A stretch of 64,000 nt of DNA from Bacteroidota bacterium (lineage in GTDB: Bacteria > Bacteroidota > Bacteroidia > Chitinophagales > Chitinophagaceae), in NCBI GenBank assembly GCA_026391455.1, contig JAPLEH010000070.1:1-64000 (forward strand). Direction: 5' to 3'. Below, piece by piece: positions 1-64,000 of the stretch. Numbering within the stretch: position 1 is the stretch's first letter; the number at the start of each line of letters is the position of its first letter. The translations under genes and the position numbers were made by a program. The notes under the pieces are model-generated. The model saw only the letters and a program-made list of their open reading frames with translations. It made no database searches and was not told where the DNA came from.

Positions 1-295
1 AGAAGCTGCAAGCTACAAGCTGCAAGAAAACAGCCAGAGAGAAGCTGCAAGCTACATGCTGCAAGCTACATGCTGCAAGAAAACAGCCAGAGAGAAACTG
101 CAAGCTACAAGCTGCAAGAAAACAGCCAGAGAGAAGCTGCAAGCTACAAGCTGCAAGAAAACAGCCAGATAGAAGCTGCAAGCTACAAGCTGCAAGAAAA
201 CAGCCAGATAGAAGCTGCAAGCTACAAGCTGCAAGAAAACAGCCAGAGAGAAGCTGCAAGCTACAAGCTGCAAGAAAACAGCCAGCCCAAAATAT
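1..295. repeat. 39-bp tandem repeat array built from heptads
   Basis: About seven head-to-tail copies of a 39-base unit. Each unit is three heptads (AAGCTGC, AAGCTAC, AAGCTGC) followed by an 18-base AAG-AAAACAGCCAGAKAG segment. One copy near 50-75 carries an extra heptad pair with an internal T (ACATGCT). Because 39 is a multiple of three, the array stays open on both strands and creates spurious ORFs. There are no unique spacers, so it is not a CRISPR. It continues beyond the left edge of the window. The same heptad type recurs at 3531-3597, 9724-9807, 10281-10341 and 47934-48089. Confidence 0.9.
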
Positions 296-324
296 GGCGG
301 CCTCTTTTGGGGGGACAACCAGCA

Positions 325-398
325 ACAAGCAACCGCGAACTGTATTTAACTTCTTCAACTTCTTCAACCTATGGAACCTATGGAACCTCCTCCACCCC
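325..398. repeat. Dispersed repeat core plus nonamer array
   Basis: Positions 325-350 are an exact reverse complement of 47908-47933 (26 bases). They are followed directly by nonamers (AACTTCTTC twice, AACCTATGG twice, AACCTCCTC), which are the reverse-complement type of the GGTTCAARA nonamers at 47767-47840. Together with the heptads at 1-295 this makes a composite element in the order heptads, core, nonamers. The same order occurs inverted at 47767-48089. Confidence 0.8.
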
Positions 399-511
399 CG
401 AAATGAAAACCAATTCCATCTCCAAACCGAACCCACTTATGAATTTTCGCTACCTTGTACCCCAAACAGGATACGCACTTCCATACCGGCGGTCCTGCCA
501 AACAAACAACC

Positions 512-3358
512 ATGAAGATTCTGTTTATACTCCTCAGTATGGGGATCGCTGTGGCCGCACCCGCACAGATCCTCAATAAGATCCGCGACCGGGCCAAAGG
601 CAAAGCCAATCAGGAAGCGAATAATGCTAAATACAATGCGAAGAATAAAGCGCGCGATGCTGCGTATAAACAACTCGATGATTTTAATGCCGACTTCGAT
701 TCCACCGACGTGGACTATGCCATTCTGCTGAGCGACAACTCCGGCGTATTCGGCGGTAAGGGCCGGGGAGAATTCGGTGCCAAATTTTTGCGCCTCGGCG
801 TTATTGCCAATTCACTCTATAAAGATGCCGACCTTACCGATGAAGAAAATGCACGACTCAGTATGCAACTCGGTCAATCGGCCTATGCTACCGGAAGATT
901 GATAGTGGCCGAGAAACGACTCAACACCGCCCGCCGCTATTTCGAACAGGGCGGACTCACTGGCGATCCCGGTTATGTAAAAACCATTTCCACACAGGGA
1001 TTGCTCTATACCTCCATGGGCCGCTTTGCACAAGCGGAAACCGCCACCAATGAAGCCCTCACCCTTCGTAAAGAAAGACAAGGAGAGAAAAGCATGGCCG
1101 TAGCCGCCTCCCTCAACAATACTGCCGTACTGCATTATAACCTGGGTCTGTACAATGAAGCGGAGAAAGAATTTGCGGCTGCTATTGACGTTATCAAAGC
1201 CAACGGTCAGGAGTCCGCCATGACGCATGCCATTATCCTGAACAATAAAGCCATCCTCTTTCAATCCATCGGCCGCTACGAAGAAGGGGCTAAACTATTG
1301 GAGGATGCACTGCGCCTTGCCGGCAAACTGGAAGTGAGTAAAGCCAAGAATCATCTCAAATTTTTTTCCAATCTGGCCCTGCTGTATCAGCAAATGGGCA
1401 AGTATGCCGAAGCCGAACGTATTTATCAGGGATTGGAAAAACGCCTGGAACGTGGCAAACCCGAATATGCCAATATGCTCAACAACATGGCGATTCTCTA
1501 CATGGTGATGAAGAAAGATGATAAAGTAGAGGATATGCTGCGCCGCGCTGCGGGTATTTATAAAAGTTCCAATGGAGATAACAGTCCCGCCTATGCGAAA
1601 GTAGTAAGCGACCTGGGTAATTACCTCCGCTACAAAGGCCGCTACGATGAAGCCCTGCCCATGCTCGAAGGCGTACTGCAAAACAGAGAGCAGACCCTGG
1701 GTACCAACCACCCGCATTTTGTACAATCGCAGGAAGACCTGGCTATCTTATACTGGAAGCGAAAAGACTATGCAAAAGCTTATCCCTTGTTTCACGAAGT
1801 GATGGAGAAATCGCTGGACTTCATCAATACCTATTTCCCACCCATGAGCGAAGCCGAAAAGACCAAATACTGGGATATGCTGTCTCCCCGCTTTCAACGT
1901 TTCTACAATTTTGCCCTCGAAACAGGCAGTACCAATAAAGCAGCGCTCACCGATATGTTTGAATACCGGTTGGCCACGAAAGGCTTATTACTGAGCTCTG
2001 CACGTAAAGTGAGTGAAACGATTTTGAATAGCGGCAATGATCAGCTCGTGAAAGATTACATGGAATGGATCGATCAGAAAGAACAACTCACCGCCCTCTA
2101 TGCATACTCTAAAGAAGAACTCACGGAACAGGGTATCAATCTCGATTCATTGCAACGCGCGGCCAATGCTACCGAAAAGAAATTGTCGGAGAACTCCAAA
2201 GAGTTTTCACAATTTTATTTTACCAGTAAAACAAAGTACAGCGATATTCAAAAGAAATTAAAACCGGAGGAAGCACTCGTGGAGATCATCCGGCTAAAAT
2301 ATTTTGATCAGGTGCTCACCGACAGCAGCCTCTATGCCTTTATGGTGGTGAGCAAAGGCAGTACCGAACCCAAACTGGTGGTAATACATAATGGGAATGA
2401 ACTGGAAACAAAAGCCGCCAAGACCTACCGCCTGATGATGAAGAATAAAATGGTGGATGAAAAATCGTACAGTCAGTATTGGTTGCCACTGGAATCCGAA
2501 CTGAAAGGAAAGAAAAGTCTGTATGTATCTCCCGATGGTATTTACAGCCAGGTCAATTTATACACCTTGAAAAAACCAGCCGGCGATTTTCTCATCAATC
2601 AGTATGATATCGTACTGCTGGGCAATAGCCGCGACTTGCTGAAGCCGGGACGTGCTTCCGGCACCGCTGGTAAGAAAGCTACGTTGATCGGTTTCCCGAA
2701 TTACGGATCACCCACTATACCCGAGTTGCCTGCCACCAAAACAGAAGTGGCCGGTATCAATAAAATGCTAAAGACCTCCGGCTATCAGGTAGCTGAATGG
2801 ACTCAGCAGGATGCCACGGAAACAAATCTTAAATCGGCACATAAAATATCGGTGCTGCATATTGCCACGCATGGCTATTTCCTGCAGGATGTAGAGAAAG
2901 CCAACTGGCCCATCGGCGTGCAGGCCGATAATGCAAAGGATAATGTACTGCTTCGCTCGGGCCTTATGTTTACCGGTGCTTCGGAAGCTGATAAACATAA
3001 TTCCAGTCTCGACAATACCAGCAATGGTATTATGACCTCCTACGAAGCCATGAACCTGGATCTGAAGGGTACCAGCCTCGTGGTATTGAGTGCCTGCGAA
3101 ACCGGCCTGGGTGAAGTGAAAGCCGGTGAAGGCGTATATGGATTACAACGGGCATTTCTCGTAGCTGGCGCCGAAGCGCTGATCATGAGCCTGTGGAAAG
3201 TGGATGATGCCGCCACCCAACAACTGATGACTAATTTTTATACCAATTGGCTAAAGACCGGCGACCGCGAAAAAGCATTTAAACTCGCCCAACAACAATT
3301 GATGACGAAATACAAAGAGCCGTATTATTGGGGGGCGTTTGTGATGATGGAAGACTGA
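512..3358 (+). CDS. Secreted TPR-CHAT domain protein
   Basis: The protein has 948 residues and probably acts outside the cytoplasm. The ATG at 512 is preferred because it starts a clear signal peptide (MKILFILLSMGIAVAAPAQ); the upstream in-frame ATG at 455 lies beyond it. After a charged linker come many TPR-like helical hairpins (about residues 110-460; recurring A-x-Y/L, L-G-x-Y-x-E-A patterns), then a helical linker. A C-terminal CHAT domain follows (about 640-948), with the conserved His787 in ATHGYF and Cys862 in LSACETGLG. CHAT is a caspase-like clan CD cysteine peptidase fold, and both dyad residues are present, so proteolytic activity is plausible; the substrate is unknown. It stands alone on the plus strand between repeat blocks, and heptads begin two bases after the stop codon. 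Confidence 0.88.
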   Translation: MKILFILLSMGIAVAAPAQILNKIRDRAKGKANQEANNAKYNAKNKARDAAYKQLDDFNADFDSTDVDYAILLSDNSGVFGGKGRGEFGAKFLRLGVIANSLYKDADLTDEENARLSMQLGQSAYATGRLIVAEKRLNTARRYFEQGGLTGDPGYVKTISTQGLLYTSMGRFAQAETATNEALTLRKERQGEKSMAVAASLNNTAVLHYNLGLYNEAEKEFAAAIDVIKANGQESAMTHAIILNNKAILFQSIGRYEEGAKLLEDALRLAGKLEVSKAKNHLKFFSNLALLYQQMGKYAEAERIYQGLEKRLERGKPEYANMLNNMAILYMVMKKDDKVEDMLRRAAGIYKSSNGDNSPAYAKVVSDLGNYLRYKGRYDEALPMLEGVLQNREQTLGTNHPHFVQSQEDLAILYWKRKDYAKAYPLFHEVMEKSLDFINTYFPPMSEAEKTKYWDMLSPRFQRFYNFALETGSTNKAALTDMFEYRLATKGLLLSSARKVSETILNSGNDQLVKDYMEWIDQKEQLTALYAYSKEELTEQGINLDSLQRAANATEKKLSENSKEFSQFYFTSKTKYSDIQKKLKPEEALVEIIRLKYFDQVLTDSSLYAFMVVSKGSTEPKLVVIHNGNELETKAAKTYRLMMKNKMVDEKSYSQYWLPLESELKGKKSLYVSPDGIYSQVNLYTLKKPAGDFLINQYDIVLLGNSRDLLKPGRASGTAGKKATLIGFPNYGSPTIPELPATKTEVAGINKMLKTSGYQVAEWTQQDATETNLKSAHKISVLHIATHGYFLQDVEKANWPIGVQADNAKDNVLLRSGLMFTGASEADKHNSSLDNTSNGIMTSYEAMNLDLKGTSLVVLSACETGLGEVKAGEGVYGLQRAFLVAGAEALIMSLWKVDDAATQQLMTNFYTNWLKTGDREKAFKLAQQQLMTKYKEPYYWGAFVMMED

Positions 3359-3360
3359 GT

Positions 3361-3402
3361 AGTGAATAGTGAATGGTCAATGGTCAATAGTCAATAGTGA
3401 AC
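3361..3402. repeat. Heptad array RGTSAAT
   Basis: Six consecutive heptads (AGTGAAT, AGTGAAT, GGTCAAT, GGTCAAT, AGTCAAT, AGTGAAC) start two bases after the stop codon of the CHAT gene. The consensus differs from the RAGCYNC heptads but the period is the same. Confidence 0.85.
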
Positions 3403-3424
3403 TTGCCTCCCGGTTTTCCTACTA

Positions 3425-3597
3425 TAGTGAAATGCAGGCAGCTCAACGCTGCCCTGAAGGGGCTTGCATCTCGCAGCTAACCCCGAAGGGGCTTGTATTA
3501 AGGGCTCGCCCCAAAGGGGCAGGCGGCTTGAAGCATGTAGCTTGTAGCTTGTAGCTTGTAGCTCAAGGCTCGCGGCTTGTAGCTTGTGGCTTGTACA
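3425..3597. repeat. GC palindromes and RAGCYNC heptads between convergent genes
   Basis: This intergenic block first holds several short palindromic units around CCCTGAAGGGG, CCCCGAAGGGG and CCCCAAAGGGG (about 3460-3525). Then come about nine minus-strand heptads (AAGCCAC, AAGCTAC, AAGCCGC, GAGCCTT, GAGCTAC and so on, about 3531-3597). The array supplies the stop codon and the last codons of the lipoprotein gene at 3563-4054. It could act as a bidirectional 3' end structure for the two convergent genes. Confidence 0.8.
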
Positions 3598-4054
3598 TAT
3601 GAATCGATTGCCCTACCAACTTCCAATTCCCATTTATCTTTTCGAGTATTCTGAATTCATGGGAATAGCTTTTTTTGCCGGTGGTATCAATGGATATTTC
3701 ATCGTGATTGACCCAGGCATGATCGCCATGAATGCTGATTTTATAATTCATATTGGATGAACTGCCGCCCGCTGCTTTAATGTCCGTGTTTTTCATAGCA
3801 GCCGGTGGTACATCAAAGGATTGCCCGTCGGTGGTGGATACCAATATCCGGCTATAAGGTTTTATCTCCCAGCAATCGGCGTGTGCCTTTCCATCGCCAC
3901 TGCGCCAGGTGGCAGATTCTTTTTCCAATAATGTGATTATATTTTTTTCATCGGCTTCGTTTAGTTCCGGTGATTTTTTTTCTGCGGCCTTTTCCGCACA
4001 GGCTGAAAGGGAAAAAAGGGCAAGTATCGTAATGGTAGTGGTTAGTCTGTTCAT
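3563..4054 (-). CDS. SnoaL/NTF2-like lipoprotein
   Basis: A 163-residue protein with a lipoprotein signal peptide (lipobox LSAC, Cys19) and a short EKAAEKK linker. The following domain looks like a DUF4440/SnoaL-type NTF2 fold: an N-terminal helix with LLEKESATWRSGD, then alternating strands ending in WKLVGQSIH. Members of this fold serve as small-molecule binders or enzymes; no catalytic role can be read here. The start lies 3 bases downstream of the GNAT gene, so the two are probably co-transcribed. The last ten residues (about YKPQATSREP) and the stop codon are encoded by the heptad array at 3531-3597, so the natural C-terminus appears to have been replaced or extended by repeat sequence. 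Confidence 0.7.
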   Translation of the reverse strand: MNRLTTTITILALFSLSACAEKAAEKKSPELNEADEKNIITLLEKESATWRSGDGKAHADCWEIKPYSRILVSTTDGQSFDVPPAAMKNTDIKAAGGSSSNMNYKISIHGDHAWVNHDEISIDTTGKKSYSHEFRILEKINGNWKLVGQSIHMYKPQATSREP

Positions 4055-4057
4055 ACT

Positions 4058-4546
4058 TTAAATGTACGTTAGTTCCCTTGAAGAAAAGGGGGATGCCTGT
4101 ATATCCTTCCTGAAGCAAACGCTGTTTGCAGAATCCATATACTTCCCAAATTTTGGCACCTGTATATACCCGTGTTTTTCATAAAAGGCGATGGCTTCGG
4201 GTTGATTGAGCCCTGTTTCCAATACACAGGTGGTGCCATGCAATTCCCTGCACCATTGTTCCAGTTCATGAAGTATGATGGAGGCGAATCCGTTTCTGCG
4301 AAAAGATTCCGGTACAAACATTCTTTTCAGTTCCATGCAGCCGGGACCGAATAGACGAAAGGCTCTGCAGCCAGCCGGGGTATCATGGTGATACAATACG
4401 AGTGCGCCTTGCAGATCGGGTGCGGAGTTGAGCCAGGCATAAAAAAGATGATCTTCACCGTCGCGGCGTTTCAATTCTTCTCCCAGGGCAGTAGCGAGGG
4501 ATATAAAATCTTTATCGTCCGGAGTAGTGCGGTTTATGCGGGGCAT
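4058..4546 (-). CDS. GNAT family N-acetyltransferase
   Basis: A 162-residue cytoplasmic acetyltransferase of the GNAT fold. The motif A region is visible as MFVPESFRRNGFASIIL, with the R-x-N-G-x-A acetyl-CoA pyrophosphate loop. It is followed by the C-terminal TGLNQPEAIAFYEKHGY segment typical of motif B. The ATG at 4546 (MPRINRTT) was chosen over the one at 4564 because the fold begins soon after it. The acceptor substrate cannot be predicted. It lies between the response regulator gene and the lipoprotein gene on the same strand. Confidence 0.8.
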   Translation of the reverse strand: MPRINRTTPDDKDFISLATALGEELKRRDGEDHLFYAWLNSAPDLQGALVLYHHDTPAGCRAFRLFGPGCMELKRMFVPESFRRNGFASIILHELEQWCRELHGTTCVLETGLNQPEAIAFYEKHGYIQVPKFGKYMDSANSVCFRKDIQASPFSSRELTYI

Positions 4547-4608
4547 GAGAAAAAGTTGACACAATATACGAACCCGAATAGATATGTGGCAGTTATGAGT
4601 AAGAGAGC

Positions 4609-5250
4609 TTATATCAGTTTATGCTCATAGGCATATTTCACCAGACCGATGATGGAGCCGGTAGCCGTTTTACGAAAGATATTTTTGCGATGGGTTTCTA
4701 CGGTGCGTTCGGAGATGAACAATGTTTCGGCGATCTGTTTGTTGTTGTATTCTTTTTCGATCAGGCGGATGATCTCCACTTCGCGATCGGTAAGATGTAC
4801 TTCGTCGGTTTGTTTTTTTCGCTGGTTGCTGCGCTGCATTTCACCCAGCACTTCTTCACTAAAATAGATGCCGCCTCCGGCAATTTTGTCCAGCGCTTTC
4901 AGGAGTTCCTGCTTGCCGATATTTTTTAATACATAGCCAGATATATCAGCGTCTTCGATCATTTCATTTACGAGGTCACCCTGTCCGCTCATGGATAAGG
5001 CCAGGATTTTTACATCGGGAAATTGTTCTTTCACTTGCCTGGCCAGTTTATTGCCGGGCAACAAGGGCATCATTACATCCGTTAATAATATGTCTGCGGG
5101 ATTTTTTTGCAGGAGTGCTAATACTTCGGTGGCATCGGTGGTGGCAAAAGCGAAGCGGTATTTATCGTTTCCTTTGAGCAACGACATCAGCCCGTCTATT
5201 ACGATCTGGTGGTCATCTACCAGGGCCAGCGTGATCTTTTCCTGCTTCAT
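4609..5250 (-). CDS. LuxR/NarL-type response regulator
   Basis: A DNA-binding response regulator of 213 residues from the ATG at 5250, where the receiver domain starts (MKQEKITLALVDDHQIV). An in-frame ATG at 5313 would add 21 residues of poor family similarity. The receiver has the acidic pair DD, the phospho-acceptor Asp58 (LLTDVMMP) and the Lys in VLKNIGK. The C-terminal LuxR helix-turn-helix is clear (LTDREVEIIRLIEKEYNNKQIAE, then SERTVETHRKNIFRK). It lies 178 bases downstream of the TPR sensor kinase gene and is the obvious partner. Target genes are unknown. Confidence 0.9.
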   Translation of the reverse strand: MKQEKITLALVDDHQIVIDGLMSLLKGNDKYRFAFATTDATEVLALLQKNPADILLTDVMMPLLPGNKLARQVKEQFPDVKILALSMSGQGDLVNEMIEDADISGYVLKNIGKQELLKALDKIAGGGIYFSEEVLGEMQRSNQRKKQTDEVHLTDREVEIIRLIEKEYNNKQIAETLFISERTVETHRKNIFRKTATGSIIGLVKYAYEHKLI

Positions 5251-5428
5251 GTTTTTGGTTATGGTGGCGGCTCCGTCTTTTACAGGGCCTTCGGTGGTGG
5301 TAAAATACATCAAAATTAAATTTCGGTGTAATTAATTATAAACATTGACGCATAAAGGATGCTGCGGGGCAGTAAATTCTCGTTGTGAAATTGTTAAAGG
5401 GAGCGTTAAAGGAGGGATTTACACAGGA

Positions 5429-7240
5429 TCAAAGGGGCGTTATGGGTACAAACAGGGCAATAAGGGTGCCTCTTCCCGGGGCGGAATCGAAATCTACGGT
5501 ACCCTTGAGGTAATCAATACGGGTAATGATATTGCGGAGGCCGATACCTTCAAATTTTTCTTTATCTGTTGTGTCGAACCCTTTTCCATTGTCTTCAATG
5601 GTACCGCTGATGCCTTCTTTATCCCGGATGAGGGAGATGTCCAGCCGGGTGGCACCAGCATGTTTCAGGGCATTGTTTACACATTCCTGCACAATGCGGT
5701 ACAATACGGTTTCCACATTGGAATCCAGCCGCTGATCGAGGCCTTCGGTATATACCTGTACCTGCAGTTTTTTGTTGGATAGTTTGTCTACAAAATCTCG
5801 AATCGCTATACCCAGGTTATTTTTCAGCAGCGCATTCGGCATCATGATATGCGATACGGTGCGTACTTCGCGGCAGCTTTCATCCACCAGGCCAATAATA
5901 CGTTCAAATGATTTTTTTTGCTCCGGATCCTGAAACTGAATTTCGGATTCAAATGCGGAGAGATTCATTTTGGCGGCACTCATCATTTGGCCTACGCCAT
6001 CATGCAGGTCTTTGGCAATTCGTTCGCGTTCATTTTCTTCTGCTTCCATCACTGCTTTTACCGCCATTTCCTGCTGGTGCATGATCTCCTGTTGCAATTG
6101 CTGTTCTTTCTTCAGTTTACTTCTTTTATACCGCGAATGCACCAGTAAAGCAGCAAACAGCAATATTATACCGGCACCGATGAACATATAATTTTGCATT
6201 TTGATCCGTTGCTGCTGTTCGGCTATCTGTTGTTCTTTTTTGGCACTTTCATAGCGGGTATTCAGTTCTTCGATCTGCTTTGTTTTTTCCAATGCATACA
6301 GGCTGTCGCGAAGAGCCGAGCGTTTTAAAAAGTACTGAAAGGCCCGTTGAAAATCGCCCTGCTTTTGTGCCACGGCCGACAGTTCATTGTAATTATTCGA
6401 TTGCAGTTCCGGGTATTTCAATGCTTCGGCTGCTTTATTACTCCGGGTGAGGTAGTCAATGGCTTTTGCAAAATCACCTTTATTGTTCATGGCCACACCC
6501 AGGTCGGAGTAGGTGAGGGCAATGGCAAAACTGTCTTTCAGTATTTCGCGGATTGCGAGGGCCCGCAGCAGGTTTTGTTCCGCGAGATCATATTTTTTTT
6601 GTATCACATATACACCGGCAATATTGCTCAGTGAATAAGATACGCTGAGTGAATCGCCGGATTTTTCTGCCAGGCGCATCGAAGAGATATACCGGTTCAG
6701 TGCTTCACGGTAATCTTCGCGGTATTCAAATACCACACCCGATTCATTCAGGATCATGGCCATGCCGGCAGTATCGCGCAGTTGGCGGTAGATATTATCT
6801 GCTTTGTTATAATTCTCCAGGGCGCGGTCGAGGTTGCGTGTCTTACGATACAGTTTTGCAAGATCATTATAAACCGGAGCCAGTTTTTTGTTGTCTTTTG
6901 CTTTTTCCAGTATGGAGATCGATTCGTAAAAGTTAGAAGCGGCCACATCGTATTTGCCTTTGAAATAACTGGCTACGCCAATCTGACGTTTCAGTTCGGC
7001 CACGCTGGTGGAGTCTGCATGCTTACGTGCGAGCCGCAATGCTTTTTCTCCTTCCGTAAGGGTGGAGTCAAAATTCTTTAATTGAAAACTCTCCACCAGT
7101 TTTATCGAGGCATTGATCTGCTCTTCGTAGCGGTTATCGTTGCCGATTACGTTGCGCAGGCTGTCGGTATTAGCAGCCGTTTGCGCATGGCTGACAAGTA
7201 AGCTACAAAAAAATAATATGGTAAGGAGGAAGGTTTTCAT
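5429..7240 (-). CDS. TPR-containing sensor histidine kinase (HisKA_3)
   Basis: A 603-residue sensor kinase. It has a signal peptide (MKTFLLTILFFCSLLVSHAQ), a periplasmic array of TPRs (about residues 40-315) and a coiled coil (about 320-350). One membrane helix follows (about 351-371), then a cytoplasmic coiled coil and a kinase core. The HisKA_3 phospho-acceptor is His413 in IAKDLHDGVGQ. The HATPase region shows NNALKHAGA (N box), DNGKGFD (G1) and GIGLRNI/GRGT (G2). This architecture is common in Bacteroidota, where TPR input replaces a small-molecule sensor domain. Its start is 12 bases after the dapB stop, suggesting transcriptional coupling, and the partner regulator follows. Confidence 0.92.
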   Translation of the reverse strand: MKTFLLTILFFCSLLVSHAQTAANTDSLRNVIGNDNRYEEQINASIKLVESFQLKNFDSTLTEGEKALRLARKHADSTSVAELKRQIGVASYFKGKYDVAASNFYESISILEKAKDNKKLAPVYNDLAKLYRKTRNLDRALENYNKADNIYRQLRDTAGMAMILNESGVVFEYREDYREALNRYISSMRLAEKSGDSLSVSYSLSNIAGVYVIQKKYDLAEQNLLRALAIREILKDSFAIALTYSDLGVAMNNKGDFAKAIDYLTRSNKAAEALKYPELQSNNYNELSAVAQKQGDFQRAFQYFLKRSALRDSLYALEKTKQIEELNTRYESAKKEQQIAEQQQRIKMQNYMFIGAGIILLFAALLVHSRYKRSKLKKEQQLQQEIMHQQEMAVKAVMEAEENERERIAKDLHDGVGQMMSAAKMNLSAFESEIQFQDPEQKKSFERIIGLVDESCREVRTVSHIMMPNALLKNNLGIAIRDFVDKLSNKKLQVQVYTEGLDQRLDSNVETVLYRIVQECVNNALKHAGATRLDISLIRDKEGISGTIEDNGKGFDTTDKEKFEGIGLRNIITRIDYLKGTVDFDSAPGRGTLIALFVPITPL

Positions 7241-7252
7241 GGCATGCGGTAC

Positions 7253-7969
7253 TCAAAGGTTCAAAACATCTTTCATGGTGAATTGGCCTGTTTTCCCTTT
7301 CAGAAATTCTGCAGCGAGTACTGCACCAGTGGCAAAGCCGGTACGGTTGTGCGCCGTATGTATGATCTCAATATCATCAATCACCGATGCATATTTAATG
7401 CTATGGGTACCGGGGGCCGGATCCACACGCTGGCTGATGATCTCGAGGTCTTCGGGATGGTCGCTCAGTTCGTTCACCCATTTTTTCTTGCGGCTCACCC
7501 GTTCCAATATTTGTTCTGCCAGCGAAATGGCGGTACCGCTGGGAGCATCTTTCTTCTGTGTATGATGCGTTTCTTCGAGTATCACTTCGTATTCACGATG
7601 GGGGGCCATCAGTTCGGCCAGTTTTTTATTCAGTTCAAAAAAGATATTTACGCCTACGCTGTAATTACTCGAATAAATAAAGGCACCATTCTTTTCGTTA
7701 CAGAGTGCCGTTATTGCCGGCAGTTTGTCTGTCCATCCGGTGGAGCCACACACGACCGGTACACCCATTTCTATGCATTTTTTTATATTGTCATAGGCAC
7801 TGTGCGGACTGGTAAATTCAATAGCCGCATCGGCACCCGCCATGTTTTCGGGAGTAAATTCGTGCAGGTTCGGTTGGTCGATGGTGAGCATGATCTCGTG
7901 ACCACGGGCCTTTGCAATTTCTTCAATGGCTTTTCCCATTTTCCCATAACCGATTAAAACAATCTTCAT
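7253..7969 (-). CDS. dapB: 4-hydroxy-tetrahydrodipicolinate reductase
   Basis: A cytoplasmic enzyme of lysine and meso-diaminopimelate biosynthesis that reduces HTPA to tetrahydrodipicolinate with NAD(P)H. The 238-residue length is normal for the short Bacteroidota form. The N-terminal Rossmann loop is GYGKMGKA. The catalytic/substrate-binding stretch EETHHTQKKDAPSGTA carries the conserved His-His and Lys and the DAPSGTA signature. GSTGW and EFTSP are the usual nucleotide-site segments. It follows DUF5683 in the usual Bacteroidota order parA-parB-DUF5683-dapB, but the signal peptidase gene that often comes next is replaced here by the sensor kinase. Confidence 0.95.
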   Translation of the reverse strand: MKIVLIGYGKMGKAIEEIAKARGHEIMLTIDQPNLHEFTPENMAGADAAIEFTSPHSAYDNIKKCIEMGVPVVCGSTGWTDKLPAITALCNEKNGAFIYSSNYSVGVNIFFELNKKLAELMAPHREYEVILEETHHTQKKDAPSGTAISLAEQILERVSRKKKWVNELSDHPEDLEIISQRVDPAPGTHSIKYASVIDDIEIIHTAHNRTGFATGAVLAAEFLKGKTGQFTMKDVLNL

Positions 7970-8137
7970 TTCTTATACAGTTTTCGATGAATGGCGTTGC
8001 TACTTTTTCATCCGGTAGAGATACTTCTTTCCGTTCCGGATTTTGGTACAACCACTTTGCAGGCTATTGCCCTTTCAGCAAATGTAATTATTATACCGGC
8101 TAACGGTCATACGTGCTACCACGGATATTTGGAAGAA

Positions 8138-8788
8138 TTATTTTCCGATTTTGAGTACGATACTGAGTCCGTTGGTACGGGCCAGTTCGCTGTAACCGGG
8201 TTTGAATTGCAGGCTAAGGTCGGGGCCCACATCAAAGCTTTTCAGATGGGCATCTACGGCTGCATCCACTACATTGAGTCCCCAGAGGAGAATGAAGAAG
8301 AGGGCAGAATAATCGATATCCCGCCGGAATTGATTGCGGTAAAAGCGGAGCGATTCTTCACTGAGGGGTTGCAGGTTACCCCGTATCTGGCTGAATTTAG
8401 CAGAGTCGGTCCGGAATACCCGCATATTATACCGAACGGTGTACGCAAAGCGGGTGGCTTTGTAATTACTCAGGTTGTAAAAGAATACTCCGGCACAGGT
8501 ACCCAATGCACCATATACGATCGGGAGTTTCCAGTATTTTTTATTGTAGATCTGTCCGAGGCCGGGTAGCATCGCCGAACGGATAGCTGCTTTTTTAGGG
8601 CTATGCGCCAGCATGGCCGAATCATATTTATTTAGAGGTTGCTTTGCTGTAGCAGGGGCGGGCATACTGTCGGCCAGGGCTTTGTTGGGTTTATCTTTCT
8701 GGGCAAGGGCCGGTACACTGATACATTGTAATATCAGCATCAGCAAAAAACAATTCGTAATATACCGGATATAAGTTCTTGTTTGCAT
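8138..8788 (-). CDS. DUF5683 family membrane protein
   Basis: A 216-residue protein with an N-terminal signal or membrane segment (ITNCFLLMLILQCISVPALAQ), a Pro/Lys-rich linker and the DUF5683 core. The core has the conserved AIRSAMLPGLGQIYNKKYWKLPIVYG block, a membrane helix around GALGTCAGVFFYNLS and another around YSALFFILLWGLNVVDAAVDAHL. The family has no proven function. It is nearly always found beside parB and dapB in Bacteroidota. The start is 6 bases after the parB stop, so it is translated from the same message. Confidence 0.85.
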   Translation of the reverse strand: MQTRTYIRYITNCFLLMLILQCISVPALAQKDKPNKALADSMPAPATAKQPLNKYDSAMLAHSPKKAAIRSAMLPGLGQIYNKKYWKLPIVYGALGTCAGVFFYNLSNYKATRFAYTVRYNMRVFRTDSAKFSQIRGNLQPLSEESLRFYRNQFRRDIDYSALFFILLWGLNVVDAAVDAHLKSFDVGPDLSLQFKPGYSELARTNGLSIVLKIGK

Positions 8789-8794
8789 AGTGGA

Positions 8795-9712
8795 TTAATC
8801 AAGCGGTGCATCCATTTGCCGGAGTATTTTACTCAGTTCATCATTGGAATAATAATCGATGATGATCTGTCCGCTGCCGTTGCGGCTGTGTTTTAGTTTT
8901 ACCCGGGTGCTGAAATGCGACGCTAATTTATCTTCTATACGCTGATATGCCGACGGAAGTTGGGTTTTTGATGATTTTTTAACAGCTCCTGTTTCTTTAT
9001 AGAGCGTGCGCACCAATTCTTCTGTTTGTCGTACGGAGAGCGCTTTATCCTTGATGGATTTAAAAATATACAGTTGCTGATCGATCGTATCCACGTTGAT
9101 CAGCGCACGGGCATGCCCCATAGAGAGTTCTCCGTTTCGCACGGCCAGTTGAATATCCGGCGGAAGTTTGAGCAGGCGAATGAAGTTGGCCACGGTGCTG
9201 CGGTCTTTGCCCATACGCTCGGCCACTTGTTCCTGCGTATAGTTCAGTTCCTCCATCATCCGTTTATAGCTGAGTGCCACCTCCATGGCATTGAGGTCTT
9301 CGCGTTGCAGGTTTTCCAGCAGGGCCAGTTCCAGCAGTTCCGCATCATTGGCCTGGCGGATATAAGCCGGAATGTCTTTCAGTCCGGCCATTTTGGAAGC
9401 CCGTAATCTTCGTTCCCCGGAGATGAGCCGGTATTTGCCATTGGCCAGTTTGGATACCGTGATGGGCTGAATGATATCATGCAATTTGATCGAATCGGCC
9501 AGTTCCTGCAGGGCGGTTTCATCAAAATCGCGCCGGGGCTGTTTGGGATTGGTTTCGATATCACCCACGGGCAGCCGGTTGATGCCGGTAGCATTTTCCA
9601 CTACCGTGGTCTTTAAACCACCACTGGTGGTTTTCAGATCAGAATCGATATTCTGCAGCAAGGAGCGGATGCCCTTGCCGAGTAGTTCTTTATTTTGTTT
9701 GGGATTAGTCAT
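8795..9712 (-). CDS. parB: ParB/Spo0J chromosome partitioning protein
   Basis: A 305-residue CTPase and DNA clamp that loads at parS sites and works with ParA in chromosome segregation. The ATG at 9712 (MTNPKQNKELLGKGI) begins the conserved N-terminal ParA-activating tail. The longer ORF upstream is translated heptad repeat and was discarded. The ParB N-domain shows NPKQPRRDFDE and GERRLRASKMAG (CTP-binding box), then a KorB-type helix-turn-helix (TQEQVAERMGKDRSTVANFIRLLKL) and LSMGHARALI. A C-terminal dimerisation domain follows. Normally parA lies directly upstream; here a four-helix-bundle gene and two repeat arrays separate them. Confidence 0.95.
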   Translation of the reverse strand: MTNPKQNKELLGKGIRSLLQNIDSDLKTTSGGLKTTVVENATGINRLPVGDIETNPKQPRRDFDETALQELADSIKLHDIIQPITVSKLANGKYRLISGERRLRASKMAGLKDIPAYIRQANDAELLELALLENLQREDLNAMEVALSYKRMMEELNYTQEQVAERMGKDRSTVANFIRLLKLPPDIQLAVRNGELSMGHARALINVDTIDQQLYIFKSIKDKALSVRQTEELVRTLYKETGAVKKSSKTQLPSAYQRIEDKLASHFSTRVKLKHSRNGSGQIIIDYYSNDELSKILRQMDAPLD

Positions 9713-9723
9713 AGAGGAGCTTC

Positions 9724-9807
9724 GAGCTGTGAGCCGCGAGCTGCGAGCCGCAAGCCGCAAGGTGCAAGCCGGATACCCCTTCGGGGTGGGCTGCAAGCTG
9801 CAAGCTG
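9724..9807 (+). repeat. RAGCYGC heptad array, left flank of cassette
   Basis: Seven clean plus-strand heptads at 9724-9772 (GAGCTGT, GAGCCGC, GAGCTGC, GAGCCGC, AAGCCGC, AAGGTGC, AAGCCGG) are followed by a palindromic ACCCCTTCGGGGTGG and two more heptads at 9794-9807. The array sits directly upstream of the parB start codon. The array at 10281-10341 has the opposite orientation. Confidence 0.85.
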
Positions 9808-9844
9808 TTAGACTGTAGCTTACGTGTTTATTTACATGTTTAAA

Positions 9845-10231
9845 TTAAATGTTTGAACCTTGAAAATTGGCTTTAGAATCCTGTTCAATTTTACGCATAA
9901 AGCCGATCAGCATTTTTTGTTCTTCTACAATATCTTTTAATAATAATTCTTTTTCTTCTTTGTTGCCAAAATTCACTGCTTGCGCAATCATAAGCTGTGT
10001 TTCGAGTTCGTAGGCAGATCCTAATGACATTTCAAGGAATCTTTTGTAATCCTTGGTGCTGTTTCTGCTGCTGCCTTCTGCAATATTGGAAACAATGGAA
10101 ACCGCCGCACGGGTGATCTGCGAACTGATACCGTATTTCTCTTCCTTTGGAAAAGAACTTACAAGTTTAAAAGAGCTAATGGCTATTTGAAATCCTTTTT
10201 GCCAAATCAATAACTTCTTAAAATTCTTCAT
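9845..10231 (-). CDS. Four-helix-bundle protein (23S rRNA IVP / TIGR02436 type)
   Basis: A 128-residue small helical protein. The family signature is visible: LIWQKGFQIAISSF near the N-terminus, FPKEEKYGISSQITRAAVSIVSNIAEGSSRNSTKDYKRFL in the middle, and SAYELETQLMIA after it. The family covers proteins encoded in 23S rRNA intervening sequences and free-standing relatives of the Avd proteins of diversity-generating retroelements. No reverse transcriptase or variable repeat is present here, and the biochemical role is unknown. Its position between parA and parB, with oppositely oriented heptad arrays on both sides, suggests insertion as a cassette. Confidence 0.85.
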   Translation of the reverse strand: MKNFKKLLIWQKGFQIAISSFKLVSSFPKEEKYGISSQITRAAVSIVSNIAEGSSRNSTKDYKRFLEMSLGSAYELETQLMIAQAVNFGNKEEKELLLKDIVEEQKMLIGFMRKIEQDSKANFQGSNI

Positions 10232-10280
10232 TTACTAATCTACAATCTATAGGGTATAGGTTTAATTTATATCGTCTTAA

Positions 10281-10341
10281 AACTTGCAGCTTGTAGCTAA
10301 AAGCTTGTAGCTTGAAGCTCGAGGCTCGCGGCTCAAAGCTC
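10281..10341 (-). repeat. RAGCYNC heptad array, right flank of cassette
   Basis: About nine heptads read on the minus strand (GAGCTTT, GAGCCGC, GAGCCTC, GAGCTTC, AAGCTAC, AAGCTTT, TAGCTAC, AAGCTGC). The first heptad overlaps the last codons and stop codon of parA. It is inverted with respect to the array at 9724-9807, and the four-helix-bundle gene lies between them. Confidence 0.85.
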
Positions 10342-11136
10342 TAATATCTTCTCATTATTCTTCATCTTCGTCATATCGTTCTTCTGCAATATTTCTTTGG
10401 CCAGGTTGAGATAATTCACGGACCCTTTGCTTTGTGCATCATATAAGATGACTGGTTTGCCGGCACTGGGTGCTTCGGCCAGTCGGGCATTGCGATGAAT
10501 GATGGTGCTGAATACCATGTCTTCAAAATGGCGGCGAACTTCACTTACCACCTGGTTGCACAGGCGGAGGCGGCCATCGTACATGGTCATCAGGATGCCT
10601 TCAATTACAAGCGCGGTATTGAGTCGGCTTTGTACAATCTTGATGGTATTGAGCAATTTGCCCAAACCTTCCAGCGCAAAGAATTCGCATTGTACCGGAA
10701 TGGCCACTGAATCGGCCGCCGTAAGTGCGTTTACGGTAATCAGTCCCAGCGAGGGGGAGCAGTCGATCACGATAAAATCATACTCTTCCCGAACGCTTTC
10801 CAGTATATTTTTCAATACCATTTCGCGGTTGGGGTAATTGATCATCTCTATTTCAGCCCCCACGAGGTCGATATGGGAGGGGATGAGGTCCAGGTTGGGA
10901 ATCTCTGTTTTCAGGATCACGTCTTTGGCCCGGGCCTGGTTCACCATACAATCATAGAGGCTCTGGGTTACATTATGCAGGTCAAATCCCACGCCGGTGG
11001 TGCTGTTGGCCTGGGGATCCCCATCCACGAGCAGGGTTTTATATTCGAGCACAGCAAAGCTGGCCGCCAGGTTTATGGCAGTAGTGGTTTTGCCTACTCC
11101 GCCCTTTTGATTTGCCACACCGATAATTCTTGCCAT
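10333..11136 (-). CDS. parA: ParA/Soj partition ATPase
   Basis: A 267-residue Walker-type ATPase that acts with ParB to segregate chromosome origins. It begins with the deviant Walker A motif ([18 protein letters not shown], with both Lys residues). It then has Walker A' ([13 protein letters not shown]) and Walker B-like [11 protein letters not shown], and the C-terminal [13 protein letters not shown] block shared with Soj proteins. There is no N-terminal helix-turn-helix, as expected for chromosomal ParA. The last two codons and the stop codon lie in heptad repeat sequence. It is divergent from the metallophosphoesterase gene. Confidence 0.96.
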
Positions 11137-11279
11137 TTTGCCGAATCTTCTTGGTATTAGTTAAATGTTTGTCCTAAAATTGCTGTTGGTACGAAAAACA
11201 CAAATTTAAGCTTTGTCCGCGAGCCGGTTCCGGCAAAAATAAGTGTTAAGTAAAACAATAGCGGTATAATTTACTCCTC

Positions 11280-11287
11280 TAATTTTG
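11280..11287 (+). promoter_or_regulatory. Bacteroidota -7 promoter element
   Basis: TAATTTTG matches the Bacteroidota -7 consensus TAnnTTTG exactly and lies 10 bases before the ATG at 11298, so the leader would be very short. No good TTTG -33 element was found at the usual 19-21 base spacing, which lowers confidence. Confidence 0.35.
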
Positions 11288-11297
11288 TCTCTACATT

Positions 11298-12548
11298 ATG
11301 CGTAATTCTCCCTTTTGGTGGGTCTTTATAGGGATCATGGTCTTGCTGGATATTTATTTTTTCCAGGCATTGAAGGTGATCACGCAAGGAGCCCAACCCC
11401 GAACCCGACTGATCATCCACAGTATTTTCTGGGTCATTTCCGCAGGTGCCATTCTCCTGTTGATTCTGTTGCCCTACCTGCATTTTGAAAGGCAGGCGAA
11501 GCTGACCCGTAGTACCGTTTTTGCGCTTATTGTGGGATTCTTTTTTGCCAAATTGCTGGCATCCCTCATCTTCATGATAGACGATGTGCGGCGGGGGATA
11601 ATTTGGACGGTCTCCAAATTTACGCCTCCATCAAAAACGGCAGCAACCGATGGGGCAGGGGATACCATTACCCGCTCGGTCTTTTTAAGCTGGGCCGGTA
11701 TGATTATGGGTGGCGGGCTTTTCGGCTCCTTTATCTATGGATTTGGAAATAAATACCGCTACCAGGTAAAGCGGATTCGCTTGTCCTTTGCCAATTTGCC
11801 TGCTTCGTTCAGGGGGATGAAAATTGTGCAGATATCGGATATCCATTCCGGCAGCTTTCATGATAAGGAAGCGGTACTGAAAGGGATCTATAAAATACTG
11901 AAAGAGCAACCCGACCTGATTTTATTTACCGGCGACCTGGTGAATAATGTGGCTGCTGAAATGACCGATTATATCGATGTGTTCAGCCGGCTGAAAGCCC
12001 CGCTGGGTGTATATTCTACGCTGGGCAACCACGATTATGGCGACTATGCGCAATGGGACAGCCCCGAAGCCAAGGCCGCTAACCTGCAGCAATTAAAAGA
12101 TACGCATGCCACCATGGGCTGGCGATTACTAATGAATGAACATGTGGTATTGGAAAAGGGCGGGGAGAAAATGGCCCTGCTGGGTATTGAGAATTGGAGT
12201 GCAAAAGCCCGTTTCCCCAAACATGGCGATATGAAAAAAGCCCATGCCGGTACCTCGGAGTACCCCTTCAAAATACTGATGAGCCACGATCCATCGCATT
12301 GGAGGGCCGAAGTATTGGAGCAATACCCGGATGTAGACCTGATGCTCTCCGGCCATACACACGGCATGCAATTTGGCGTGGAGATTCCCGGCCTTAAATG
12401 GAGCCCCGTGCAATACGTGTACAAAGAATGGTCGGGCTTGTATGAAAAAGATCAGCAGAAATTATATGTGAACAGAGGCTTCGGCTTTATTGGATACCCG
12501 GGCCGGGTGGGTATTTTACCGGAGATCACGGTATTTGAACTGAGCTGA
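11298..12548 (+). CDS. Membrane-anchored metallophosphoesterase
   Basis: A 416-residue protein. About 150 N-terminal residues carry membrane helices (IGIMVLLDIYFFQAL, FWVISAGAILLLILLPYL, VFALIVGFFFAKLLASLIF, WAGMIMGGGLFGSFIYGFG). The catalytic calcineurin-like domain follows. Its metal-binding motifs are all present: QISDIHSG, FTGDLVNN, LGNHDYGD, LMSHDPSHW and LSGHTHGMQ. It belongs to the YkuE/YaeI-like group, some of which act on lipid-linked phosphates such as UDP-diacylglucosamine, but the substrate is unproven. It is divergent from parA and probably a single-gene unit. Confidence 0.88.
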   Translation: MRNSPFWWVFIGIMVLLDIYFFQALKVITQGAQPRTRLIIHSIFWVISAGAILLLILLPYLHFERQAKLTRSTVFALIVGFFFAKLLASLIFMIDDVRRGIIWTVSKFTPPSKTAATDGAGDTITRSVFLSWAGMIMGGGLFGSFIYGFGNKYRYQVKRIRLSFANLPASFRGMKIVQISDIHSGSFHDKEAVLKGIYKILKEQPDLILFTGDLVNNVAAEMTDYIDVFSRLKAPLGVYSTLGNHDYGDYAQWDSPEAKAANLQQLKDTHATMGWRLLMNEHVVLEKGGEKMALLGIENWSAKARFPKHGDMKKAHAGTSEYPFKILMSHDPSHWRAEVLEQYPDVDLMLSGHTHGMQFGVEIPGLKWSPVQYVYKEWSGLYEKDQQKLYVNRGFGFIGYPGRVGILPEITVFELS

Positions 12549-12694
12549 GCAGGCTTGCCGGGTTTCTATTCATTTCCCTTTTTGTAAATTTAAAGCGGGT
12601 TGGTATTAAACTTTTTATTGACCGCCCGGTCTTATTCCCCGTTCCGGAAACGGAACGGACCGGTACCGCTCCCCGGACATCATACCGCTGCCTG

Positions 12695-13723
12695 ATGCTG
12701 AAAAAATGGATCATCATACTGCTGGTTTTTCTCTTACCGGCTGTTGCTTTTTCGCAAAGCAATGGAGCTGATTCTGTAATTGCGCCGGACAAGAACATCC
12801 CGCTGCTGGATACCACCATCGACTATGAAGCCCTTTTCCAGGATTTTGACGCATTTATGGATTCCATCCTCGCCCCGCATAATTATTTTCTGGCGAGCCT
12901 GTCGGTCAACAGAGGGTTTTTCAATTTCGAATCAAAAAATACGGAACTGCTGGAGGCCACCCGTAAACTGAACTATACACCTACGATAGGCTATTACAGC
13001 AAAAAAGGGTGGGGGCTTACCCTCAATGGATCGATTGTGGATGACGGAAAGAACCTGAACCTCTACCAGACATCGGTGATACCATCCTACGATTATTTAG
13101 ACAATAAAAAATTTGCAACTGGTATTTCCTACACCCGTTTTTTTACAAAGGATTCTCTTCCTTTTTATACCACCCCTTTACAGAATGATATATCCGCCTA
13201 TTTCACCTGGCGCGATTGGTGGATTCGACCTACGGTAAGCGTGAGTTATGGATGGGGCAGCCGCAAGGATTATTCGGAACGGGAAACATTGATACAGGAT
13301 CTGCGTTTGCGCCGGCGCGGCTTTACCTATATAAATACAGAGGAAACGGTGAGCGACTTTACGCTGATGACATCAGTACGTCATGATTTTTACTGGCTCG
13401 ATGTGCTGGCTTATAAAGATCATATCAGGTTTACGCCGCAGTTGATGTTTACCTGCGGTACCCAAAAATTTGGCTTCAATCAATCCTCCAGTACCTATGC
13501 TACTACGATCCGTACCAGCAGCAATGTATTGTACAGTACGGAAAGCCTCTACCTGGATGATCAGCTCAATTTTCAACCCCTTTCGTTGACGATGAATTTG
13601 CGGGGCGAGTACTCAGTTGGTAAATTCTTTATACAACCCCAACTTACCCTCGACTATTACCTTCCGTCGCAAACCGATAATTTCAATACGTTCTTCTCCC
13701 TGAATCTTGGGTTTATTTTTTGA
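12695..13723 (+). CDS. Putative outer-membrane beta-barrel protein
   Basis: A 342-residue protein with a signal peptide (MLKKWIIILLVFLLPAVAFSQ). A short acidic helical region follows (about 30-65), then a series of amphipathic strands rich in aromatic residues that ends SLNLGFIF, a terminal aromatic typical of outer-membrane barrels. No specific family was recognised. A 146-base gap separates it from the metallophosphoesterase gene. Confidence 0.65.
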   Translation: MLKKWIIILLVFLLPAVAFSQSNGADSVIAPDKNIPLLDTTIDYEALFQDFDAFMDSILAPHNYFLASLSVNRGFFNFESKNTELLEATRKLNYTPTIGYYSKKGWGLTLNGSIVDDGKNLNLYQTSVIPSYDYLDNKKFATGISYTRFFTKDSLPFYTTPLQNDISAYFTWRDWWIRPTVSVSYGWGSRKDYSERETLIQDLRLRRRGFTYINTEETVSDFTLMTSVRHDFYWLDVLAYKDHIRFTPQLMFTCGTQKFGFNQSSSTYATTIRTSSNVLYSTESLYLDDQLNFQPLSLTMNLRGEYSVGKFFIQPQLTLDYYLPSQTDNFNTFFSLNLGFIF

Positions 13724-13978
13724 TCTGGCTTAAAAAGCGCTGCATATAAAATGTAAAAAAAATCTTAACATTTTTAAGACAATAGCGCGGTTACATTTTC
13801 AGTTTTAGGATTGACCCACCATTTGAATATTTGAGTATTCACTGTTGCAATGCCACCTTATTGCAATGGAATAAAAATCATTTTGGATTTAATAAACTTT
13901 AACAGGGAAGACAGGTAACTGGCATATTAGTTGAAATTTTTTGCTGTCAGTTTTTTGTCCACTAAAAACAATTTCATC

Positions 13979-14563
13979 ATGAAAGTAAAACTATTCACAC
14001 TTGCAGCAGTCATTGCGCTTTCGCAGGCGGCGATGGCACAGTTTCATATTGGTGTAAAGGGGGGCGCCAATATATCCAAAGTAGATGGTAAGTCGTTCAA
14101 GGATCAGTTCCGCTATGGCTACTCCCTCGGCGGATTTATGGAGATCCGGCTGGGTAATAAGTTTGTACTGCAACCCGAAGTGCTGTACAACCAGTTTTCG
14201 TCCACGCTGGACAGTAATTTCAGCAATGTGTATCACAATGTGTTCAATGGTAATTCCAATATCAAGTTGAATTACATTTCGATACCCATTGTACTGAACT
14301 ATAAGCTGATCGGCAGTTTCCTTTCCCTGCAGGCGGGTCCGCAGGTGGGCATTCTGGTGGATAACAGTAAGACCGTATTGCAAAACGGGGCCAATGCCTT
14401 CCGCAGGGGCGATTTCTCCATGCTGGCGGGTTTACAGTTGAAAGTGCTGAACCTCCGTATCAATGGCCGGTATGCGATCGGGCTCAACAATATTGCCGAC
14501 ATTACCGATGATGGCAAATGGAAAAACCAGGGATTCCAGTTGTCGGTGGGGTTGGCGTTGTAA
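13979..14563 (+). CDS. Porin family / PorT-like outer membrane protein
   Basis: A 194-residue outer-membrane beta-barrel (OMP_b-brl_2 type). The ATG at 13979 opens a clean signal peptide (MKVKLFTLAAVIALSQAAMAQ). The family pattern is FHIGVKGGANISKVDGKSF near the start, YGYSLGGFMEIRLGNKFVLQPEVLYNQ, then YISIPIVLNYKLIGSFLSLQAGPQVG, ending in GFQLSVGLAL. The role is unknown; members are abundant in Bacteroidota outer membranes. A rho-independent terminator follows. Confidence 0.85.
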   Translation: MKVKLFTLAAVIALSQAAMAQFHIGVKGGANISKVDGKSFKDQFRYGYSLGGFMEIRLGNKFVLQPEVLYNQFSSTLDSNFSNVYHNVFNGNSNIKLNYISIPIVLNYKLIGSFLSLQAGPQVGILVDNSKTVLQNGANAFRRGDFSMLAGLQLKVLNLRINGRYAIGLNNIADITDDGKWKNQGFQLSVGLAL

Positions 14564-14583
14564 CAGCCGTTCATATTTTTACG

Positions 14584-14616
14584 AAACCGGAGTACTGTAA
14601 TGGTATTCCGGTTTTT
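14584..14616 (+). terminator. Rho-independent terminator
   Basis: A stem of AAACCGGA / TCCGGTTT with an intervening loop and a run of six T residues, 20 bases after the stop codon of the porin-like gene. Confidence 0.7.
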
Positions 14617-14631
14617 TGTTTAAGGAGAAAA

Positions 14632-14790
14632 TGTGAAGATGTGGAAATGTGAAGATGTGAAGATGTGGAAATGTGAAGATGTGGAAATGTGAAGATGTGA
14701 AAATGTGAAGATGTGAAAATGTGAAGATGTGGAAATGTGAAGATGTGGAAATGTGAAGATGAGAAAATGTGAAGATGTGGAATTGAGAAA
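14632..14790. repeat. Octamer tandem array TGRARATG
   Basis: About twenty octamers alternating between TGAAGATG, TGGAAATG and TGAAAATG, starting just beyond the terminator. The array produces a spurious minus-strand ORF of HIF/HLH repeats. It is the same class as the arrays at 53860-54064. Confidence 0.9.
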
Positions 14791-14813
14791 ATGAATACAA
14801 TTGGGTATTTGAT

Positions 14814-14942
14814 TCAGAGTTGTAAATAGTCTTTTGGATTGTTGCGATATTGCGAATGATTCAGGCTTTGGATGGGTGATTTAAATAGATTATGTAATGA
14901 GTCAATATATTTATCGAAGTCTGTGCTCGGGTTATCTGACAT
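14814..14942 (-). CDS. Small ORF downstream of the Tai4-like gene
   Basis: A 42-codon ORF with an ATG (MSDNPSTDFDKYIDSLHNLF...) lies 22 bases downstream of the immunity-like gene in another frame. It is hydrophilic, has no signal peptide and ends just before the octamer array. I do not recognise it. It could be a real small protein, or the remnant of a longer gene cut by the repeat array. Confidence 0.35.
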   Translation of the reverse strand: MSDNPSTDFDKYIDSLHNLFKSPIQSLNHSQYRNNPKDYLQL

Positions 14943-14964
14943 AAAGTATAAATCATTTGTTTTT

Positions 14965-15426
14965 TTACTTGTGTTTAGTTTTCAGCAGGCTGTCAATAAA
15001 TGTTCTTAGCTCCGCACTTTTGTAATAACTGATGCAGTCAAGTACCGGAGTTTTTCTGTTTTCGTACGTTACACCTGATTTATGCATTCTGGAGTAAATA
15101 TACCCGGCTGCATTGCTGTCTATGGATTTGCCAATGCCACTTGTATAGAGGTCCCCGTCGGAAAGATCAAAATAAACAGATTGGCTTGCGTCCTTGTTTA
15201 TAGAAGTGTCGGTGGTATTACTTTGCAGCAGGCAGGTGCATAAGGCATATTCCCGAAAGAAAGCCTTTCTATTCCGGAATTCTTTTTTGCCTTCTGCGTT
15301 TTTTATTTTCATATAAGCGGCTTTATAGCCTGAACAGCTTAGCATAATGCAACATGTCAACACGAGATATACAATTTTTAATTCTTTCAAAGTTCCTATA
15401 AGCTTATTTTGTTTATCCCTTTTCAT
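14965..15426 (-). CDS. Putative Tai4-like immunity lipoprotein
   Basis: A 153-residue protein with a membrane segment and lipobox (VYLVLTCCIMLSCSG), so it is probably a lipoprotein facing the periplasm. Three segments resemble the T6SS amidase immunity protein family Tai4: FREYALCTCLLQ, SVYFDLSDGDLYTSGIG, and the end PVLDCISYYKSAELRTFIDSLL. All three keep the spaced cysteines (CTC, and C in LDC). Tai4 proteins bind and block Tae4 peptidoglycan amidases in the periplasm. No Tae4 or T6SS gene is present in the window, so it would be an orphan. The family call is from memory of the motifs and is uncertain. Confidence 0.5.
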   Translation of the reverse strand: MKRDKQNKLIGTLKELKIVYLVLTCCIMLSCSGYKAAYMKIKNAEGKKEFRNRKAFFREYALCTCLLQSNTTDTSINKDASQSVYFDLSDGDLYTSGIGKSIDSNAAGYIYSRMHKSGVTYENRKTPVLDCISYYKSAELRTFIDSLLKTKHK

Positions 15427-15454
15427 CCTTGATGATTAATTTAATAATTTTTTC

Positions 15455-15474
15455 CAGGTATAATGTTATACCTG
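15455..15474. promoter_or_regulatory. Perfect inverted repeat upstream of the immunity-like gene
   Basis: Half-sites CAGGTATAA and TTATACCTG are separated by two bases and centred about 38 bases upstream of the minus-strand ATG at 15426. The size and symmetry fit an operator for a dimeric repressor or a promoter-overlapping site. Confidence 0.45.
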
Positions 15475-15876
15475 CATGCTGCCATGCTTTAGATGCATAA
15501 AAAGCAGTATACAGCCTATTAAAGACTTGTTATTGGAAGATGTAAGTAGTTAATTCCTTCCGGAATTGGCCGTGTTTGGCGAATTGAAAGTAAAAGGTAA
15601 GTATATAATTTTTCAGGATCTGCGCATGGCGATATTGGGGTTAGTATGACGGGTAAATACGAAAAACGAAAGATATATAAATATTTCATCAAGTTATCCC
15701 GGAATTCTACGTAAAATCAGGTAAAACTTTATGATTTCTACGTGTTTGTACATTTTGTCATATTTATTTCTCAGGCATGAATCTTGGCAATACTGATTTC
15801 CCGTTATATTTTTATCGCCCCGCACAAATGTGAAGGGCGAAATGACAGATTGTCGAATGAAGAAAGCCGAATACGC
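15475..15876. other. Intergenic region upstream of lon
   Basis: About 400 bases between the divergent immunity-like gene and lon. It is AT-rich, with one short inverted repeat (AATTCC-TTCC-GGAATT at 15552-15567) and no convincing ORF. The lon promoter should lie in its right part. I see no CIRCE-type element. Confidence 0.5.
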
Positions 15877-18282
15877 ATGAATATTGAAAATTTTATATTG
15901 AGGACCGAGGATGAAATGGATTTTTTACCCATCATTCCCCTGAATGAAAGCGACCAGGAAGACCCGAACGGAGTGGTGGTGCCTGATGAAATAGCTTTAT
16001 TACCCCTTCGTAATACCGTACTCTTCCCTGGCGTGGTGCTCCCCATCACCGTTGGTCGTGATAAGAGCATCAAAGCGGTAAACGAAGCCTACAAAGCCGA
16101 CAAACTGATCGGCGTAGTGGCACAAAAGGACAGCAATGTGGAAGACCCCACTGCCACCGACCTCGAAGATATCGGTACCGTGGCACGTATTGTAAAACTC
16201 ATCAAAATGCCGGATGGTGGTACCACTATCATCATACAGGGCAAAAGCCGTTTTTTGATCGAATCAATACTGGGTGATGATCCCTATTTCAGAGCCAAGA
16301 TCAAAAAACTGGATGAGGAAGATTCACCGGGTGATGAAGACTTCAATGCCTACGTAGCCAATATCAAAGACCTGGCTGCAGACATTGTACAACTTTCTCC
16401 CAATATTCCTACCGAAGCTTCTATCATTCTACGCAATATTGAGAATCCATCATTTCTCATCCATTTTGTATCGAGCAACCTCAATACAGATATCAAAGAC
16501 AAGCAACGACTGCTCGAACTCAACCAGATCCGGCAACGGGCCGACCTGCTGATGCAATTGCTGCAGAAAGAATTGCAGTTTGCCGAACTGAAAAATAAAG
16601 TAACCAATAAAACCCGTACTGAACTGGATAAACAACAACGCGAATACTTTTTACAACAACAAATGAAAAGTATCCGCGAAGAGTTGGGGGGCGATAGTAA
16701 TTCGCAGGAGATAAAGGAAATGCAGAAAAGGGCCGAAGAGAAAAAATGGCCGGTGGCTGCTAAAGATATGTTCCGCAAGGGCATAGAAAAACTGGAGCGA
16801 ATGCATCCCAGCACGCCCGATTTTTCGGTGGTGTACAATCACCTTGATCTTATGCTCGATCTGCCCTGGGAATCTTATACCGAAGATCATTACGATCTGA
16901 AAAAAGCGCGGCAAACTCTTGATGCCGATCACTATGGCATGACCAAGATTAAGGAACGCATACTCGAATACCTGGCCGTACTGAAATTGAAAGGAGATAT
17001 GAAGAGCCCCATCCTTTGTTTTGTGGGCCCTCCCGGTATTGGTAAAACATCGTTGGGAAAAAGTATTGCACATGCCATCGGAAGAAAATATGTACGGCTG
17101 AGTCTGGGCGGATTGCACGACGAAAGCGAGATACGCGGACACCGCAAAACCTATATCGGTGCCATGGCCGGCCGCATTTTACAATCGATCCGTAAAGTAA
17201 AATCATCCAACCCGGTGATGGTACTTGATGAGATTGATAAAATTGGAAATGATTTCAGAGGCGATCCCTCTTCTGCTTTGCTTGAAGTACTCGACCCTGA
17301 ACAGAACAATTCATTTTATGATAACTATCTCGAAACAGAATATGATCTGAGTAAAGTGCTGTTTATTGCTACCGCAAACAGTTTTCAGAATATACAACCG
17401 GCTTTACGCGACAGACTGGAAGTGATCGATCTGAGCGGGTATGCCGTAGAAGAAAAAATGGAGATCGCACGAAGACATTTATTGCCACGGCAAAAAGATA
17501 TGCACGGGCTTGCCAGTACACCGTTCAAAATAAATGATAAGGTGCTTGAAAAAGTAATACAGGATTATACCCGGGAGAGCGGGGTGCGGGAACTGGAAAG
17601 GCAATTGGCTTCTATTATGCGTTACCAGGCAAAAGAGCTGGCGTTGAATGATGCCGTAAAAGCAACCCTTACTGCCGATGATATTGAAAAAATACTCGGC
17701 AAGCCCCGGTACAGCAATGATATTTACAAAACCGCCAACATGGCCGGTGTGGCCGTAGGCCTGGCCTGGACCTATGTGGGGGGCGATATATTATTTATCG
17801 AAACCAGCCTCAGCGACGGAAAAGGGGAGTTGCGCCTTACTGGAAACCTGGGCAATGTAATGAAAGAGAGTGCCAGCACAGCGCTTACTTACCTCCAGTC
17901 AAACGCAAAAAAGTATAAGCTCGACAGCAAACTGTTTGAGAAGAAAAATATTCATATCCATGTACCCGAAGGGGCTGTACCCAAAGACGGGCCCAGTGCA
18001 GGTATTACCATGATGACAGCCATCGCATCTGCCCTTACCGGAAAAAGAGTAAAACCATTTCTGGCTATGACGGGTGAAATTACGCTGCGTGGGCAGGTGC
18101 TGCCAGTAGGGGGTATCAAAGAAAAAGTATTGGCCGCCAAGCGGGCCGGGTTAAAAGAAATCATCCTTTGCTGGCAAAATGAGAAAGATGTATCGGAAAT
18201 AGAACCAGATTTTATTAAAGGCATCAAATTTCATTTTGTAAAAACGATGAACCAGGTGATTGATCTGGCCCTGGTAGATTAA
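15877..18282 (+). CDS. lon: ATP-dependent protease Lon
   Basis: A cytoplasmic AAA+ serine protease of 801 residues that degrades damaged and regulatory proteins. The ATG at 15877 ([16 protein letters not shown]) was chosen. The TTG-initiated extension to 15784 lacks family similarity, and a second ATG ([13 protein letters not shown]) 13 codons later is also possible. In order it has the N-domain ([18 protein letters not shown]), a coiled coil with [21 protein letters not shown], Walker [10 protein letters not shown] with Lys390, Walker B VLDEIDKI, and the protease domain. The catalytic dyad is Ser707 (KDGPSAGI) and Lys750 (GGIKEKVL), with exactly the 43-residue spacing of E. coli Lon. It is monocistronic with its own terminator. 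Confidence 0.97.
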
Positions 18283-18323
18283 ACAAAACAGTAGTTGCGG
18301 TTTTTTGCCGCCCATATATCTGC

Positions 18324-18354
18324 GCCTCTTTCCTTTTTGGAAAGAGGCTTTTTT
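18324..18354 (+). terminator. Rho-independent terminator of lon
   Basis: A perfect stem GCCTCTTTCC / GGAAAGAGGC with a TTTTT loop is followed by TTTTTT, 42 bases after the lon stop codon. Confidence 0.85.
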
Positions 18355-18540
18355 ATGCATGTGCCTTTTGGGTTTCTCAAAACCCGGTTATCCATAATCG
18401 TTGGGGATCAATGGTCTGGCCGCTGGCAGACCCCTTGGCGCCGGACCTTACCAGCCCTGATACCACAAAAAGGGTAGGGAATCAGGGGTGGAATAGGGGA
18501 TAAAATCTGAAAATTACCACAAATGGGGTATCTGGGATTT

Positions 18541-18591
18541 AATGGTTAATACGTAACTTCATGCACGCAAATTTGCGTGTCAGTAACCATT
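18541..18591. promoter_or_regulatory. Nested palindrome upstream of the surface-protein cluster
   Basis: A perfect 16-base palindrome CACGCAAATTTGCGTG (18564-18579) lies inside a wider inverted pair AATGGTTA (18541-18548) / TAACCATT (18584-18591). It ends 15 bases before the ATG at 18607. It may be an operator or a 5' leader stem. The remaining 18355-18540 between the lon terminator and this element shows nothing clear. Confidence 0.45.
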
Positions 18592-18606
18592 AAACTACTT
18601 CCCTTT

Positions 18607-19875
18607 ATGAGACGGTTGATTTTATTCAGCTTCCTAACCTTCGTGTATGGTCATGTCCGGTCTCAGAATGTGGGCATTGGCACCACAACCCCCGCAGCAA
18701 GATTGGATGTAAAAACCACTTCAAACTATGTGGGTCAGTTTAATGGCACAGCCCCGATGTATATGGGTCTTTTTGAAGACAATATATACAAGGGATATCT
18801 CGGCTCTTATTCCGGCGCACTAGATGATATTGATTTTGGAACCGGAGCTGGAAATACAACAGGTAAATTGCATTTTACCATACAGGCTAACCCCCGTATG
18901 ACGATCGACAATTCAGGTAAAGTGGGTATTGGTACCATCACTCCGGCTCATCTTTTACATATTAATGGTGGCGATCTGTTTGTACAGTCCAGTTCCGGTC
19001 TGATCCGCCTTGGCTATGCTGGTGCTAATGAATGGCAAATGGCCACTACGGGTGCCGGCGCTGATCTGCGTTGGTATACTACTCCCGATGGAGGTACCAC
19101 TATTACCCCCCGTCACTATTTCAGTCAGAATGGGAATGTGGGTATTGGTGGATTCAGCGGACCTGGAGTACCATTGGGCCGGCTGGATGTGATCGGTGCA
19201 GGTACTACATCCAGCACCAACACCTTTATTCTTCGCAACAGCCTGCTCGATACCATCATGCGGGTTCGGGATGATGGCCGGATGGGGATCGGGTATAACA
19301 GTACTACTTATGGCCGAACCATCAATCTGGGAGGAACGGGTATCAACTTTTATACGGCGAATGAAGCGGGATTTGGCGGAGCCGTTTTTCCCACTGATAC
19401 TTCATTGGTAATTTGGAGTAATAGCGGGTTGAATAACTACCTGATTTTTCAGCCTTCCTGGGGTAATACAGGTGTCGGCACCTATTCTCCCAATGCAAAA
19501 TTTCACGTGAATGGTACGATACTGGTGGGCGGTACTAACCAGCGTATCGCCACCAATTATGAAGTGAGCGTGGACGGTGAGATCATGTGCGAAAATCTGA
19601 CTATGCAGAACAGCACCTCCTGGCCCGACTATGTGTTCGAAAATGATTATAAACTGATGCCCCTGGCCGATCTGGAGAAAAGCATCCGCGAAAACAAACA
19701 CCTGCCCAATGTGCCTTCCGCTGCGGAGATCAGTAAGACCGGCATTAATATGCAGGTGATTACTAAGGCACACATGGAAAAGATCGAAGAGCTTACCCTG
19801 TATATCATTCAACTGAAAAAAGAAATTGACGAGTTACGTGGAGAATTAAAGAAAATAACCCCCGTTTCAAAATAA
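18607..19875 (+). CDS. Tail-fibre-like secreted protein, copy 1
   Basis: A 422-residue protein starting at the ATG at 18607 with a signal peptide (MRRLILFSFLTFVYGHVRSQ). The mature N-terminus has NVGIGTTTPAARLDVK, a motif repeated later as VGIGTITPAHLLHINGG and TGVGTYSPNAKFHVNGT. These are beta-helical units like those in Bacteroidota and phage fibre proteins. The C-terminal part, SVDGEIMCENLTMQNSTSWPDYVF, then LADLEKSIRENKHLPNVPSAAEI, ends in a coiled coil (KIEELTLYIIQLKKEIDELR). This tail resembles phage tail-fibre or intramolecular-chaperone-type ends widespread in this phylum. An adhesive surface role is inferred. It is followed by a close paralogue. Confidence 0.75.
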   Translation: MRRLILFSFLTFVYGHVRSQNVGIGTTTPAARLDVKTTSNYVGQFNGTAPMYMGLFEDNIYKGYLGSYSGALDDIDFGTGAGNTTGKLHFTIQANPRMTIDNSGKVGIGTITPAHLLHINGGDLFVQSSSGLIRLGYAGANEWQMATTGAGADLRWYTTPDGGTTITPRHYFSQNGNVGIGGFSGPGVPLGRLDVIGAGTTSSTNTFILRNSLLDTIMRVRDDGRMGIGYNSTTYGRTINLGGTGINFYTANEAGFGGAVFPTDTSLVIWSNSGLNNYLIFQPSWGNTGVGTYSPNAKFHVNGTILVGGTNQRIATNYEVSVDGEIMCENLTMQNSTSWPDYVFENDYKLMPLADLEKSIRENKHLPNVPSAAEISKTGINMQVITKAHMEKIEELTLYIIQLKKEIDELRGELKKITPVSK

Positions 19876-19941
19876 AACCAAACATCTTGGAATCTAACCA
19901 TTCCGGCTTGTATTAATAACCATAAAATGCGCACTTCTATT

Positions 19942-21219
19942 ATGAGAAAATTACTTGCTTCCAGTATTACACTGGTATTCATGAACGCCGCTATTTCACA
20001 GAATGTTGGTATCGGTACAGTTACCCCCGCTGCCAAACTTGATGTGAAGACCACCTCCAGCTACGTAGGTCAGTTCAATGGAGCCGCCCCTATGTATATG
20101 GGTATTTTTGAAAACGATATTTACAGGGGCTATTGGGGCTCCTATTCCGGTAATGCGGAGGATGTGGACTTCGGTACCGGATCGGCTACTACCGGCAAAC
20201 TTCATTTAACCATACAGGCGGCCCCCCGTTTAACCATCGACAATTCAGGTAAAGTGGGAATTGGTACCACCACTCCCAGTCATCTGTTTCATGTTAACGG
20301 CGGAGACCTGTTTGTACAATCCAGTTCAGGGCTTATCCGCTTTGGTTATAATGGCGGCAATGAATGGCAGATGGCCACTACCGGAGCCGGTGCCGACCTG
20401 CGCTGGTACACTACTCCGGATGGAGGTACGACCATTACTCCCCGTCACTATTTCAGCCAGAATGGTAATGTGGGCATCGGCGGATTTTCCGGTCCTGGTG
20501 TGCCGATTGGCAGGCTGGATGTGATCGGTACAGGTACAACATCTTCCACCAATACATTAGTACTGCGCAATAGCCTGGGAGATACCCTGCTGCGTGTGCG
20601 TGACGATGGCCGTATGGGTATCGGATACAATGGCACCAGCTATGGACGTGTAATGAACGTAGGTGGTACCGGTATTAACTTTTACACTGCCAACGAAGCA
20701 GCTTTCGGCGGGGCCGTATTCCCTACAGATACTTCACTTGTAATATGGTCAAACAGCGGTGCAAATAATTATCTCGTATTTCAACCATCCTGGGGCAATA
20801 CCGGTGTGGGTACTTATACACCCAATGCTAAATTTCATGTGAACGGAGCGCAATTGATTGGAGGGAATACTGCACGTATTGCCGTCGGATACCAATTAAG
20901 CGTGGACGGTAAGATTATCGCTGAAGAAGTAAAAGTACAGTTGAGTACCTCTTGGCCCGACTATGTATTTGCAGACGATTACCGCCTGATGCCGATTGAA
21001 GATCTGGAAAAAAGTATTCGTGCGAATAAACATTTACCCAATATTCCTTCTGCAGCAGAAGTAACTGCGGAGAAAGGAATTCAATTGGGTGAAATGAACC
21101 GCAAACTGGTGGAAAAAGTAGAAGAACTCACTCTTTATATCATACAATTGAAGAAAGAGAATAATGCACTAGAGAGCAGGCTGACTGAAATAGAGAAAAA
21201 AATCTCTGGTAATAAATAA
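19942..21219 (+). CDS. Tail-fibre-like secreted protein, copy 2
   Basis: A 425-residue tandem paralogue of the preceding gene. Long stretches are identical in protein (for example the LRWYTTPDGG and GNVGIGGFSGPGVP region), though the DNA differs at many silent sites. The ATG at 19942 gives a signal peptide matching copy 1 (MRKLLASSITLVFMNAAISQ); another in-frame ATG lies at 19927. Divergence is concentrated at the C-terminus: the coiled coil here is KVEELTLYIIQLKKENNALE and the linker contains EKGIQLGEMNRKL. It lies 66 bases after copy 1. The two may assemble together as a fibre, which is inference. Confidence 0.75.
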   Translation: MRKLLASSITLVFMNAAISQNVGIGTVTPAAKLDVKTTSSYVGQFNGAAPMYMGIFENDIYRGYWGSYSGNAEDVDFGTGSATTGKLHLTIQAAPRLTIDNSGKVGIGTTTPSHLFHVNGGDLFVQSSSGLIRFGYNGGNEWQMATTGAGADLRWYTTPDGGTTITPRHYFSQNGNVGIGGFSGPGVPIGRLDVIGTGTTSSTNTLVLRNSLGDTLLRVRDDGRMGIGYNGTSYGRVMNVGGTGINFYTANEAAFGGAVFPTDTSLVIWSNSGANNYLVFQPSWGNTGVGTYTPNAKFHVNGAQLIGGNTARIAVGYQLSVDGKIIAEEVKVQLSTSWPDYVFADDYRLMPIEDLEKSIRANKHLPNIPSAAEVTAEKGIQLGEMNRKLVEKVEELTLYIIQLKKENNALESRLTEIEKKISGNK

Positions 21220-21254
21220 TCAGTCAAATCGGTACTGATCCTATTATTTACCGG

Positions 21255-21276
21255 AACGCTCCTACGGTGAGCGTTT
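21255..21276 (+). terminator. Possible weak terminator hairpin
   Basis: Stem AACGCTC / GAGCGTT with a seven-base loop, 35 bases after the second tail-fibre-like gene. The following tract is only moderately T-rich, so termination may be partial. Confidence 0.4.
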
Positions 21277-21315
21277 AGCTATTATTCTTTCAGTTTGTAA
21301 ATATGAATAAAGGGT

Positions 21316-23991
21316 ATGAATCGTCCTGATAAATTCTCCTGTACAACTGTTGTACGGCTATGGATCATTCCATTGGTATTTTGTTGTGGGCTGCTTTTGG
21401 AAACAAATGCGCAGAGCCATATCGATATCATTAAGAATGCACCCAGAGATGCAACATTTGCCCAGATTGATACGCTTGTCAGCCGGTATTTTCGCGACAA
21501 CCCCGAAGTAAAAGGAACAAAACAATGGGAGCGCTGGAAATGGTATGCGCAAAGTCACCTTGATATGGATGGAAAAGTGGCCAATATCACTGCTCGTAAT
21601 ATGGAAGCATTACAGCAGATGAATATTCACACTACCAGCTTTACCAACCCTGCTGCCGGTGTAAGTGCCACCGGCCGGTTGAATGGAGACTGGTCTCCTC
21701 TCGGGCCTTTCGCAATTGCCGCACCTGCCCAGAACTATTTAGGTCGTGTAAACTGTATGGCTTTTCACCCTACTATTGCGAACACGATCTTTGCAGGCAC
21801 ACCGGGTGGCGGATTATGGAAATCCACTACCAATGGTACCAACTGGACACCATTGACAGATGGACTTCCTTCAAGTGGTATATCCGGAATTGCCATTGAT
21901 CCGAACAATGCCAATATTATGTATGTGCTCACCGGTGATGGTAATGGTGGTAATCAATGGGGCTATTATGTAAAAGAAACCGGTTGTGGTGTATTTAAAA
22001 GTACAGATGGAGGTGTAACCTGGTTTACTACCGGACTCAGCTGGTCGCAAAGCCAGGTGAGGTATGGATATAAACTGATCATACATCCCACCAACTCTAA
22101 TATTTTATTGGCTGCCACCAGCGATGGTATCTATCGTACCACAAACGGTGGAGGTATCTGGACGCAGGAAATAGCCGGCGAATTTCAGGATATTGAATTC
22201 AAAGCCAATGATCCTACGATGATATGTGCTACGCGGTATGGGTTTTCCAACTTATATGTTTCTACCGATACGGGTGATACCTGGGTTGCAAAGGCTATTC
22301 CCGGTGGAGCAATTACCCGGGGCGAAGTGGAAGTGTCTGATGCCAATACCGGTCTGGCTTATTTATTATTAGGACCGCAATCTACCGGTTCATTCCGTGG
22401 ATTATATACGTACAACTGGAATACAGAAGTTTTTACGCTTATTACCAATACCCCCAATCTTTTTACCGGAGCTGCATCAGGTGCCGACAACGGTGGTTTT
22501 CCGTGGTGGGCAATCGGATTGTGGGTATCACCCACTAACGCCAATAATATGCTTATGGGTGGTGTTATTGGCCGCAGGAGTACCACCGGAGGCACCACAT
22601 GGGTGGCAGATAATGATATATTACATGCAGACAGTCATGGTTATTTCTATAATCCGCTCAATGCAACGGTATTTGCCGTGAATGATGGCGGAGTATTCAG
22701 AAGCACCAATAATGGAGATACCTGGACTAATATCACCGGCAATATGCAGATCACCCAATACTACCGCATGAGCGGCGTGGATGGCAACTCCAACATATTA
22801 CTGGCGGGTGCACAGGATAATGGTCATCATTTACGTACCACGAATACCACCACCTATAGTCATGTAATTACTTGCTGTGACGGGATGGACAATGGGATCA
22901 ATTACAGCAATACAAATATCATGTATGGCTTTACTCAGTACGGCGGCTTGAATAAATCAACTGACGGAGGGGTAAGTTTCTTTGGTATTTTCCCGGATAT
23001 AGCCAGTGGCAGTGAACCCTGGGTGGTACCTTTTCTGGTACACACCACCACACCTACTACATTATTCTATGCTTCAGAACTCGGTTTGCTCCGTCATACA
23101 GCCAGTGGGGAACCCACCAATGCCTGGACCAACCTGGGCGGTGGTGGACTCACCAGCGACTTTGCTATGGGCACGAGCAATACCGATCGTGCATATATTG
23201 CCGGCGGTTCCACCATCCGGCGTACAGATAACCTGAGTAATGCTGCACCCACCTGGACTATAAAATCTGGAAATCCCGGATGGCCAAACATTTCAGGTAC
23301 TTCCATTACCAGTATTGATGTGAATCCGGATAACTCATTGGATGTATGGATCACTTTCAGCGGTTATAATAGTGCCACCAAAGTAGCACACTCCACGGAT
23401 GGCGGTGATAACTGGGTCAATGAAACTGATAATCTTCCCAATGTACCGGTTCATGTGATCAAAGTGCAGGACACCAATGGTTCTCCTGCCGGAGCCGTTT
23501 ATGTAGGAACGGATATTGGTGTTTTCTACAGAGACAATGTAAATACGGGTGGTCAATGGATTCAATATGGAAATGATCTGCCAAAGACCATTGTTACTGA
23601 TATGGAAGTAAACGAAACAGCAGGAGTGATTACTGTTTCCACTTATGGACGTGGATTCTGGCGATCGCCTTTGTTCTCCGGTTGTGATGCGAACCTGACT
23701 CTTTCATCTTCGCTTACCGGCAATCAATATCACCAGGCATCATCCACCATTACATTCAATAGTACGATCGTAGGCGGGGCCGGCACACAAATTCTGCTAA
23801 AAGCAAATTCAAGTGTAACCTTGAATCCGGGTTTTGAAATAAAAGCGGGCAATGAGATGAAAGCATTTATCGGACCATGCAGTGCGGATAACCCGGTGTT
23901 CAGGATTAATAATACATCACCTATCCTTTTGCCGGCCAGAAGAACCGATACAGATAGCCTTCGTGCGGTAAAGCCGGAGGGAAATGAATAG
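21316..23991 (+). CDS. Secreted beta-propeller (sortilin/BNR-like) protein A
   Basis: An 891-residue protein with a signal anchor or peptide (LWIIPLVFCCGLLLETNAQ). A helical N-terminal region follows, with QWERWKWYAQSHLDMDG (about residues 75-90), then NGDWSPLGPFAIAAP. A long propeller has repeated Asp-box-like blades (STTNGTNW, KSTDGGVTW, RTTNGGGIW, RSTNNGDTW, HSTDGGDNW). The last 70 residues form a C-terminal module (GCDANLTLSSSLTG to LNPGFEIKAGNEMKAFIGPC) shared with both neighbours. No catalytic residues are identifiable, and neuraminidase activity should not be assumed from Asp boxes. It is probably exported; no classical type IX sorting tail was recognised after the module. First of three paralogues. 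Confidence 0.75.
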   Translation: MNRPDKFSCTTVVRLWIIPLVFCCGLLLETNAQSHIDIIKNAPRDATFAQIDTLVSRYFRDNPEVKGTKQWERWKWYAQSHLDMDGKVANITARNMEALQQMNIHTTSFTNPAAGVSATGRLNGDWSPLGPFAIAAPAQNYLGRVNCMAFHPTIANTIFAGTPGGGLWKSTTNGTNWTPLTDGLPSSGISGIAIDPNNANIMYVLTGDGNGGNQWGYYVKETGCGVFKSTDGGVTWFTTGLSWSQSQVRYGYKLIIHPTNSNILLAATSDGIYRTTNGGGIWTQEIAGEFQDIEFKANDPTMICATRYGFSNLYVSTDTGDTWVAKAIPGGAITRGEVEVSDANTGLAYLLLGPQSTGSFRGLYTYNWNTEVFTLITNTPNLFTGAASGADNGGFPWWAIGLWVSPTNANNMLMGGVIGRRSTTGGTTWVADNDILHADSHGYFYNPLNATVFAVNDGGVFRSTNNGDTWTNITGNMQITQYYRMSGVDGNSNILLAGAQDNGHHLRTTNTTTYSHVITCCDGMDNGINYSNTNIMYGFTQYGGLNKSTDGGVSFFGIFPDIASGSEPWVVPFLVHTTTPTTLFYASELGLLRHTASGEPTNAWTNLGGGGLTSDFAMGTSNTDRAYIAGGSTIRRTDNLSNAAPTWTIKSGNPGWPNISGTSITSIDVNPDNSLDVWITFSGYNSATKVAHSTDGGDNWVNETDNLPNVPVHVIKVQDTNGSPAGAVYVGTDIGVFYRDNVNTGGQWIQYGNDLPKTIVTDMEVNETAGVITVSTYGRGFWRSPLFSGCDANLTLSSSLTGNQYHQASSTITFNSTIVGGAGTQILLKANSSVTLNPGFEIKAGNEMKAFIGPCSADNPVFRINNTSPILLPARRTDTDSLRAVKPEGNE

Positions 23992-24056
23992 AAATGAAAA
24001 ACAGCTTAATTTATAATAACTAATTTACTTTAACACACCATACCTAAACTGTTTTT

Positions 24057-27000
24057 ATGATCAAAAAAAGTTGTTACCTGGTCTTTGTGTTGCTCTGTCT
24101 TTGTTATAATAAACAAAGTGCAGCGCAAAAGCATATACCACAAGACCTGCAACAGCAATTACGGGGCAAAACTAAGCTGAGCGACATCATGCAGGTGGTG
24201 GATGCCTACTACGATAATGGTAAAAAGAATATAGCACGTGATGAAGAGGAAGGCGAAGGCGTGGATGAATCCAATGAATATGTACACTGGAAAAGATGGG
24301 AGTGGTGGATGAGCAGCCATCTTGATGCAAACGGCAATTTTGTTCCCAATCTCAACCGGTTGAATCATACCGCCCTGTATGCAGAAGATCGTAAATGGGG
24401 CGCTGCTCTCAACGAAGCCTTGCAACAAAACAGAAGTATGGCCCCGCAACGCACTGCACAGGAAAGAGAACAAATGGCTATGAGTGGAAGGGCCGGGGGC
24501 GGAGGAGAGGAGCCGAATCAGTTGTCAAATGGCGATTGGTCACTCATTGGCCCCACCGCAGATGGTACCGGGCCTGGTGATATTAAAGGACTGGGAAGAT
24601 TCGACCGCATTGCCTTTCACCCTTCGGATGCTAATACTTTTTATGTGGGTGCACCTACCGGTAATCTTTGGAAAACTACCAATGGCGGAAGTACCTGGGC
24701 CAGCGTAACAGATGGATTGGCCAACCCGGGTGTAGCAGGTATTGCTATCAGCCCAACCAATGGGAATATTGTATATATGCTTACCGGTGACGGTGACTCT
24801 TATAATCCCGGGTATTTAGTGTATGATTATGGTTCATCACGTGCGAGTATCGGTGTATTCAAATCAACAGACGGTGGTAACACCTGGAACGGTACCGGAG
24901 CCCTTTACACGGGTGGTGATTATGAAGGACACCGCTTAACCGTTTCACCCACCAATGGTAATTATTTATTCGCCACTACCAGCCAGGGTATTTATCGTAC
25001 TACCAACGGAGGTACTACCTGGACACAGGTAAAAACCGGTGAGCATTGGGACATTGAATTTAAACCCAACAATGATTCAGTAGTATATGCCACCAGCGGA
25101 TCTGCCATATTTTATTCCACACAGGGCGGGCGTAGCGGCACCTGGCTTACCGCCACTACCGATTTTTCAGTAGCAGCCGCCAGAAGAATCGAACTGGCCA
25201 CATCACCCAATAATCCAAACTATGTGTATGCACTTTGTGGTGCAGCCGGATCTGGTACATTTACCGGCATATTCAGAAGTGTAAACAGTGGGGTGGATTA
25301 TACCCGGAGAACGAATACGCCTAATATTTTAAACAGTTCCACCACGGGTACCGGTACCGGTGAGCAAAGTGATTATGATCTGGGTATTTGTGTAAAGCCA
25401 ACCGATGCAGAGCGGATTGCCACCTGTGGATTATGTGTTTGGAGAAGTAATGGATCAAACGGAGGCTCAGCGATGGTTTTTTCAACGGTCTATCGGGAAA
25501 GTTTTGGACCAGGCAGTGCTTATATACATCCGGATGTACATGATGTGGAGTACAACCCACTCAATAATATTCTTTATGCTGCCACCGACGGAGGTGTGTA
25601 TCGCAGTTCCGATGATGGCGTTAACTGGACTAATATTTCCGCCGGATTGACCACCAGTCAGTTTTATGGAATGGCTATGCGTGATGCCGATGCAGATGGT
25701 GATGGGGATGGCGCTGGTTTTCTTGCCGGCGCACAGGATAATGGAATGAAATACCGCTCCAATACCGGGCCTACCGTATTTGCGCATGTAATCTGTTGTG
25801 ATGGCTATGGCACAGCAATAGATGCCGATGATCCGAATGTACTCTACATGAACATTAACAGCAGTTTTTTCCGTTCATTGGATGGAGGAGTTACTGCCAC
25901 GGGTTTGCTTAGTGTTACTTTTTTCTCTCCGATATGTGTGGATTATACAGATCCGGATACGATGTATATTGGCGGCAGCACTACACGAAGATCTTTCAAT
26001 GGCACAGCCGCTTCACCCACCTATGCCAACTTTGCCGGCAACACCCGCAGAGTACTTACCAATTGTCCCTCTAATCAGGCAAGGTTATATGGCAGCGCAG
26101 GTACCAATGTAATTCGCAGTGATGACCGTGCAGCAACCTGGGTGACGAAGAGTGGTAACCCCGGATGGCCGGTCGGTACATTTACACTCAACGACATTGA
26201 TGTGTTTCCCACCAACTCACTGGAAGTGTATGCCAGCTTTGGCGGCTATTCGGCGGGTAATAAAGTAATGCGCAGTACGGACGGTGGAGATAACTGGACC
26301 AACTGGAGTGGCTCCTTACCCAATGTACCTTGTTATGGATTGGCTGTAGCCACCGAAGGGGTATATGTGGGCACCGAGATAGGTGTTTATTTTCGCAGTT
26401 ACACCATGACCGATTGGGTGCCATTCTACAATGGCATGCCCCGCACACCGGTAACTGAACTGGTGGTGAATAATAATGGATTGATCTACGCCTCTACTTT
26501 CGGAAGGGGTACCTGGCTGGGCAACCGCAGAAGTACATGCAACAATGTGGTGACGATAAGTGGCAGTCGCACTGGTCAATATTATTATGAAGCCTCCAGT
26601 GGCGTAAATGCCACTATTACCGCCACGGGCTCTTCAGGGGATGAAATTTTTTCTCAGGCCGGAGACTCCGTTGTGATGCGTCCCGGATTTGAAATGAAAG
26701 CAGGAACTTATTTTAAAGCTTATATCGCTCCCTGTAGTAATGGGGGAATACCGGTAGCTTCACGCAATGGTGCAGCAAACAACAATGTGGTGATGGCGCC
26801 GCGTATTAATGAAGTAAAACCCGGAACAAAAAATCCGGCAAGTTCAACTAATTATTTCTCCATCGCTGATGGAAAAATTGAATTCAGTATAAAAGAAAAA
26901 GGCACCATAGAAATGTTTGGCAAACAAACAGACGGAACCTGGAAATCATTTTATCCGCCGCAAACACTGTATCCCGGATTTTATCATTTGCCTGCACCCA

Positions 27001-27059
27001 ACGCATTTACGGGTGAGGTAAAAGTGAAATTCAACCGATCAGATTTGCAACGCCTGTAA
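24057..27059 (+). CDS. Secreted beta-propeller (sortilin/BNR-like) protein B
   Basis: A 1000-residue paralogue of protein A. It has a signal peptide (SCYLVFVLLCLCYNKQSAAQ), the same helical N-terminal region (HWKRWEWWMSSHLDANG), a Gly/Glu-rich linker and NGDWSLIGPTADGTGPG. The propeller has Asp-box-like blades (KTTNGGSTW, KSTDGGNTW, RTTNGGTTW, RSSDDGVNW, RSTDGGDNW). A DADADGDGDGAG stretch, perhaps a calcium-binding loop, lies near residue 545. After the shared GFEMKAG module it alone carries a further ~90-residue domain ending LYPGFYHLPAPN and KVKFNRSDLQRL, which might serve as a sorting or anchoring domain. It is 65 bases downstream of A. Confidence 0.75.
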   Translation: MIKKSCYLVFVLLCLCYNKQSAAQKHIPQDLQQQLRGKTKLSDIMQVVDAYYDNGKKNIARDEEEGEGVDESNEYVHWKRWEWWMSSHLDANGNFVPNLNRLNHTALYAEDRKWGAALNEALQQNRSMAPQRTAQEREQMAMSGRAGGGGEEPNQLSNGDWSLIGPTADGTGPGDIKGLGRFDRIAFHPSDANTFYVGAPTGNLWKTTNGGSTWASVTDGLANPGVAGIAISPTNGNIVYMLTGDGDSYNPGYLVYDYGSSRASIGVFKSTDGGNTWNGTGALYTGGDYEGHRLTVSPTNGNYLFATTSQGIYRTTNGGTTWTQVKTGEHWDIEFKPNNDSVVYATSGSAIFYSTQGGRSGTWLTATTDFSVAAARRIELATSPNNPNYVYALCGAAGSGTFTGIFRSVNSGVDYTRRTNTPNILNSSTTGTGTGEQSDYDLGICVKPTDAERIATCGLCVWRSNGSNGGSAMVFSTVYRESFGPGSAYIHPDVHDVEYNPLNNILYAATDGGVYRSSDDGVNWTNISAGLTTSQFYGMAMRDADADGDGDGAGFLAGAQDNGMKYRSNTGPTVFAHVICCDGYGTAIDADDPNVLYMNINSSFFRSLDGGVTATGLLSVTFFSPICVDYTDPDTMYIGGSTTRRSFNGTAASPTYANFAGNTRRVLTNCPSNQARLYGSAGTNVIRSDDRAATWVTKSGNPGWPVGTFTLNDIDVFPTNSLEVYASFGGYSAGNKVMRSTDGGDNWTNWSGSLPNVPCYGLAVATEGVYVGTEIGVYFRSYTMTDWVPFYNGMPRTPVTELVVNNNGLIYASTFGRGTWLGNRRSTCNNVVTISGSRTGQYYYEASSGVNATITATGSSGDEIFSQAGDSVVMRPGFEMKAGTYFKAYIAPCSNGGIPVASRNGAANNNVVMAPRINEVKPGTKNPASSTNYFSIADGKIEFSIKEKGTIEMFGKQTDGTWKSFYPPQTLYPGFYHLPAPNAFTGEVKVKFNRSDLQRL

Positions 27060-27132
27060 GTAAAAATGATGTTGAAGCAAGTGTCAGCACGGCTGTGATG
27101 TACTATTCTTTTGGACCTCAAAACATGTAAAC

Positions 27133-29739
27133 ATGAAAAAGATTTTCAGCTTATCACTTTTTGCTGTAGCATTATTGTGGGCTGGTTCCACCATGGCACA
27201 AAAAAATATTGATGAAATCCTGAGTGATCCCAGCAATAATTATTTTGTAATAAAACAGAAAGCAGATAGCTTTTTTGCACGGGTTGGCACCGTGCGTACG
27301 GGATGGAAGCAATACAAACGCTGGGAAGCGTTTGTACGTAATAACATTCAACCCAACGGTGATATTCCTGATTTCGACAGGTTGAACCGTCAGGCATACA
27401 GCGATTTCAAAGCTAACTATCAGCGTAATGAGTTTACGGAGGCCGGAGTATCGAATTGGTTAGCAATGGGTCAATCGGATCCAACAATACAAGCGGGTGA
27501 TGCACAGAATGGCGCGGGTTCATTGCGTTGTATCGAATTTTCCGGATCCAATATATGGTCCGGTGGGGCCGGTGGTGGATTATGGTTAGGTACATTTTTA
27601 GGCGGAAGCAGTTATTCATGGGTCGCCAAAACGGATGGTGTCTCCAATCTTTCCGCACAGGATGTGGTGGTAGCTCCCACCAGTTCCAGTACTTTGTATC
27701 TTCTTACCGGAGCAGTAGGCGGTTTTTCCGGCTATCGTAGCACGGGTGTATTAAAATCAACAGATGGCGGAAATAACTGGCTGGCAACGGGGCTCACCTT
27801 CCCTGTCAGCGGAAGTGTAAAAGGCTACAAGATCGTATGCAGTGCTACGAATGCGAATGTAGTATGGGCCTGCACTACCAGCGGACTCTATCGTACTTCG
27901 GATGGTGGTACCTCCTGGAACCTGGTTACTTATTCCACCACAGTAGGAGGGGCACAGGTTTCTTTCAATGCCGAAACATTCGATCTGGAATACCAGCCGG
28001 GCAGCACTACCGTGATGTATGCCACTTCCACCAATTATTTTTATAAGAGTACAGACGGTGGCGTTACGTTTCTCCGGACAGATAATCTTGCAGCAGGTCT
28101 TCCCGCTACGGGCGACCGCATCGAAATAGGCGTAACAGCCGCCAACAGCGCATATATATACCTGTTATATGGAAACGGAACCTCCTACCAGGGCCTTTAC
28201 CGGAGCGTCAATAGCGGAAGTTCGTTTACCCTGCGCAGCAATACGCCAAATGTATTAGGCTCACAGGCATGGCGGAACATTTGTATCGACGTATCACCTA
28301 CGAATGTAAATGATATCTATGTAGGCGGTCTTGATGTGTTTAAGTCAGTGGATGGGGGAGCCTTCTGGACACAGATATCTGACTGGACATCGGCTTCCAC
28401 TACCAATTTTTGCCACGCCGATATCTTCGATCTCTATTGTGATGCCACTTATCTCTACGCCGCCACAGATGGTGGTATATATCGTATGACCCGCAGTACA
28501 GACACCTGGGTGGATATTCATCAAAATATGCAGATCGCACAAGCCTACCGGATTGGTATCGACCCCACCGCCTCTGCGGCATTCGTTACCATGGGTAATC
28601 AGGATAATGGTACCTATAAAAATTCATATGGACCCTATCTGAGTATCGGTGGGGGAGATGGGATGGAAACGGTAGTGAAACCTTCCAACACCAACGTGAT
28701 CTACCTGTCTACTCAGAATGGTAATTTCTACCGCAGTGATGACGGAGGTACCTCTAACACCTTTATCAGAAGTGGTCCCGGCAACTGGACCACACCCGCC
28801 GTATTGAGGCCGGCAAATGATAATCATATTTATCTGGGTTTTGTGAATATTGACTACAACACCACCTCCGGTGCCGGTGCATGGAGTACAATCACTACCG
28901 GTTTTGCATCCGCCATCGAATCACTGGAATTTGCACCTACCAACAGCACTATTTTGTATGCTACGGATGGAGCCACCGTAAAACGGTTTAACCTGAGTGC
29001 CGGAGTTTGGTCCGTTGGCGTTACGATCAATGGATCGCTGCCGGCTTTAAGCGGTATCACCGAACTGGCCGTGGACCCCACAGATGCGAATCATATATTG
29101 ATATCCATTGGAGGGTATACGGCTACCCAAAAAGTATATGAAACATTCAATGCCAATCTTGCATCACCAACCTGGAATCCGATTGTACGTAACCTGCCCA
29201 ATGTGCCGGTGAATTGCATTGTAATGGACAATGATGCGGCAAATACCATTTATATCGGCACTGATATTGGAGTATTTGTGACCAACGATAACCGGGTGAA
29301 CTGGCTGATGTATAACAATGGCTTGCCACAGACACGTATCTATGATCTGGAGATCAATTATGCACTGGCTACCAATCGTATTTTTGCGGGCACTTTCGGG
29401 CGCGGCGTTTTTTATGCAGAAGTATATACCGGTTGCACATCTACAACCACATTAGTAGGAGCTGTAACAGGCTTGGAATATTCTGAAGTATCGCTTTCTA
29501 TTACATCCACCCAGACCATATCCGGCGGAGACGGAACTTCGGTTGGATATAATGCAGGAAGTGTGATCACCATGAATTCGGGCTTTGAAGTAAAAGCAGG
29601 TTCCAAATTCGAAGCATATATATTGGGCTGTACGGGTGCGGGTTCACCACCCAGACCATTGCGTATGATCCCTATCAACCGGCAGGGTCAGCCGTTGCAA
29701 ACTCCGGCGAGACTTCCTTCACCGGATGGTAATGACTAG
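27133..29739 (+). CDS. Secreted beta-propeller (sortilin/BNR-like) protein C
   Basis: An 868-residue third paralogue. Signal peptide MKKIFSLSLFAVALLWAGSTMAQ; helical N-terminal region with KQYKRWEAFVRNNIQPNGDIPDFDRLNR; then VSNWLAMGQSDPTIQ. The propeller blades include KSTDGGNNW, RTSDGGTSW and KSTDGGVTF; KSVDGGAFW is another. The C-terminal module (GCTSTTTLVGAVTG to MNSGFEVKAGSKFEAYILGC) is the same as in A and B. The blades are more divergent than between A and B. It ends 5 bases from the convergent PIG-L gene, with no obvious terminator between them. Confidence 0.75.
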   Translation: MKKIFSLSLFAVALLWAGSTMAQKNIDEILSDPSNNYFVIKQKADSFFARVGTVRTGWKQYKRWEAFVRNNIQPNGDIPDFDRLNRQAYSDFKANYQRNEFTEAGVSNWLAMGQSDPTIQAGDAQNGAGSLRCIEFSGSNIWSGGAGGGLWLGTFLGGSSYSWVAKTDGVSNLSAQDVVVAPTSSSTLYLLTGAVGGFSGYRSTGVLKSTDGGNNWLATGLTFPVSGSVKGYKIVCSATNANVVWACTTSGLYRTSDGGTSWNLVTYSTTVGGAQVSFNAETFDLEYQPGSTTVMYATSTNYFYKSTDGGVTFLRTDNLAAGLPATGDRIEIGVTAANSAYIYLLYGNGTSYQGLYRSVNSGSSFTLRSNTPNVLGSQAWRNICIDVSPTNVNDIYVGGLDVFKSVDGGAFWTQISDWTSASTTNFCHADIFDLYCDATYLYAATDGGIYRMTRSTDTWVDIHQNMQIAQAYRIGIDPTASAAFVTMGNQDNGTYKNSYGPYLSIGGGDGMETVVKPSNTNVIYLSTQNGNFYRSDDGGTSNTFIRSGPGNWTTPAVLRPANDNHIYLGFVNIDYNTTSGAGAWSTITTGFASAIESLEFAPTNSTILYATDGATVKRFNLSAGVWSVGVTINGSLPALSGITELAVDPTDANHILISIGGYTATQKVYETFNANLASPTWNPIVRNLPNVPVNCIVMDNDAANTIYIGTDIGVFVTNDNRVNWLMYNNGLPQTRIYDLEINYALATNRIFAGTFGRGVFYAEVYTGCTSTTTLVGAVTGLEYSEVSLSITSTQTISGGDGTSVGYNAGSVITMNSGFEVKAGSKFEAYILGCTGAGSPPRPLRMIPINRQGQPLQTPARLPSPDGND

Positions 29740-29744
29740 GTGTA

Positions 29745-30377
29745 TCAATTAATGATTCTGTATAATTCGAATGCCTCTGCAAATGAAGCGTTGCATTGCA
29801 CACCTCTTACTTTGGCGAGTGAGCGGACAAAATCTTCCTGCATATAATTGCGGTGTGCCTGCGATGCATAGGCCTGAAGGGCCTGTATCTTTTTCTGCAA
29901 GGGTGCTTCCTCTATGCGATTAAAATACTGACAGGAGAAACTGAAATTATTCCAGGGCAATTCATAACCTGCCAGCGAACAATGTTTGAATGCACGCAAC
30001 CCCTCCTGGTGAATGACCTGATGGTCCTGGTGCAGATCGGAAGAGGAGGGGATAAATACCAGATCAGGCCCTAGTTGTTTTTGTAACGTTACCAACTCTT
30101 CGAGTATTGCCTGACGGGCTTGCGAAAATTCCCTTACCTCAAAGTTGTACAGGAAAAGATGTTCCGTGGGAATGCCGAGTATGGCTGTTGCTTTCCGGCA
30201 CTCCATCGCCAGTGTATCAGATGGCAGATGTGCAGGCAGTGATTTTTCGCATAAACTGAAAGCAGCATAATACACGTCAAGGCCTGCTGCACAAAATTGC
30301 GCTATACTGCCACCGCAACCGAGTTCACCATCATCCGTATGGGGTGCAAGTATCAGTATTTTTTTGGGGTTCAGCAT
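29745..30377 (-). CDS. PIG-L family deacetylase
   Basis: A 210-residue LmbE-type metal-dependent deacetylase. The zinc site is visible as APHTDDGELGCGG near the N-terminus and HQDHQVIHQEGLRAF further on. The family removes acetyl groups from N-acetylglucosamine conjugates and other amides; the substrate is unknown here. The ATG at 30377 (MLNPKKILILAPHTDD) fits the family start. An upstream in-frame ATG at 30446 would add 23 residues and cannot be excluded. It is divergent from the hydrolase gene at 30497. Confidence 0.85.
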   Translation of the reverse strand: MLNPKKILILAPHTDDGELGCGGSIAQFCAAGLDVYYAAFSLCEKSLPAHLPSDTLAMECRKATAILGIPTEHLFLYNFEVREFSQARQAILEELVTLQKQLGPDLVFIPSSSDLHQDHQVIHQEGLRAFKHCSLAGYELPWNNFSFSCQYFNRIEEAPLQKKIQALQAYASQAHRNYMQEDFVRSLAKVRGVQCNASFAEAFELYRIIN

Positions 30378-30496
30378 CCGAGCTTCAAAAATAGCAGTAA
30401 TATTCCGGGAATCAAAGGAGGATCCAGCCACATTAATTTGCAGCATACTGTTCGCAGGTACAGGTAAAATTGTAACTTTTACAAAAATAATTGACC

Positions 30497-31534
30497 ATGC
30501 GATCAGTTTTTCCTGCGTTAATGCTATTCCTGCTTTTTTCGGGTTGCAAGAATGAAAAAAATACTTCCGGCAGTGGTGGTAATATGCCGGTAGCTGCTTA
30601 TTTCAACTACGGCGATAGTGGGGTACAAAGCGCCGGGGTACGCCTGATTCCCATCGAAACGCCAGCGGGTAAATTTAAAGTATGGACCAAACGATTTGGT
30701 ACTAATCCACGTATCAAAATTTTACTATTACATGGCGGCCCTGCCATGACGCATGAGTACATGGAATGTTTTGAAAGTTTTTTCCCCAAAGAAGGATTTG
30801 AATTTTATGAGTACGATCAGTTGGGTTCTTACTACAGCGACCAACCCAAAGACTCCAGCCTGTGGACGACAGCGCGGTTTGTGGAAGAAGTGGAACAGGT
30901 GCGCAAAGCCATAGGGGCAGACTCCACTAATTTTTATGTATTGGGCAATTCCTGGGGCGGTATTCTCGCCATGGAGTATGCACTGAAATACCAGCAGCAC
31001 CTCAAAGGGCTTATTGTAGCTAATATGGTGGCCAGTACACCGGAGTATGGAAAGTATGCGGATGAAGTACTTGCCAAACAAATGCCTTCGGAGGTGCTGG
31101 CTGAGATCAGGGATATAGAAGCAAAAAAGGATTTCAGCAATCCCCGATACATGGAATTGCTGATACCGCATTTTTACCATGAACATCTTTGCCGGCTGAA
31201 AGAATGGCCGGATGGTTTTAACCGGACCATGAAACATGCGAATGGTGAAATCTATACCCTCATGCAGGGCCCTTCGGAATTTGGCATTGCTGGCCGCCTC
31301 GCCACCTGGGATATAAAAGCGAGACTGAAAGAAATTAAAGTGCCCACCCTCATGGTGGGTGCCAAACATGATACGATGGACCCTGAAGCGATGAAAGAAC
31401 AAAGTACATTGGTGCAACGGGGCCGGTATCTTTTTTGTCCGGATGGTAGCCACCTCGCTATGTGGGACGACCAGCAGGTCTTTATGAATGGCGTTATCCG
31501 GTTTATCAAAGAGGTGGATGAAGGGAAGTTTTGA
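30497..31534 (+). CDS. Proline iminopeptidase-like alpha/beta hydrolase lipoprotein
   Basis: A 345-residue protein with a lipoprotein signal (MRSVFPALMLFLLFSGC). An alpha/beta hydrolase domain of peptidase family S33 follows. It shows LLLHGGPAMTHEY (oxyanion HGGP motif typical of prolyl aminopeptidases), the nucleophile elbow GNSWGG, Asp in VGAKHDTMDP and His in PDGSHLAMWDD, so the triad is complete. It probably releases N-terminal proline from peptides at the cell envelope. The first ATG is at 30497; a TTG two codons earlier is also in frame. Confidence 0.85.
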   Translation: MRSVFPALMLFLLFSGCKNEKNTSGSGGNMPVAAYFNYGDSGVQSAGVRLIPIETPAGKFKVWTKRFGTNPRIKILLLHGGPAMTHEYMECFESFFPKEGFEFYEYDQLGSYYSDQPKDSSLWTTARFVEEVEQVRKAIGADSTNFYVLGNSWGGILAMEYALKYQQHLKGLIVANMVASTPEYGKYADEVLAKQMPSEVLAEIRDIEAKKDFSNPRYMELLIPHFYHEHLCRLKEWPDGFNRTMKHANGEIYTLMQGPSEFGIAGRLATWDIKARLKEIKVPTLMVGAKHDTMDPEAMKEQSTLVQRGRYLFCPDGSHLAMWDDQQVFMNGVIRFIKEVDEGKF

Positions 31535-31628
31535 TTTTTAATAGCAGGAAGTTAGCATCATTTTTCGCAGTGCTGTTATAACCTGAATCAAAACAGGTTC
31601 AAGAATAATGAACAACTAATATCAGTAT

Positions 31629-32516
31629 ATGCTCAGAAACGGAATATTCATCAGTTATGCAGAGCCTGATCTGAAATGGGTAACCACTTTGCAAACATTT
31701 CTTCGCCCCTATACCAGAGACGAAAAAATGGAAGTGATTGGGCCCGGAGCAATTCAGGCTGGCCTGAGCCGGGAGCAACAAGTGGTAGCTAAGTTGCAGC
31801 AATGCCGCGTGGTGATCTTGCTGGTTTCGCCGGAATATTTGGCTAACGACGATATCATAAAAAAGGATTTGCCGGCTATTATAAAGGAACAGCAAACGGG
31901 CGAACTGATCGTATTCCCGATTGCAGTCAGCCATTCCGCCTACTCCATGGTGGGCATCAATCAATTTCCTTCGCCACATGATCTTGACCAGCCACTCGAC
32001 GTGATGGATAAACCGGAAAGGCAAAAAGTACTTTTACAGATCACGAACCGTATCGTGAATGCGATGGGCATTAATGCATTGGGGAATATGTTCAAGATCA
32101 TTGATGATTTTGTACCCAGGCAACAGGCATTTATAGAAGACAGAGAACCGGATCCGGTGCCACCGGTATTTTCGGCCATTGCCAAACAGGAGGAGGAAAA
32201 GATTGAATTGAAAAACAATGGCAATTATGTATTTGAAACGATTACAGCTGCTGAATTCGATTCGCTTGACAAAGACTCCAAAATACTGATACGGACCTAT
32301 GAGACTACCATGACTTATTTATTTGAACGATGGGTGGAATTGCAGCCACAGAGTTATTCAAAGGATCCACAGGTACGGCAGGATGCGAGAGATGAAATGA
32401 GTGTATTACGGAGAGATCTTTGCCAGCAGCTTAATGCCATTTTAGATCTGCTCCACAGAATGCATAAATACCTGGATGATCATTATCACCATGTACGGCA
32501 TATTTGTTCGATATAA
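31629..32516 (+). CDS. TIR-domain protein with C-terminal helical domain
   Basis: A 295-residue cytoplasmic protein with no signal peptide. Residues 5-145 are a TIR_2-type domain: GIFISYAEPDLKW at the start, RVVILLVSPEYLAND in the core strand, and GELIVFPIAV after it. The positions usually occupied by the W-D-D motif read EVIGPG, and the catalytic Glu position has Asp80 (IIKKDLPAI), so NAD hydrolysis is doubtful. Residues 200-295 are helical, ending in a His-rich segment (HKYLDDHYHHVRHIC). No partner gene is obvious. A 6-base stem AACCTG / CAGGTT lies at 31580-31599, upstream. Confidence 0.8.
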   Translation: MLRNGIFISYAEPDLKWVTTLQTFLRPYTRDEKMEVIGPGAIQAGLSREQQVVAKLQQCRVVILLVSPEYLANDDIIKKDLPAIIKEQQTGELIVFPIAVSHSAYSMVGINQFPSPHDLDQPLDVMDKPERQKVLLQITNRIVNAMGINALGNMFKIIDDFVPRQQAFIEDREPDPVPPVFSAIAKQEEEKIELKNNGNYVFETITAAEFDSLDKDSKILIRTYETTMTYLFERWVELQPQSYSKDPQVRQDARDEMSVLRRDLCQQLNAILDLLHRMHKYLDDHYHHVRHICSI

Positions 32517-32568
32517 TCTGCAGCATTGTGGGAATGAAACTTTTTGCCAATTTATTTTAGATACAGCT

Positions 32569-33102
32569 ATGAAAAGACAATGCTTATTAACCGGATTAGT
32601 AATGCTGATAACCGGAATATGTACAGCCCAAACACCCAAAAAGACAGATGGGTATATTCAGTTGCAGTACAATCAAACTTTATACGACCGCACCATCGGA
32701 AATAATCCGTGGGGTATGGGTGCCGGTGCATTTTTTTTGTTGCGATCCAAAACTGCGTTGCGGTTAATAGCAGATGCCACAGCGGATTATATATTTATGG
32801 ATGATAAAGTACTTCGGCTCTATACTAATGATTCGCCCATACCGGTGGTAAGGGGCTCCCTGAATCTTTTTGCCGGTATAGCCATCCAACCCGCCCGGAG
32901 TTGGATGTTCAGTCTTACCGGAGGGCCATCCTTCATCAGCGGGGGAGTGCGGGCAGGAGTAAAACCTTCGATAGGGATATTCATTTCTCCCAAACGCAAA
33001 TGGGTTGGAAGGCTATCTTATTGTAATGTATTCAACAGGGAATCCATCTCGGGAAAAGACTTTGGTGTACTATCTCTGTCCATAGGAACCAGGATATTTT
33101 AA
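32569..33102 (+). CDS. Small outer-membrane beta-barrel-like protein
   Basis: A 177-residue protein. The ATG at 32569 opens a signal peptide (MKRQCLLTGLVMLITGICTAQ), and the upstream in-frame stretch overlaps the TIR gene and was discarded. Alternating strands with aromatics (LQYNQTLYDRTIG, WMFSLTGGPSFISGGVRAG) and the end LSLSIGTRIF fit a small outer-membrane barrel. The family was not recognised. Confidence 0.6.
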   Translation: MKRQCLLTGLVMLITGICTAQTPKKTDGYIQLQYNQTLYDRTIGNNPWGMGAGAFFLLRSKTALRLIADATADYIFMDDKVLRLYTNDSPIPVVRGSLNLFAGIAIQPARSWMFSLTGGPSFISGGVRAGVKPSIGIFISPKRKWVGRLSYCNVFNRESISGKDFGVLSLSIGTRIF

Positions 33103-33167
33103 TGTCCGTCTGTACAGGGGCTTTCGTTTTTTTTCGTTATATTTAGTACAAACCAAAACCAACTAAT

Positions 33168-33581
33168 ATGAAATTCATGCTTCAGTTTGCTGCTATTTGT
33201 GCTTTCCTATTTTTTTCTGCCTGTGGTAGCAATGAAAAAAAAGAATCGCCTGAGAAGGATAAACCTGCTGTCGTGAAAGAGGAGCCGGCCGCTATCGGGC
33301 CAGTGAGCAAGCTGGAAGGATCGTGGATTATCAAAAGAGCTGAAGGCGAAATGGCTGACTACAATGTAGGTACGGTATATGAATTTCAGGGCAGTAAACT
33401 TTCATTCGGTAAAGACGGGTATAAAAATCCGGGTAAATCAGATATTACCGATTCAACGTTTAGCTTTCAGGCAGATGGGAATGAATTGAAGTTTATGTAT
33501 AATTATAAATTCAAAGGCGATACCCTTATCATTGAAATGCAAAAAGGAAGCGGTCAGGTATTTTACCTTGTTAAACAATAA
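33168..33581 (+). CDS. Small lipoprotein with lipocalin-like domain
   Basis: A 137-residue lipoprotein (lipobox FSAC at about residue 19) with a Lys/Glu/Pro-rich linker. The ~90-residue beta-rich domain starts at LEGSWIIKRAEGE and has YEFQGSKLSFGKDGYKN and KFKGDTLIIEMQKGSGQVFYLVK. The pattern (L-x-G-x-W, then strands) resembles lipocalin-like DUF domains of Bacteroidota lipoproteins. Ligand unknown. Confidence 0.65.
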   Translation: MKFMLQFAAICAFLFFSACGSNEKKESPEKDKPAVVKEEPAAIGPVSKLEGSWIIKRAEGEMADYNVGTVYEFQGSKLSFGKDGYKNPGKSDITDSTFSFQADGNELKFMYNYKFKGDTLIIEMQKGSGQVFYLVKQ

Positions 33582-33632
33582 AGAATTCGTCAATCTGCGA
33601 ATAGGTGAATCAATCGAATTAAGGGGTGGTGG

Positions 33633-34103
33633 TCATATTTTTCGGTAGCGGGTGCCGATATAATCAACAAAATCAGGGGTGATACCCAATTGCCTTAAAA
33701 TTGTTTGTATTTGTGCGCGGTGATGAATGGAGTGATAATTAAGTTGCAGTGCAATATCAGCCGGTGTGGCGGCATAGGGACTGCCATCAAAGCCAATGAA
33801 TGTTACTTCAGTATTGAGTTCATCTTCCGTTTTAGACTGAATATACGTTATCCATAGTGAAAGGCTGTCTGTCCACTTGGTTATAAGTTCCTCCCATTTG
33901 TAAAGGGGTAACCACCAATCCATTTCAGTTGCTTTGGGATCCTGCACTATACGTGCCATCCATTTGTACTGGCAATTTATGAGATGGCTCAGCAGGCGAA
34001 TGATCTCTTCATTGCCTGGGACGTCTTTAATTTTTTCTATTATCTGCCGGTTAGCCTTGTCGTTGAACTGAAATGTATCTATAAGGTATTGTGCTAACTG
34101 CAT
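33633..34103 (-). CDS. DinB family protein
   Basis: A 156-residue four-helix DinB/YfiT-like protein. The metal-binding histidine pattern is present: His in LLSHLINCQYKW and the pair in NYHSIHHRAQI. Family members are thiol transferases or bacillithiol/mycothiol-dependent enzymes, or are uncharacterised. It lies downstream of the GCS2 ligase gene on the same strand, 97 bases away, and could be expressed with it. Confidence 0.82.
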   Translation of the reverse strand: MQLAQYLIDTFQFNDKANRQIIEKIKDVPGNEEIIRLLSHLINCQYKWMARIVQDPKATEMDWWLPLYKWEELITKWTDSLSLWITYIQSKTEDELNTEVTFIGFDGSPYAATPADIALQLNYHSIHHRAQIQTILRQLGITPDFVDYIGTRYRKI

Positions 34104-34200
34104 GAAAGCGGGGTAGGGTCAGGTAATTGAATGTTTTCAATGGTAAACGAGGCGGGCGAACAATATTATATCAAATGGAATTGTTCGCCCACTTCGTATT

Positions 34201-35310
34201 TTATATTCCTGCCAGATATTGTTGCTGAATATATTTCGCCACGTCTGTCAGGTTTTTACTTTCTTCAAAAATCGCCAGTTGACGGTCGGCACCGGTACCG
34301 TTTTCCAGCATTTTGTGTACATACGCAATGCGGTGACGGCTGCCGAGATGATCCAGTACAGGATCGAGGAAATCCAGCAGTTCATAAATAAGCGCTCGGG
34401 TATTCACTTCTTCTTCTTTTCCAAAGTCGATGAGGTAGCCATCCACACCATAACGGCTGGCCCGCCATTTATTTTCGTTTAAGAGTGCCCTTGAGTACTG
34501 AATAAAGTTCAGGTTCTTCGACCGCAGCATATAGATACGGGCGCATATGGCCTGAAACAGTGCTGCGATCGTGATGGTCTCATCCACCGTGAGGGGAATA
34601 TCGCATACCCTGAATTCAACGGTATTGAAGAAGGGGTGTACCCGCAGATCCCACCAGATCTTTTTGGCATTGTCGATACAATTAGTTTTGATCAGCAGCT
34701 TTACATAATTGTCATATGCTTCAATGCTGTCGAAAGCATCTGGAATACCGGTACGCGGAAACTTATCGAATACTTTCGTGCGAAACGATTTGTAACCGGT
34801 TTTTCTGCCTTCCCAGAACGGGGAGTTCGTACTGAGCGCAAATACGTGGGGGAGAAAATAACGGGTACTGTTGGCAATATGGTTGGCCATTTCCCGGTTT
34901 TCCATACCTACATGCACGTGTAATCCAAAAATAAGATTACTTCTGGCAGCTTCCTGCAGTTCGTTTACAATCTCATTGTACCGAACGTGTTCGGTAATAA
35001 GCTGGCTTTCCCAATGGCTGAAGGGATGGGTGCCGGATGCACCCATGGCAAAGCCGAGGCTGTCGGCAATACCTCCGATGGTTTTACGGAGCGTGGCTAC
35101 ATCCAGATAGGCCTCGTCTACGTCTGCGCAAATATCGGTGCCTACTTCCACCACGGCCTGGTGCATTTCCGCTTTTACTTTATCCTTAATCACTTTTTGC
35201 CCTTCCTGCACGATCTTTTGCTGATGGCTTTTGAGTTCGTAGGTGGCAGGGTCCAGTACCATGTACTCTTCTTCCACGCCGAGGGTAAAGCTTTTGTAGT
35301 TTAAATTCAT
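34201..35310 (-). CDS. Carboxylate-amine ligase (GCS2 / YbdK type)
   Basis: A 369-residue ATP-dependent ligase of the glutamate-cysteine ligase 2 family. The start FTLGVEEEYMVLDP holds the metal-binding Glu cluster. HVHVGMENRE, THPFSHWESQLITEH and the later WWDLRVHPFFNTVEFRVCD segment with the E-x-R motif are family hallmarks. It joins a carboxylate to an amine via an acyl phosphate; the YbdK-type substrate is not known. It is the last gene of a tight operon, 5 bases after the Uma2 gene, with an ATP-grasp gene upstream. Confidence 0.88.
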   Translation of the reverse strand: MNLNYKSFTLGVEEEYMVLDPATYELKSHQQKIVQEGQKVIKDKVKAEMHQAVVEVGTDICADVDEAYLDVATLRKTIGGIADSLGFAMGASGTHPFSHWESQLITEHVRYNEIVNELQEAARSNLIFGLHVHVGMENREMANHIANSTRYFLPHVFALSTNSPFWEGRKTGYKSFRTKVFDKFPRTGIPDAFDSIEAYDNYVKLLIKTNCIDNAKKIWWDLRVHPFFNTVEFRVCDIPLTVDETITIAALFQAICARIYMLRSKNLNFIQYSRALLNENKWRASRYGVDGYLIDFGKEEEVNTRALIYELLDFLDPVLDHLGSRHRIAYVHKMLENGTGADRQLAIFEESKNLTDVAKYIQQQYLAGI

Positions 35311-35315
35311 ACGAT

Positions 35316-35939
35316 TCAGTTATTGAATATTTCTGTGAGATGAATAGCAAGGCCCGGTATTGCGGTACTTTGGAGCGTATCTCCAGTGGCATACATTTTC
35401 AGGCCTTCCAGTTTTCCTTGTTCGGTCAATAGAAAAACGACGAGATTTTCTTCAGCGGGGTTGATGATCCAGTATTCCTTTACACCGGCTTCTTCATATA
35501 ATTCATGTTTTAGCTTGATCTCTTTTCTGGAGTTGCCAGGAGAAAGGATTTCAACAACCAGATCGGGAGCACCGCAGCAACCCCGTTCATCAATCTTTGT
35601 GGGATCGCAGATAACGCAAAGATCTGGTTGCACCACCGTGTTTACTTCGGTATCCTTACGTCTGTTTTTTACCGGCAGTCTTACATCAAAATGGGCTGCA
35701 AATACCTGACAGGCCCTGCCCTTTAATTGTTGTGTTGTTGCAACCAGTAAATTTCTGGATACAGCCTGATGCTTAGTACCTGGCGCAGCCAGTTTGTAAA
35801 TTCGCCCGCGGAATAACTCCAGGCTTTCTTCAAACTTCCATTGCAGGTAATCGGCATAGGTGTATTGAATGGAAGGATCGGGTTCTTCCACCACGCTGAA
35901 CTTATCTTCCTCACTGTCGTAAATGGTCAGTTTGCTCAT
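35316..35939 (-). CDS. Uma2 family (DUF820) endonuclease-like protein
   Basis: A 207-residue PD-(D/E)XK-fold protein. The family pattern is visible: QYTYADYLQW, LFRGRIYKLAAPGTKHQAVSRNLL, then VQPDLCVI, GAPDLVVEILSPGNSRKEIKLKHELYEEAGVKEYWII. The catalytic-type Asp, Glu and Lys-containing segments (PDLVVEILSP, K-x-K) are kept. Uma2 proteins are abundant in cyanobacteria and Bacteroidota; their biological role is unclear. The start overlaps the ATP-grasp stop by 4 bases (ATGA), which points to translational coupling. Confidence 0.87.
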   Translation of the reverse strand: MSKLTIYDSEEDKFSVVEEPDPSIQYTYADYLQWKFEESLELFRGRIYKLAAPGTKHQAVSRNLLVATTQQLKGRACQVFAAHFDVRLPVKNRRKDTEVNTVVQPDLCVICDPTKIDERGCCGAPDLVVEILSPGNSRKEIKLKHELYEEAGVKEYWIINPAEENLVVFLLTEQGKLEGLKMYATGDTLQSTAIPGLAIHLTEIFNN

Positions 35940-36892
35940 CCGATCAGCGGGCTTTTGGTTGAACTCCTTCTTACATATTCACCCCAGGTAAGGTTGTCTG
36001 CGCCTTCTTTATTTTCCAATGCTTTTTCAATGGCATAATTGGCTGCCGTTTCCACTACCCATTCAAAATTCTCATCGCCCACACTGGCCCGGTCGGCATC
36101 TGGGGCGGGGTTGCAGAAGTCAATGGCATAAGGTACACCATCGCGAACTGCAAGCTCTACTGTATTAAAATCGTAACCAAGATATTTATTGATGCGGAGT
36201 ACGATATCGGTCATTTGCTGGAGGCGTTCAGCAGAGGGTTTAAAATCGGCCACATAACGAAGATGATGCGGGTTGCGGGGTTCATACGACATGATGCGCA
36301 CATATTTTCCGCCGATACAATAGCAGCGATAATATTCAGTGAATACAATCTCTTCCTGGAGCAGCATTACCAATTGGCCGGTTTCAGCATGTTTGGTAAA
36401 AAAGTCTTCGGCATCGGTAAGTTTATATACGTGTTTCCATCCACCACCGGCAAAAGGCTTCATGTATGCGGGAAAGCCTACATAGCTAAAGATCGAATCC
36501 CAATCAAGCGGGTAGGCCAGGTTGCTGAAGGAATCGGCGGATGTATCATCGGGCAGATCGCGGGAGGGGATGATAGCGGTTTTTGGCACCGGCACATCCA
36601 CTTTTGTCATCAGGCAGTTGTTGAAATATTTATCATCTGCGCTCCACCAGAAGGGGTTGTTGATAACGGCAGTACCGGTTACGGCCGCATTTTTGAGCCA
36701 GGTGCGGTAGAAGGGTACATCCTGGGATATACGGTCGATGATTACGGCGTAGCCACTGCCCACACCCTGCATCGCTTTGTCTATACGAACGGGTTCGGCA
36801 ACGATACCCGGCACATTTTTACTATTTACCCTGGCTACAAAAGCTTCCGGGAAAGAACGTTCTTTCCCATGGAGAATTCCGATTTTCTTCAT
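35936..36892 (-). CDS. ATP-grasp domain protein
   Basis: A 318-residue ATP-grasp enzyme. The N-terminal pre-ATP-grasp domain starts KKIGILHGKERSFPEAFV. The core has PAYMKPFAGGGWKHVYKL (lysine and glycine-rich loop), LLQEEIVFTEYYRCYCIGG, and NTVELAVRDGVPYAIDFCNPAPD with the metal-binding residues near the end. It probably makes an amide or ester bond through an acyl phosphate; substrates are unknown. It is first in the operon with Uma2 and GCS2 genes and divergent from an esterase gene 182 bases away. Confidence 0.82.
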   Translation of the reverse strand: MKKIGILHGKERSFPEAFVARVNSKNVPGIVAEPVRIDKAMQGVGSGYAVIIDRISQDVPFYRTWLKNAAVTGTAVINNPFWWSADDKYFNNCLMTKVDVPVPKTAIIPSRDLPDDTSADSFSNLAYPLDWDSIFSYVGFPAYMKPFAGGGWKHVYKLTDAEDFFTKHAETGQLVMLLQEEIVFTEYYRCYCIGGKYVRIMSYEPRNPHHLRYVADFKPSAERLQQMTDIVLRINKYLGYDFNTVELAVRDGVPYAIDFCNPAPDADRASVGDENFEWVVETAANYAIEKALENKEGADNLTWGEYVRRSSTKSPLIG

Positions 36893-37074
36893 AAACGTGG
36901 TTTAAATGTTGATTGAATGAGCGCCAATTCAGATGTAGTGGTTTACCCCGGACGGCTACCATCAAATTTATTTTTTCATCATCAAATTAACAAATTAACC
37001 GGACGTATTCTGCAATACACTCAAATAATACCCGTAAAAAGGATATTTATTATGAAATCGTTACTTTTGAAGCC

Positions 37075-37896
37075 ATGCAATTGGCGAAAGTACCCGGCAT
37101 TATGGTCGAACAGCACGTGATCGATTCCGTCTGTTTAGCAAGAGAAGTGAAAGTGGATTTCTATATTCCACAATCCGTAACTGATTTCTCACAATCGAGT
37201 TTGCTGCTGATTAATGACGGGCAGGATCTCGTCAAAATGGATTTTGCCGCCATTCTCGAAAAGTTTTACGAAGAAAATATCAATGCGGTTCCTCTGGTTT
37301 GCGTGGGCATGCATTGTGGCCCCGAACGAAAAATGGAATATGGCATTGCCGGCCAGCCCGATTACCTTGGCCGTGGTGCCCGGGCGGCGGACTATACCGA
37401 TTTTGTGGCGGATGAATTAATGCCCTTTATCCGAAAACAACTATCTGCCCCATCTTTCCGGGAAAAAGCGTTTGCTGGCTTCTCCCTCGGCGGTCTGATG
37501 GCCCTCGACATCGTTTGGAATTACCCCGCACATTTTACTAAAGTGGGAGTGTTTTCCGGTTCCCTTTGGTGGCGGAGTATCGATCAGGATGATGAAGCCT
37601 ATGACGATAACCTGCACCGCCTCATCCATCAGCAGATCCGCAATGGGCAGTATGCTCCCTGGCTCAAATTTTTCTTTCAGTGCGGCAATATGGACGAGAC
37701 CAATGACCGTAATAAGAACGGCATCATTGATTCGATCGATGACACGCTTGATCTCATTACAGAACTTACAGAAAAAGGATATGACCGGGATCGGGATATT
37801 AAATACCTCGAACTTGCCGACGGCAAACACGATGTACCTACCTGGGCCCGCTCTTTTCCTGCTTTCTTAAAATGGGGGTGGGGAAATAAAATCTGA
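37075..37896 (+). CDS. Putative esterase (alpha/beta hydrolase, esterase D type)
   Basis: A 273-residue cytoplasmic protein without a signal peptide. It has LLLINDGQDLVKMDF, PLVCVGMHCGPERKMEYGI, then the nucleophile elbow AGFSLGGLMAL, and YLELADGKHDVPTWARSFPAFLKWGW with the catalytic His in GKHD. This fits the PF00756 putative-esterase family. The frame is open for some distance upstream of the first ATG at 37075, so a non-ATG start nearer 37021 is possible. It is divergent from the ATP-grasp operon, and similar esterases are often neighbours of ATP-grasp/GCS2 pairs, so a shared pathway is likely but unproven. Confidence 0.82.
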   Translation: MQLAKVPGIMVEQHVIDSVCLAREVKVDFYIPQSVTDFSQSSLLLINDGQDLVKMDFAAILEKFYEENINAVPLVCVGMHCGPERKMEYGIAGQPDYLGRGARAADYTDFVADELMPFIRKQLSAPSFREKAFAGFSLGGLMALDIVWNYPAHFTKVGVFSGSLWWRSIDQDDEAYDDNLHRLIHQQIRNGQYAPWLKFFFQCGNMDETNDRNKNGIIDSIDDTLDLITELTEKGYDRDRDIKYLELADGKHDVPTWARSFPAFLKWGWGNKI

Positions 37897-37950
37897 TAGC
37901 TCTGTAATTATGCGCTTGTAAAATAAACTATCAACTGATACGTATAAAAA

Positions 37951-37977
37951 AACCGCTCACTTGGAGCGGTTTTTTTA
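37951..37977. terminator. Bidirectional terminator
   Basis: The stem ACCGCTC / GAGCGGT has an A-run on the left and seven T residues on the right, so it can end both the plus-strand esterase and the minus-strand TonB receptor transcripts. Confidence 0.85.
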
Positions 37978-38001
37978 TTATGTTCTTTTCAGCAGTTGGT
38001 A

Positions 38002-41000
38002 TTAGTTGAACAGATACCTTAAACCAAACTGCATGTAATAAGTAGAAGCAGTGCTTACGTTATCCCTGAAAGTACGGGTAATGATCTGACCTCTGTCGAG
38101 CGCCAGGTTGAATTCAGGTCTTACAGTACCACCGGGTACCAGGTTGGCCTGATTTCTTGGTACGAGGATCGCAGCGTTATTCACGGTTTTGATCTTACCC
38201 CATCCTGGGTTGATCAGGTTACCTATGTTGAATACATCCCAGCTAAACTGGATAGTGTTTTTGCTCTTACCTACATTGATGAACAGATCCTGCAGGATGC
38301 GCATATCCACCTGGTTTCTCCAGGGAATCTGAGCACCATTTCTTTCAGCATATTGTCCTTTGTGCGCTCTCAGGTATTTATCCTGCTCTACATAAGCAAA
38401 GAACAGGTCGCTTTGCATTTGAGGAGTGTATGTTACACCATTCACAGTTTGTGTCTGGAAAGTGATTTCCGATGCATTGCGGGGAATGTAGATCGGGTCT
38501 GCACTTGTACCATCTCTGTTGAAGTCTCCGCTGTAGAGATAAGTGAACCGGCCGCCGATAGCTCCTTCATAGAAGAAAGAGATATTGGTAGCAAGGTGCT
38601 TCAGGTATTCTTTACGGTAAGATAAAGAAGCGATTACCCTGTCAGGCACCACGTCTGAAGCGTAAGAAAGGTTTGGATTGTTAGCTCCGTTTACGGCGTT
38701 TACAAGGCTCCAGGTATTGAAAGGCTGGTCACCCTGTCCATCATACAAACGGTTGGCCATTGATTTGGTATAAGATACCATTGCAGCAAACCCTTTCTTG
38801 AATTGTTTTTCGATACGGGCAGTGATAGATGCATAGTGGCCTCTTTTTTCGTTGCCGGTATTGATCATATTGAAAGCGGTAGTTCCTACTGCACTGGGAA
38901 TCAGGATACCGTTACCGGCACTGATCAGTTTGTTGATAAATTTCTGTGCATTTGCATTGGGATAGATCAACCGGTTGTCAGGATAGCCATTCACATTGAG
39001 TGCTGAAGGAGCAGCCAGGTTGATATTCTTCGAATAGATTACATTGTAATCTCTGTTGTAAATAGCTTCCAGCGTACCGATCAGACCAAGGGGTAATTTA
39101 ACGTCGATGGCCAGACTGGTTTTCCAGGTTTGGGGCATTTTGAAGTTCTCGTCAAACACCGTAACAGTAGAAGGCATGGTTGTACCGGCCGCAGGAGGAG
39201 TGGCAGGTCTGTAGGTGCCAATATTGGGACTGAACACACCAGGTGTATTAGCAGTTCCGTTGAAGGACTGTGTGATCTGCAGCATACCGGAGTTTCCTGC
39301 CTGACCCACGATCCATACGAAAGGAACACGACCGGTGAAGATACCTGTACCACCACGGATCTGTAAAGAACGGTCTCCATAGAGATCCCAGTTAAATCCT
39401 ACGCGGGGGGAGAAGAGAATCTTTTGTGCAGGCAGTTTACCAGTATTTACTTTTTTGCCATCAGCAAAAGTGAGCGCTGATACGAGCGGGTTCTCTTTCA
39501 CCTCTTCTACACCGGGGTATGTTGACTGATCAGCTCTTAAACCAACGGTGAGTTTGAAACGCTTGGATACAGAAATTTCATCCTGTATAAATGCAGAATA
39601 CTGAGCGAATTTGAAACCAGGGAAAGCCTGAGAATAATCTTTTTTCAGTGAATAGGTATAAGCAAAGTCATTGGGTTTTACACCATTCACGAAATCAGCC
39701 CATGAGTTAAAGCGATAGTAGCTCGCACCCAGGGGTTGGAAACCGTTAATGGTTTTGGTGAAGTCTGCCTGAATACCCATGAGGATATTATGCTTACCAA
39801 AAGACATGGTCAGGTTATCCACAAAAGAGTAAATTTTCACATCTCTCAGGTTGCCGAAGGTAAATGGCTCATAACCGAAAGAGGTGAAGGGTGATCCATC
39901 CTTATATATATCAACAAAAGGAAACTCAGAGCTGTTGGAACTGCGTGGTTCGTTTTGGTTATTATAAGAAGCGCGGAAAGTATTGGAAATTCTGGAACTA
40001 AACGAAGTGTTCAATTCAGCAGCAATTGAATAGAAGTTATAATCCTGGAAATAGTTGGAATTCTGGAAATGCAATGAGTTCAAGGCAGTAGCCTCACTGC
40101 GGCCAGTACCAAAAGCAGGTGCGACAATACCAGTGCTTCCGAATGAAGTACTCAGAAATGCCGGGTCGCTGCTCTCCACCTGATTATAACGCAGGCTCAA
40201 TTTATTCTTAGGAGAAATATTCCAGTCCAGACGGGCCAGAATCTTTGTTTTATCACCTTCCAGGTCATATCCCTGATAAGCGCCGGTATTATAACCATAC
40301 TTACTCAACAGGAAAGAGCTGATATCATTCAGTTCAGTAGCTGTAGGTCTCGCAACGTTAGGCCCGCTACCGAAAGGTGAACCAGCCGTAGCAGCAATTT
40401 TTGTCTGACCGGGAGTGATTACTTTCTCTGATTCAAAATTGAAGAAGTAAAACAATTTATTCTTAATGATGGGTCCACCTACACGGAAACCATATTGGTT
40501 AAACTGTAATTTCTGCCTCGCGAAAGTTAATTTCTCCACTTTATCACCCTGCAGTTTTTCATTTCTCCAGTACGTGTACACGGAACCGGAAATCTGGTTT
40601 GTACCAGAACGGGTAACTGCATTCAGCGCACTACCGATGAAACCTGACTGGCGAACATCAAAGGGAGTGATATTAACAGAGATCTCTTCAAGGGCATCCA
40701 GTGAAATGGGAGAACCCTGAGCAGGTACGTTAGCACCAATACCGAAAGTGTTGTTGAAGTCAGAACCATCCACCGTGATATTATTCTGACGGGAGTTACC
40801 TCCACCTACTGCAGCACCATTGGCCTGAGGAGTAAGACGGGAAAGATCATTAATGCTCCGTGAAATACTGGGAAGCACCGTGATCTCTCTTTTACCCACA
40901 TTGGTAACGGCGCCGGTTCTGTTGGCATTCAGGATGTTGTTTTTCCGGGAAGTACCGGTAATAACAACTGTTTCCATCGTTCCTTCATTCTTGGAAAGAA

Positions 41001-41319
41001 CCGGAGTAAGCTGAAATGATTCAGCCAGTTGGAGGTAGACGTCCTCGATCTTCTCTGTCTTATAACCCACAAAGGTTATTTCGATCAGGTAAGGACCACC
41101 CACTCTCATATTTTGGATACTGAACACACCACCGGGACGTGTTACAGTAACATACTTAGTTCCGGATGGAACGTGAGTGGCTACAATGGTTGCGCCGGTC
41201 AAAGCTTCATCCGTAGTACTTTTAACCGTACCGCCAATGGCAGAGGTGGTTATCTGCGCAGAGAGGGAAGAGCCGACCAGAAAGGCTGTCAAAAACAGGA
41301 AGAGTATTCTCTTAAGCAT
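38002..41319 (-). CDS. Oar-like TonB-dependent outer membrane receptor
   Basis: A 1105-residue outer-membrane protein. Signal peptide MLKRILFLFLTAFLVGSSLSAQ, then a carboxypeptidase-regulatory-like domain (about 24-105; SAIGGTVKSTTDEALTGATIVA). The plug domain follows (about 115-240; TVDGSDFNNTFGIG), then a large barrel that ends YYMQFGLRYLFN with the terminal aromatics of outer-membrane insertion. It resembles Oar proteins of Bacteroidota and Myxococcus, which take part in export or uptake of large substrates; no SusD gene is adjacent, so a glycan-uptake SusCD role is unlikely. It is a single gene ending at a bidirectional terminator. Confidence 0.9.
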   Translation of the reverse strand: MLKRILFLFLTAFLVGSSLSAQITTSAIGGTVKSTTDEALTGATIVATHVPSGTKYVTVTRPGGVFSIQNMRVGGPYLIEITFVGYKTEKIEDVYLQLAESFQLTPVLSKNEGTMETVVITGTSRKNNILNANRTGAVTNVGKREITVLPSISRSINDLSRLTPQANGAAVGGGNSRQNNITVDGSDFNNTFGIGANVPAQGSPISLDALEEISVNITPFDVRQSGFIGSALNAVTRSGTNQISGSVYTYWRNEKLQGDKVEKLTFARQKLQFNQYGFRVGGPIIKNKLFYFFNFESEKVITPGQTKIAATAGSPFGSGPNVARPTATELNDISSFLLSKYGYNTGAYQGYDLEGDKTKILARLDWNISPKNKLSLRYNQVESSDPAFLSTSFGSTGIVAPAFGTGRSEATALNSLHFQNSNYFQDYNFYSIAAELNTSFSSRISNTFRASYNNQNEPRSSNSSEFPFVDIYKDGSPFTSFGYEPFTFGNLRDVKIYSFVDNLTMSFGKHNILMGIQADFTKTINGFQPLGASYYRFNSWADFVNGVKPNDFAYTYSLKKDYSQAFPGFKFAQYSAFIQDEISVSKRFKLTVGLRADQSTYPGVEEVKENPLVSALTFADGKKVNTGKLPAQKILFSPRVGFNWDLYGDRSLQIRGGTGIFTGRVPFVWIVGQAGNSGMLQITQSFNGTANTPGVFSPNIGTYRPATPPAAGTTMPSTVTVFDENFKMPQTWKTSLAIDVKLPLGLIGTLEAIYNRDYNVIYSKNINLAAPSALNVNGYPDNRLIYPNANAQKFINKLISAGNGILIPSAVGTTAFNMINTGNEKRGHYASITARIEKQFKKGFAAMVSYTKSMANRLYDGQGDQPFNTWSLVNAVNGANNPNLSYASDVVPDRVIASLSYRKEYLKHLATNISFFYEGAIGGRFTYLYSGDFNRDGTSADPIYIPRNASEITFQTQTVNGVTYTPQMQSDLFFAYVEQDKYLRAHKGQYAERNGAQIPWRNQVDMRILQDLFINVGKSKNTIQFSWDVFNIGNLINPGWGKIKTVNNAAILVPRNQANLVPGGTVRPEFNLALDRGQIITRTFRDNVSTASTYYMQFGLRYLFN

Positions 41320-41538
41320 ATTTATTAGTTTTCGGTTGCAAAGAAAGGGAATATTTCCAAATTAAATATATGCAAATATTAACATTCTTATATTGAAAAA
41401 TAGCACGTTATAAAGACAGGGGCAGAGCCGGTTTTGCTGCTCTGGGAACCAAATGGCCTTCTTATCCACATTTTAATCGTAAAACCACGCTCCGGGGCTG
41501 CTTTTGGCCCGAAAATGCCGTTTTGATACGCAATTAAG

Positions 41539-41546
41539 TACTTTTG
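41539..41546 (+). promoter_or_regulatory. Bacteroidota -7 promoter element of ribBA
   Basis: TACTTTTG matches TAnnTTTG and lies 16 bases before the ATG at 41563. No strong TTTG -33 box occurs at the expected spacing. No FMN riboswitch-like structure fits in the short leader. Confidence 0.4.
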
Positions 41547-41562
41547 CTCTAAAATACCCTCC

Positions 41563-42768
41563 ATGTTTGATTCCATAGAAAGTGCGATAGAAGACATAAA
41601 AAAAGGCAAATTGGTGGTGGTGGCAGACGACGAAGACCGTGAAAATGAAGGCGATTTTGTGACCGCCGCCCGAAATGCCACCCCGGAAGTTATCAATTTC
41701 ATGAGTAAATTCGGACGGGGCCTCATTTGTGCGGCACTTCCCGAAGACCGTTGCGACGAATTGGGGCTGGAACTTATGGTTAATAATAACACGGCCCTGC
41801 ACGAAACGGCCTTTACTGTGTCGGTGGATCTGCTCGGACATGGCTGTACTACCGGCATTTCCGCCGCCGACCGCTCCAAGACCATACAAGCCCTCATCAA
41901 TCCCTTTACCAATCCCGCCGACCTGGGACGCCCAGGACATATATTCCCTCTCCGGGCCAGGAAAGGTGGCGTATTAAGAAGGGCCGGACATACCGAAGCT
42001 GCGGTGGATCTGGCACGACTGGCCGGATTCGAATCCGGTGGAGTGCTGGTGGAAATAATGAATGAGGATGGCACCATGGCCCGCTTGCCCGATATGATCG
42101 AAGTAGCGAAAAAATTTGATTTTAAGATCATCTCCATCAAAGACCTGATCGAATACCGGATTAAAAGTGATTCGCTGGTAGAGGAAGTGGTACGGGTAGA
42201 TATGCCCACCCGGTATGGTAATTTCAAGCTGGTGGCGTTTCGCGAAAAGAATTCAAGTAATGAACACCTCGCCATGATCAAAGGGGAATGGGAAAAAGAT
42301 GAACCAGTATTGACCCGCGTTCACTCGTCCTGCTTCACCGGCGATATTCTGGGCTCACTCCGTTGCGATTGCGGTGACCAGTTGCACAAAGCCATGGAAA
42401 TGGTGGAAGCAGAAGGGAAGGGCGCTATCTTATATATGAACCAGGAAGGCCGGGGTATCGGATTATTGAATAAGCTGAAGGCTTATCAACTGCAGGAACA
42501 GGGAATGGATACCGTGGAAGCCAATCTGCATCTCGGATTTCAAATGGATCAGCGCGATTACGGCATCGGTGCACAAATGCTGCGGCAACTTGGTGTCACC
42601 AAATTAAAACTCATGACCAACAATCCGCGCAAAAGAGTAGGTCTGGTGGGATATGGCCTGGAGATCGTGGAGAATATTCCGATTCGTATTCATGCTAATC
42701 CGCACAATAAAAAATACCTTGAAACCAAGCGGGATAAAATGGGACATGATATCCTGGAAGATAAATAA
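41563..42768 (+). CDS. ribBA: Bifunctional DHBP synthase / GTP cyclohydrolase II
   Basis: A 401-residue cytoplasmic enzyme of riboflavin biosynthesis. The N-terminal half makes 3,4-dihydroxy-2-butanone 4-phosphate from ribulose 5-phosphate ([53 protein letters not shown]). The C-terminal half opens the imidazole ring of GTP. Its zinc cysteines are Cys257, Cys268 and Cys270 ([17 protein letters not shown]), matching the spacing of E. coli RibA, and [12 protein letters not shown] and [10 protein letters not shown] are also conserved. The length is typical. It is divergent from the TonB receptor and convergent with TamB, with 3 bases between stops. Confidence 0.97.
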
Positions 42769-42771
42769 ATC

Positions 42772-45700
42772 TTATTCCTTTTCTTTTTTAGGAGCTTCGA
42801 TCGGGTCTGCCTCTTTAGCTTCGGAAGGAGCGGGGGGAGCTGTCTTAGGCTTTTTCTTTCTTTTGAAAAAATCGGATAAGCGGTCAAAGTCTTTGCGGTA
42901 AGAAACGTTGCCGCCAATGCGGTTGGCCTTGCCTGAACCACCGGTACCCGTACTCAGGAAGTCTGCATTCTCCCGGTAGAAGAAGGAGAAACGCATCGAG
43001 CCGCTTTCATTGATCAGCCATTCCATCGTAACATCTTTCAGGAACAGAAAATTCTGCCGCGTAGCATTTTGCTGTAATGCCGCATCAAATCCACCACCGG
43101 CGGTAATGATGAATCGTTTATTGAAAAATGAACGACCAATAGAAAAGTTAACATTACTGCCCAGATTCAGGGCCGTTTTATTCGATTGGTCAATCAGCCC
43201 CCGGTCATAGAAAGAAGTATTGAGACTGATATTATATTTATCATTCTTCAGCAGGTTTCCCAATATCTTATTGATTTGATCGCTGATCACATTCAGGAAT
43301 ATACCGGATATTGTACCCACACCAATACCGGTGGTGGAAACGGTACCCCCCAGTTCGCTAGGCGCAAAACTGTTGAATACAATCAGGTAGGTTACCTGCC
43401 TGTTTAATTCATTCGTGTTCTTTTGCATTTGCTGTAGTACCAGTGCCAGTTCGGGATCTGTTACAGCTACACTGGTATTCGGAAAGTCGAGTGAAAAGGT
43501 AATATCTGGGTTGAATAATTTATCTGTGAGTTTAGCCACCACATATACTTCTCCCCGGGCACCGGAAAGACCCTGATTGGTGGACAATAAGTTGGCAAGC
43601 GGTGCAAAGCTCACATTCTCTGCTTTGTATTGCGCTTCAAATTTGATCGTGGCGTTGATGGGATCGCCATTCCAGATAATATAATTTTCCGCACCCTTTC
43701 TTAACTCAAATGGTTTTTTAAAGAATGACTGAAACGTGAACAGGTAGTTTCCTTCTGCAATATCAAAACGACCTCTCAGAGAAAGCGGTTCAGAAGTGCC
43801 TGAACGGATATTCAGGTTGCCCGCACCACGTCCTTTAATGATATCACCGGTCAGCTCATCCAGTATCACACTTACATTCACCAATGGGTTGGCCGTTACA
43901 TCCACGTCATAGGTAATTTTGGTGGCATTCTTTTTCACATCGCTGTCATTCATCTCCCGTCCATACTTTCTTTCCACGAGAAAGTCTGCAATACCCGATT
44001 CGCGGCTTACTGCAGAAGGCAGTGTGATATAGCTGCTGTCTTTGGTGGAGGCAAAGGCATCGATCTTCATATACATGTCCGATTGCTGACCTGCCAGTGA
44101 AAGGGAACCTGTGCCTTTTACATTGCCAAAGAATTGCTTATTATCCTTAGCAGTAGTATTCAGTAACTGAACGGGTTTATTATTGTTGTCACCTCTGGTG
44201 TTTGGTTTTTGCGTGGAAATATCAAGGGCATAGAACATATTCTTAAACGCTTCATGCTCGATGAATCCGCTGAGATATATAGGGTTTTTTGTAATGGTAT
44301 CTTTCAGCACAATACCATCCAGGTTAATCTCAGTGGGTTTCAGTTCTATGTCTGTATCCTGTATTTTATAAAAACACTGGGTGAATAATATTTTCAGTCC
44401 GGCATCTTTTAAGCGTCCTTTTCCCGACACAGTGAGATGGTCAAAAGCTCCGTCGAGATTGATATTACCTGTAAGGTATCCCTGAATATCTGTAAATAAA
44501 TTTCCCAGGAAACGTTCGAGTACATTTATTTCGAACTCTTTGGCCTTGATAGCAATATTATTTTGTTTGGCTTTTTCCGGATCGCCAACAAAAATACGTC
44601 CGTCAAATTCCAGTGCATGTTCCTGGTTTACCGTGTTGCCATTGAAACGTAGCAGATCCGTTTTTTTATCATAATATACCCGGGCTACCACTTCTCCCAA
44701 TGAATCATTATCCAATTGCAGGTATTCGGTTTTAATGTCATCAGACTTTACCACGAGATCACCGGTGGGGTCCTGTACCAATACCGAACCGCTGAGCAAT
44801 CCTTCCAGCCTGTTTTTGGGAAGAAAATAGGGGCCAAAATCTCCCAGGTTGATCTTGGTGAGTTCTATTTTCAGGTCATTGCGGTTGTTGGCACCGGGTT
44901 GTGTACGCATCACGATCTTCTGATCTCCTTCACTCAATACCAGCTTTCCACTGGCAGGTGTATTGGATCGGAATACCAATTCACCCGTCTCATCTATGCT
45001 CCAGCTTTTGCCATTGATCGTAAAATTGGAACGGTCGAATTCAATCTTCACTCCATCGTTATAGGTGAGTACCAGTGCATGCAAATCGGCCCTCTCCACT
45101 TTTTGGTTGGCACCGGTGAGTATAGAAACGAAAGAAGAGTCATTGGCTGCTTTTAACCGAAATGTGGCAGAAGGTATATTCAGGCTGTCATTGATGCGGA
45201 TATTCAACGTATTCCCGGTCAGCACCAGGCTGTCGCTGTTGCCATTTGCCTGCAGTTTTACTTCATCAAAATTATATTTACGATATTGAAAACGGGGAAC
45301 ATAAATATTAGCTGTAAAACGGTTTTCTGCCGTATTCATACTTCCTTCCAGGTGGCTGTACCCAAGTCCGGCCAGGCTCGAGTCCACCAGCAGGAGGTAG
45401 GGGTCCGCATCATACGTGGTAATATCAAATTTAATCTGTTGACCTACCGGTATCCTCGCGGGTGCCTTTACGTAAGCGGGATAGTAACGGTTTAAGAAAT
45501 AGGTGAATGCATCGGGTAACTCACGAAGATTAAATTCTCCCTCCACCGTTGCTTTGAATTCATTGGAACGTGCCGTTAGTGTTTTCACTCCATTCAGGTA
45601 GGTGGAACTGATGACCAGTGAATCGAAAGGGAGCGGGGTACCATTGTGGCTGATACCTGCTTCTGATATACGGGCATTGCCCAGAAAATTATCGAGTGAA

Positions 45701-47667
45701 CTGCCGGAGAAATCCACATTGAATTTTCCATGAAACTCGATCGTATCACGGGTAAGCTTCAGGTTGTGCAGGTTGGCATGTGTTACGTCGGCCAGCAGGT
45801 TGAACCGGGGAGTGGGGCCATTGAAGTCGATAATGCCATTGAGGTTCAGCGCAGCATTTTTGTCGCTGATGGATGCAATACCTTCAAATAATTTTTTGTC
45901 CAGTTTGCCACGGAGTATGATGTTCTCATAACGGTAACCATTATAGTCAGCATACTTCACCGTACCATCAATAAAGGTGTTACGGCTTTTCTCATTGAAA
46001 CCTTTTCCTTTCACGGTTCCATTCATGGAAATCGATCCCAGTTTGCGATCACCCAGAAATTCACCCAACCTGAAATTATAGGTCGAAATGGTACCGGAAT
46101 ATACCGGGTCTTGTCCGCGGGGTAATTTCATGTTGATATCACTCGTAATGGTACCGAGGTTGGTTTGAATGGTACCATACGTTACAAAGTCGCGGATAAA
46201 GCCGGTGAAGCTCCCTTTGAAATGCACATATTGCAACTGGCTTAACCGGGGATTGGTCATGCGGCGGATAGCGGGTACAATGGAGGATGCATCACTATAG
46301 GTGGTGCGAAAATCGTTGGCTTTAAAATCAATGAATGTTTGATTGATATCCGGAAGGCCGGTCATACTGATATCACCGTTGAGGATGGTACTGTTGCCGG
46401 CTTGTATCACCATTTCTCTTCCTACCAGATCGCTGATGGTACCTCTTACTTTTCCTTTGAGCGATATTTTCTTTTTCCAATTGGTAAGTCCCGGGGCAAA
46501 AAAGGCGATATCATCACTGTCTACATACGAGTCATCAAATATAGCGGCCAGTTTTACTTTCGAAATAAAAGAGCCGAGGTCATCCATATCATCGTACGAC
46601 ATGGAAAAAAAGTTTTTGAGCGTGCTCCGGTTGGTGGCAAGGTCCATATTGTAAAAGGCCATTCCCTGCGGGGTCATTTTTACATCAGCCTTGAGGTGTT
46701 TTACCACCAGGCCACTTCGTTCTTTGGCACTCAGGTTTAATTTGGAGAAAATCGTGTCTCCCGAAAAACGGGCATTTGATAATTCGGTTTGTATATCAGT
46801 GAATAATATATGCTTGCCGTCAAAATAAGGAAAGGCCGGACGGTTGGTTAGTTTATCCGTACGGAAAGTGCCGTCCTCGATTTTGAGATAACCGATTTTA
46901 AATACCGTGTTGCTATTATTCCAATGCACGGTGGATTTGATCTCATTGACGACATCATTCAGGCCCAGTGAATCAAGGGGTTTAAGCTGCTTGTAATTAT
47001 TCAGCGTTACCACCGGTTTTTTGATGATCAGTGACTTGATATCAAAGGTATTTCCTGAAAGACTGAGCTTATCTGCATCGAGATCAAGTGAACCCGTTTT
47101 TATAACCATATCGGTCCCGAGCCATGCATCTTTTTTTACAAATGTTACATTCCGGAATTCCACTTTCTGCAGATTCATCCGGATGCCGGCATTTTTCTTT
47201 TTGCTGGTATCGGTGGAAGAAGAAGCAAAATAATCGAATAGGAATTGATGCCGCCATACCGAGTCGGTCCGTTGAAATTTGATCAGTGCATTTTCAAGAC
47301 CGATATATTTCAGGTCGGCCTCTTTCTTGAAAAAAAACCAATCCGTGATCCGGACTTTCATATCGCCTGCGAAGAGCAACGTGTCACCCTGACGGTCTTC
47401 GATGAGTATCCCTTCAAGGTGCATTTTATTGAAAAGGGAAAAGTCCACATGGTCGATCTTGATCTTTGTCTTCAGGTCGGTGGAGAGGCGTTTGGTCACC
47501 TGTTTTACGATCCATTTCTGACCGAAAGGGGTCTGAATGAAAATATATATGGCCACCACCAAAAAAAGCAGGGTGAGGAATATCCACTTCAATATTTTCA
47601 GAAAACGCTTCAGGTTCGGTGATTTGTAATGTAAAAGTATGCAATAGAATCCTTTAGGCAAATTCAA
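42772..47667 (-). CDS. tamB: TamB-like translocation/assembly protein (AsmA superfamily)
   Basis: A very large envelope protein (1631 residues) with an N-terminal membrane anchor (FLKILKWIFLTLLFLVVAIYIF). Then comes a long run of beta strands of the AsmA/DUF490 type, and the conserved C-terminal TamB domain (about 1290-1600) with FNPDITFSLDFPNTSVAVTDPELA and QVTYLIVFNSFAPSE, ending in barrel-like strands and an acidic Lys/Pro-rich tail. TamB-type proteins span the periplasm and move phospholipids or help outer-membrane assembly. No ATG exists near the N-terminus: the frame begins at TTG 47667, and TTG at 47592 is another option, so initiation is non-ATG. The upstream region holds nonamer repeats. 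Confidence 0.85.
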   Translation of the reverse strand: MNLPKGFYCILLHYKSPNLKRFLKILKWIFLTLLFLVVAIYIFIQTPFGQKWIVKQVTKRLSTDLKTKIKIDHVDFSLFNKMHLEGILIEDRQGDTLLFAGDMKVRITDWFFFKKEADLKYIGLENALIKFQRTDSVWRHQFLFDYFASSSTDTSKKKNAGIRMNLQKVEFRNVTFVKKDAWLGTDMVIKTGSLDLDADKLSLSGNTFDIKSLIIKKPVVTLNNYKQLKPLDSLGLNDVVNEIKSTVHWNNSNTVFKIGYLKIEDGTFRTDKLTNRPAFPYFDGKHILFTDIQTELSNARFSGDTIFSKLNLSAKERSGLVVKHLKADVKMTPQGMAFYNMDLATNRSTLKNFFSMSYDDMDDLGSFISKVKLAAIFDDSYVDSDDIAFFAPGLTNWKKKISLKGKVRGTISDLVGREMVIQAGNSTILNGDISMTGLPDINQTFIDFKANDFRTTYSDASSIVPAIRRMTNPRLSQLQYVHFKGSFTGFIRDFVTYGTIQTNLGTITSDINMKLPRGQDPVYSGTISTYNFRLGEFLGDRKLGSISMNGTVKGKGFNEKSRNTFIDGTVKYADYNGYRYENIILRGKLDKKLFEGIASISDKNAALNLNGIIDFNGPTPRFNLLADVTHANLHNLKLTRDTIEFHGKFNVDFSGSSLDNFLGNARISEAGISHNGTPLPFDSLVISSTYLNGVKTLTARSNEFKATVEGEFNLRELPDAFTYFLNRYYPAYVKAPARIPVGQQIKFDITTYDADPYLLLVDSSLAGLGYSHLEGSMNTAENRFTANIYVPRFQYRKYNFDEVKLQANGNSDSLVLTGNTLNIRINDSLNIPSATFRLKAANDSSFVSILTGANQKVERADLHALVLTYNDGVKIEFDRSNFTINGKSWSIDETGELVFRSNTPASGKLVLSEGDQKIVMRTQPGANNRNDLKIELTKINLGDFGPYFLPKNRLEGLLSGSVLVQDPTGDLVVKSDDIKTEYLQLDNDSLGEVVARVYYDKKTDLLRFNGNTVNQEHALEFDGRIFVGDPEKAKQNNIAIKAKEFEINVLERFLGNLFTDIQGYLTGNINLDGAFDHLTVSGKGRLKDAGLKILFTQCFYKIQDTDIELKPTEINLDGIVLKDTITKNPIYLSGFIEHEAFKNMFYALDISTQKPNTRGDNNNKPVQLLNTTAKDNKQFFGNVKGTGSLSLAGQQSDMYMKIDAFASTKDSSYITLPSAVSRESGIADFLVERKYGREMNDSDVKKNATKITYDVDVTANPLVNVSVILDELTGDIIKGRGAGNLNIRSGTSEPLSLRGRFDIAEGNYLFTFQSFFKKPFELRKGAENYIIWNGDPINATIKFEAQYKAENVSFAPLANLLSTNQGLSGARGEVYVVAKLTDKLFNPDITFSLDFPNTSVAVTDPELALVLQQMQKNTNELNRQVTYLIVFNSFAPSELGGTVSTTGIGVGTISGIFLNVISDQINKILGNLLKNDKYNISLNTSFYDRGLIDQSNKTALNLGSNVNFSIGRSFFNKRFIITAGGGFDAALQQNATRQNFLFLKDVTMEWLINESGSMRFSFFYRENADFLSTGTGGSGKANRIGGNVSYRKDFDRLSDFFKRKKKPKTAPPAPSEAKEADPIEAPKKEKE

Positions 47668-47766
47668 TACCAGAATTTGACGGCATATAGGGATGGGCGG
47701 CTATCAGAGGGTGTGTATACGCAGTTGCGGGTATCTTAACAAAACGTTTAGGTTTCGGGTTTCCCG

Positions 47767-47840
47767 GGTTCAAAAGGTTCAAGAGGTTGAATAGGTTCAA
47801 AAGGTTTAAGAGGTTGAATAGGTTCCAGAGGTTACATAGG
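47767..47840 (+). repeat. Nonamer tandem array GGTTCAARA
   Basis: Eight consecutive nonamers (GGTTCAAAA, GGTTCAAGA, GGTTGAATA, GGTTCAAAA, GGTTTAAGA, GGTTGAATA, GGTTCCAGA, GGTTACATA). They lie between the heptad/core block and the start of tamB. The related reverse-complement array is at 351-398. Confidence 0.88.
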
Positions 47841-47906
47841 CCTTCCTGCCTGCCTTCATTTCATTACGGTAGGTAACCCGTAGCTTTAGCGTAGGCAGGT
47901 TGCATA

Positions 47907-48089
47907 GGTTAAATACAGTTCGCGGTTGCTTGTCGCTCACTATTGGTTGTTAAATGCTTGTAGCTTGAAGCTTGCTACTTGCAGCTCACAACTGGCTGTT
48001 CGAAGCTGACAGCTCAAAGCTCGGGGCTCGCAGCTGGTAGCTGGCTGTTCCAGGCTTGCAGCTTGTAGCTCATAGCTTGCAGCTTTTCG
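47907..48089 (-). repeat. Dispersed repeat core plus heptad array
   Basis: Positions 47908-47933 repeat, inverted, the 26 bases at 325-350. To the right a run of about twenty minus-strand heptads continues to the stop codon of the gene at 48090, in the pattern GCTGCAA, GCTACAA, GCTTCGA and so on. The first heptads after the coding region (TAGGGAA, TAGCGAA) include the stop codon itself. Confidence 0.85.
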
Positions 48090-48764
48090 CTATTCCCTAT
48101 TCCTGGTATCGATTACGATCTTTTTCTTGTGCAGGTAGGTACCGAATGAAATGCCAAATATGCGGTTGCCGATACGGGGTCCGAAATCCGCATTATTGAT
48201 CGTGGTAAGTCCGTAAGAATAGTGTGCAAATGCAAAAAAGCCATTTTGGTGTTCAAATCCCAGTTGAATGATCGCATTGGCAGCATAATGGCCATATTCT
48301 CCGGGGCCCCATTTCATATTACGGCTTACGTTGCCACCGCTCTTCAGATTGAATTTCTCTTTGCCAAACAAAAGGAAATCGAGTGTGGGGCCTCCTTTTA
48401 AATAGAAGTGCGAGGGCTTATTGCCCAGATCTACCTGCAGTAAGGCGGCCAGTTCTACGCTATGTATAGTGGTATTGTTGTCTACCGCATTTACATCGGG
48501 TGGATAGGCATATCCGTTGAGCTTTACTTTATATCCTTTCAGGCTGTAAAAAACCTGGGGGGCAAAAAAGAGACGGTTTTCAAAAGGCACTTTCATTACC
48601 ATACCGGTTTGAAATCCGATTTTCATATCGGTACTTTGGGTCACATTCCCCACTTTATAATCAGCGGAGGTGGCTTGCGGGCCTGCAAAAATACCAATAA
48701 GGGCCTGCGATCTGGCAGAAATAGAAAGGACAAGGGTACAAATGATTCCAGCAATTAGTTTCAT
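48090..48764 (-). CDS. PorT/porin-family outer membrane protein
   Basis: A 224-residue predicted outer-membrane beta-barrel (OMP_b-brl_2 type). Signal peptide (MKLIAGIICTLVLSISARSQA), then GIFAGPQATSADYKVG, KIGFQTGMVMKVPFENRLFFAPQVFYSLKGYK and IHSVELAALLQVDLGNKPSHFYLKGGPTLDFLLFG, with later strands to FGISFGTYL. The tail after the last strand (KKKIVIDTRNRE) is short and charged; its final codons run into heptad repeats. Confidence 0.82.
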   Translation of the reverse strand: MKLIAGIICTLVLSISARSQALIGIFAGPQATSADYKVGNVTQSTDMKIGFQTGMVMKVPFENRLFFAPQVFYSLKGYKVKLNGYAYPPDVNAVDNNTTIHSVELAALLQVDLGNKPSHFYLKGGPTLDFLLFGKEKFNLKSGGNVSRNMKWGPGEYGHYAANAIIQLGFEHQNGFFAFAHYSYGLTTINNADFGPRIGNRIFGISFGTYLHKKKIVIDTRNRE

Positions 48765-48897
48765 GTTATGAAATTCTTGAAAAAATATAGTTCTGGATTT
48801 TCAGAAAGGATGGGGCCGGGCCGTCCGGCACTGGGATGTTAAGATTTGCAAAGGTAAACAATCCGTCCCGCCTTTCAAAGTATAGCATACATTCCTT

Positions 48898-49443
48898 TCA
48901 GAACTTCTTTGCCGGGTCTTTTACTTCGGCTCCGGCATTATATGCCTGCGACTCTCCTTTGGGAATAGAGAGATTGTTCCAGTTTTTCCCTTTAATGGTT
49001 TTTGCAATATGTACGATCTGTCCAATATGATAGGGATAATGGGCCATTTGACGAAGTATGGCATCAATCACACTCAATGGCTCCTGGCGGATAGTGACCG
49101 TTTTTTTAAGATCTTTTTTCTTCAACGAGGTGAGAGCATCTAAAAAGCAGGTCCATCCTTTTTCCCAAAGGGCAACCAATTGGTGCTTGGAATATTCATG
49201 AATATCAAATTCATCGTCCCGCTGTCTCCATTCCTTTTCACCATCTTCGGTTAGAAAATTGGTCCAGCGGCTCAGCATATTACCGGCCATATGCTGTATA
49301 ATGATGGCAATGCTATTGGATTCGGCATTGGGCTGATAGTGAAAGTCCCAATCATTGAGCTGTTCAAACGTTTTATCACCCAACTCCTTATAATATTTCA
49401 ACCGGCGGATGGCCGTTTCCAAAAATTCTTTGGAAGTGCTCAT
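48898..49443 (-). CDS. DUF1572 (DinB-like) protein
   Basis: A 181-residue helical cytoplasmic protein. The family features are AIRRLKYYKELGDKTFEQL, NSIAIIIQHMAGNMLSRWTNFLTEDGE and MAHYPYHIGQIVHIAK with the metal-type histidines. DUF1572 proteins are DinB-superfamily members, possibly thiol-dependent enzymes. It starts 28 bases after the gamma-glutamyltransferase stop on the same strand, which is suggestive given the glutathione/thiol links of both families, though that is inference. Confidence 0.82.
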   Translation of the reverse strand: MSTSKEFLETAIRRLKYYKELGDKTFEQLNDWDFHYQPNAESNSIAIIIQHMAGNMLSRWTNFLTEDGEKEWRQRDDEFDIHEYSKHQLVALWEKGWTCFLDALTSLKKKDLKKTVTIRQEPLSVIDAILRQMAHYPYHIGQIVHIAKTIKGKNWNNLSIPKGESQAYNAGAEVKDPAKKF

Positions 49444-49471
49444 AGTATATGTTTATTTGGTTAATGGTCCT

Positions 49472-51193
49472 TTACCAGCCTTCGGCTGCATCTTCCCCCC
49501 GTTTATCCGCCACAGCTTCAAATCGTCCATCGGGCAGTACCCGTATCGTTTCTGTTCGTCCGATGGCACCCCGCTGACGTATCGTATAGCCCATTTTTTC
49601 GAGTGCATTACGCACATCTTCCGGAAATGCTTTTTCCACCATAATCTCATCGGGCAGCCATTGGTGATGGAATTTCGGTTTATACACCGCATCCTCGGTC
49701 GTCATATTGAATTCCAGAATATTCACCAATGTCTGAAAAACCTGAGTGGGTATAGTAGTACCACCCGGGGTACCCACTACAATATAAGGCTTATTGTCTT
49801 TTAATACAATGGTGGGTGTCATGGAACTCAGCATTCGTTTACCGGGAGCGATGGCATTGGCTTCACCACCCACTGCCCCATACATATTGGGCACACCGGG
49901 TTTGATACTGAAATCATCCATTTCGTCATTCAGGATAAATCCGGCTCCACCCACCACAGTTCTGCTTCCGTATGAATCGTTGAGTGTGGTGGTAATGGAT
50001 ACGGCATTGCCCTCTTTATCGATTACACTCAGGTGTGTGGTCTCTTCACTTTCTTTGGCCATCAGCACACCCGGTTCGATGGCTGTGCTGGGCGTTGCTT
50101 TGTTGGGATCCCAGGTTTTCATCCGGTTTTGCAGATAGCTGTCGGAGCGGAGTTTTTCCACCGGTACTTTATAGAAATCGGCATCACCCATGTATTCAGC
50201 CCTGTCGGCATAGGCCCTTCGTTCCACCTCTGTCATCAGTTGCACCGCCTGTACCGAATGAAAACCCATTGCCCCGATGTTTTTGTCTTCGATCATTTTC
50301 ATCATCTGGTTCAGCAAGAGTCCGCCACTGCTGGGCATCGGCATACCGGCAATGGTATATCCTTTATACGTAAACACATGCGGTGATCGCTTCTTGACAT
50401 CGTAATTTTTCAAATCTTCTAAGGTGATCATGCCATGGCCTCTTTTCATTTCTTCCACGATCAGGCGGGCGGTTTCGCCTTCATAAAAACCCGCAGCACC
50501 TTTATCACGGATACGGATCAATGTCTGGGCCAGGTCTTTTTGCACCAGGGTATCGCCAGCCTTCCATTTGTCTTTTACAAATACAGGCATTACCGTATTC
50601 AATTTTTTCAGGTCGGTCTGCAATGCATTCAGCGAAGCCGCTTCGTTTTCGGTGATCGCAAAACCTTTTTCTGCAAGGTCAATCGCCGGTTGTATCAGTT
50701 TGGCAATTGGAAGTTTGGCATATTTATATTCTGCAAAAATGCCGGCCACGGTACCGGGTACGCCTACAGAAAGATGACCATCCTGGCTTTTATCGGTACG
50801 GGGTGTGCCATCGGCTTCCAGATACATATCCCGGTGTGCAGATGCCGGCGCTTTTTCCCTGAAATCGAGCGAAATCAATTCACCCGAAGAAAGCCGGGCC
50901 ACCATAAAACCACCGCCACCCAGGTTACCGGCATTGGGATATACCACAGCCAGTGCCAGTTGAGTGGCAATGGCCGCATCAACTGCATTGCCTCCCTGTT
51001 TTAAGATTTCCACACCGGTCTTACTCGCCAGCGAATGTGCGGATACCACAGCACCGTTGGACGAAATCGTTTTTTTAACGGTCTTGTATTGATACGGGTC
51101 GATGGGGACAGATGAGCTACCCGTTTTGGAAGTGGAAGTACAGGCGCTAATGAAAACGATAAGAAAAAAGAAATAAACGATACGTTGCATCAT
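49472..51193 (-). CDS. ggt: Gamma-glutamyltransferase
   Basis: A 573-residue Ntn-hydrolase in the envelope that hydrolyses or transfers gamma-glutamyl groups, e.g. from glutathione. It begins with a lipoprotein signal (IVYFFFLIVFISAC). The large-subunit part has VSAHSLASKTGVEILKQGGNAVDAAIA and GGGGFMV. Autocleavage should occur before Thr385 in EETTHLSVID, giving the small-subunit N-terminus. GSRTVVGGAGFILNDEMDDFS, LSSMTPTIV and VGTPGGTTIP follow as usual. A second ATG is one codon downstream. It is divergent from the M14 peptidase gene. Confidence 0.94.
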   Translation of the reverse strand: MMQRIVYFFFLIVFISACTSTSKTGSSSVPIDPYQYKTVKKTISSNGAVVSAHSLASKTGVEILKQGGNAVDAAIATQLALAVVYPNAGNLGGGGFMVARLSSGELISLDFREKAPASAHRDMYLEADGTPRTDKSQDGHLSVGVPGTVAGIFAEYKYAKLPIAKLIQPAIDLAEKGFAITENEAASLNALQTDLKKLNTVMPVFVKDKWKAGDTLVQKDLAQTLIRIRDKGAAGFYEGETARLIVEEMKRGHGMITLEDLKNYDVKKRSPHVFTYKGYTIAGMPMPSSGGLLLNQMMKMIEDKNIGAMGFHSVQAVQLMTEVERRAYADRAEYMGDADFYKVPVEKLRSDSYLQNRMKTWDPNKATPSTAIEPGVLMAKESEETTHLSVIDKEGNAVSITTTLNDSYGSRTVVGGAGFILNDEMDDFSIKPGVPNMYGAVGGEANAIAPGKRMLSSMTPTIVLKDNKPYIVVGTPGGTTIPTQVFQTLVNILEFNMTTEDAVYKPKFHHQWLPDEIMVEKAFPEDVRNALEKMGYTIRQRGAIGRTETIRVLPDGRFEAVADKRGEDAAEGW

Positions 51194-51312
51194 AGGTGTG
51201 ATTTAGTGTATGTGACGGTGATAAAACTAAAGAAATTTATGGATAGCCGCGCAACAAAAAAGCGGCCGGATTAACAGACCGTTCATTATCTTGCTTATTA
51301 AAACATAGCAAC

Positions 51313-53859
51313 ATGTACAGAAAATCGATTTTGTTTTTGGGTTTGTGGATCGGTATCCTGTGTGCGAATAATAATTCAGCAGTAGCGCAATCGGGTAGAA
51401 GTGTGCAGTCGCCGGATGATTTTTTAGGATATAAAACCGGCAGCCGTTTTACACCCCATTGGAAGATCGTAAGTTATTTTCAGCATGTAGCCGCAGCGAT
51501 GCCGGCTATGGTAAAACTCGAACAATACGGCGAAACCAATGAAGGGCGTCCGCTGCTTCTTGCATTTATCAGTACGCCGGAGAATATAAAAAACCTGGGA
51601 CAGATACAGATGAACAATCTACGTCTCGCCAACCTGTCAAAAGACAAAGCGGCACCTGTAACAGAAAATGCCCCCGCCATAGTATGGCTCAGCTATAATG
51701 TACATGGTAATGAAACATCTTCTTCCGAAGCAGCCATGATGACCCTGTATGCCATGGTCAATCCCACTGATACGAAGTATGCTGCATGGCTGAAGAATAC
51801 GGTGGTGATCATCGACCCCTGTTTAAATCCGGATGGGCGTGACCGTTATGTGAACTGGTACAATTCAGTTGTGGGAAAGAATAACAACCCGCTGCGGATG
51901 GCCCGAGAACACCGGGAACCCTGGCCCGGCGGAAGAACCAACCATTATAATTTCGATCTGAACCGCGACTGGGCCTGGCAAACACAGGTGGAAAGCAGGC
52001 AACGGTTAAAAGTGTACCAACAATGGATGCCGCAGGTACACGTGGATTTTCATGAACAGGGGGTGAATGAACCGTATTATTTTGCACCTGCCGCTCAGCC
52101 TTATCATGATGTGATCACTCCCTGGCAACGGGATTTTCAGGTCACTATCGGAAAGAATCATGCGAAATACTTTGATGCCAACGGCTGGTTGTATTTTACG
52201 AAGGAGGTTTTTGATTTGTATTATCCTTCTTACGGAGATACCTATCCCATTTATAGCGGAGCCATTGGTATGACCTATGAACAGGGTGGTGGGCCCTCCG
52301 GTGGTTCGGCGATCATCAACGATGAAGGGGATACGCTTACCCTGTACGACAGAATGATACACCATTATACGACTTCGCTCAGTACGATCGAAATCGCCTC
52401 GCTTAATGCCAACAAACTGGTAACGGAGTTCCGTAAGTTCTACAATGAATCCCTGGCAAACGGCAATGGCGAATACAAAACCTATGTGATAAAAAATAAC
52501 CCCAAAGACCGTGAACGTATCAGCGCCCTGATTGGATTGCTTGATAAAAACGGTATTGAATACAGCAGCGGTGCCGGCAATGGGAAAGGATTTCAATATA
52601 ATTCCGGTAAGGAAGAAAATTTTACCCTGAATAATGATTTGGTCATCAGCGCCCTGCAACCCCGTTCTGCATTGGTAAAAGTATTGTTTGAACCCAGAGG
52701 GAAATTAGTGGATACTGTTACCTACGATATTACAGCCTGGTCATTGCCCTATGCATACGGGTTGGAAGCATGGGCCTGTAAGGATAAGATCAGTGGCAAC
52801 GGCCCCTTTTCCATTGAAAAACCAGTGAGTGCTACCACCACCTATGGATATGTGATTCCCTGGAATGGTATCCGTACAGTAAAGCTGGCAGCCCAATTAT
52901 TGAAAAAAGGAATTTTATTACGTTATGCCGAACAACCTTTTGAAGTAAACGGAAATAAATTCGACAGAGGGGCGATCATCGTATTGAAAACGGCTAATAA
53001 ATCCTGGGGCAATGCCTTGTTTGAAACTGTACAAAAAGCAGCCGATGCAGAAGCTGTGCGAATCTATGCAGTAAGTACCGGCTATGCAGATGCAGGATAT
53101 GATTTTGGCAGTGATAAAGTACATCCATTCCGCGCACCACGCATTGTGTTATTAACGGGTGAAGGGGTGAGTTCATATGGCGCCGGCGAGATATGGCATT
53201 TCTTTGACCAGGAAATACAATATCCCATAACACTGGTGAATGCTTCAGATGCAGCCAATATACGCTGGAATGAAACCGATGTACTCATAATGCCCGATGG
53301 CAATTACCGGTTTCTGAATGATAAAGCACAAACAGATGCCTTCAAGGATTGGATTAACAAAGGTGGCCATGTAGTAGCATTGGAAGGGGCTGTATCCGGA
53401 TTAGCAAAAGCTGATATCGGCATCCGATCCAAACGGCAGGAAGATGCAGAATCAGGTGATTCGAATAATCCCTATACGGCTTTAAAAAAATATGAAGACA
53501 GGGACCGGCTCGCCGTAAGCGGTGGTACGCCCGGCTCTATTTATCGCGTGGAAATGGACAATACACATCCCCTGGCATTTGGATATGGCAATTACTATTA
53601 TACACTCAAGATGGATGATAAAGTATATGAATTTTTCAAAGACAACGGATGGAATGTAGGGGTTATCAAAAAAGATAATCAGGTAGCGGGATTTGTAGGA
53701 GCCCGCCTGAAAGATAAACTGAAAGACGGATTATTATTTGGCGTACAAAATATGGGCAATGGATCCATCACCTACCTGGCAGACAACCCGATGTTTCGCA
53801 GCTTTTGGGAAAGCGGAAAGTTGATGTTTTGTAATGCGGTGTTTTTGGTGGGGAATTAA
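51313..53859 (+). CDS. Secreted M14-family zinc carboxypeptidase
   Basis: An 848-residue exported metallopeptidase. Signal peptide MYRKSILFLGLWIGILCANNNSAVAQ, then an M14 domain (about residues 45-350). The zinc site has His131 and Glu134 (YNVHGNETSSSEA), with His243/His247 in QVHVDFHEQGV as the third-ligand region. DPCLNPDGRDRY and NFDLNRDWAWQTQ are substrate-binding blocks. About 500 further residues form a C-terminal region with a glutamine-amidotransferase-like segment (IRWNETDVLIMPDGNYRFLND). It likely trims peptides outside the cell. Octamer repeats start right after the stop codon. Confidence 0.88.
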   Translation: MYRKSILFLGLWIGILCANNNSAVAQSGRSVQSPDDFLGYKTGSRFTPHWKIVSYFQHVAAAMPAMVKLEQYGETNEGRPLLLAFISTPENIKNLGQIQMNNLRLANLSKDKAAPVTENAPAIVWLSYNVHGNETSSSEAAMMTLYAMVNPTDTKYAAWLKNTVVIIDPCLNPDGRDRYVNWYNSVVGKNNNPLRMAREHREPWPGGRTNHYNFDLNRDWAWQTQVESRQRLKVYQQWMPQVHVDFHEQGVNEPYYFAPAAQPYHDVITPWQRDFQVTIGKNHAKYFDANGWLYFTKEVFDLYYPSYGDTYPIYSGAIGMTYEQGGGPSGGSAIINDEGDTLTLYDRMIHHYTTSLSTIEIASLNANKLVTEFRKFYNESLANGNGEYKTYVIKNNPKDRERISALIGLLDKNGIEYSSGAGNGKGFQYNSGKEENFTLNNDLVISALQPRSALVKVLFEPRGKLVDTVTYDITAWSLPYAYGLEAWACKDKISGNGPFSIEKPVSATTTYGYVIPWNGIRTVKLAAQLLKKGILLRYAEQPFEVNGNKFDRGAIIVLKTANKSWGNALFETVQKAADAEAVRIYAVSTGYADAGYDFGSDKVHPFRAPRIVLLTGEGVSSYGAGEIWHFFDQEIQYPITLVNASDAANIRWNETDVLIMPDGNYRFLNDKAQTDAFKDWINKGGHVVALEGAVSGLAKADIGIRSKRQEDAESGDSNNPYTALKKYEDRDRLAVSGGTPGSIYRVEMDNTHPLAFGYGNYYYTLKMDDKVYEFFKDNGWNVGVIKKDNQVAGFVGARLKDKLKDGLLFGVQNMGNGSITYLADNPMFRSFWESGKLMFCNAVFLVGN

Positions 53860-54064
53860 TTTTTTAATTTGATAATTTGCTAATGTGATAATTGGATAAT
53901 GTGAGAATGTGGGAATGTGAGAATGTGGAAATGAAAAACAGCCATGTCTTATAAATAATTAAGTCATTACCAAATCAACCCATTCACTAATTTCCACATT
54001 TCCACATTTTCTAATTTTCTAATCTTCACATTTTCTAATTTTCACATTTTCTCATTTCCAAATT
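53860..54064. repeat. Inverted pair of octamer arrays
   Basis: Plus-oriented octamers (TTTGATAA, TTTGCTAA, TGTGATAA, TTGGATAA, TGTGAGAA, TGTGGGAA and so on) run from the stop codon of the peptidase gene to about 53935. After a spacer of about 50 bases the complementary type (CATTTCCA, CATTTTCT, AATTTTCT, AATCTTCA) runs from about 53987 to 54064. The two arms can pair into a long imperfect hairpin. Confidence 0.85.
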
Positions 54065-54407
54065 GCTATAATCGCATGATTGATACCCTTTCATAACGAT
54101 TTGCAACACAGATTAAAAATTAATTCATCCGATTTTTTATTGGAGCATTTGTTTTCTATGTAATTTTATGTCTTCAATTACATTCCACTATGGAATCTGA
54201 GAGACATATAAGCCAATTGCCCGTATCTGAGATCATTAATACTATCTTCAATACTTCTCCCCCCGGGATTTAATCACTAAACATTTTACCTGGATAAACT
54301 ACAGCCGTTTTATGGCTTGTTGAAAACTTGTGCGCAGTATTCTGTGTGCGGGACGGGCATTTCTATATCAAAAAAATAATTTCATAACCAATAACAATTA
54401 AACAATC
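54065..54407. other. AT-rich region upstream of the SPFH gene
   Basis: No convincing gene. It holds a short inverted ATTCC-ACTAT-GGAAT at 54182-54196 and a 27-codon ORF at 54190-54273 that is probably chance. The right end carries the promoter or leader of the flotillin-like gene. Confidence 0.4.
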
Positions 54408-56333
54408 ATGGAAAGACAGGAAATCATCAAGTGGGGACTCATCATCGGTGTCCCGTTATTTCTCTTATTATTTTACAAATTTATCCTCCGGGTATTCTTC
54501 GGATTGGTGATCGTACCCGAAGACCGTATCGGGCTGGTCACTAAAAAGTTCGTGCTTTTTGGTAAACAGGAATTGCCCGAAGGACGCATTATCGCTACTC
54601 AGGGCGAAGCGGGTTTTCAGGCACAAACTTTACCGCCCGGTGTGTATTTCTGGAAATGGATATGGCAGTATTCTATCACGTTTCAGCCTTTTATCATAGT
54701 ACCTACCGGCAAGATCGGTTTGATACTGGCCAAGGATGGTATGGAACTGGAAACAGGCCGTATTCTCGGCCGCCGGGTTGATTGTGATTCCTTTCAGGAT
54801 GCAGAAGCCTTTTTGGCCAATGGTGGTCGTAAAGGACGCCAGACTGCCATCATCGCTCCAGGTTCGTATCGTATAAACACCTTCTTGTTTGAAGTGGAAC
54901 TGACTGATATGACTATGATTCCCGATAATGCGGTAGGTGTCATTACCACGGCAGAAGGTAAGCCACTGGAGGAAGGACAGATTGCTGGTAAAGTGATCGA
55001 AGGCCACAACAAATTTCAGGACGTGGATATGTTCCTGGAAAAAGAAGGATACAAAGGTTTGCAGGAGCAGGTAATACTGGCGGGATCTTATTTCTTAAAC
55101 CCCTGGTTTGTAAAACTGGAAATGGTAAAGATGACTGAGATCGCCATTGGTTATGTGGGTGTCATTATCAGTTTTGTGGGGGAAGAAGGTAAGGACCTGA
55201 GTGGTGCTGAATTCAAACACGGAAATATCTTTGCCAAAGGATTTAAAGGAGTATGGGCGGAACCATTAGGACCCGGTAAATACCCGATTAATCCCTACAT
55301 TATGAAAGTGGAGCTGGTACCCACCACCAACCTGGTATTGAACTGGGCCAACGCAAGAAGTGAGTCGCATCAGTTGGATAAACATTTGTCAACGATCACC
55401 GTGCGCAGTAAGGACGGTTTCCCGTTCAATCTCGACGTATCGCAGATCATTCATATACCCACCACCGAAGCACCGAAAGTAATTGCCCGCTTTGGTAATA
55501 TGAATAACCTCGTGAGCCAGGTACTGGAACCCACTATCGGTAACTATTTCCGTAACAGTGCGCAGGACAGTGACGTGATCGCTTTCTTAGGCACCCGTAA
55601 GGAGAGACAGCAATCTGCTAAAGAACATATCGGACATGTGCTTGATCAGTATAATGTATACGGCGTGGATACACTGATCGGTGATATCGTACCGCCCGAA
55701 AGCCTGATGAAAACATTAACTGATCGTAAAATTGCGGAAGAACAAAAAGTAACGTACGAAACAGAAAAGAAAGCACAGGAAACCAGGCAGAGCCTCGAAA
55801 AAGAAACAGCGATTGCCGATATTCAGAAGGAGATCGTAAAGGCAGATCAGGGTGTATTGATCGCTGAACGTATTGCGGATGCGTCTGTGAAAAAAGCTAC
55901 CGGTGATGCGAACAGTGTGCGCCTGCAGGCCAATGCGGAAGCCGACCGGTTGAAATTACTCGCAAGCGGTGAAGCGGAAAAAACAAGATTACTGGCAAAA
56001 GCGGATTCAGAAAAAATCGAATTGCTGGCAAGAGCGGAAGCAGAGAAAATATCCCTTACCGGTAATGCGGAAGCGGAAAAGATTCTGGCTATCGGTAAAT
56101 CGAATGCGGAATCCTATAAATTGTCTGTAGAAGCCATGGGCGGTGATAATTTCACCCAATTGAAAGTGATCGAATCCATTGCAGCAGAAAAAGTGAAGAT
56201 TATGCCGGATGTACTGATCGGCGGCGGCGGCGACAATGCCAATGGTGGCATCAGTGGCCTGCTCGGTTTACAGTTGCTCGAAAAGCTGGGTAAGAACATG
56301 AACAAACCCAAAGAAGACAAAGAGGAAAAATAA
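54408..56333 (+). CDS. Flotillin-like SPFH/band 7 protein
   Basis: A 641-residue membrane scaffold-type protein. One N-terminal membrane helix (about 9-33), then four similar modules of about 60-75 residues (35-95, 97-169, 170-243, 244-306), each with an IGL/VGV strand, a G-x-L-x-x-G turn and a PG-x-Y-x-I/L-N loop. The SPFH core follows (about 300-430; TVRSKDGFPFNLDVSQIIHIP). Next is a long Ala/Glu-rich coiled coil (about 440-590) with repeated AEAEK-type motifs, and a Gly-rich tail ending PKEDKEEK. Flotillins organise membrane microdomains. The front repeats are not typical of short flotillins. No NfeD-type partner lies next to it. Terminator at 56349-56373. Confidence 0.88.
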   Translation: MERQEIIKWGLIIGVPLFLLLFYKFILRVFFGLVIVPEDRIGLVTKKFVLFGKQELPEGRIIATQGEAGFQAQTLPPGVYFWKWIWQYSITFQPFIIVPTGKIGLILAKDGMELETGRILGRRVDCDSFQDAEAFLANGGRKGRQTAIIAPGSYRINTFLFEVELTDMTMIPDNAVGVITTAEGKPLEEGQIAGKVIEGHNKFQDVDMFLEKEGYKGLQEQVILAGSYFLNPWFVKLEMVKMTEIAIGYVGVIISFVGEEGKDLSGAEFKHGNIFAKGFKGVWAEPLGPGKYPINPYIMKVELVPTTNLVLNWANARSESHQLDKHLSTITVRSKDGFPFNLDVSQIIHIPTTEAPKVIARFGNMNNLVSQVLEPTIGNYFRNSAQDSDVIAFLGTRKERQQSAKEHIGHVLDQYNVYGVDTLIGDIVPPESLMKTLTDRKIAEEQKVTYETEKKAQETRQSLEKETAIADIQKEIVKADQGVLIAERIADASVKKATGDANSVRLQANAEADRLKLLASGEAEKTRLLAKADSEKIELLARAEAEKISLTGNAEAEKILAIGKSNAESYKLSVEAMGGDNFTQLKVIESIAAEKVKIMPDVLIGGGGDNANGGISGLLGLQLLEKLGKNMNKPKEDKEEK

Positions 56334-56348
56334 TCAGCCCAGATACAG

Positions 56349-56373
56349 GCCCCGCCCGCAGCGGGGCCTTTTT
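56349..56373 (+). terminator. Rho-independent terminator of the SPFH gene
   Basis: Stem GGCCCCGC / GCGGGGCC with loop CCGCA followed by TTTTT, 15 bases after the stop codon. Confidence 0.88.
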
Positions 56374-56474
56374 ACGCCTTCCGATGTGTATAATTATAGG
56401 AGACAGGGAAGGCAGGCGGAAATAAAATATGATTATTTTTACACCTAAATCAAATCAACACTAAAAAAACTATC

Positions 56475-56957
56475 ATGAGAAAGCACCTCTTCCTGATCGC
56501 CCTGTTGTTTACCGGGCTGGTGGCATGCAAATCAAAATCCGCTTTTAACTTCAGCCAGGATATTGTGGCAAAAGAAAGAAGCCTGACCGCAGATATTAAT
56601 ATCACTGAAGATAAAGTGGAAAAATTTGCCACTGCTCAGCAGTTTGATAGTGTTGCGGTAGTAAGCGAGCAAATGGAGAAAAAAGTTCAGACTAAAATCG
56701 ATGAGATCATGGCCATGAAAGTGCCCAGTGCAAAAGAGGCTGATAATTTCCGCGAAGCAGCCCTTCGTTATTTCAAATACATCAAGAGCATTTATACCGC
56801 GTATAAAAATGTAGGATTAGCCCCTACGGCGGAAGAGCGTTCCAAACTGGCAGGAGAAATGGAGGAAGTGGCATCCAAAAAAGATGAAGTGGTGGCAGAT
56901 ATGCAAAGGGCCCAGCGCAAATATGCAGAAGCCAACGGCTTTAAGATTGAAAAATAA
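56475..56957 (+). CDS. Small helical lipoprotein
   Basis: A 160-residue lipoprotein (lipobox LVAC, Cys18). The mature part is almost entirely helical and charged (FREAALRYFKYIKSIYTAYKNVG, then SKLAGEMEEVASKKDEVVADMQRAQRKYAEANGF). It resembles LIC11966-like surface proteins, but I am not certain of the family. It stands alone between two strong terminators, so it is a separate transcription unit. Confidence 0.6.
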   Translation: MRKHLFLIALLFTGLVACKSKSAFNFSQDIVAKERSLTADINITEDKVEKFATAQQFDSVAVVSEQMEKKVQTKIDEIMAMKVPSAKEADNFREAALRYFKYIKSIYTAYKNVGLAPTAEERSKLAGEMEEVASKKDEVVADMQRAQRKYAEANGFKIEK

Positions 56958-56976
56958 TGGAACTTGTTCACTATTG

Positions 56977-57011
56977 CCCGGGTCACTGTTTCCAGTGACC
57001 CGGGTTTTTTT
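56977..57011 (+). terminator. Rho-independent terminator
   Basis: A 13-base stem CCCGGGTCACTGG/CCAGTGACCCGGG-type hairpin with a TTT loop and a run of seven T residues, 19 bases after the helical lipoprotein gene. Confidence 0.9.
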
Positions 57012-57096
57012 ATGCCTTTTTTTTGGCTAATTATTTATACAACCGGCAGGCAGGCTTCACAAATAGAAGTTATATTCGCTCCTTAATATCTTGCAC

Positions 57097-59583
57097 ATGC
57101 GCCAATTCGCAGCACTTCTTGTTTTTACTCTGTTGAATAGCTCCCTGTTTGCACAGGCCCCGCAAAGCTGGACCTCTGCAGAAATGTATCTCGCCCTCCG
57201 AAAACTCAATGTACTGGGTTCCGTATTGTATGTGGCGGCCCACCCGGATGATGAAAACACCCGATTGATAACCTACCTCTCTAAAGATAAAATGTATCGC
57301 ACGGGTTATCTTTCCCTCACCCGGGGAGATGGTGGCCAAAACCTCATCGGTGATGAACAGGGCATTGAACTGGGCCTGATCCGTACACAGGAATTATTAT
57401 CCGCCCGCAGAATAGACGGAGGCGAACAATTCTTTACCCGGGCCTATGATTTTGGTTTTTCAAAGAATCCCGAAGAGACATTTACCAAATGGGACAGAGA
57501 AAAAATACTCAGCGATGTGGTATGGGTGATCCGGAAATTTCAGCCCGATGTGATCGTAACCCGTTTTCCCACTACCGGTGAAGGGGGGCATGGACATCAT
57601 ACCGCTTCTGCTATTTTGGCCAATGAAGCGTTTGCGGCCGCTGCTGATCCGAATCGCTTCCCCGAACAATTGCAATATGTAACCGTGTGGCAAACTAAAC
57701 GCGTAATGTGGAATACCTTCAATTTTGGTGGTACGAATACACAACGTGAAGACCAGTTGAAAATTGATGTGGGCGGATACAATCCATTACTCGGCAAAAG
57801 CTATGGAGAAATAGCAGCGGAAAGCCGCAGTCAGCACAAAAGTCAGGGATTTGGTGTGCCGGCCACCCGTGGTGAATCGCTGGAATATTTCAAAGCTACT
57901 AAAGGAGACCAGCCGGCTGCTGAATTACTGGAGGGAGTAGATATATCCTGGAAACGGATACCCGGGGGAGAATCCATTTCTTCATCCATTGATAGCCTTA
58001 CCGCTTCTTTCGATTTGCTGCATCCTGAAAAATCGGTGGAAGGACTCGTAAAATTATATCGCAGAATAAATGCATTACGCGACTTTACCTGGAAAGGGCA
58101 AAAGTTGGGTGAAGTATACCGCCTCATTATGCAATGCAGCGGACTCTTCATCGATGCTACCACTACGGAGCAATTTGCAGTACAAACAGACTCTATACGA
58201 ATCAATTTCGCATTGAATAACCGGTTGGGTACAAATTCAGAATTGCAAAGTATCAAATTGGATGAGTTTGATACAACACTGAACCGTGCATTGGAAAAGA
58301 ATAAGAATTTCAATTTATCCAAAACACTGTATGTGCCGGCTGATAAACCGATCACACAGCCCTATTGGCTGGCGCAAAAAATGGAAGAGGGGTACTTTAA
58401 TGTAAAAGAACAACAGTCCATAGGTAAGCCCGATGTGGATCCTGCTTACCGGGCAATGATACGCTTATCCATTTATGGTGAACCCTTCTACTATACACCG
58501 CCTGTTCGTTATAAATTCACCGATCCGGTACGTGGGGAATTATACCAGCCATTGACCGTAATATCACCGGCTCTGATCAGCCCCGATGAGAAAATAAAAA
58601 TATCCAAAGGCAACAATCATTTCAACGGCATATTAAATATAACCGGAAAGAAAAAGGGATTTCAAACCAAACTGGATGGGGTAGGTAAGGAATTGAATGA
58701 TCAGGTGAAAGTGGAGTACAACCCTGCCACACTTACATTTTCAGAAAAAAATAAAACCATACCCGTAGAGTACATTATCCAGGCGGGTATGGATAATGTC
58801 TATCATTTTGGTATGGATGCGAATAATGGACGTAAGGATATGTTGACTGTGGGAATGAAAGAGATAAAATATGATCACATACCCTACATCACCTATTTTG
58901 CTGCCGCCAATGTGACCAACAAAAAACTGGACCTGGTTACCTACGGTAAAAAGATCGGGTATATAACGGGGGCAGGTGATAAAGTTCCCGAAGCATTGGA
59001 GCAAATGGGCTTTGACGTGACGTTGCTGTCCGATAAAGAACTTTCACGAAACAATCTGCAGCAATTCGATGCCATCATCACCGGTGTACGTGCCTACAAT
59101 ACGCATGATTGGATGAACAGGCATTATGATAAGCTGATGAAGTACGTGAATGAAGGCGGTAACCTGATCGTGCAATATAATACCAGCAACCAGATAGGCC
59201 CCGTTCGTGCCAAGATAGCACCTTACGATTTTAATATTACCCGCACAAGGGTGACCGATGAAAATGCATCCGTGAACATACTGAAACCCGAACACCCGGT
59301 GTTCAATTTCCCTAATAAGATCAATCAGGATGATTTTAAGGGTTGGATACAGGAACGCAGTATTTATCATGGCAGTGATACCACCGGTAAGTTTGAAAAG
59401 CTGATCGGTATGGCAGATCCCGGTGAAAAATCCGATGATGGCAGCCTGCTGGTGGCCCGATATGGAAAGGGTTGGTTCACGTATACCGGTATCGTATTCT
59501 TCCGTGAATTGCCTGCGGGCGTGCCGGGAGCGTACCGTTTGCTCGCCAATATCATTGCATTGAATAAGAAAAAAGGATTTTAA
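57097..59583 (+). CDS. Large secreted PIG-L family protein
   Basis: An 828-residue exported protein. The ATG at 57097 gives a signal peptide (MRQFAALLVFTLLNSSLFAQ); the TTG two codons upstream was not used. The N-terminal LmbE/PIG-L domain (about 30-280) has LYVAAHPDDENTRL and GEGGHGHHTASA, the zinc-site histidines and Asp. The remaining ~500 residues are beta-rich, ending in a glutamine-amidotransferase-like flavodoxin-type segment (LSRNNLQQFDAIITGVRAYNTHDW). The activity is probably deacetylation of an amino sugar. It lies 31 bases upstream of an operon with a sodium:solute symporter, so it may supply substrate for it. Confidence 0.82.
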   Translation: MRQFAALLVFTLLNSSLFAQAPQSWTSAEMYLALRKLNVLGSVLYVAAHPDDENTRLITYLSKDKMYRTGYLSLTRGDGGQNLIGDEQGIELGLIRTQELLSARRIDGGEQFFTRAYDFGFSKNPEETFTKWDREKILSDVVWVIRKFQPDVIVTRFPTTGEGGHGHHTASAILANEAFAAAADPNRFPEQLQYVTVWQTKRVMWNTFNFGGTNTQREDQLKIDVGGYNPLLGKSYGEIAAESRSQHKSQGFGVPATRGESLEYFKATKGDQPAAELLEGVDISWKRIPGGESISSSIDSLTASFDLLHPEKSVEGLVKLYRRINALRDFTWKGQKLGEVYRLIMQCSGLFIDATTTEQFAVQTDSIRINFALNNRLGTNSELQSIKLDEFDTTLNRALEKNKNFNLSKTLYVPADKPITQPYWLAQKMEEGYFNVKEQQSIGKPDVDPAYRAMIRLSIYGEPFYYTPPVRYKFTDPVRGELYQPLTVISPALISPDEKIKISKGNNHFNGILNITGKKKGFQTKLDGVGKELNDQVKVEYNPATLTFSEKNKTIPVEYIIQAGMDNVYHFGMDANNGRKDMLTVGMKEIKYDHIPYITYFAAANVTNKKLDLVTYGKKIGYITGAGDKVPEALEQMGFDVTLLSDKELSRNNLQQFDAIITGVRAYNTHDWMNRHYDKLMKYVNEGGNLIVQYNTSNQIGPVRAKIAPYDFNITRTRVTDENASVNILKPEHPVFNFPNKINQDDFKGWIQERSIYHGSDTTGKFEKLIGMADPGEKSDDGSLLVARYGKGWFTYTGIVFFRELPAGVPGAYRLLANIIALNKKKGF

Positions 59584-59614
59584 TACTATCAATAAATAAT
59601 TCCGGAATAGCAAT

Positions 59615-59791
59615 ATGGCATCATCACAAAAACCCAGTGTACGAAGAGCAGAAATGTCATTCATCTTTGCGATCATACTCGGGCTGGCACTGGGTATCAT
59701 GATCAAAAAGATAAGGGTGGGCATGCTCATTGGACTGGTGCTCGGCATCGTGGTGGTACTCACCGGTTGGTTGCGCTATACCCGAAAATAA
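59615..59791 (+). CDS. Small two-helix membrane protein
   Basis: A 58-residue protein (MASSQKPSVRRAEMSFIF...) with two hydrophobic stretches (IFAIILGLALGIMI and MLIGLVLGIVVVLTGWL) separated by KKIRVG. It lies 31 bases after the PIG-L gene and 4 bases before the next small gene, so it is almost certainly in the same operon. Function unknown; it could be an accessory subunit of the symporter. Confidence 0.7.
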   Translation: MASSQKPSVRRAEMSFIFAIILGLALGIMIKKIRVGMLIGLVLGIVVVLTGWLRYTRK

Positions 59792-59795
59792 CAGT

Positions 59796-59921
59796 ATGCA
59801 TACGCCCGACAACGATAAGGCCCCTTTATTCCGCAGTTGGACAGGCTGGTACCTGCTGCTGATCATATTTCTGGCGATACTGATCTTTCTTTTTTATTTA
59901 CTCACCAAAAAGTATGCATGA
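59796..59921 (+). CDS. 41-residue single-helix membrane protein
   Basis: A 41-residue protein (MHTPDNDKAPLFRSWTGWY...) with one hydrophobic helix (LLLIIFLAILIFLFYLL). Its stop overlaps the start of the symporter by 4 bases (ATGA), a sign of translational coupling and of a small subunit made in equal amounts. Small accessory subunits of this kind are known beside other transporters; no family was recognised. Confidence 0.7.
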   Translation: MHTPDNDKAPLFRSWTGWYLLLIIFLAILIFLFYLLTKKYA

Positions 59922-61675
59922 GTCAGGTTGATTGGATAGTACTGATCGTAACCCTGCTGGTCATCATCAGCTATGGCTTGTATAAAAGCCGTACTACGCA
60001 TAACCTGGATGGCTATTTCCTGTCGAACCGCAGTATGCCCTGGGGGCTCATTCTGCTGAGCATCATGGGCACACAGGCCAGCGCCATTACGTTTTTATCT
60101 GCACCCGGTCAGGCCTATACCGATGGCATGCGTTTCGTGCAGTATTACTTCGGCATACCACTCGCCATGATTGTGATCTGTATATTCTTCATTCCCATTT
60201 TCAGCCGGATGAAAGTATATACAGCCTATGAATACCTCGAACAGCGCTTCGACGGAAAGACCCGAACCCTTACTTCCATGCTGTTCTTTTTACAGCGGGG
60301 CTTATCTACCGGAATCAGTGTGTTTGCGCCTTCCATTATTCTTTCTTCGCTGCTGCACTGGAATATTTACTGGACTAATTTGTTCATGGGCGGATTGCTG
60401 ATCATCTATACCATGACAGGAGGGGCCCGGGCCGTAGCCTATACACAACAACTGCAACTGATCATCATTTTTACCGGAATGTTTCTGGCCGGTTATATGG
60501 TGGTGAAAATGTTGCCCGCGGGTGTTAGTTTTTCCGATGCGCTGGATGTGGGTGGCAAACTCAAGCGGATGAATGTGATCACTACGGGCTATGATGCCAA
60601 AAAAGGATTCGACTGGAGCGATCAGTATAATATCTGGAGCGGGGTGATCGGGGGCTTCTTTCTGGCCTTGTCCTATTTCGGCACCGATCAGAGCCAGGTG
60701 GGGCGATACCTCACGGGCAAGTCAGCGCGCGACAGCCGGATGGGGCTGCTCATGAATGGTATAGTAAAAGTGCCCATGCAGTTTTTTATATTGCTCATTG
60801 GGGTGCTGGTGTTCACCTTTTACCAGTTTAATAAAGCACCACTTTTTTTCAATGATGTGCAGGTTCAAAAAATACAGCAGTCAGCTTATAAAGATTCCTT
60901 TGCAATAGTAAATACGCAATACGATGGCGTACAAACTTTGAAAAAAGAAGCCTTAACGCGTTATCTGGCTGTGAAAAATAAGGGAGCGGAAACCGAAGTA
61001 AATGTGGCACTTGATTCGATGCGATCCCTCCAGACACAATCTGAACAATTGCGCAACCGCGTAAAGGGTTGGCTGAAATCTAAAATACCCGGTGGTGATT
61101 CCAATGATACGAATTATATCTTCCTTCGGTTTGTAGTGGACTATTTACCTGCCGGGCTGGTGGGGTTGCTGATCGCCATTATCTTTCTCGCATCCTGGGG
61201 CAGTATTGCTGCTGCCATCAATTCATTGGCTTCCTGCACCATGATTGATCTGCACCGACGGTTCACCAAAAATAAAGACAGTAATGAAACCGAATACCGG
61301 CTTTCCAAATGGTATACAATGGGCTGGGGTATCTTTTGCATCATCGTAGCTATGTTTACCTATAATATTGGTAATAGCCTGATCGAAGCAGTGAATATTC
61401 TCGGCTCCTTATTTTATGGGGTCATTCTGGGCGTATTCCTCGTAGCATTTCTTTTTAAACATATCAAGAGTGGTACGGTGGTATTCTGGGCGGCTATCCT
61501 GGCAGAACTGCTGGTACTGGGTGTATTCATTCTCACCAAACTGGACAAACCTGTATTGAAGATGGGCTTTCTCTGGCTCAATCCGATCGGAGTGTTTGGT
61601 GTAATCTTTTTTGCGCTTATACTTAACCGTTTGTTGCCCCAAAAGAAAAACCCCGCCGTTGCGGCAGGGTTTTAA
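59918..61675 (+). CDS. Sodium:solute symporter (SSS family)
   Basis: A 585-residue inner-membrane transporter with about 13 helices. The SSS pattern is clear: SQVDWIVLIVTLLVIISYGLY at the start, then LDGYFLSNRSMPWGLILLSIMGTQASAITFLSAPGQAY, TGGARAVAYTQQLQLIII, SYFGTDQSQVGRYLTGKSARDSRMGL and ASWGSIAAAINSLASCTMIDL. A soluble insertion (about 310-385) lies between helices. It imports a solute with Na+, perhaps a sugar or sialic-type compound processed by the adjacent PIG-L protein; this is inference. The start overlaps the small upstream gene. The last codons lie inside a terminator hairpin. Confidence 0.9.
   Translation: MSQVDWIVLIVTLLVIISYGLYKSRTTHNLDGYFLSNRSMPWGLILLSIMGTQASAITFLSAPGQAYTDGMRFVQYYFGIPLAMIVICIFFIPIFSRMKVYTAYEYLEQRFDGKTRTLTSMLFFLQRGLSTGISVFAPSIILSSLLHWNIYWTNLFMGGLLIIYTMTGGARAVAYTQQLQLIIIFTGMFLAGYMVVKMLPAGVSFSDALDVGGKLKRMNVITTGYDAKKGFDWSDQYNIWSGVIGGFFLALSYFGTDQSQVGRYLTGKSARDSRMGLLMNGIVKVPMQFFILLIGVLVFTFYQFNKAPLFFNDVQVQKIQQSAYKDSFAIVNTQYDGVQTLKKEALTRYLAVKNKGAETEVNVALDSMRSLQTQSEQLRNRVKGWLKSKIPGGDSNDTNYIFLRFVVDYLPAGLVGLLIAIIFLASWGSIAAAINSLASCTMIDLHRRFTKNKDSNETEYRLSKWYTMGWGIFCIIVAMFTYNIGNSLIEAVNILGSLFYGVILGVFLVAFLFKHIKSGTVVFWAAILAELLVLGVFILTKLDKPVLKMGFLWLNPIGVFGVIFFALILNRLLPQKKNPAVAAGF
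61646..61673. terminator. Bidirectional terminator overlapping the symporter stop codon
   Basis: AAAAACCCCGCC / GGCAGGGTTTT stem with loop GTTGC. It encodes the last residues of the symporter (about KKNPAVAAG) and overlaps its TAA. A- and T-runs on both sides suit termination of the convergent DUF2911 transcript as well. Confidence 0.75.
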
Positions 61676-61692
61676 TTCGTATGATCACCTGA

Positions 61693-62529
61693 TTAATTAA
61701 GTGTTTTCAGGATGTCTTCATTTTGTTTTACAAAGTCGGGGAACTTTGTTTCATTGGCAATACGGATCGCATTATTAGCAGCTGCAATCGCTTCTGCCTT
61801 TTTACCCAATTTTGCCAGAATTTTTGTTTTCAGTGTATGTACCCAGGGTTGTTCATTGGGTGCAGCTTCTACGGCTTTATTTACCCAGGCCAGGGCCAGA
61901 TTAAGATCTTTTCCATTATCAAAATAATAAGTGGCTGCAGTATAATAAGGTTTGTTGTCCTTATTCATGATATTGTCTATCTGCTTCATTACTTTGCCAT
62001 CCACATCGGTGGTAATGGCAAAAGACAAGTATACAGTACCCCACATGAGGCCCAGGTTACAACTATTGCCTTTCATGTCATCGAAACTGATGGTGAATGT
62101 TTCGATGGGGAAGGGGAGTTGAAAAGGTTTTACTTTCAAACGAACCACATCCTGGTCCAGCTTGTAAGCATCAGGACTTGTAACGTCGGTTTGTTTGGAA
62201 ATGATGATGGTCCACTCTGCAGGATCAGGTATAGAAAGCAAACCATATTTACCAGCAGGGATCTTGGTACCGCCGATGGTCACTTCGTCACCAAAAGTGA
62301 GGGTGGTAGCGGCATTGGCGCCTGTTCTCCATACTTTACCAGTAGGTGCCAGGTCGATATATAATTTTCTTCCTTTCAATCCGGGACGGGAATAGGACAA
62401 TTCGATACTGGAGATACCGAAATTTTGTTTAATGGTTTGTGTGGGACTGGGTTGCGGTGTGGTCAGTTGCTGTGCGTCTGCAACGAATACACCTGCGAGT
62501 GCGCTAATGGCAAGAATTAATCTTTTCAT
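61693..62529 (-). CDS. DUF2911 domain protein
   Basis: A 278-residue exported protein. The ATG at 62529 gives a signal peptide (MKRLILAISALAGVFVADAQ); upstream in-frame codons to 62652 lie in the intergenic region. The DUF2911 domain (about 30-175) shows IELSYSRPGLKGRKLYIDLAPTGKVWRTGANAATTLTF, then KIPAGKYGLLSIPD. The last ~80 residues look like a TPR hairpin (ALAWVNKAVEAAPNEQPWVHTLKTKILAKLGKKAEAIAAAN). The function is unknown. It probably has its own promoter in the 112 bases upstream. Confidence 0.85.
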   Translation of the reverse strand: MKRLILAISALAGVFVADAQQLTTPQPSPTQTIKQNFGISSIELSYSRPGLKGRKLYIDLAPTGKVWRTGANAATTLTFGDEVTIGGTKIPAGKYGLLSIPDPAEWTIIISKQTDVTSPDAYKLDQDVVRLKVKPFQLPFPIETFTISFDDMKGNSCNLGLMWGTVYLSFAITTDVDGKVMKQIDNIMNKDNKPYYTAATYYFDNGKDLNLALAWVNKAVEAAPNEQPWVHTLKTKILAKLGKKAEAIAAANNAIRIANETKFPDFVKQNEDILKTLN

Positions 62530-62641
62530 ACGTGGTTTTTTTGTGTACGCAAAGGTAGGGAAGATGCGGGTACCAATGATGAGTTGAATTATACCGACAC
62601 TGACAGGCGATATTCGATAAGTGAGGGAAAAATCAGGAAGT

Positions 62642-63415
62642 TCATTCCTCATTTCCCGTATCGGAAAAAGGAGGAGATACCGTCATCGTGGAAGTAAACG
62701 GACCTTTGTAACCGGAGAGGTCCATCGGTGCAAAGGAAATTTCATACTGGTGACCTTCGGTAAAGTTAAATCCCCCGGTACACATGCCATGACCGATCAT
62801 GATCGTGCCTTCCTTGTCGGAGGCAACGATAAATTCAGTAGTAAGCCCATTGTTTTTGTCTTTCAGGCTGGCAAGCACATAAGCGGATAATGCCGTTTTA
62901 TTTGGCAGACTGTAATAGATCCATTGCGCGGGGCCGCATCCGTACGAAACCATTGTTTTCTTCGTTTCCACGGGCAGACCGCTAAATAAAAGCGGGGTAT
63001 TGGCAGGTGCTGCGGAGCCGGTAAACATATACGGCATCATCTTTTTTGCGGCTATATCAAAGTAGGTGACCTCGCCGTCTTCCTTCTTCAGATGATCGAT
63101 CTCTAATGAATATCTTTTGCCTTCCGCCGGTTTAATTGTCAGTAGCAGGATCACTTGTGTAATATTGTATCCACCGGTCAATGTTTGAATCACTTTAAGG
63201 GGAATCTTTTCTTTTCCGGATTGAAGATATGCGGGGTATCGCACATTCAGTTTATGGGCAACTTGTTGACTGTTCATATAAAATTCCAATATGATGACAG
63301 AACGGTCATAGATCATCCGGTTGTCTCCCACTACTCCGATGCCATTGCTTCCGCATTTTGCAAAGCAGGATGCAGAAAGGAAAAATAAGAGTATGGATAA
63401 AACTGCAGAACGCAT
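62642..63415 (-). CDS. Secreted protein of unknown function
   Basis: A 257-residue exported protein with signal peptide MRSAVLSILLFFLSASCFAK. The mature protein is beta-rich (VIILEFYMNSQQVAHKL, KVIQTLTGGYNITQVILLLTIKP), with four cysteines including GCGPAQWIYYS and GMCTGGFNF that may form a disulphide. Family not recognised. It lies 12 bases after the partly seen gene on its 5' side and is likely in one operon with it. Confidence 0.6.
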   Translation of the reverse strand: MRSAVLSILLFFLSASCFAKCGSNGIGVVGDNRMIYDRSVIILEFYMNSQQVAHKLNVRYPAYLQSGKEKIPLKVIQTLTGGYNITQVILLLTIKPAEGKRYSLEIDHLKKEDGEVTYFDIAAKKMMPYMFTGSAAPANTPLLFSGLPVETKKTMVSYGCGPAQWIYYSLPNKTALSAYVLASLKDKNNGLTTEFIVASDKEGTIMIGHGMCTGGFNFTEGHQYEISFAPMDLSGYKGPFTSTMTVSPPFSDTGNEE

Positions 63416-63427
63416 GCTTTGGGCGCA

Positions 63428-64000
63428 TTAAAAATTAACGGTGACAGTAGTACGTCCTTTAGCAGCCGCTTTCCTTTTCCATTTAGGGCCGTTTTTTATC
63501 AGGCGGATAGCTTCCTGATCGCATTTATCGCAGAGTGATTTTTCGACTTTGATATTTATGGGTTCGCCATATTTATCCACTTCAAACGAAACCTGTACAG
63601 ACCCGTTGGCGTTTTGCCTGGATTTAATGTCTTCCGGCACTTCCAGGTTATTCACCAGGTATGCATCATAATTTTCCCATCCATCTGCTGGTTCGGGTTC
63701 CAGTAAGGTGCGGTTCGCATCGCGGTTGCGGGCGGCCACGTTGGGCTTTTGATTGCTGATAACCACGGTGGAAAGATTGCGGTCTTCATGCAGCACAATT
63801 TTATTTCCGCTCTGTGTATTTCTGAGTTGTACCTGGTTGTTTGAAAAGCCAATAGATTTGATTTGCACATTCAAAACCGTATCCGGCGAAGTGAAATTGA
63901 AATATCCGTTGGCGTCTGTATAGGTACCAGCTTTATCTTCGATATTGGTGACATTGGCAAAGGGCACTCCGGCGTTATTGGCATCCGTAACCCGGCCACG
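63428..64000 (-). CDS. Carboxypeptidase-regulatory-like and TonB-C domain protein, partial
   Basis: The 5' end runs off the right edge of the window, so at least 190 residues remain; no start codon is visible. It opens with GRVTDANNAGVPFANVT and DANGYFNFTSPDTVLNVQIKSIGF, a carboxypeptidase-regulatory-like beta-sandwich, then a linker (VVISNQKPNVAARNRDAN). A C-terminal TonB-type domain follows (about 105 residues) with VQVSFEVDKYGEPINIKVEKSLCDKCDQEAIRLIKNGPKWK. Bacteroidota combine these two domains in envelope proteins, often FecR or anti-sigma-linked. What lies upstream is outside the window. Confidence 0.8.
   Translation of the reverse strand, partial: RGRVTDANNAGVPFANVTNIEDKAGTYTDANGYFNFTSPDTVLNVQIKSIGFSNNQVQLRNTQSGNKIVLHEDRNLSTVVISNQKPNVAARNRDANRTLLEPEPADGWENYDAYLVNNLEVPEDIKSRQNANGSVQVSFEVDKYGEPINIKVEKSLCDKCDQEAIRLIKNGPKWKRKAAAKGRTTVTVNF

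Follow-up and report, generated by a model that had tools for sequence, protein, structure and literature searches.

The divergent esterase, ATP-grasp and GCS2 genes at this locus form a conserved amidoligase module, and the Uma2 gene that lies among them is most likely a guest rather than part of the pathway, since most relatives lack Uma2 and some have another small gene instead. Our reading, which we consider probable, is that Uma2 is not essential to the module, stands outside the ligase chemistry, has a nuclease function of its own and is lost and regained in the slot between ATP-grasp and GCS2. The window, by which we mean the whole 64,000-nucleotide stretch analyzed (G000 in our genome set), contains the following features:

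34201 to 35310, minus strand: GCS2 / YbdK-type carboxylate-amine ligase, 369 aa, core gene (PF04107, PRK13515; YbdK 1r8g)
35316 to 35939, minus strand: Uma2-family putative nuclease, 207 aa, optional and likely a guest in the ATP-grasp/GCS2 spacer (PF05685)
35936 to 35939, minus strand: ATGA overlap of the Uma2 start with the ATP-grasp stop, from the sequence
35936 to 36892, minus strand: RimK-like ATP-grasp ligase, 318 aa, core gene (RimK fold in the predicted structure)
36893 to 37074, no strand: divergent intergenic region of 182 bp, presumed promoters of both sides
37075 to 37896, plus strand: divergent alpha/beta-fold esterase, 273 aa, core gene (PF00756; conserved as divergent neighbor)

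A sequence-only reading had named these four genes and their orientations, and both profile searches and structure prediction agree with it. GCS2 scores 195 bits against PF04107 (cut-off 21), and it belongs with the YbdK-type ligases by PRK13515 (506.7 bits; cut-off 371), by TIGR02050 (287.9 bits; cut-off 176.4) and by homology to the solved YbdK structure 1r8g over residues 7–341 (E = 1.5e-47). Uma2 falls within Uma2/COG4636 (PF05685, 106.3 bits; cut-off 27), and the esterase, encoded 182 bp from ATP-grasp in the opposite direction, matches PF00756 (79.7 bits; cut-off 22). The ATP-grasp protein had no Pfam family match and its profile no match among PDB sequences, both at E 0.01, and it scores 26.4 bits against TIGR00768 (rimK_fam), below the cut-off of 143.4. 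Its AlphaFold2 model (pLDDT 90.3) superimposes on RimK 4iwx with a Z of 21.6 and 2.8 Å over 264 residues (VIA-align). The model thus predicts a protein that resembles RimK in working, although it is not classed in the RimK family. RimK, LysX, ArgX and the graspetide ATP-grasp ligases share the modeled fold (Z about 19–22 over 239–264 residues) but differ from the window protein at about 10–18% identity. The ATGA overlap that had been pointed out is real, and a 4-nt overlap occurs at the same boundary in G074, as GTGA. With a Uma2-GCS2 gap of 5 bp and a shared strand, ATP-grasp, Uma2 and GCS2 would be expected to be co-transcribed. We considered DinB (33633–34103) as a fifth member and rejected it, as no DinB-labeled ORF lies in the neighborhoods listed for the other 60 loci.

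ATP-grasp is present in 103 of the 147 genomes of the window's family. In this family survey, GCS2 adjoins ATP-grasp on the same strand in 99 of the 103, an esterase lies divergently within 1.7 kb in 87, and the two features occur together in 86. Outside the family, the 27 class loci fetched (of 34) contain GCS2 in 23 cases, a second hydrolase in 21, the esterase in 17 and a GATase-like gene in 15, the second hydrolase being of the alpha/beta type. The proposed linkage of the ligase pair to a divergent esterase is thus borne out within and beyond the family. Since the core layout is found in several genera, it is not due to chance; the core is real and old and is spread through the window's phylum, which we take to be Bacteroidota.

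Iyer et al. reportedly described, in 2009, amidoligase neighborhoods in which ATP-grasp lies beside GCS2 and other enzymes, with peptide-like metabolites or protein modification as the predicted outcome; their definition reportedly calls for ATP-grasp and GCS2 in a conserved neighborhood, which is the arrangement seen here. The window GCS2 differs from YbdK-type ligases such as 1r8g in that its usual partner is a RimK-like ATP-grasp. Each of the two ligases would form an amide bond using ATP, possibly on a small peptide, an amino acid or a protein end, and the esterase may cleave the substrate or the product at an ester or acyl link. We found no published account of the gene layout or of the slot in literature on the cluster, Uma2 and IVP, covered mainly as titles and abstract openings.

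The 99 adjacent ATP-grasp/GCS2 pairs comprise 89 with a bare spacer of 5–239 bp, 8 with Uma2 and 2 with an unrelated IVP gene; 8 of 99 is the least biased Uma2 rate. This neighborhood survey, which the sequence-only reading had proposed, speaks against its suggestion that Uma2 is a working part of the system, since most copies of the cluster lack it. That reading had also held that relatives with ATP-grasp and GCS2 adjacent without Uma2, and with no linkage to the esterase, would count against an operon of this kind: the first is what we see, whereas the esterase linkage persists.

An unrelated 23S-IVP gene occupies the slot in five genomes (G129, G130, G297, G318 and G387), and two of these, G387 and G318, are the nearest to the Uma2-bearing window on the host tree (SH-aLRT 91), so that guests differ within the window's genus. 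Since Uma2 is scattered and IVP sits in the same spacer of close relatives, the spacer acts as a slot for guests, holding a Uma2 clade in some lineages of the family, IVP four-helix genes in a few and nothing in most. The short spacer tolerates insertion. Uma2 would take no part in ligase chemistry, would rely on the operon for expression, as the ATGA overlap in the window suggests, and probably retains its own nuclease function, given its intact site and purifying selection. It has probably been lost, and sometimes regained from relatives, at this one site, with recombination through the flanking conserved genes as the likely route.

Uma2 nucleases are abundant in some genomes. In a Uma2 scan over 84,980 genomes, the top 11 and one other of the best 80 of at least 571 relatives share the ATP-grasp neighbor and sit in the slot, and a profile of in-slot Uma2 matched the 8 in-slot genes alone among 2685 ORFs of 61 loci. 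In an 84-row tree, the 16 in-slot Uma2 sequences form one side of a branch, with moderate support (82/69; 81% of 200 bootstrap trees) and long rows for G126 and L179.

On the host side, Uma2 presence requires 13 changes for 16 Uma2 tips on an 83-tip ATP-grasp+GCS2 tree, where the label is barely clustered (shuffled mean 14.8, with 54 of 500 shuffles as low), and 18 changes for 22 Uma2 tips on a 157-tip tree. The 157 loci are a non-random sample: 74 from the first survey (the best-scoring plus 60 fetched so as to cover Uma2-bearing and odd cases), 80 from the head of a ranking by similarity to the window, of which 11 have Uma2, and 3 from the Uma2 search. G322 contributes two loci. G113 and G014 (ATP-grasp 34% identical) were dropped from the host trees, and the 157-tip set omits L110, L111, L112, L115 and L118 as repeats of G genomes and L113, L116, L117 and L179 as repeats of G100, G077, G043 and G044.

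The Uma2 and host trees agree in part. Quartet agreement is 0.69 (shuffled 0.33, maximum 0.47 of 300), distances correlate weakly (r = 0.27) and an AU test rejects identity of the trees (p = 1.4e-4); the Uma2 trees draw on an alignment of about 205 columns, and metagenome-assembled genomes make up many of the hosts. One of the G322 loci, G322b, illustrates the conflict, as its Uma2 is nearer to those of G215 and G294 (76–78%) than to that of G347 (71%), whereas its ATP-grasp is nearest to that of G347 (96%).

If the in-slot clade is read as one gain, 43 losses would be needed on the 157-tip tree, which is many and counts against a guest. Moreover, a well-kept in-slot group under purifying selection would equally fit an accessory role. 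One alternative would have Uma2 as an accessory to the amidoligase system in particular lineages, such as a regulator or a product-activated nuclease, with the operon serving defense or stress there. We think this rather improbable. The close packing in the window would favor it, as would the single clade, a match of Uma2 to the PADLOC candidate defense family PDC-S03 (1.1e-49) and a dN/dS of about 0.13–0.17 in three unsaturated pairs, which indicates purifying selection. However, the window ATP-grasp and GCS2 had no PADLOC model match at E 0.01, and Uma2 dN is about 2–9 times that of its neighbors in the pairs compared. The low rate among family pairs, the scatter on the host trees and the IVP gene in the same slot of close relatives also argue against an accessory.

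It is also conceivable, if rather improbable, that Uma2 acts on its own as a homing-type endonuclease: it would cut ATP-grasp/GCS2 junctions that have no guest, and repair would then copy it in. As expected of such elements, the same site is occupied in related genomes and guest-free in others, and the recurrence of this junction in the top 11 matches, the weak clustering on the host tree and conflicts such as that in G322 would all be consistent with homing. Uma2 matches PDB 9y1l (E = 2.9e-30), and H57, P105-D106, E130 and K144, which we assigned by eye, are invariant in 7 aligned in-slot copies, giving an intact H-PD-EXX-K pattern as set out in an excerpt of PMC551604; the window gene thus shares both PF05685 and these residues with the putative PD-(D/E)XK nucleases of Uma2/COG4636. 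Against homing, the Uma2 and host quartets agree far above chance, and junction cutting is putative. When ATP-grasp and GCS2 identity to Uma2-bearing and Uma2-free relatives was followed in 160-nt steps, no donor-like stretch was found, and no flanking stretch of the window stood out as nearer to a Uma2-bearing relative; this gives no support to a recombination tract that brought Uma2 into the window. By eye, the junction DNA outside the coding parts has no common sequence.

That Uma2 inserted at random and is meaningless here is very improbable: Feder and Bujnicki (PMC551604, in excerpt) describe Uma2/COG4636 insertion as "virtually random" and the family as selfish, but the single branch, the 12 of the best 80 relatives (of at least 571) in one operon spacer and the exclusive profile already make random insertion hard to hold for the in-slot clade.

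For Uma2 as a guest, decay in guest-free spacers is further evidence. In a profile search of 129 spacers, which left out the Uma2-bearing, IVP-bearing and G333 spacers, the Uma2-free spacer of G086 contains a Uma2 end relic (18.4 bits, where none of 2580 shuffled spacers exceeded 7.0; 16.8 bits in an earlier test on 66 spacers), and that of G309 an IVP-type-II end relic (49.1 bits, against at most 6.7 shuffled). With the IVP-type-I profile, no hit in the 129 spacers rose above the shuffled controls (best 3.1 versus 6.8). A short Uma2 end motif occurs in three spacers (G142, G058 and G086; 0.09 expected); G142 and G058 rest on this motif and a candidate in G059 on inspection by eye, and G086 is the sole Uma2 relic to pass the profile test. 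A looser motif, seen 6 times, stayed within the range of the shuffles (mean 2.2, maximum 7), and no Uma2 traces were found in IVP-bearing spacers. With one clear relic of each kind, we rejected the idea that guest-free spacers are visible losses everywhere.

In Coxiella, 23S rRNA intervening sequences carry an S23p/IVP gene between inverted-repeat arms (PMC4990558, in excerpt). The IVP guests here are alike in their arms but lie in spacers between protein genes rather than in rRNA. Arms frame three of the four testable slot guests (G130 lacks them; G129 is outside the testable set) and 25 of 39 IVP genes of the window's genus, compared with 1 of 48 control ORFs, chosen at those loci for their length, whether genes or not. 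Among 12 IVP matches of our own (11 over the family cut-off), arms occur in 8 or 7, depending on the start codon. Spacer hairpin z-scores refer to shuffles that preserve base composition only. Of 11 Uma2 guests tried, 4 were testable and none of these had arms, so Uma2 does not share the structure seen around IVP genes.

A bolder possibility, which we consider unlikely, is that the ATP-grasp/GCS2 junction is an exchange site for two unrelated kinds of selfish genes, with Uma2 spreading by cutting guest-free junctions and IVP arriving as stem-loop elements like intervening sequences, which could leave the mRNA by RNase III as from 23S rRNA. With IVP genes lying between inverted-repeat arms in ordinary operons, intervening sequences would reach beyond rRNA. 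For the Uma2 family, the slot provides a case with traceable position, loss and exchange, in which its selfish or host-serving nature can be tested. For the module itself, removing a misleading partner from a widely conserved set of ligases leaves a clean gene set for product tests.

Co-directional neighbors, which we considered as a mark of IVP genes, made little difference: they occur on both sides in 22 of 39 (neighbors on both sides found in 35), compared with 21 of 41 window genes. In the window's genus, IVP genes are scattered through spacers between protein genes, the example in the window lying between parA and parB.

All four genes of the putative amidoligase locus are present as the sequence-only reading described them, including the ATGA overlap common to the ATP-grasp and Uma2 genes. 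The genome comprises 5.5 Mb in 74 contigs, and the genes lie as follows:

34201-35310, minus strand, GCS2 ligase gene (PF04107 and PRK13515, both over cut-off)
35316-35939, minus strand, Uma2 gene (PF05685, over cut-off)
35936-36892, minus strand, ATP-grasp gene (no Pfam match; weak rimK_fam match)
37075-37896, divergent from the other three, esterase gene (PF00756, over cut-off)

Uma2 and GCS2 are separated by 5 bp. The best structural match of the predicted ATP-grasp model (pLDDT 90.3) is RimK (Z 21.6, 2.8 Å, 264 residues), followed by ArgX/LysX and the graspetide ligase PsnB. Judging from its family, GCS2 would join a carboxylate to an amine in an ATP-dependent reaction, while the fold and family of the RimK-like ligase suggest that it attaches a residue to a peptide-like acceptor; the esterase, by its family, may split an ester or acyl link. 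A DinB-family gene (33633-34103, minus) adjoins GCS2 downstream on the same strand, and none of 60 other loci showed a DinB gene next to the module. A TIR-domain protein (PF13676; 31629-32516, plus) scores 29.3 bits (E 1.2e-7), a weak match, against the Thoeris ThsB model.

The interpretation as an amidoligase operon holds, and more broadly than was proposed. A search of 147 Chitinophagaceae genomes at E 1e-10 found the ATP-grasp ligase in 103, GCS2 in 109 and the esterase in 99. GCS2 adjoins ATP-grasp on the same contig and strand in 99 of the 103 ATP-grasp genomes, the esterase lies divergently within 1.7 kb in 87, and both neighbors are present in 86. In one further genome (G103) the esterase is 25 kb away on the same contig; in the other 15 it is absent from that contig, with one elsewhere in eight and none found in seven. 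Beyond the family, ATP-grasp occurs in 38 of 247 genomes sampled from the class at E 1e-40 (34 of them extra-family) and in 72 of 198 drawn from the phylum. The 27 extra-family class loci that were fetched contain GCS2 (23), a second alpha/beta hydrolase upstream (21), the esterase (17) and a GATase-like gene (15), counts that are lower bounds, as only 1.5 kb of flank was examined. In two of these loci (L294 and L296) the GATase-like gene follows ATP-grasp and GCS2 is absent. The second hydrolase narrowly exceeds the esterase Pfam cut-off and the GATase-like gene exceeds that of PF00117; a third added gene weakly resembles glutathionylspermidine synthase, under the Pfam cut-off. Since relatives carry these extra genes and a GATase-like homologue (52%) lies on a different contig of the window genome, the window carries a reduced version of a module that is widely distributed. 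In 18 of the 27 class-level loci (L274, L275, L288 and 15 others), the ATP-grasp protein has a C-terminal tail of at least 25 residues, in most cases with abundant Lys, Ala and Pro; three of the 18 contain repeated RGRP motifs resembling AT-hooks. Such tails occur in three family genomes, and the window protein has none.

Uma2 had been considered unexpected between the two ligase genes and possibly part of the system. The neighborhood survey did recover it in other copies of the module, but most copies lack it: the spacer between ATP-grasp and GCS2 (the slot) is 5–239 bp in 89 of 99 adjacent family pairs, 490 bp in two and 628–811 bp in eight. All eight long slots hold Uma2, and the two of 490 bp (G129 and G130) hold a 23S rRNA intervening-sequence protein (IVP) gene, PF05635. 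Among 157 distinct loci (the first survey, 80 high-ranking loci of a list ordered by similarity and three from the Uma2 scan), 22 slots contain Uma2, five contain IVP (G129, G130, G297, G318 and G387, the last also identified by Pfam) and 129 are at most 255 bp; in the remaining one (L261, genome G333), a single 552-codon frame fills the slot. The survey gives no support to Uma2 as part of the amidoligase system; Uma2 is an optional guest, of its own clade, in a slot that also takes other genes. Many guest-free slots contain highly stable hairpins (z below -3 in 19 of 79 slots of at least 50 nt, such as L088 of G021 and L203 of G161), and the G021 slot folds at -60.9 kcal/mol in 113 nt. Genome G322 has two module copies (L195 and L200), one with Uma2 and one without; its listed contamination is 3% and it may be a mixture.

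The placement of Uma2 here is not random. When 84,980 genomes were scanned with seven in-slot Uma2 proteins, at least 590 stretches matched, at least 571 of which encode relatives. Among the best 80 of these at least 571 relatives, the top 11 (57–70% identical) and L179 (48%) are in the slot and the other 68 are not; in-slot queries favor in-slot matches, yet the ranking breaks sharply at rank 11. On an 84-row Uma2 tree, a single branch separates the 16 in-slot proteins from all other rows (support 82/69, recovered in 81% of 200 bootstrap trees), whereas shuffled labels require 14.9 changes. Other Uma2 groups among the best 80 also keep their neighbors, in sets of three to six loci.

Unlike their Uma2 proteins, the Uma2-bearing hosts are hardly clustered. 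On the 83-tip ATP-grasp plus GCS2 tree, the 16 Uma2 tips require 13 changes, eight forced by starred branches, compared with a mean of 14.8 for shuffled labels (54 of 500 shuffles were as low as 13). On the 157-tip tree, 22 Uma2 tips require 18 changes, and a single gain would entail 43 losses. G086, nested in a Uma2-bearing clade, retains a decayed Uma2 end in its slot (18.4 bits; none of 2580 shuffled spacers exceeded 7.0), and the matching end motif recurs in G142 and G058 (three seen including G086, versus 0.09 expected); a looser Uma2-end motif did no better in slots than in shuffles. In G074 a stop interrupts Uma2 at residue 181 of 207; in the other 21 none follows the likely start. Across the 22 loci, Uma2 and host trees share 0.69 of quartets, compared with a mean of 0.33 and a maximum of 0.47 in 300 shuffles, and their distances correlate weakly (r 0.27). 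Each data set, Uma2 and host, rejects the other's tree in the AU test (1.4e-4 and 5.6e-13), with the clearest conflict at G322b. We read this history as residence with losses plus transfer into the same slot. The window's genus illustrates this history: the slot holds IVP in G387 and G318, Uma2 in the window genome and nothing in G155, G254 and G289, and G387, the window and G318 group on the host tree (SH-aLRT 91).

As judged from its sequence, Uma2 is a working gene. The dN/dS values of unsaturated pairs are 0.043/0.334, 0.201/1.383 and 0.210/1.208, and the putative site (H57, P105-D106, E130 and K144) is invariant in seven copies. These residues fit the pattern H-PD-EXX-K given by Feder and Bujnicki (PMC551604). 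The window Uma2 also matches the PADLOC candidate PDC-S03 (1.1e-49); the window's ATP-grasp and GCS2 ligases match no PADLOC model. Selection, the intact site and the PDC-S03 match would suit a putative nuclease with an independent role, whether selfish or defensive.

IVP genes occur in 111 of the 147 family genomes, which makes the arrival of IVP in one slot less surprising than that of Uma2. Complementary arms flank the in-slot IVP guests in three of four testable cases, G130 being the failure, and Uma2 guests in none of four. In the genus, arms reaching a z of at least 3 and equaled in 0 of 40 shuffles accompany 25 of 39 tested IVP genes versus 1 of 48 control ORFs from the same loci. Known intervening sequences bear such arms, and in Coxiella these sequences are cut by RNase III (PMC4990558). 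Twelve IVP matches occur in the window genome, one of them inside the window: this 23S IVP gene (9845-10231, minus) is framed by strong inverted-repeat arms and lies between ParB- and ParA-family genes (8795-9712 and 10333-11136).
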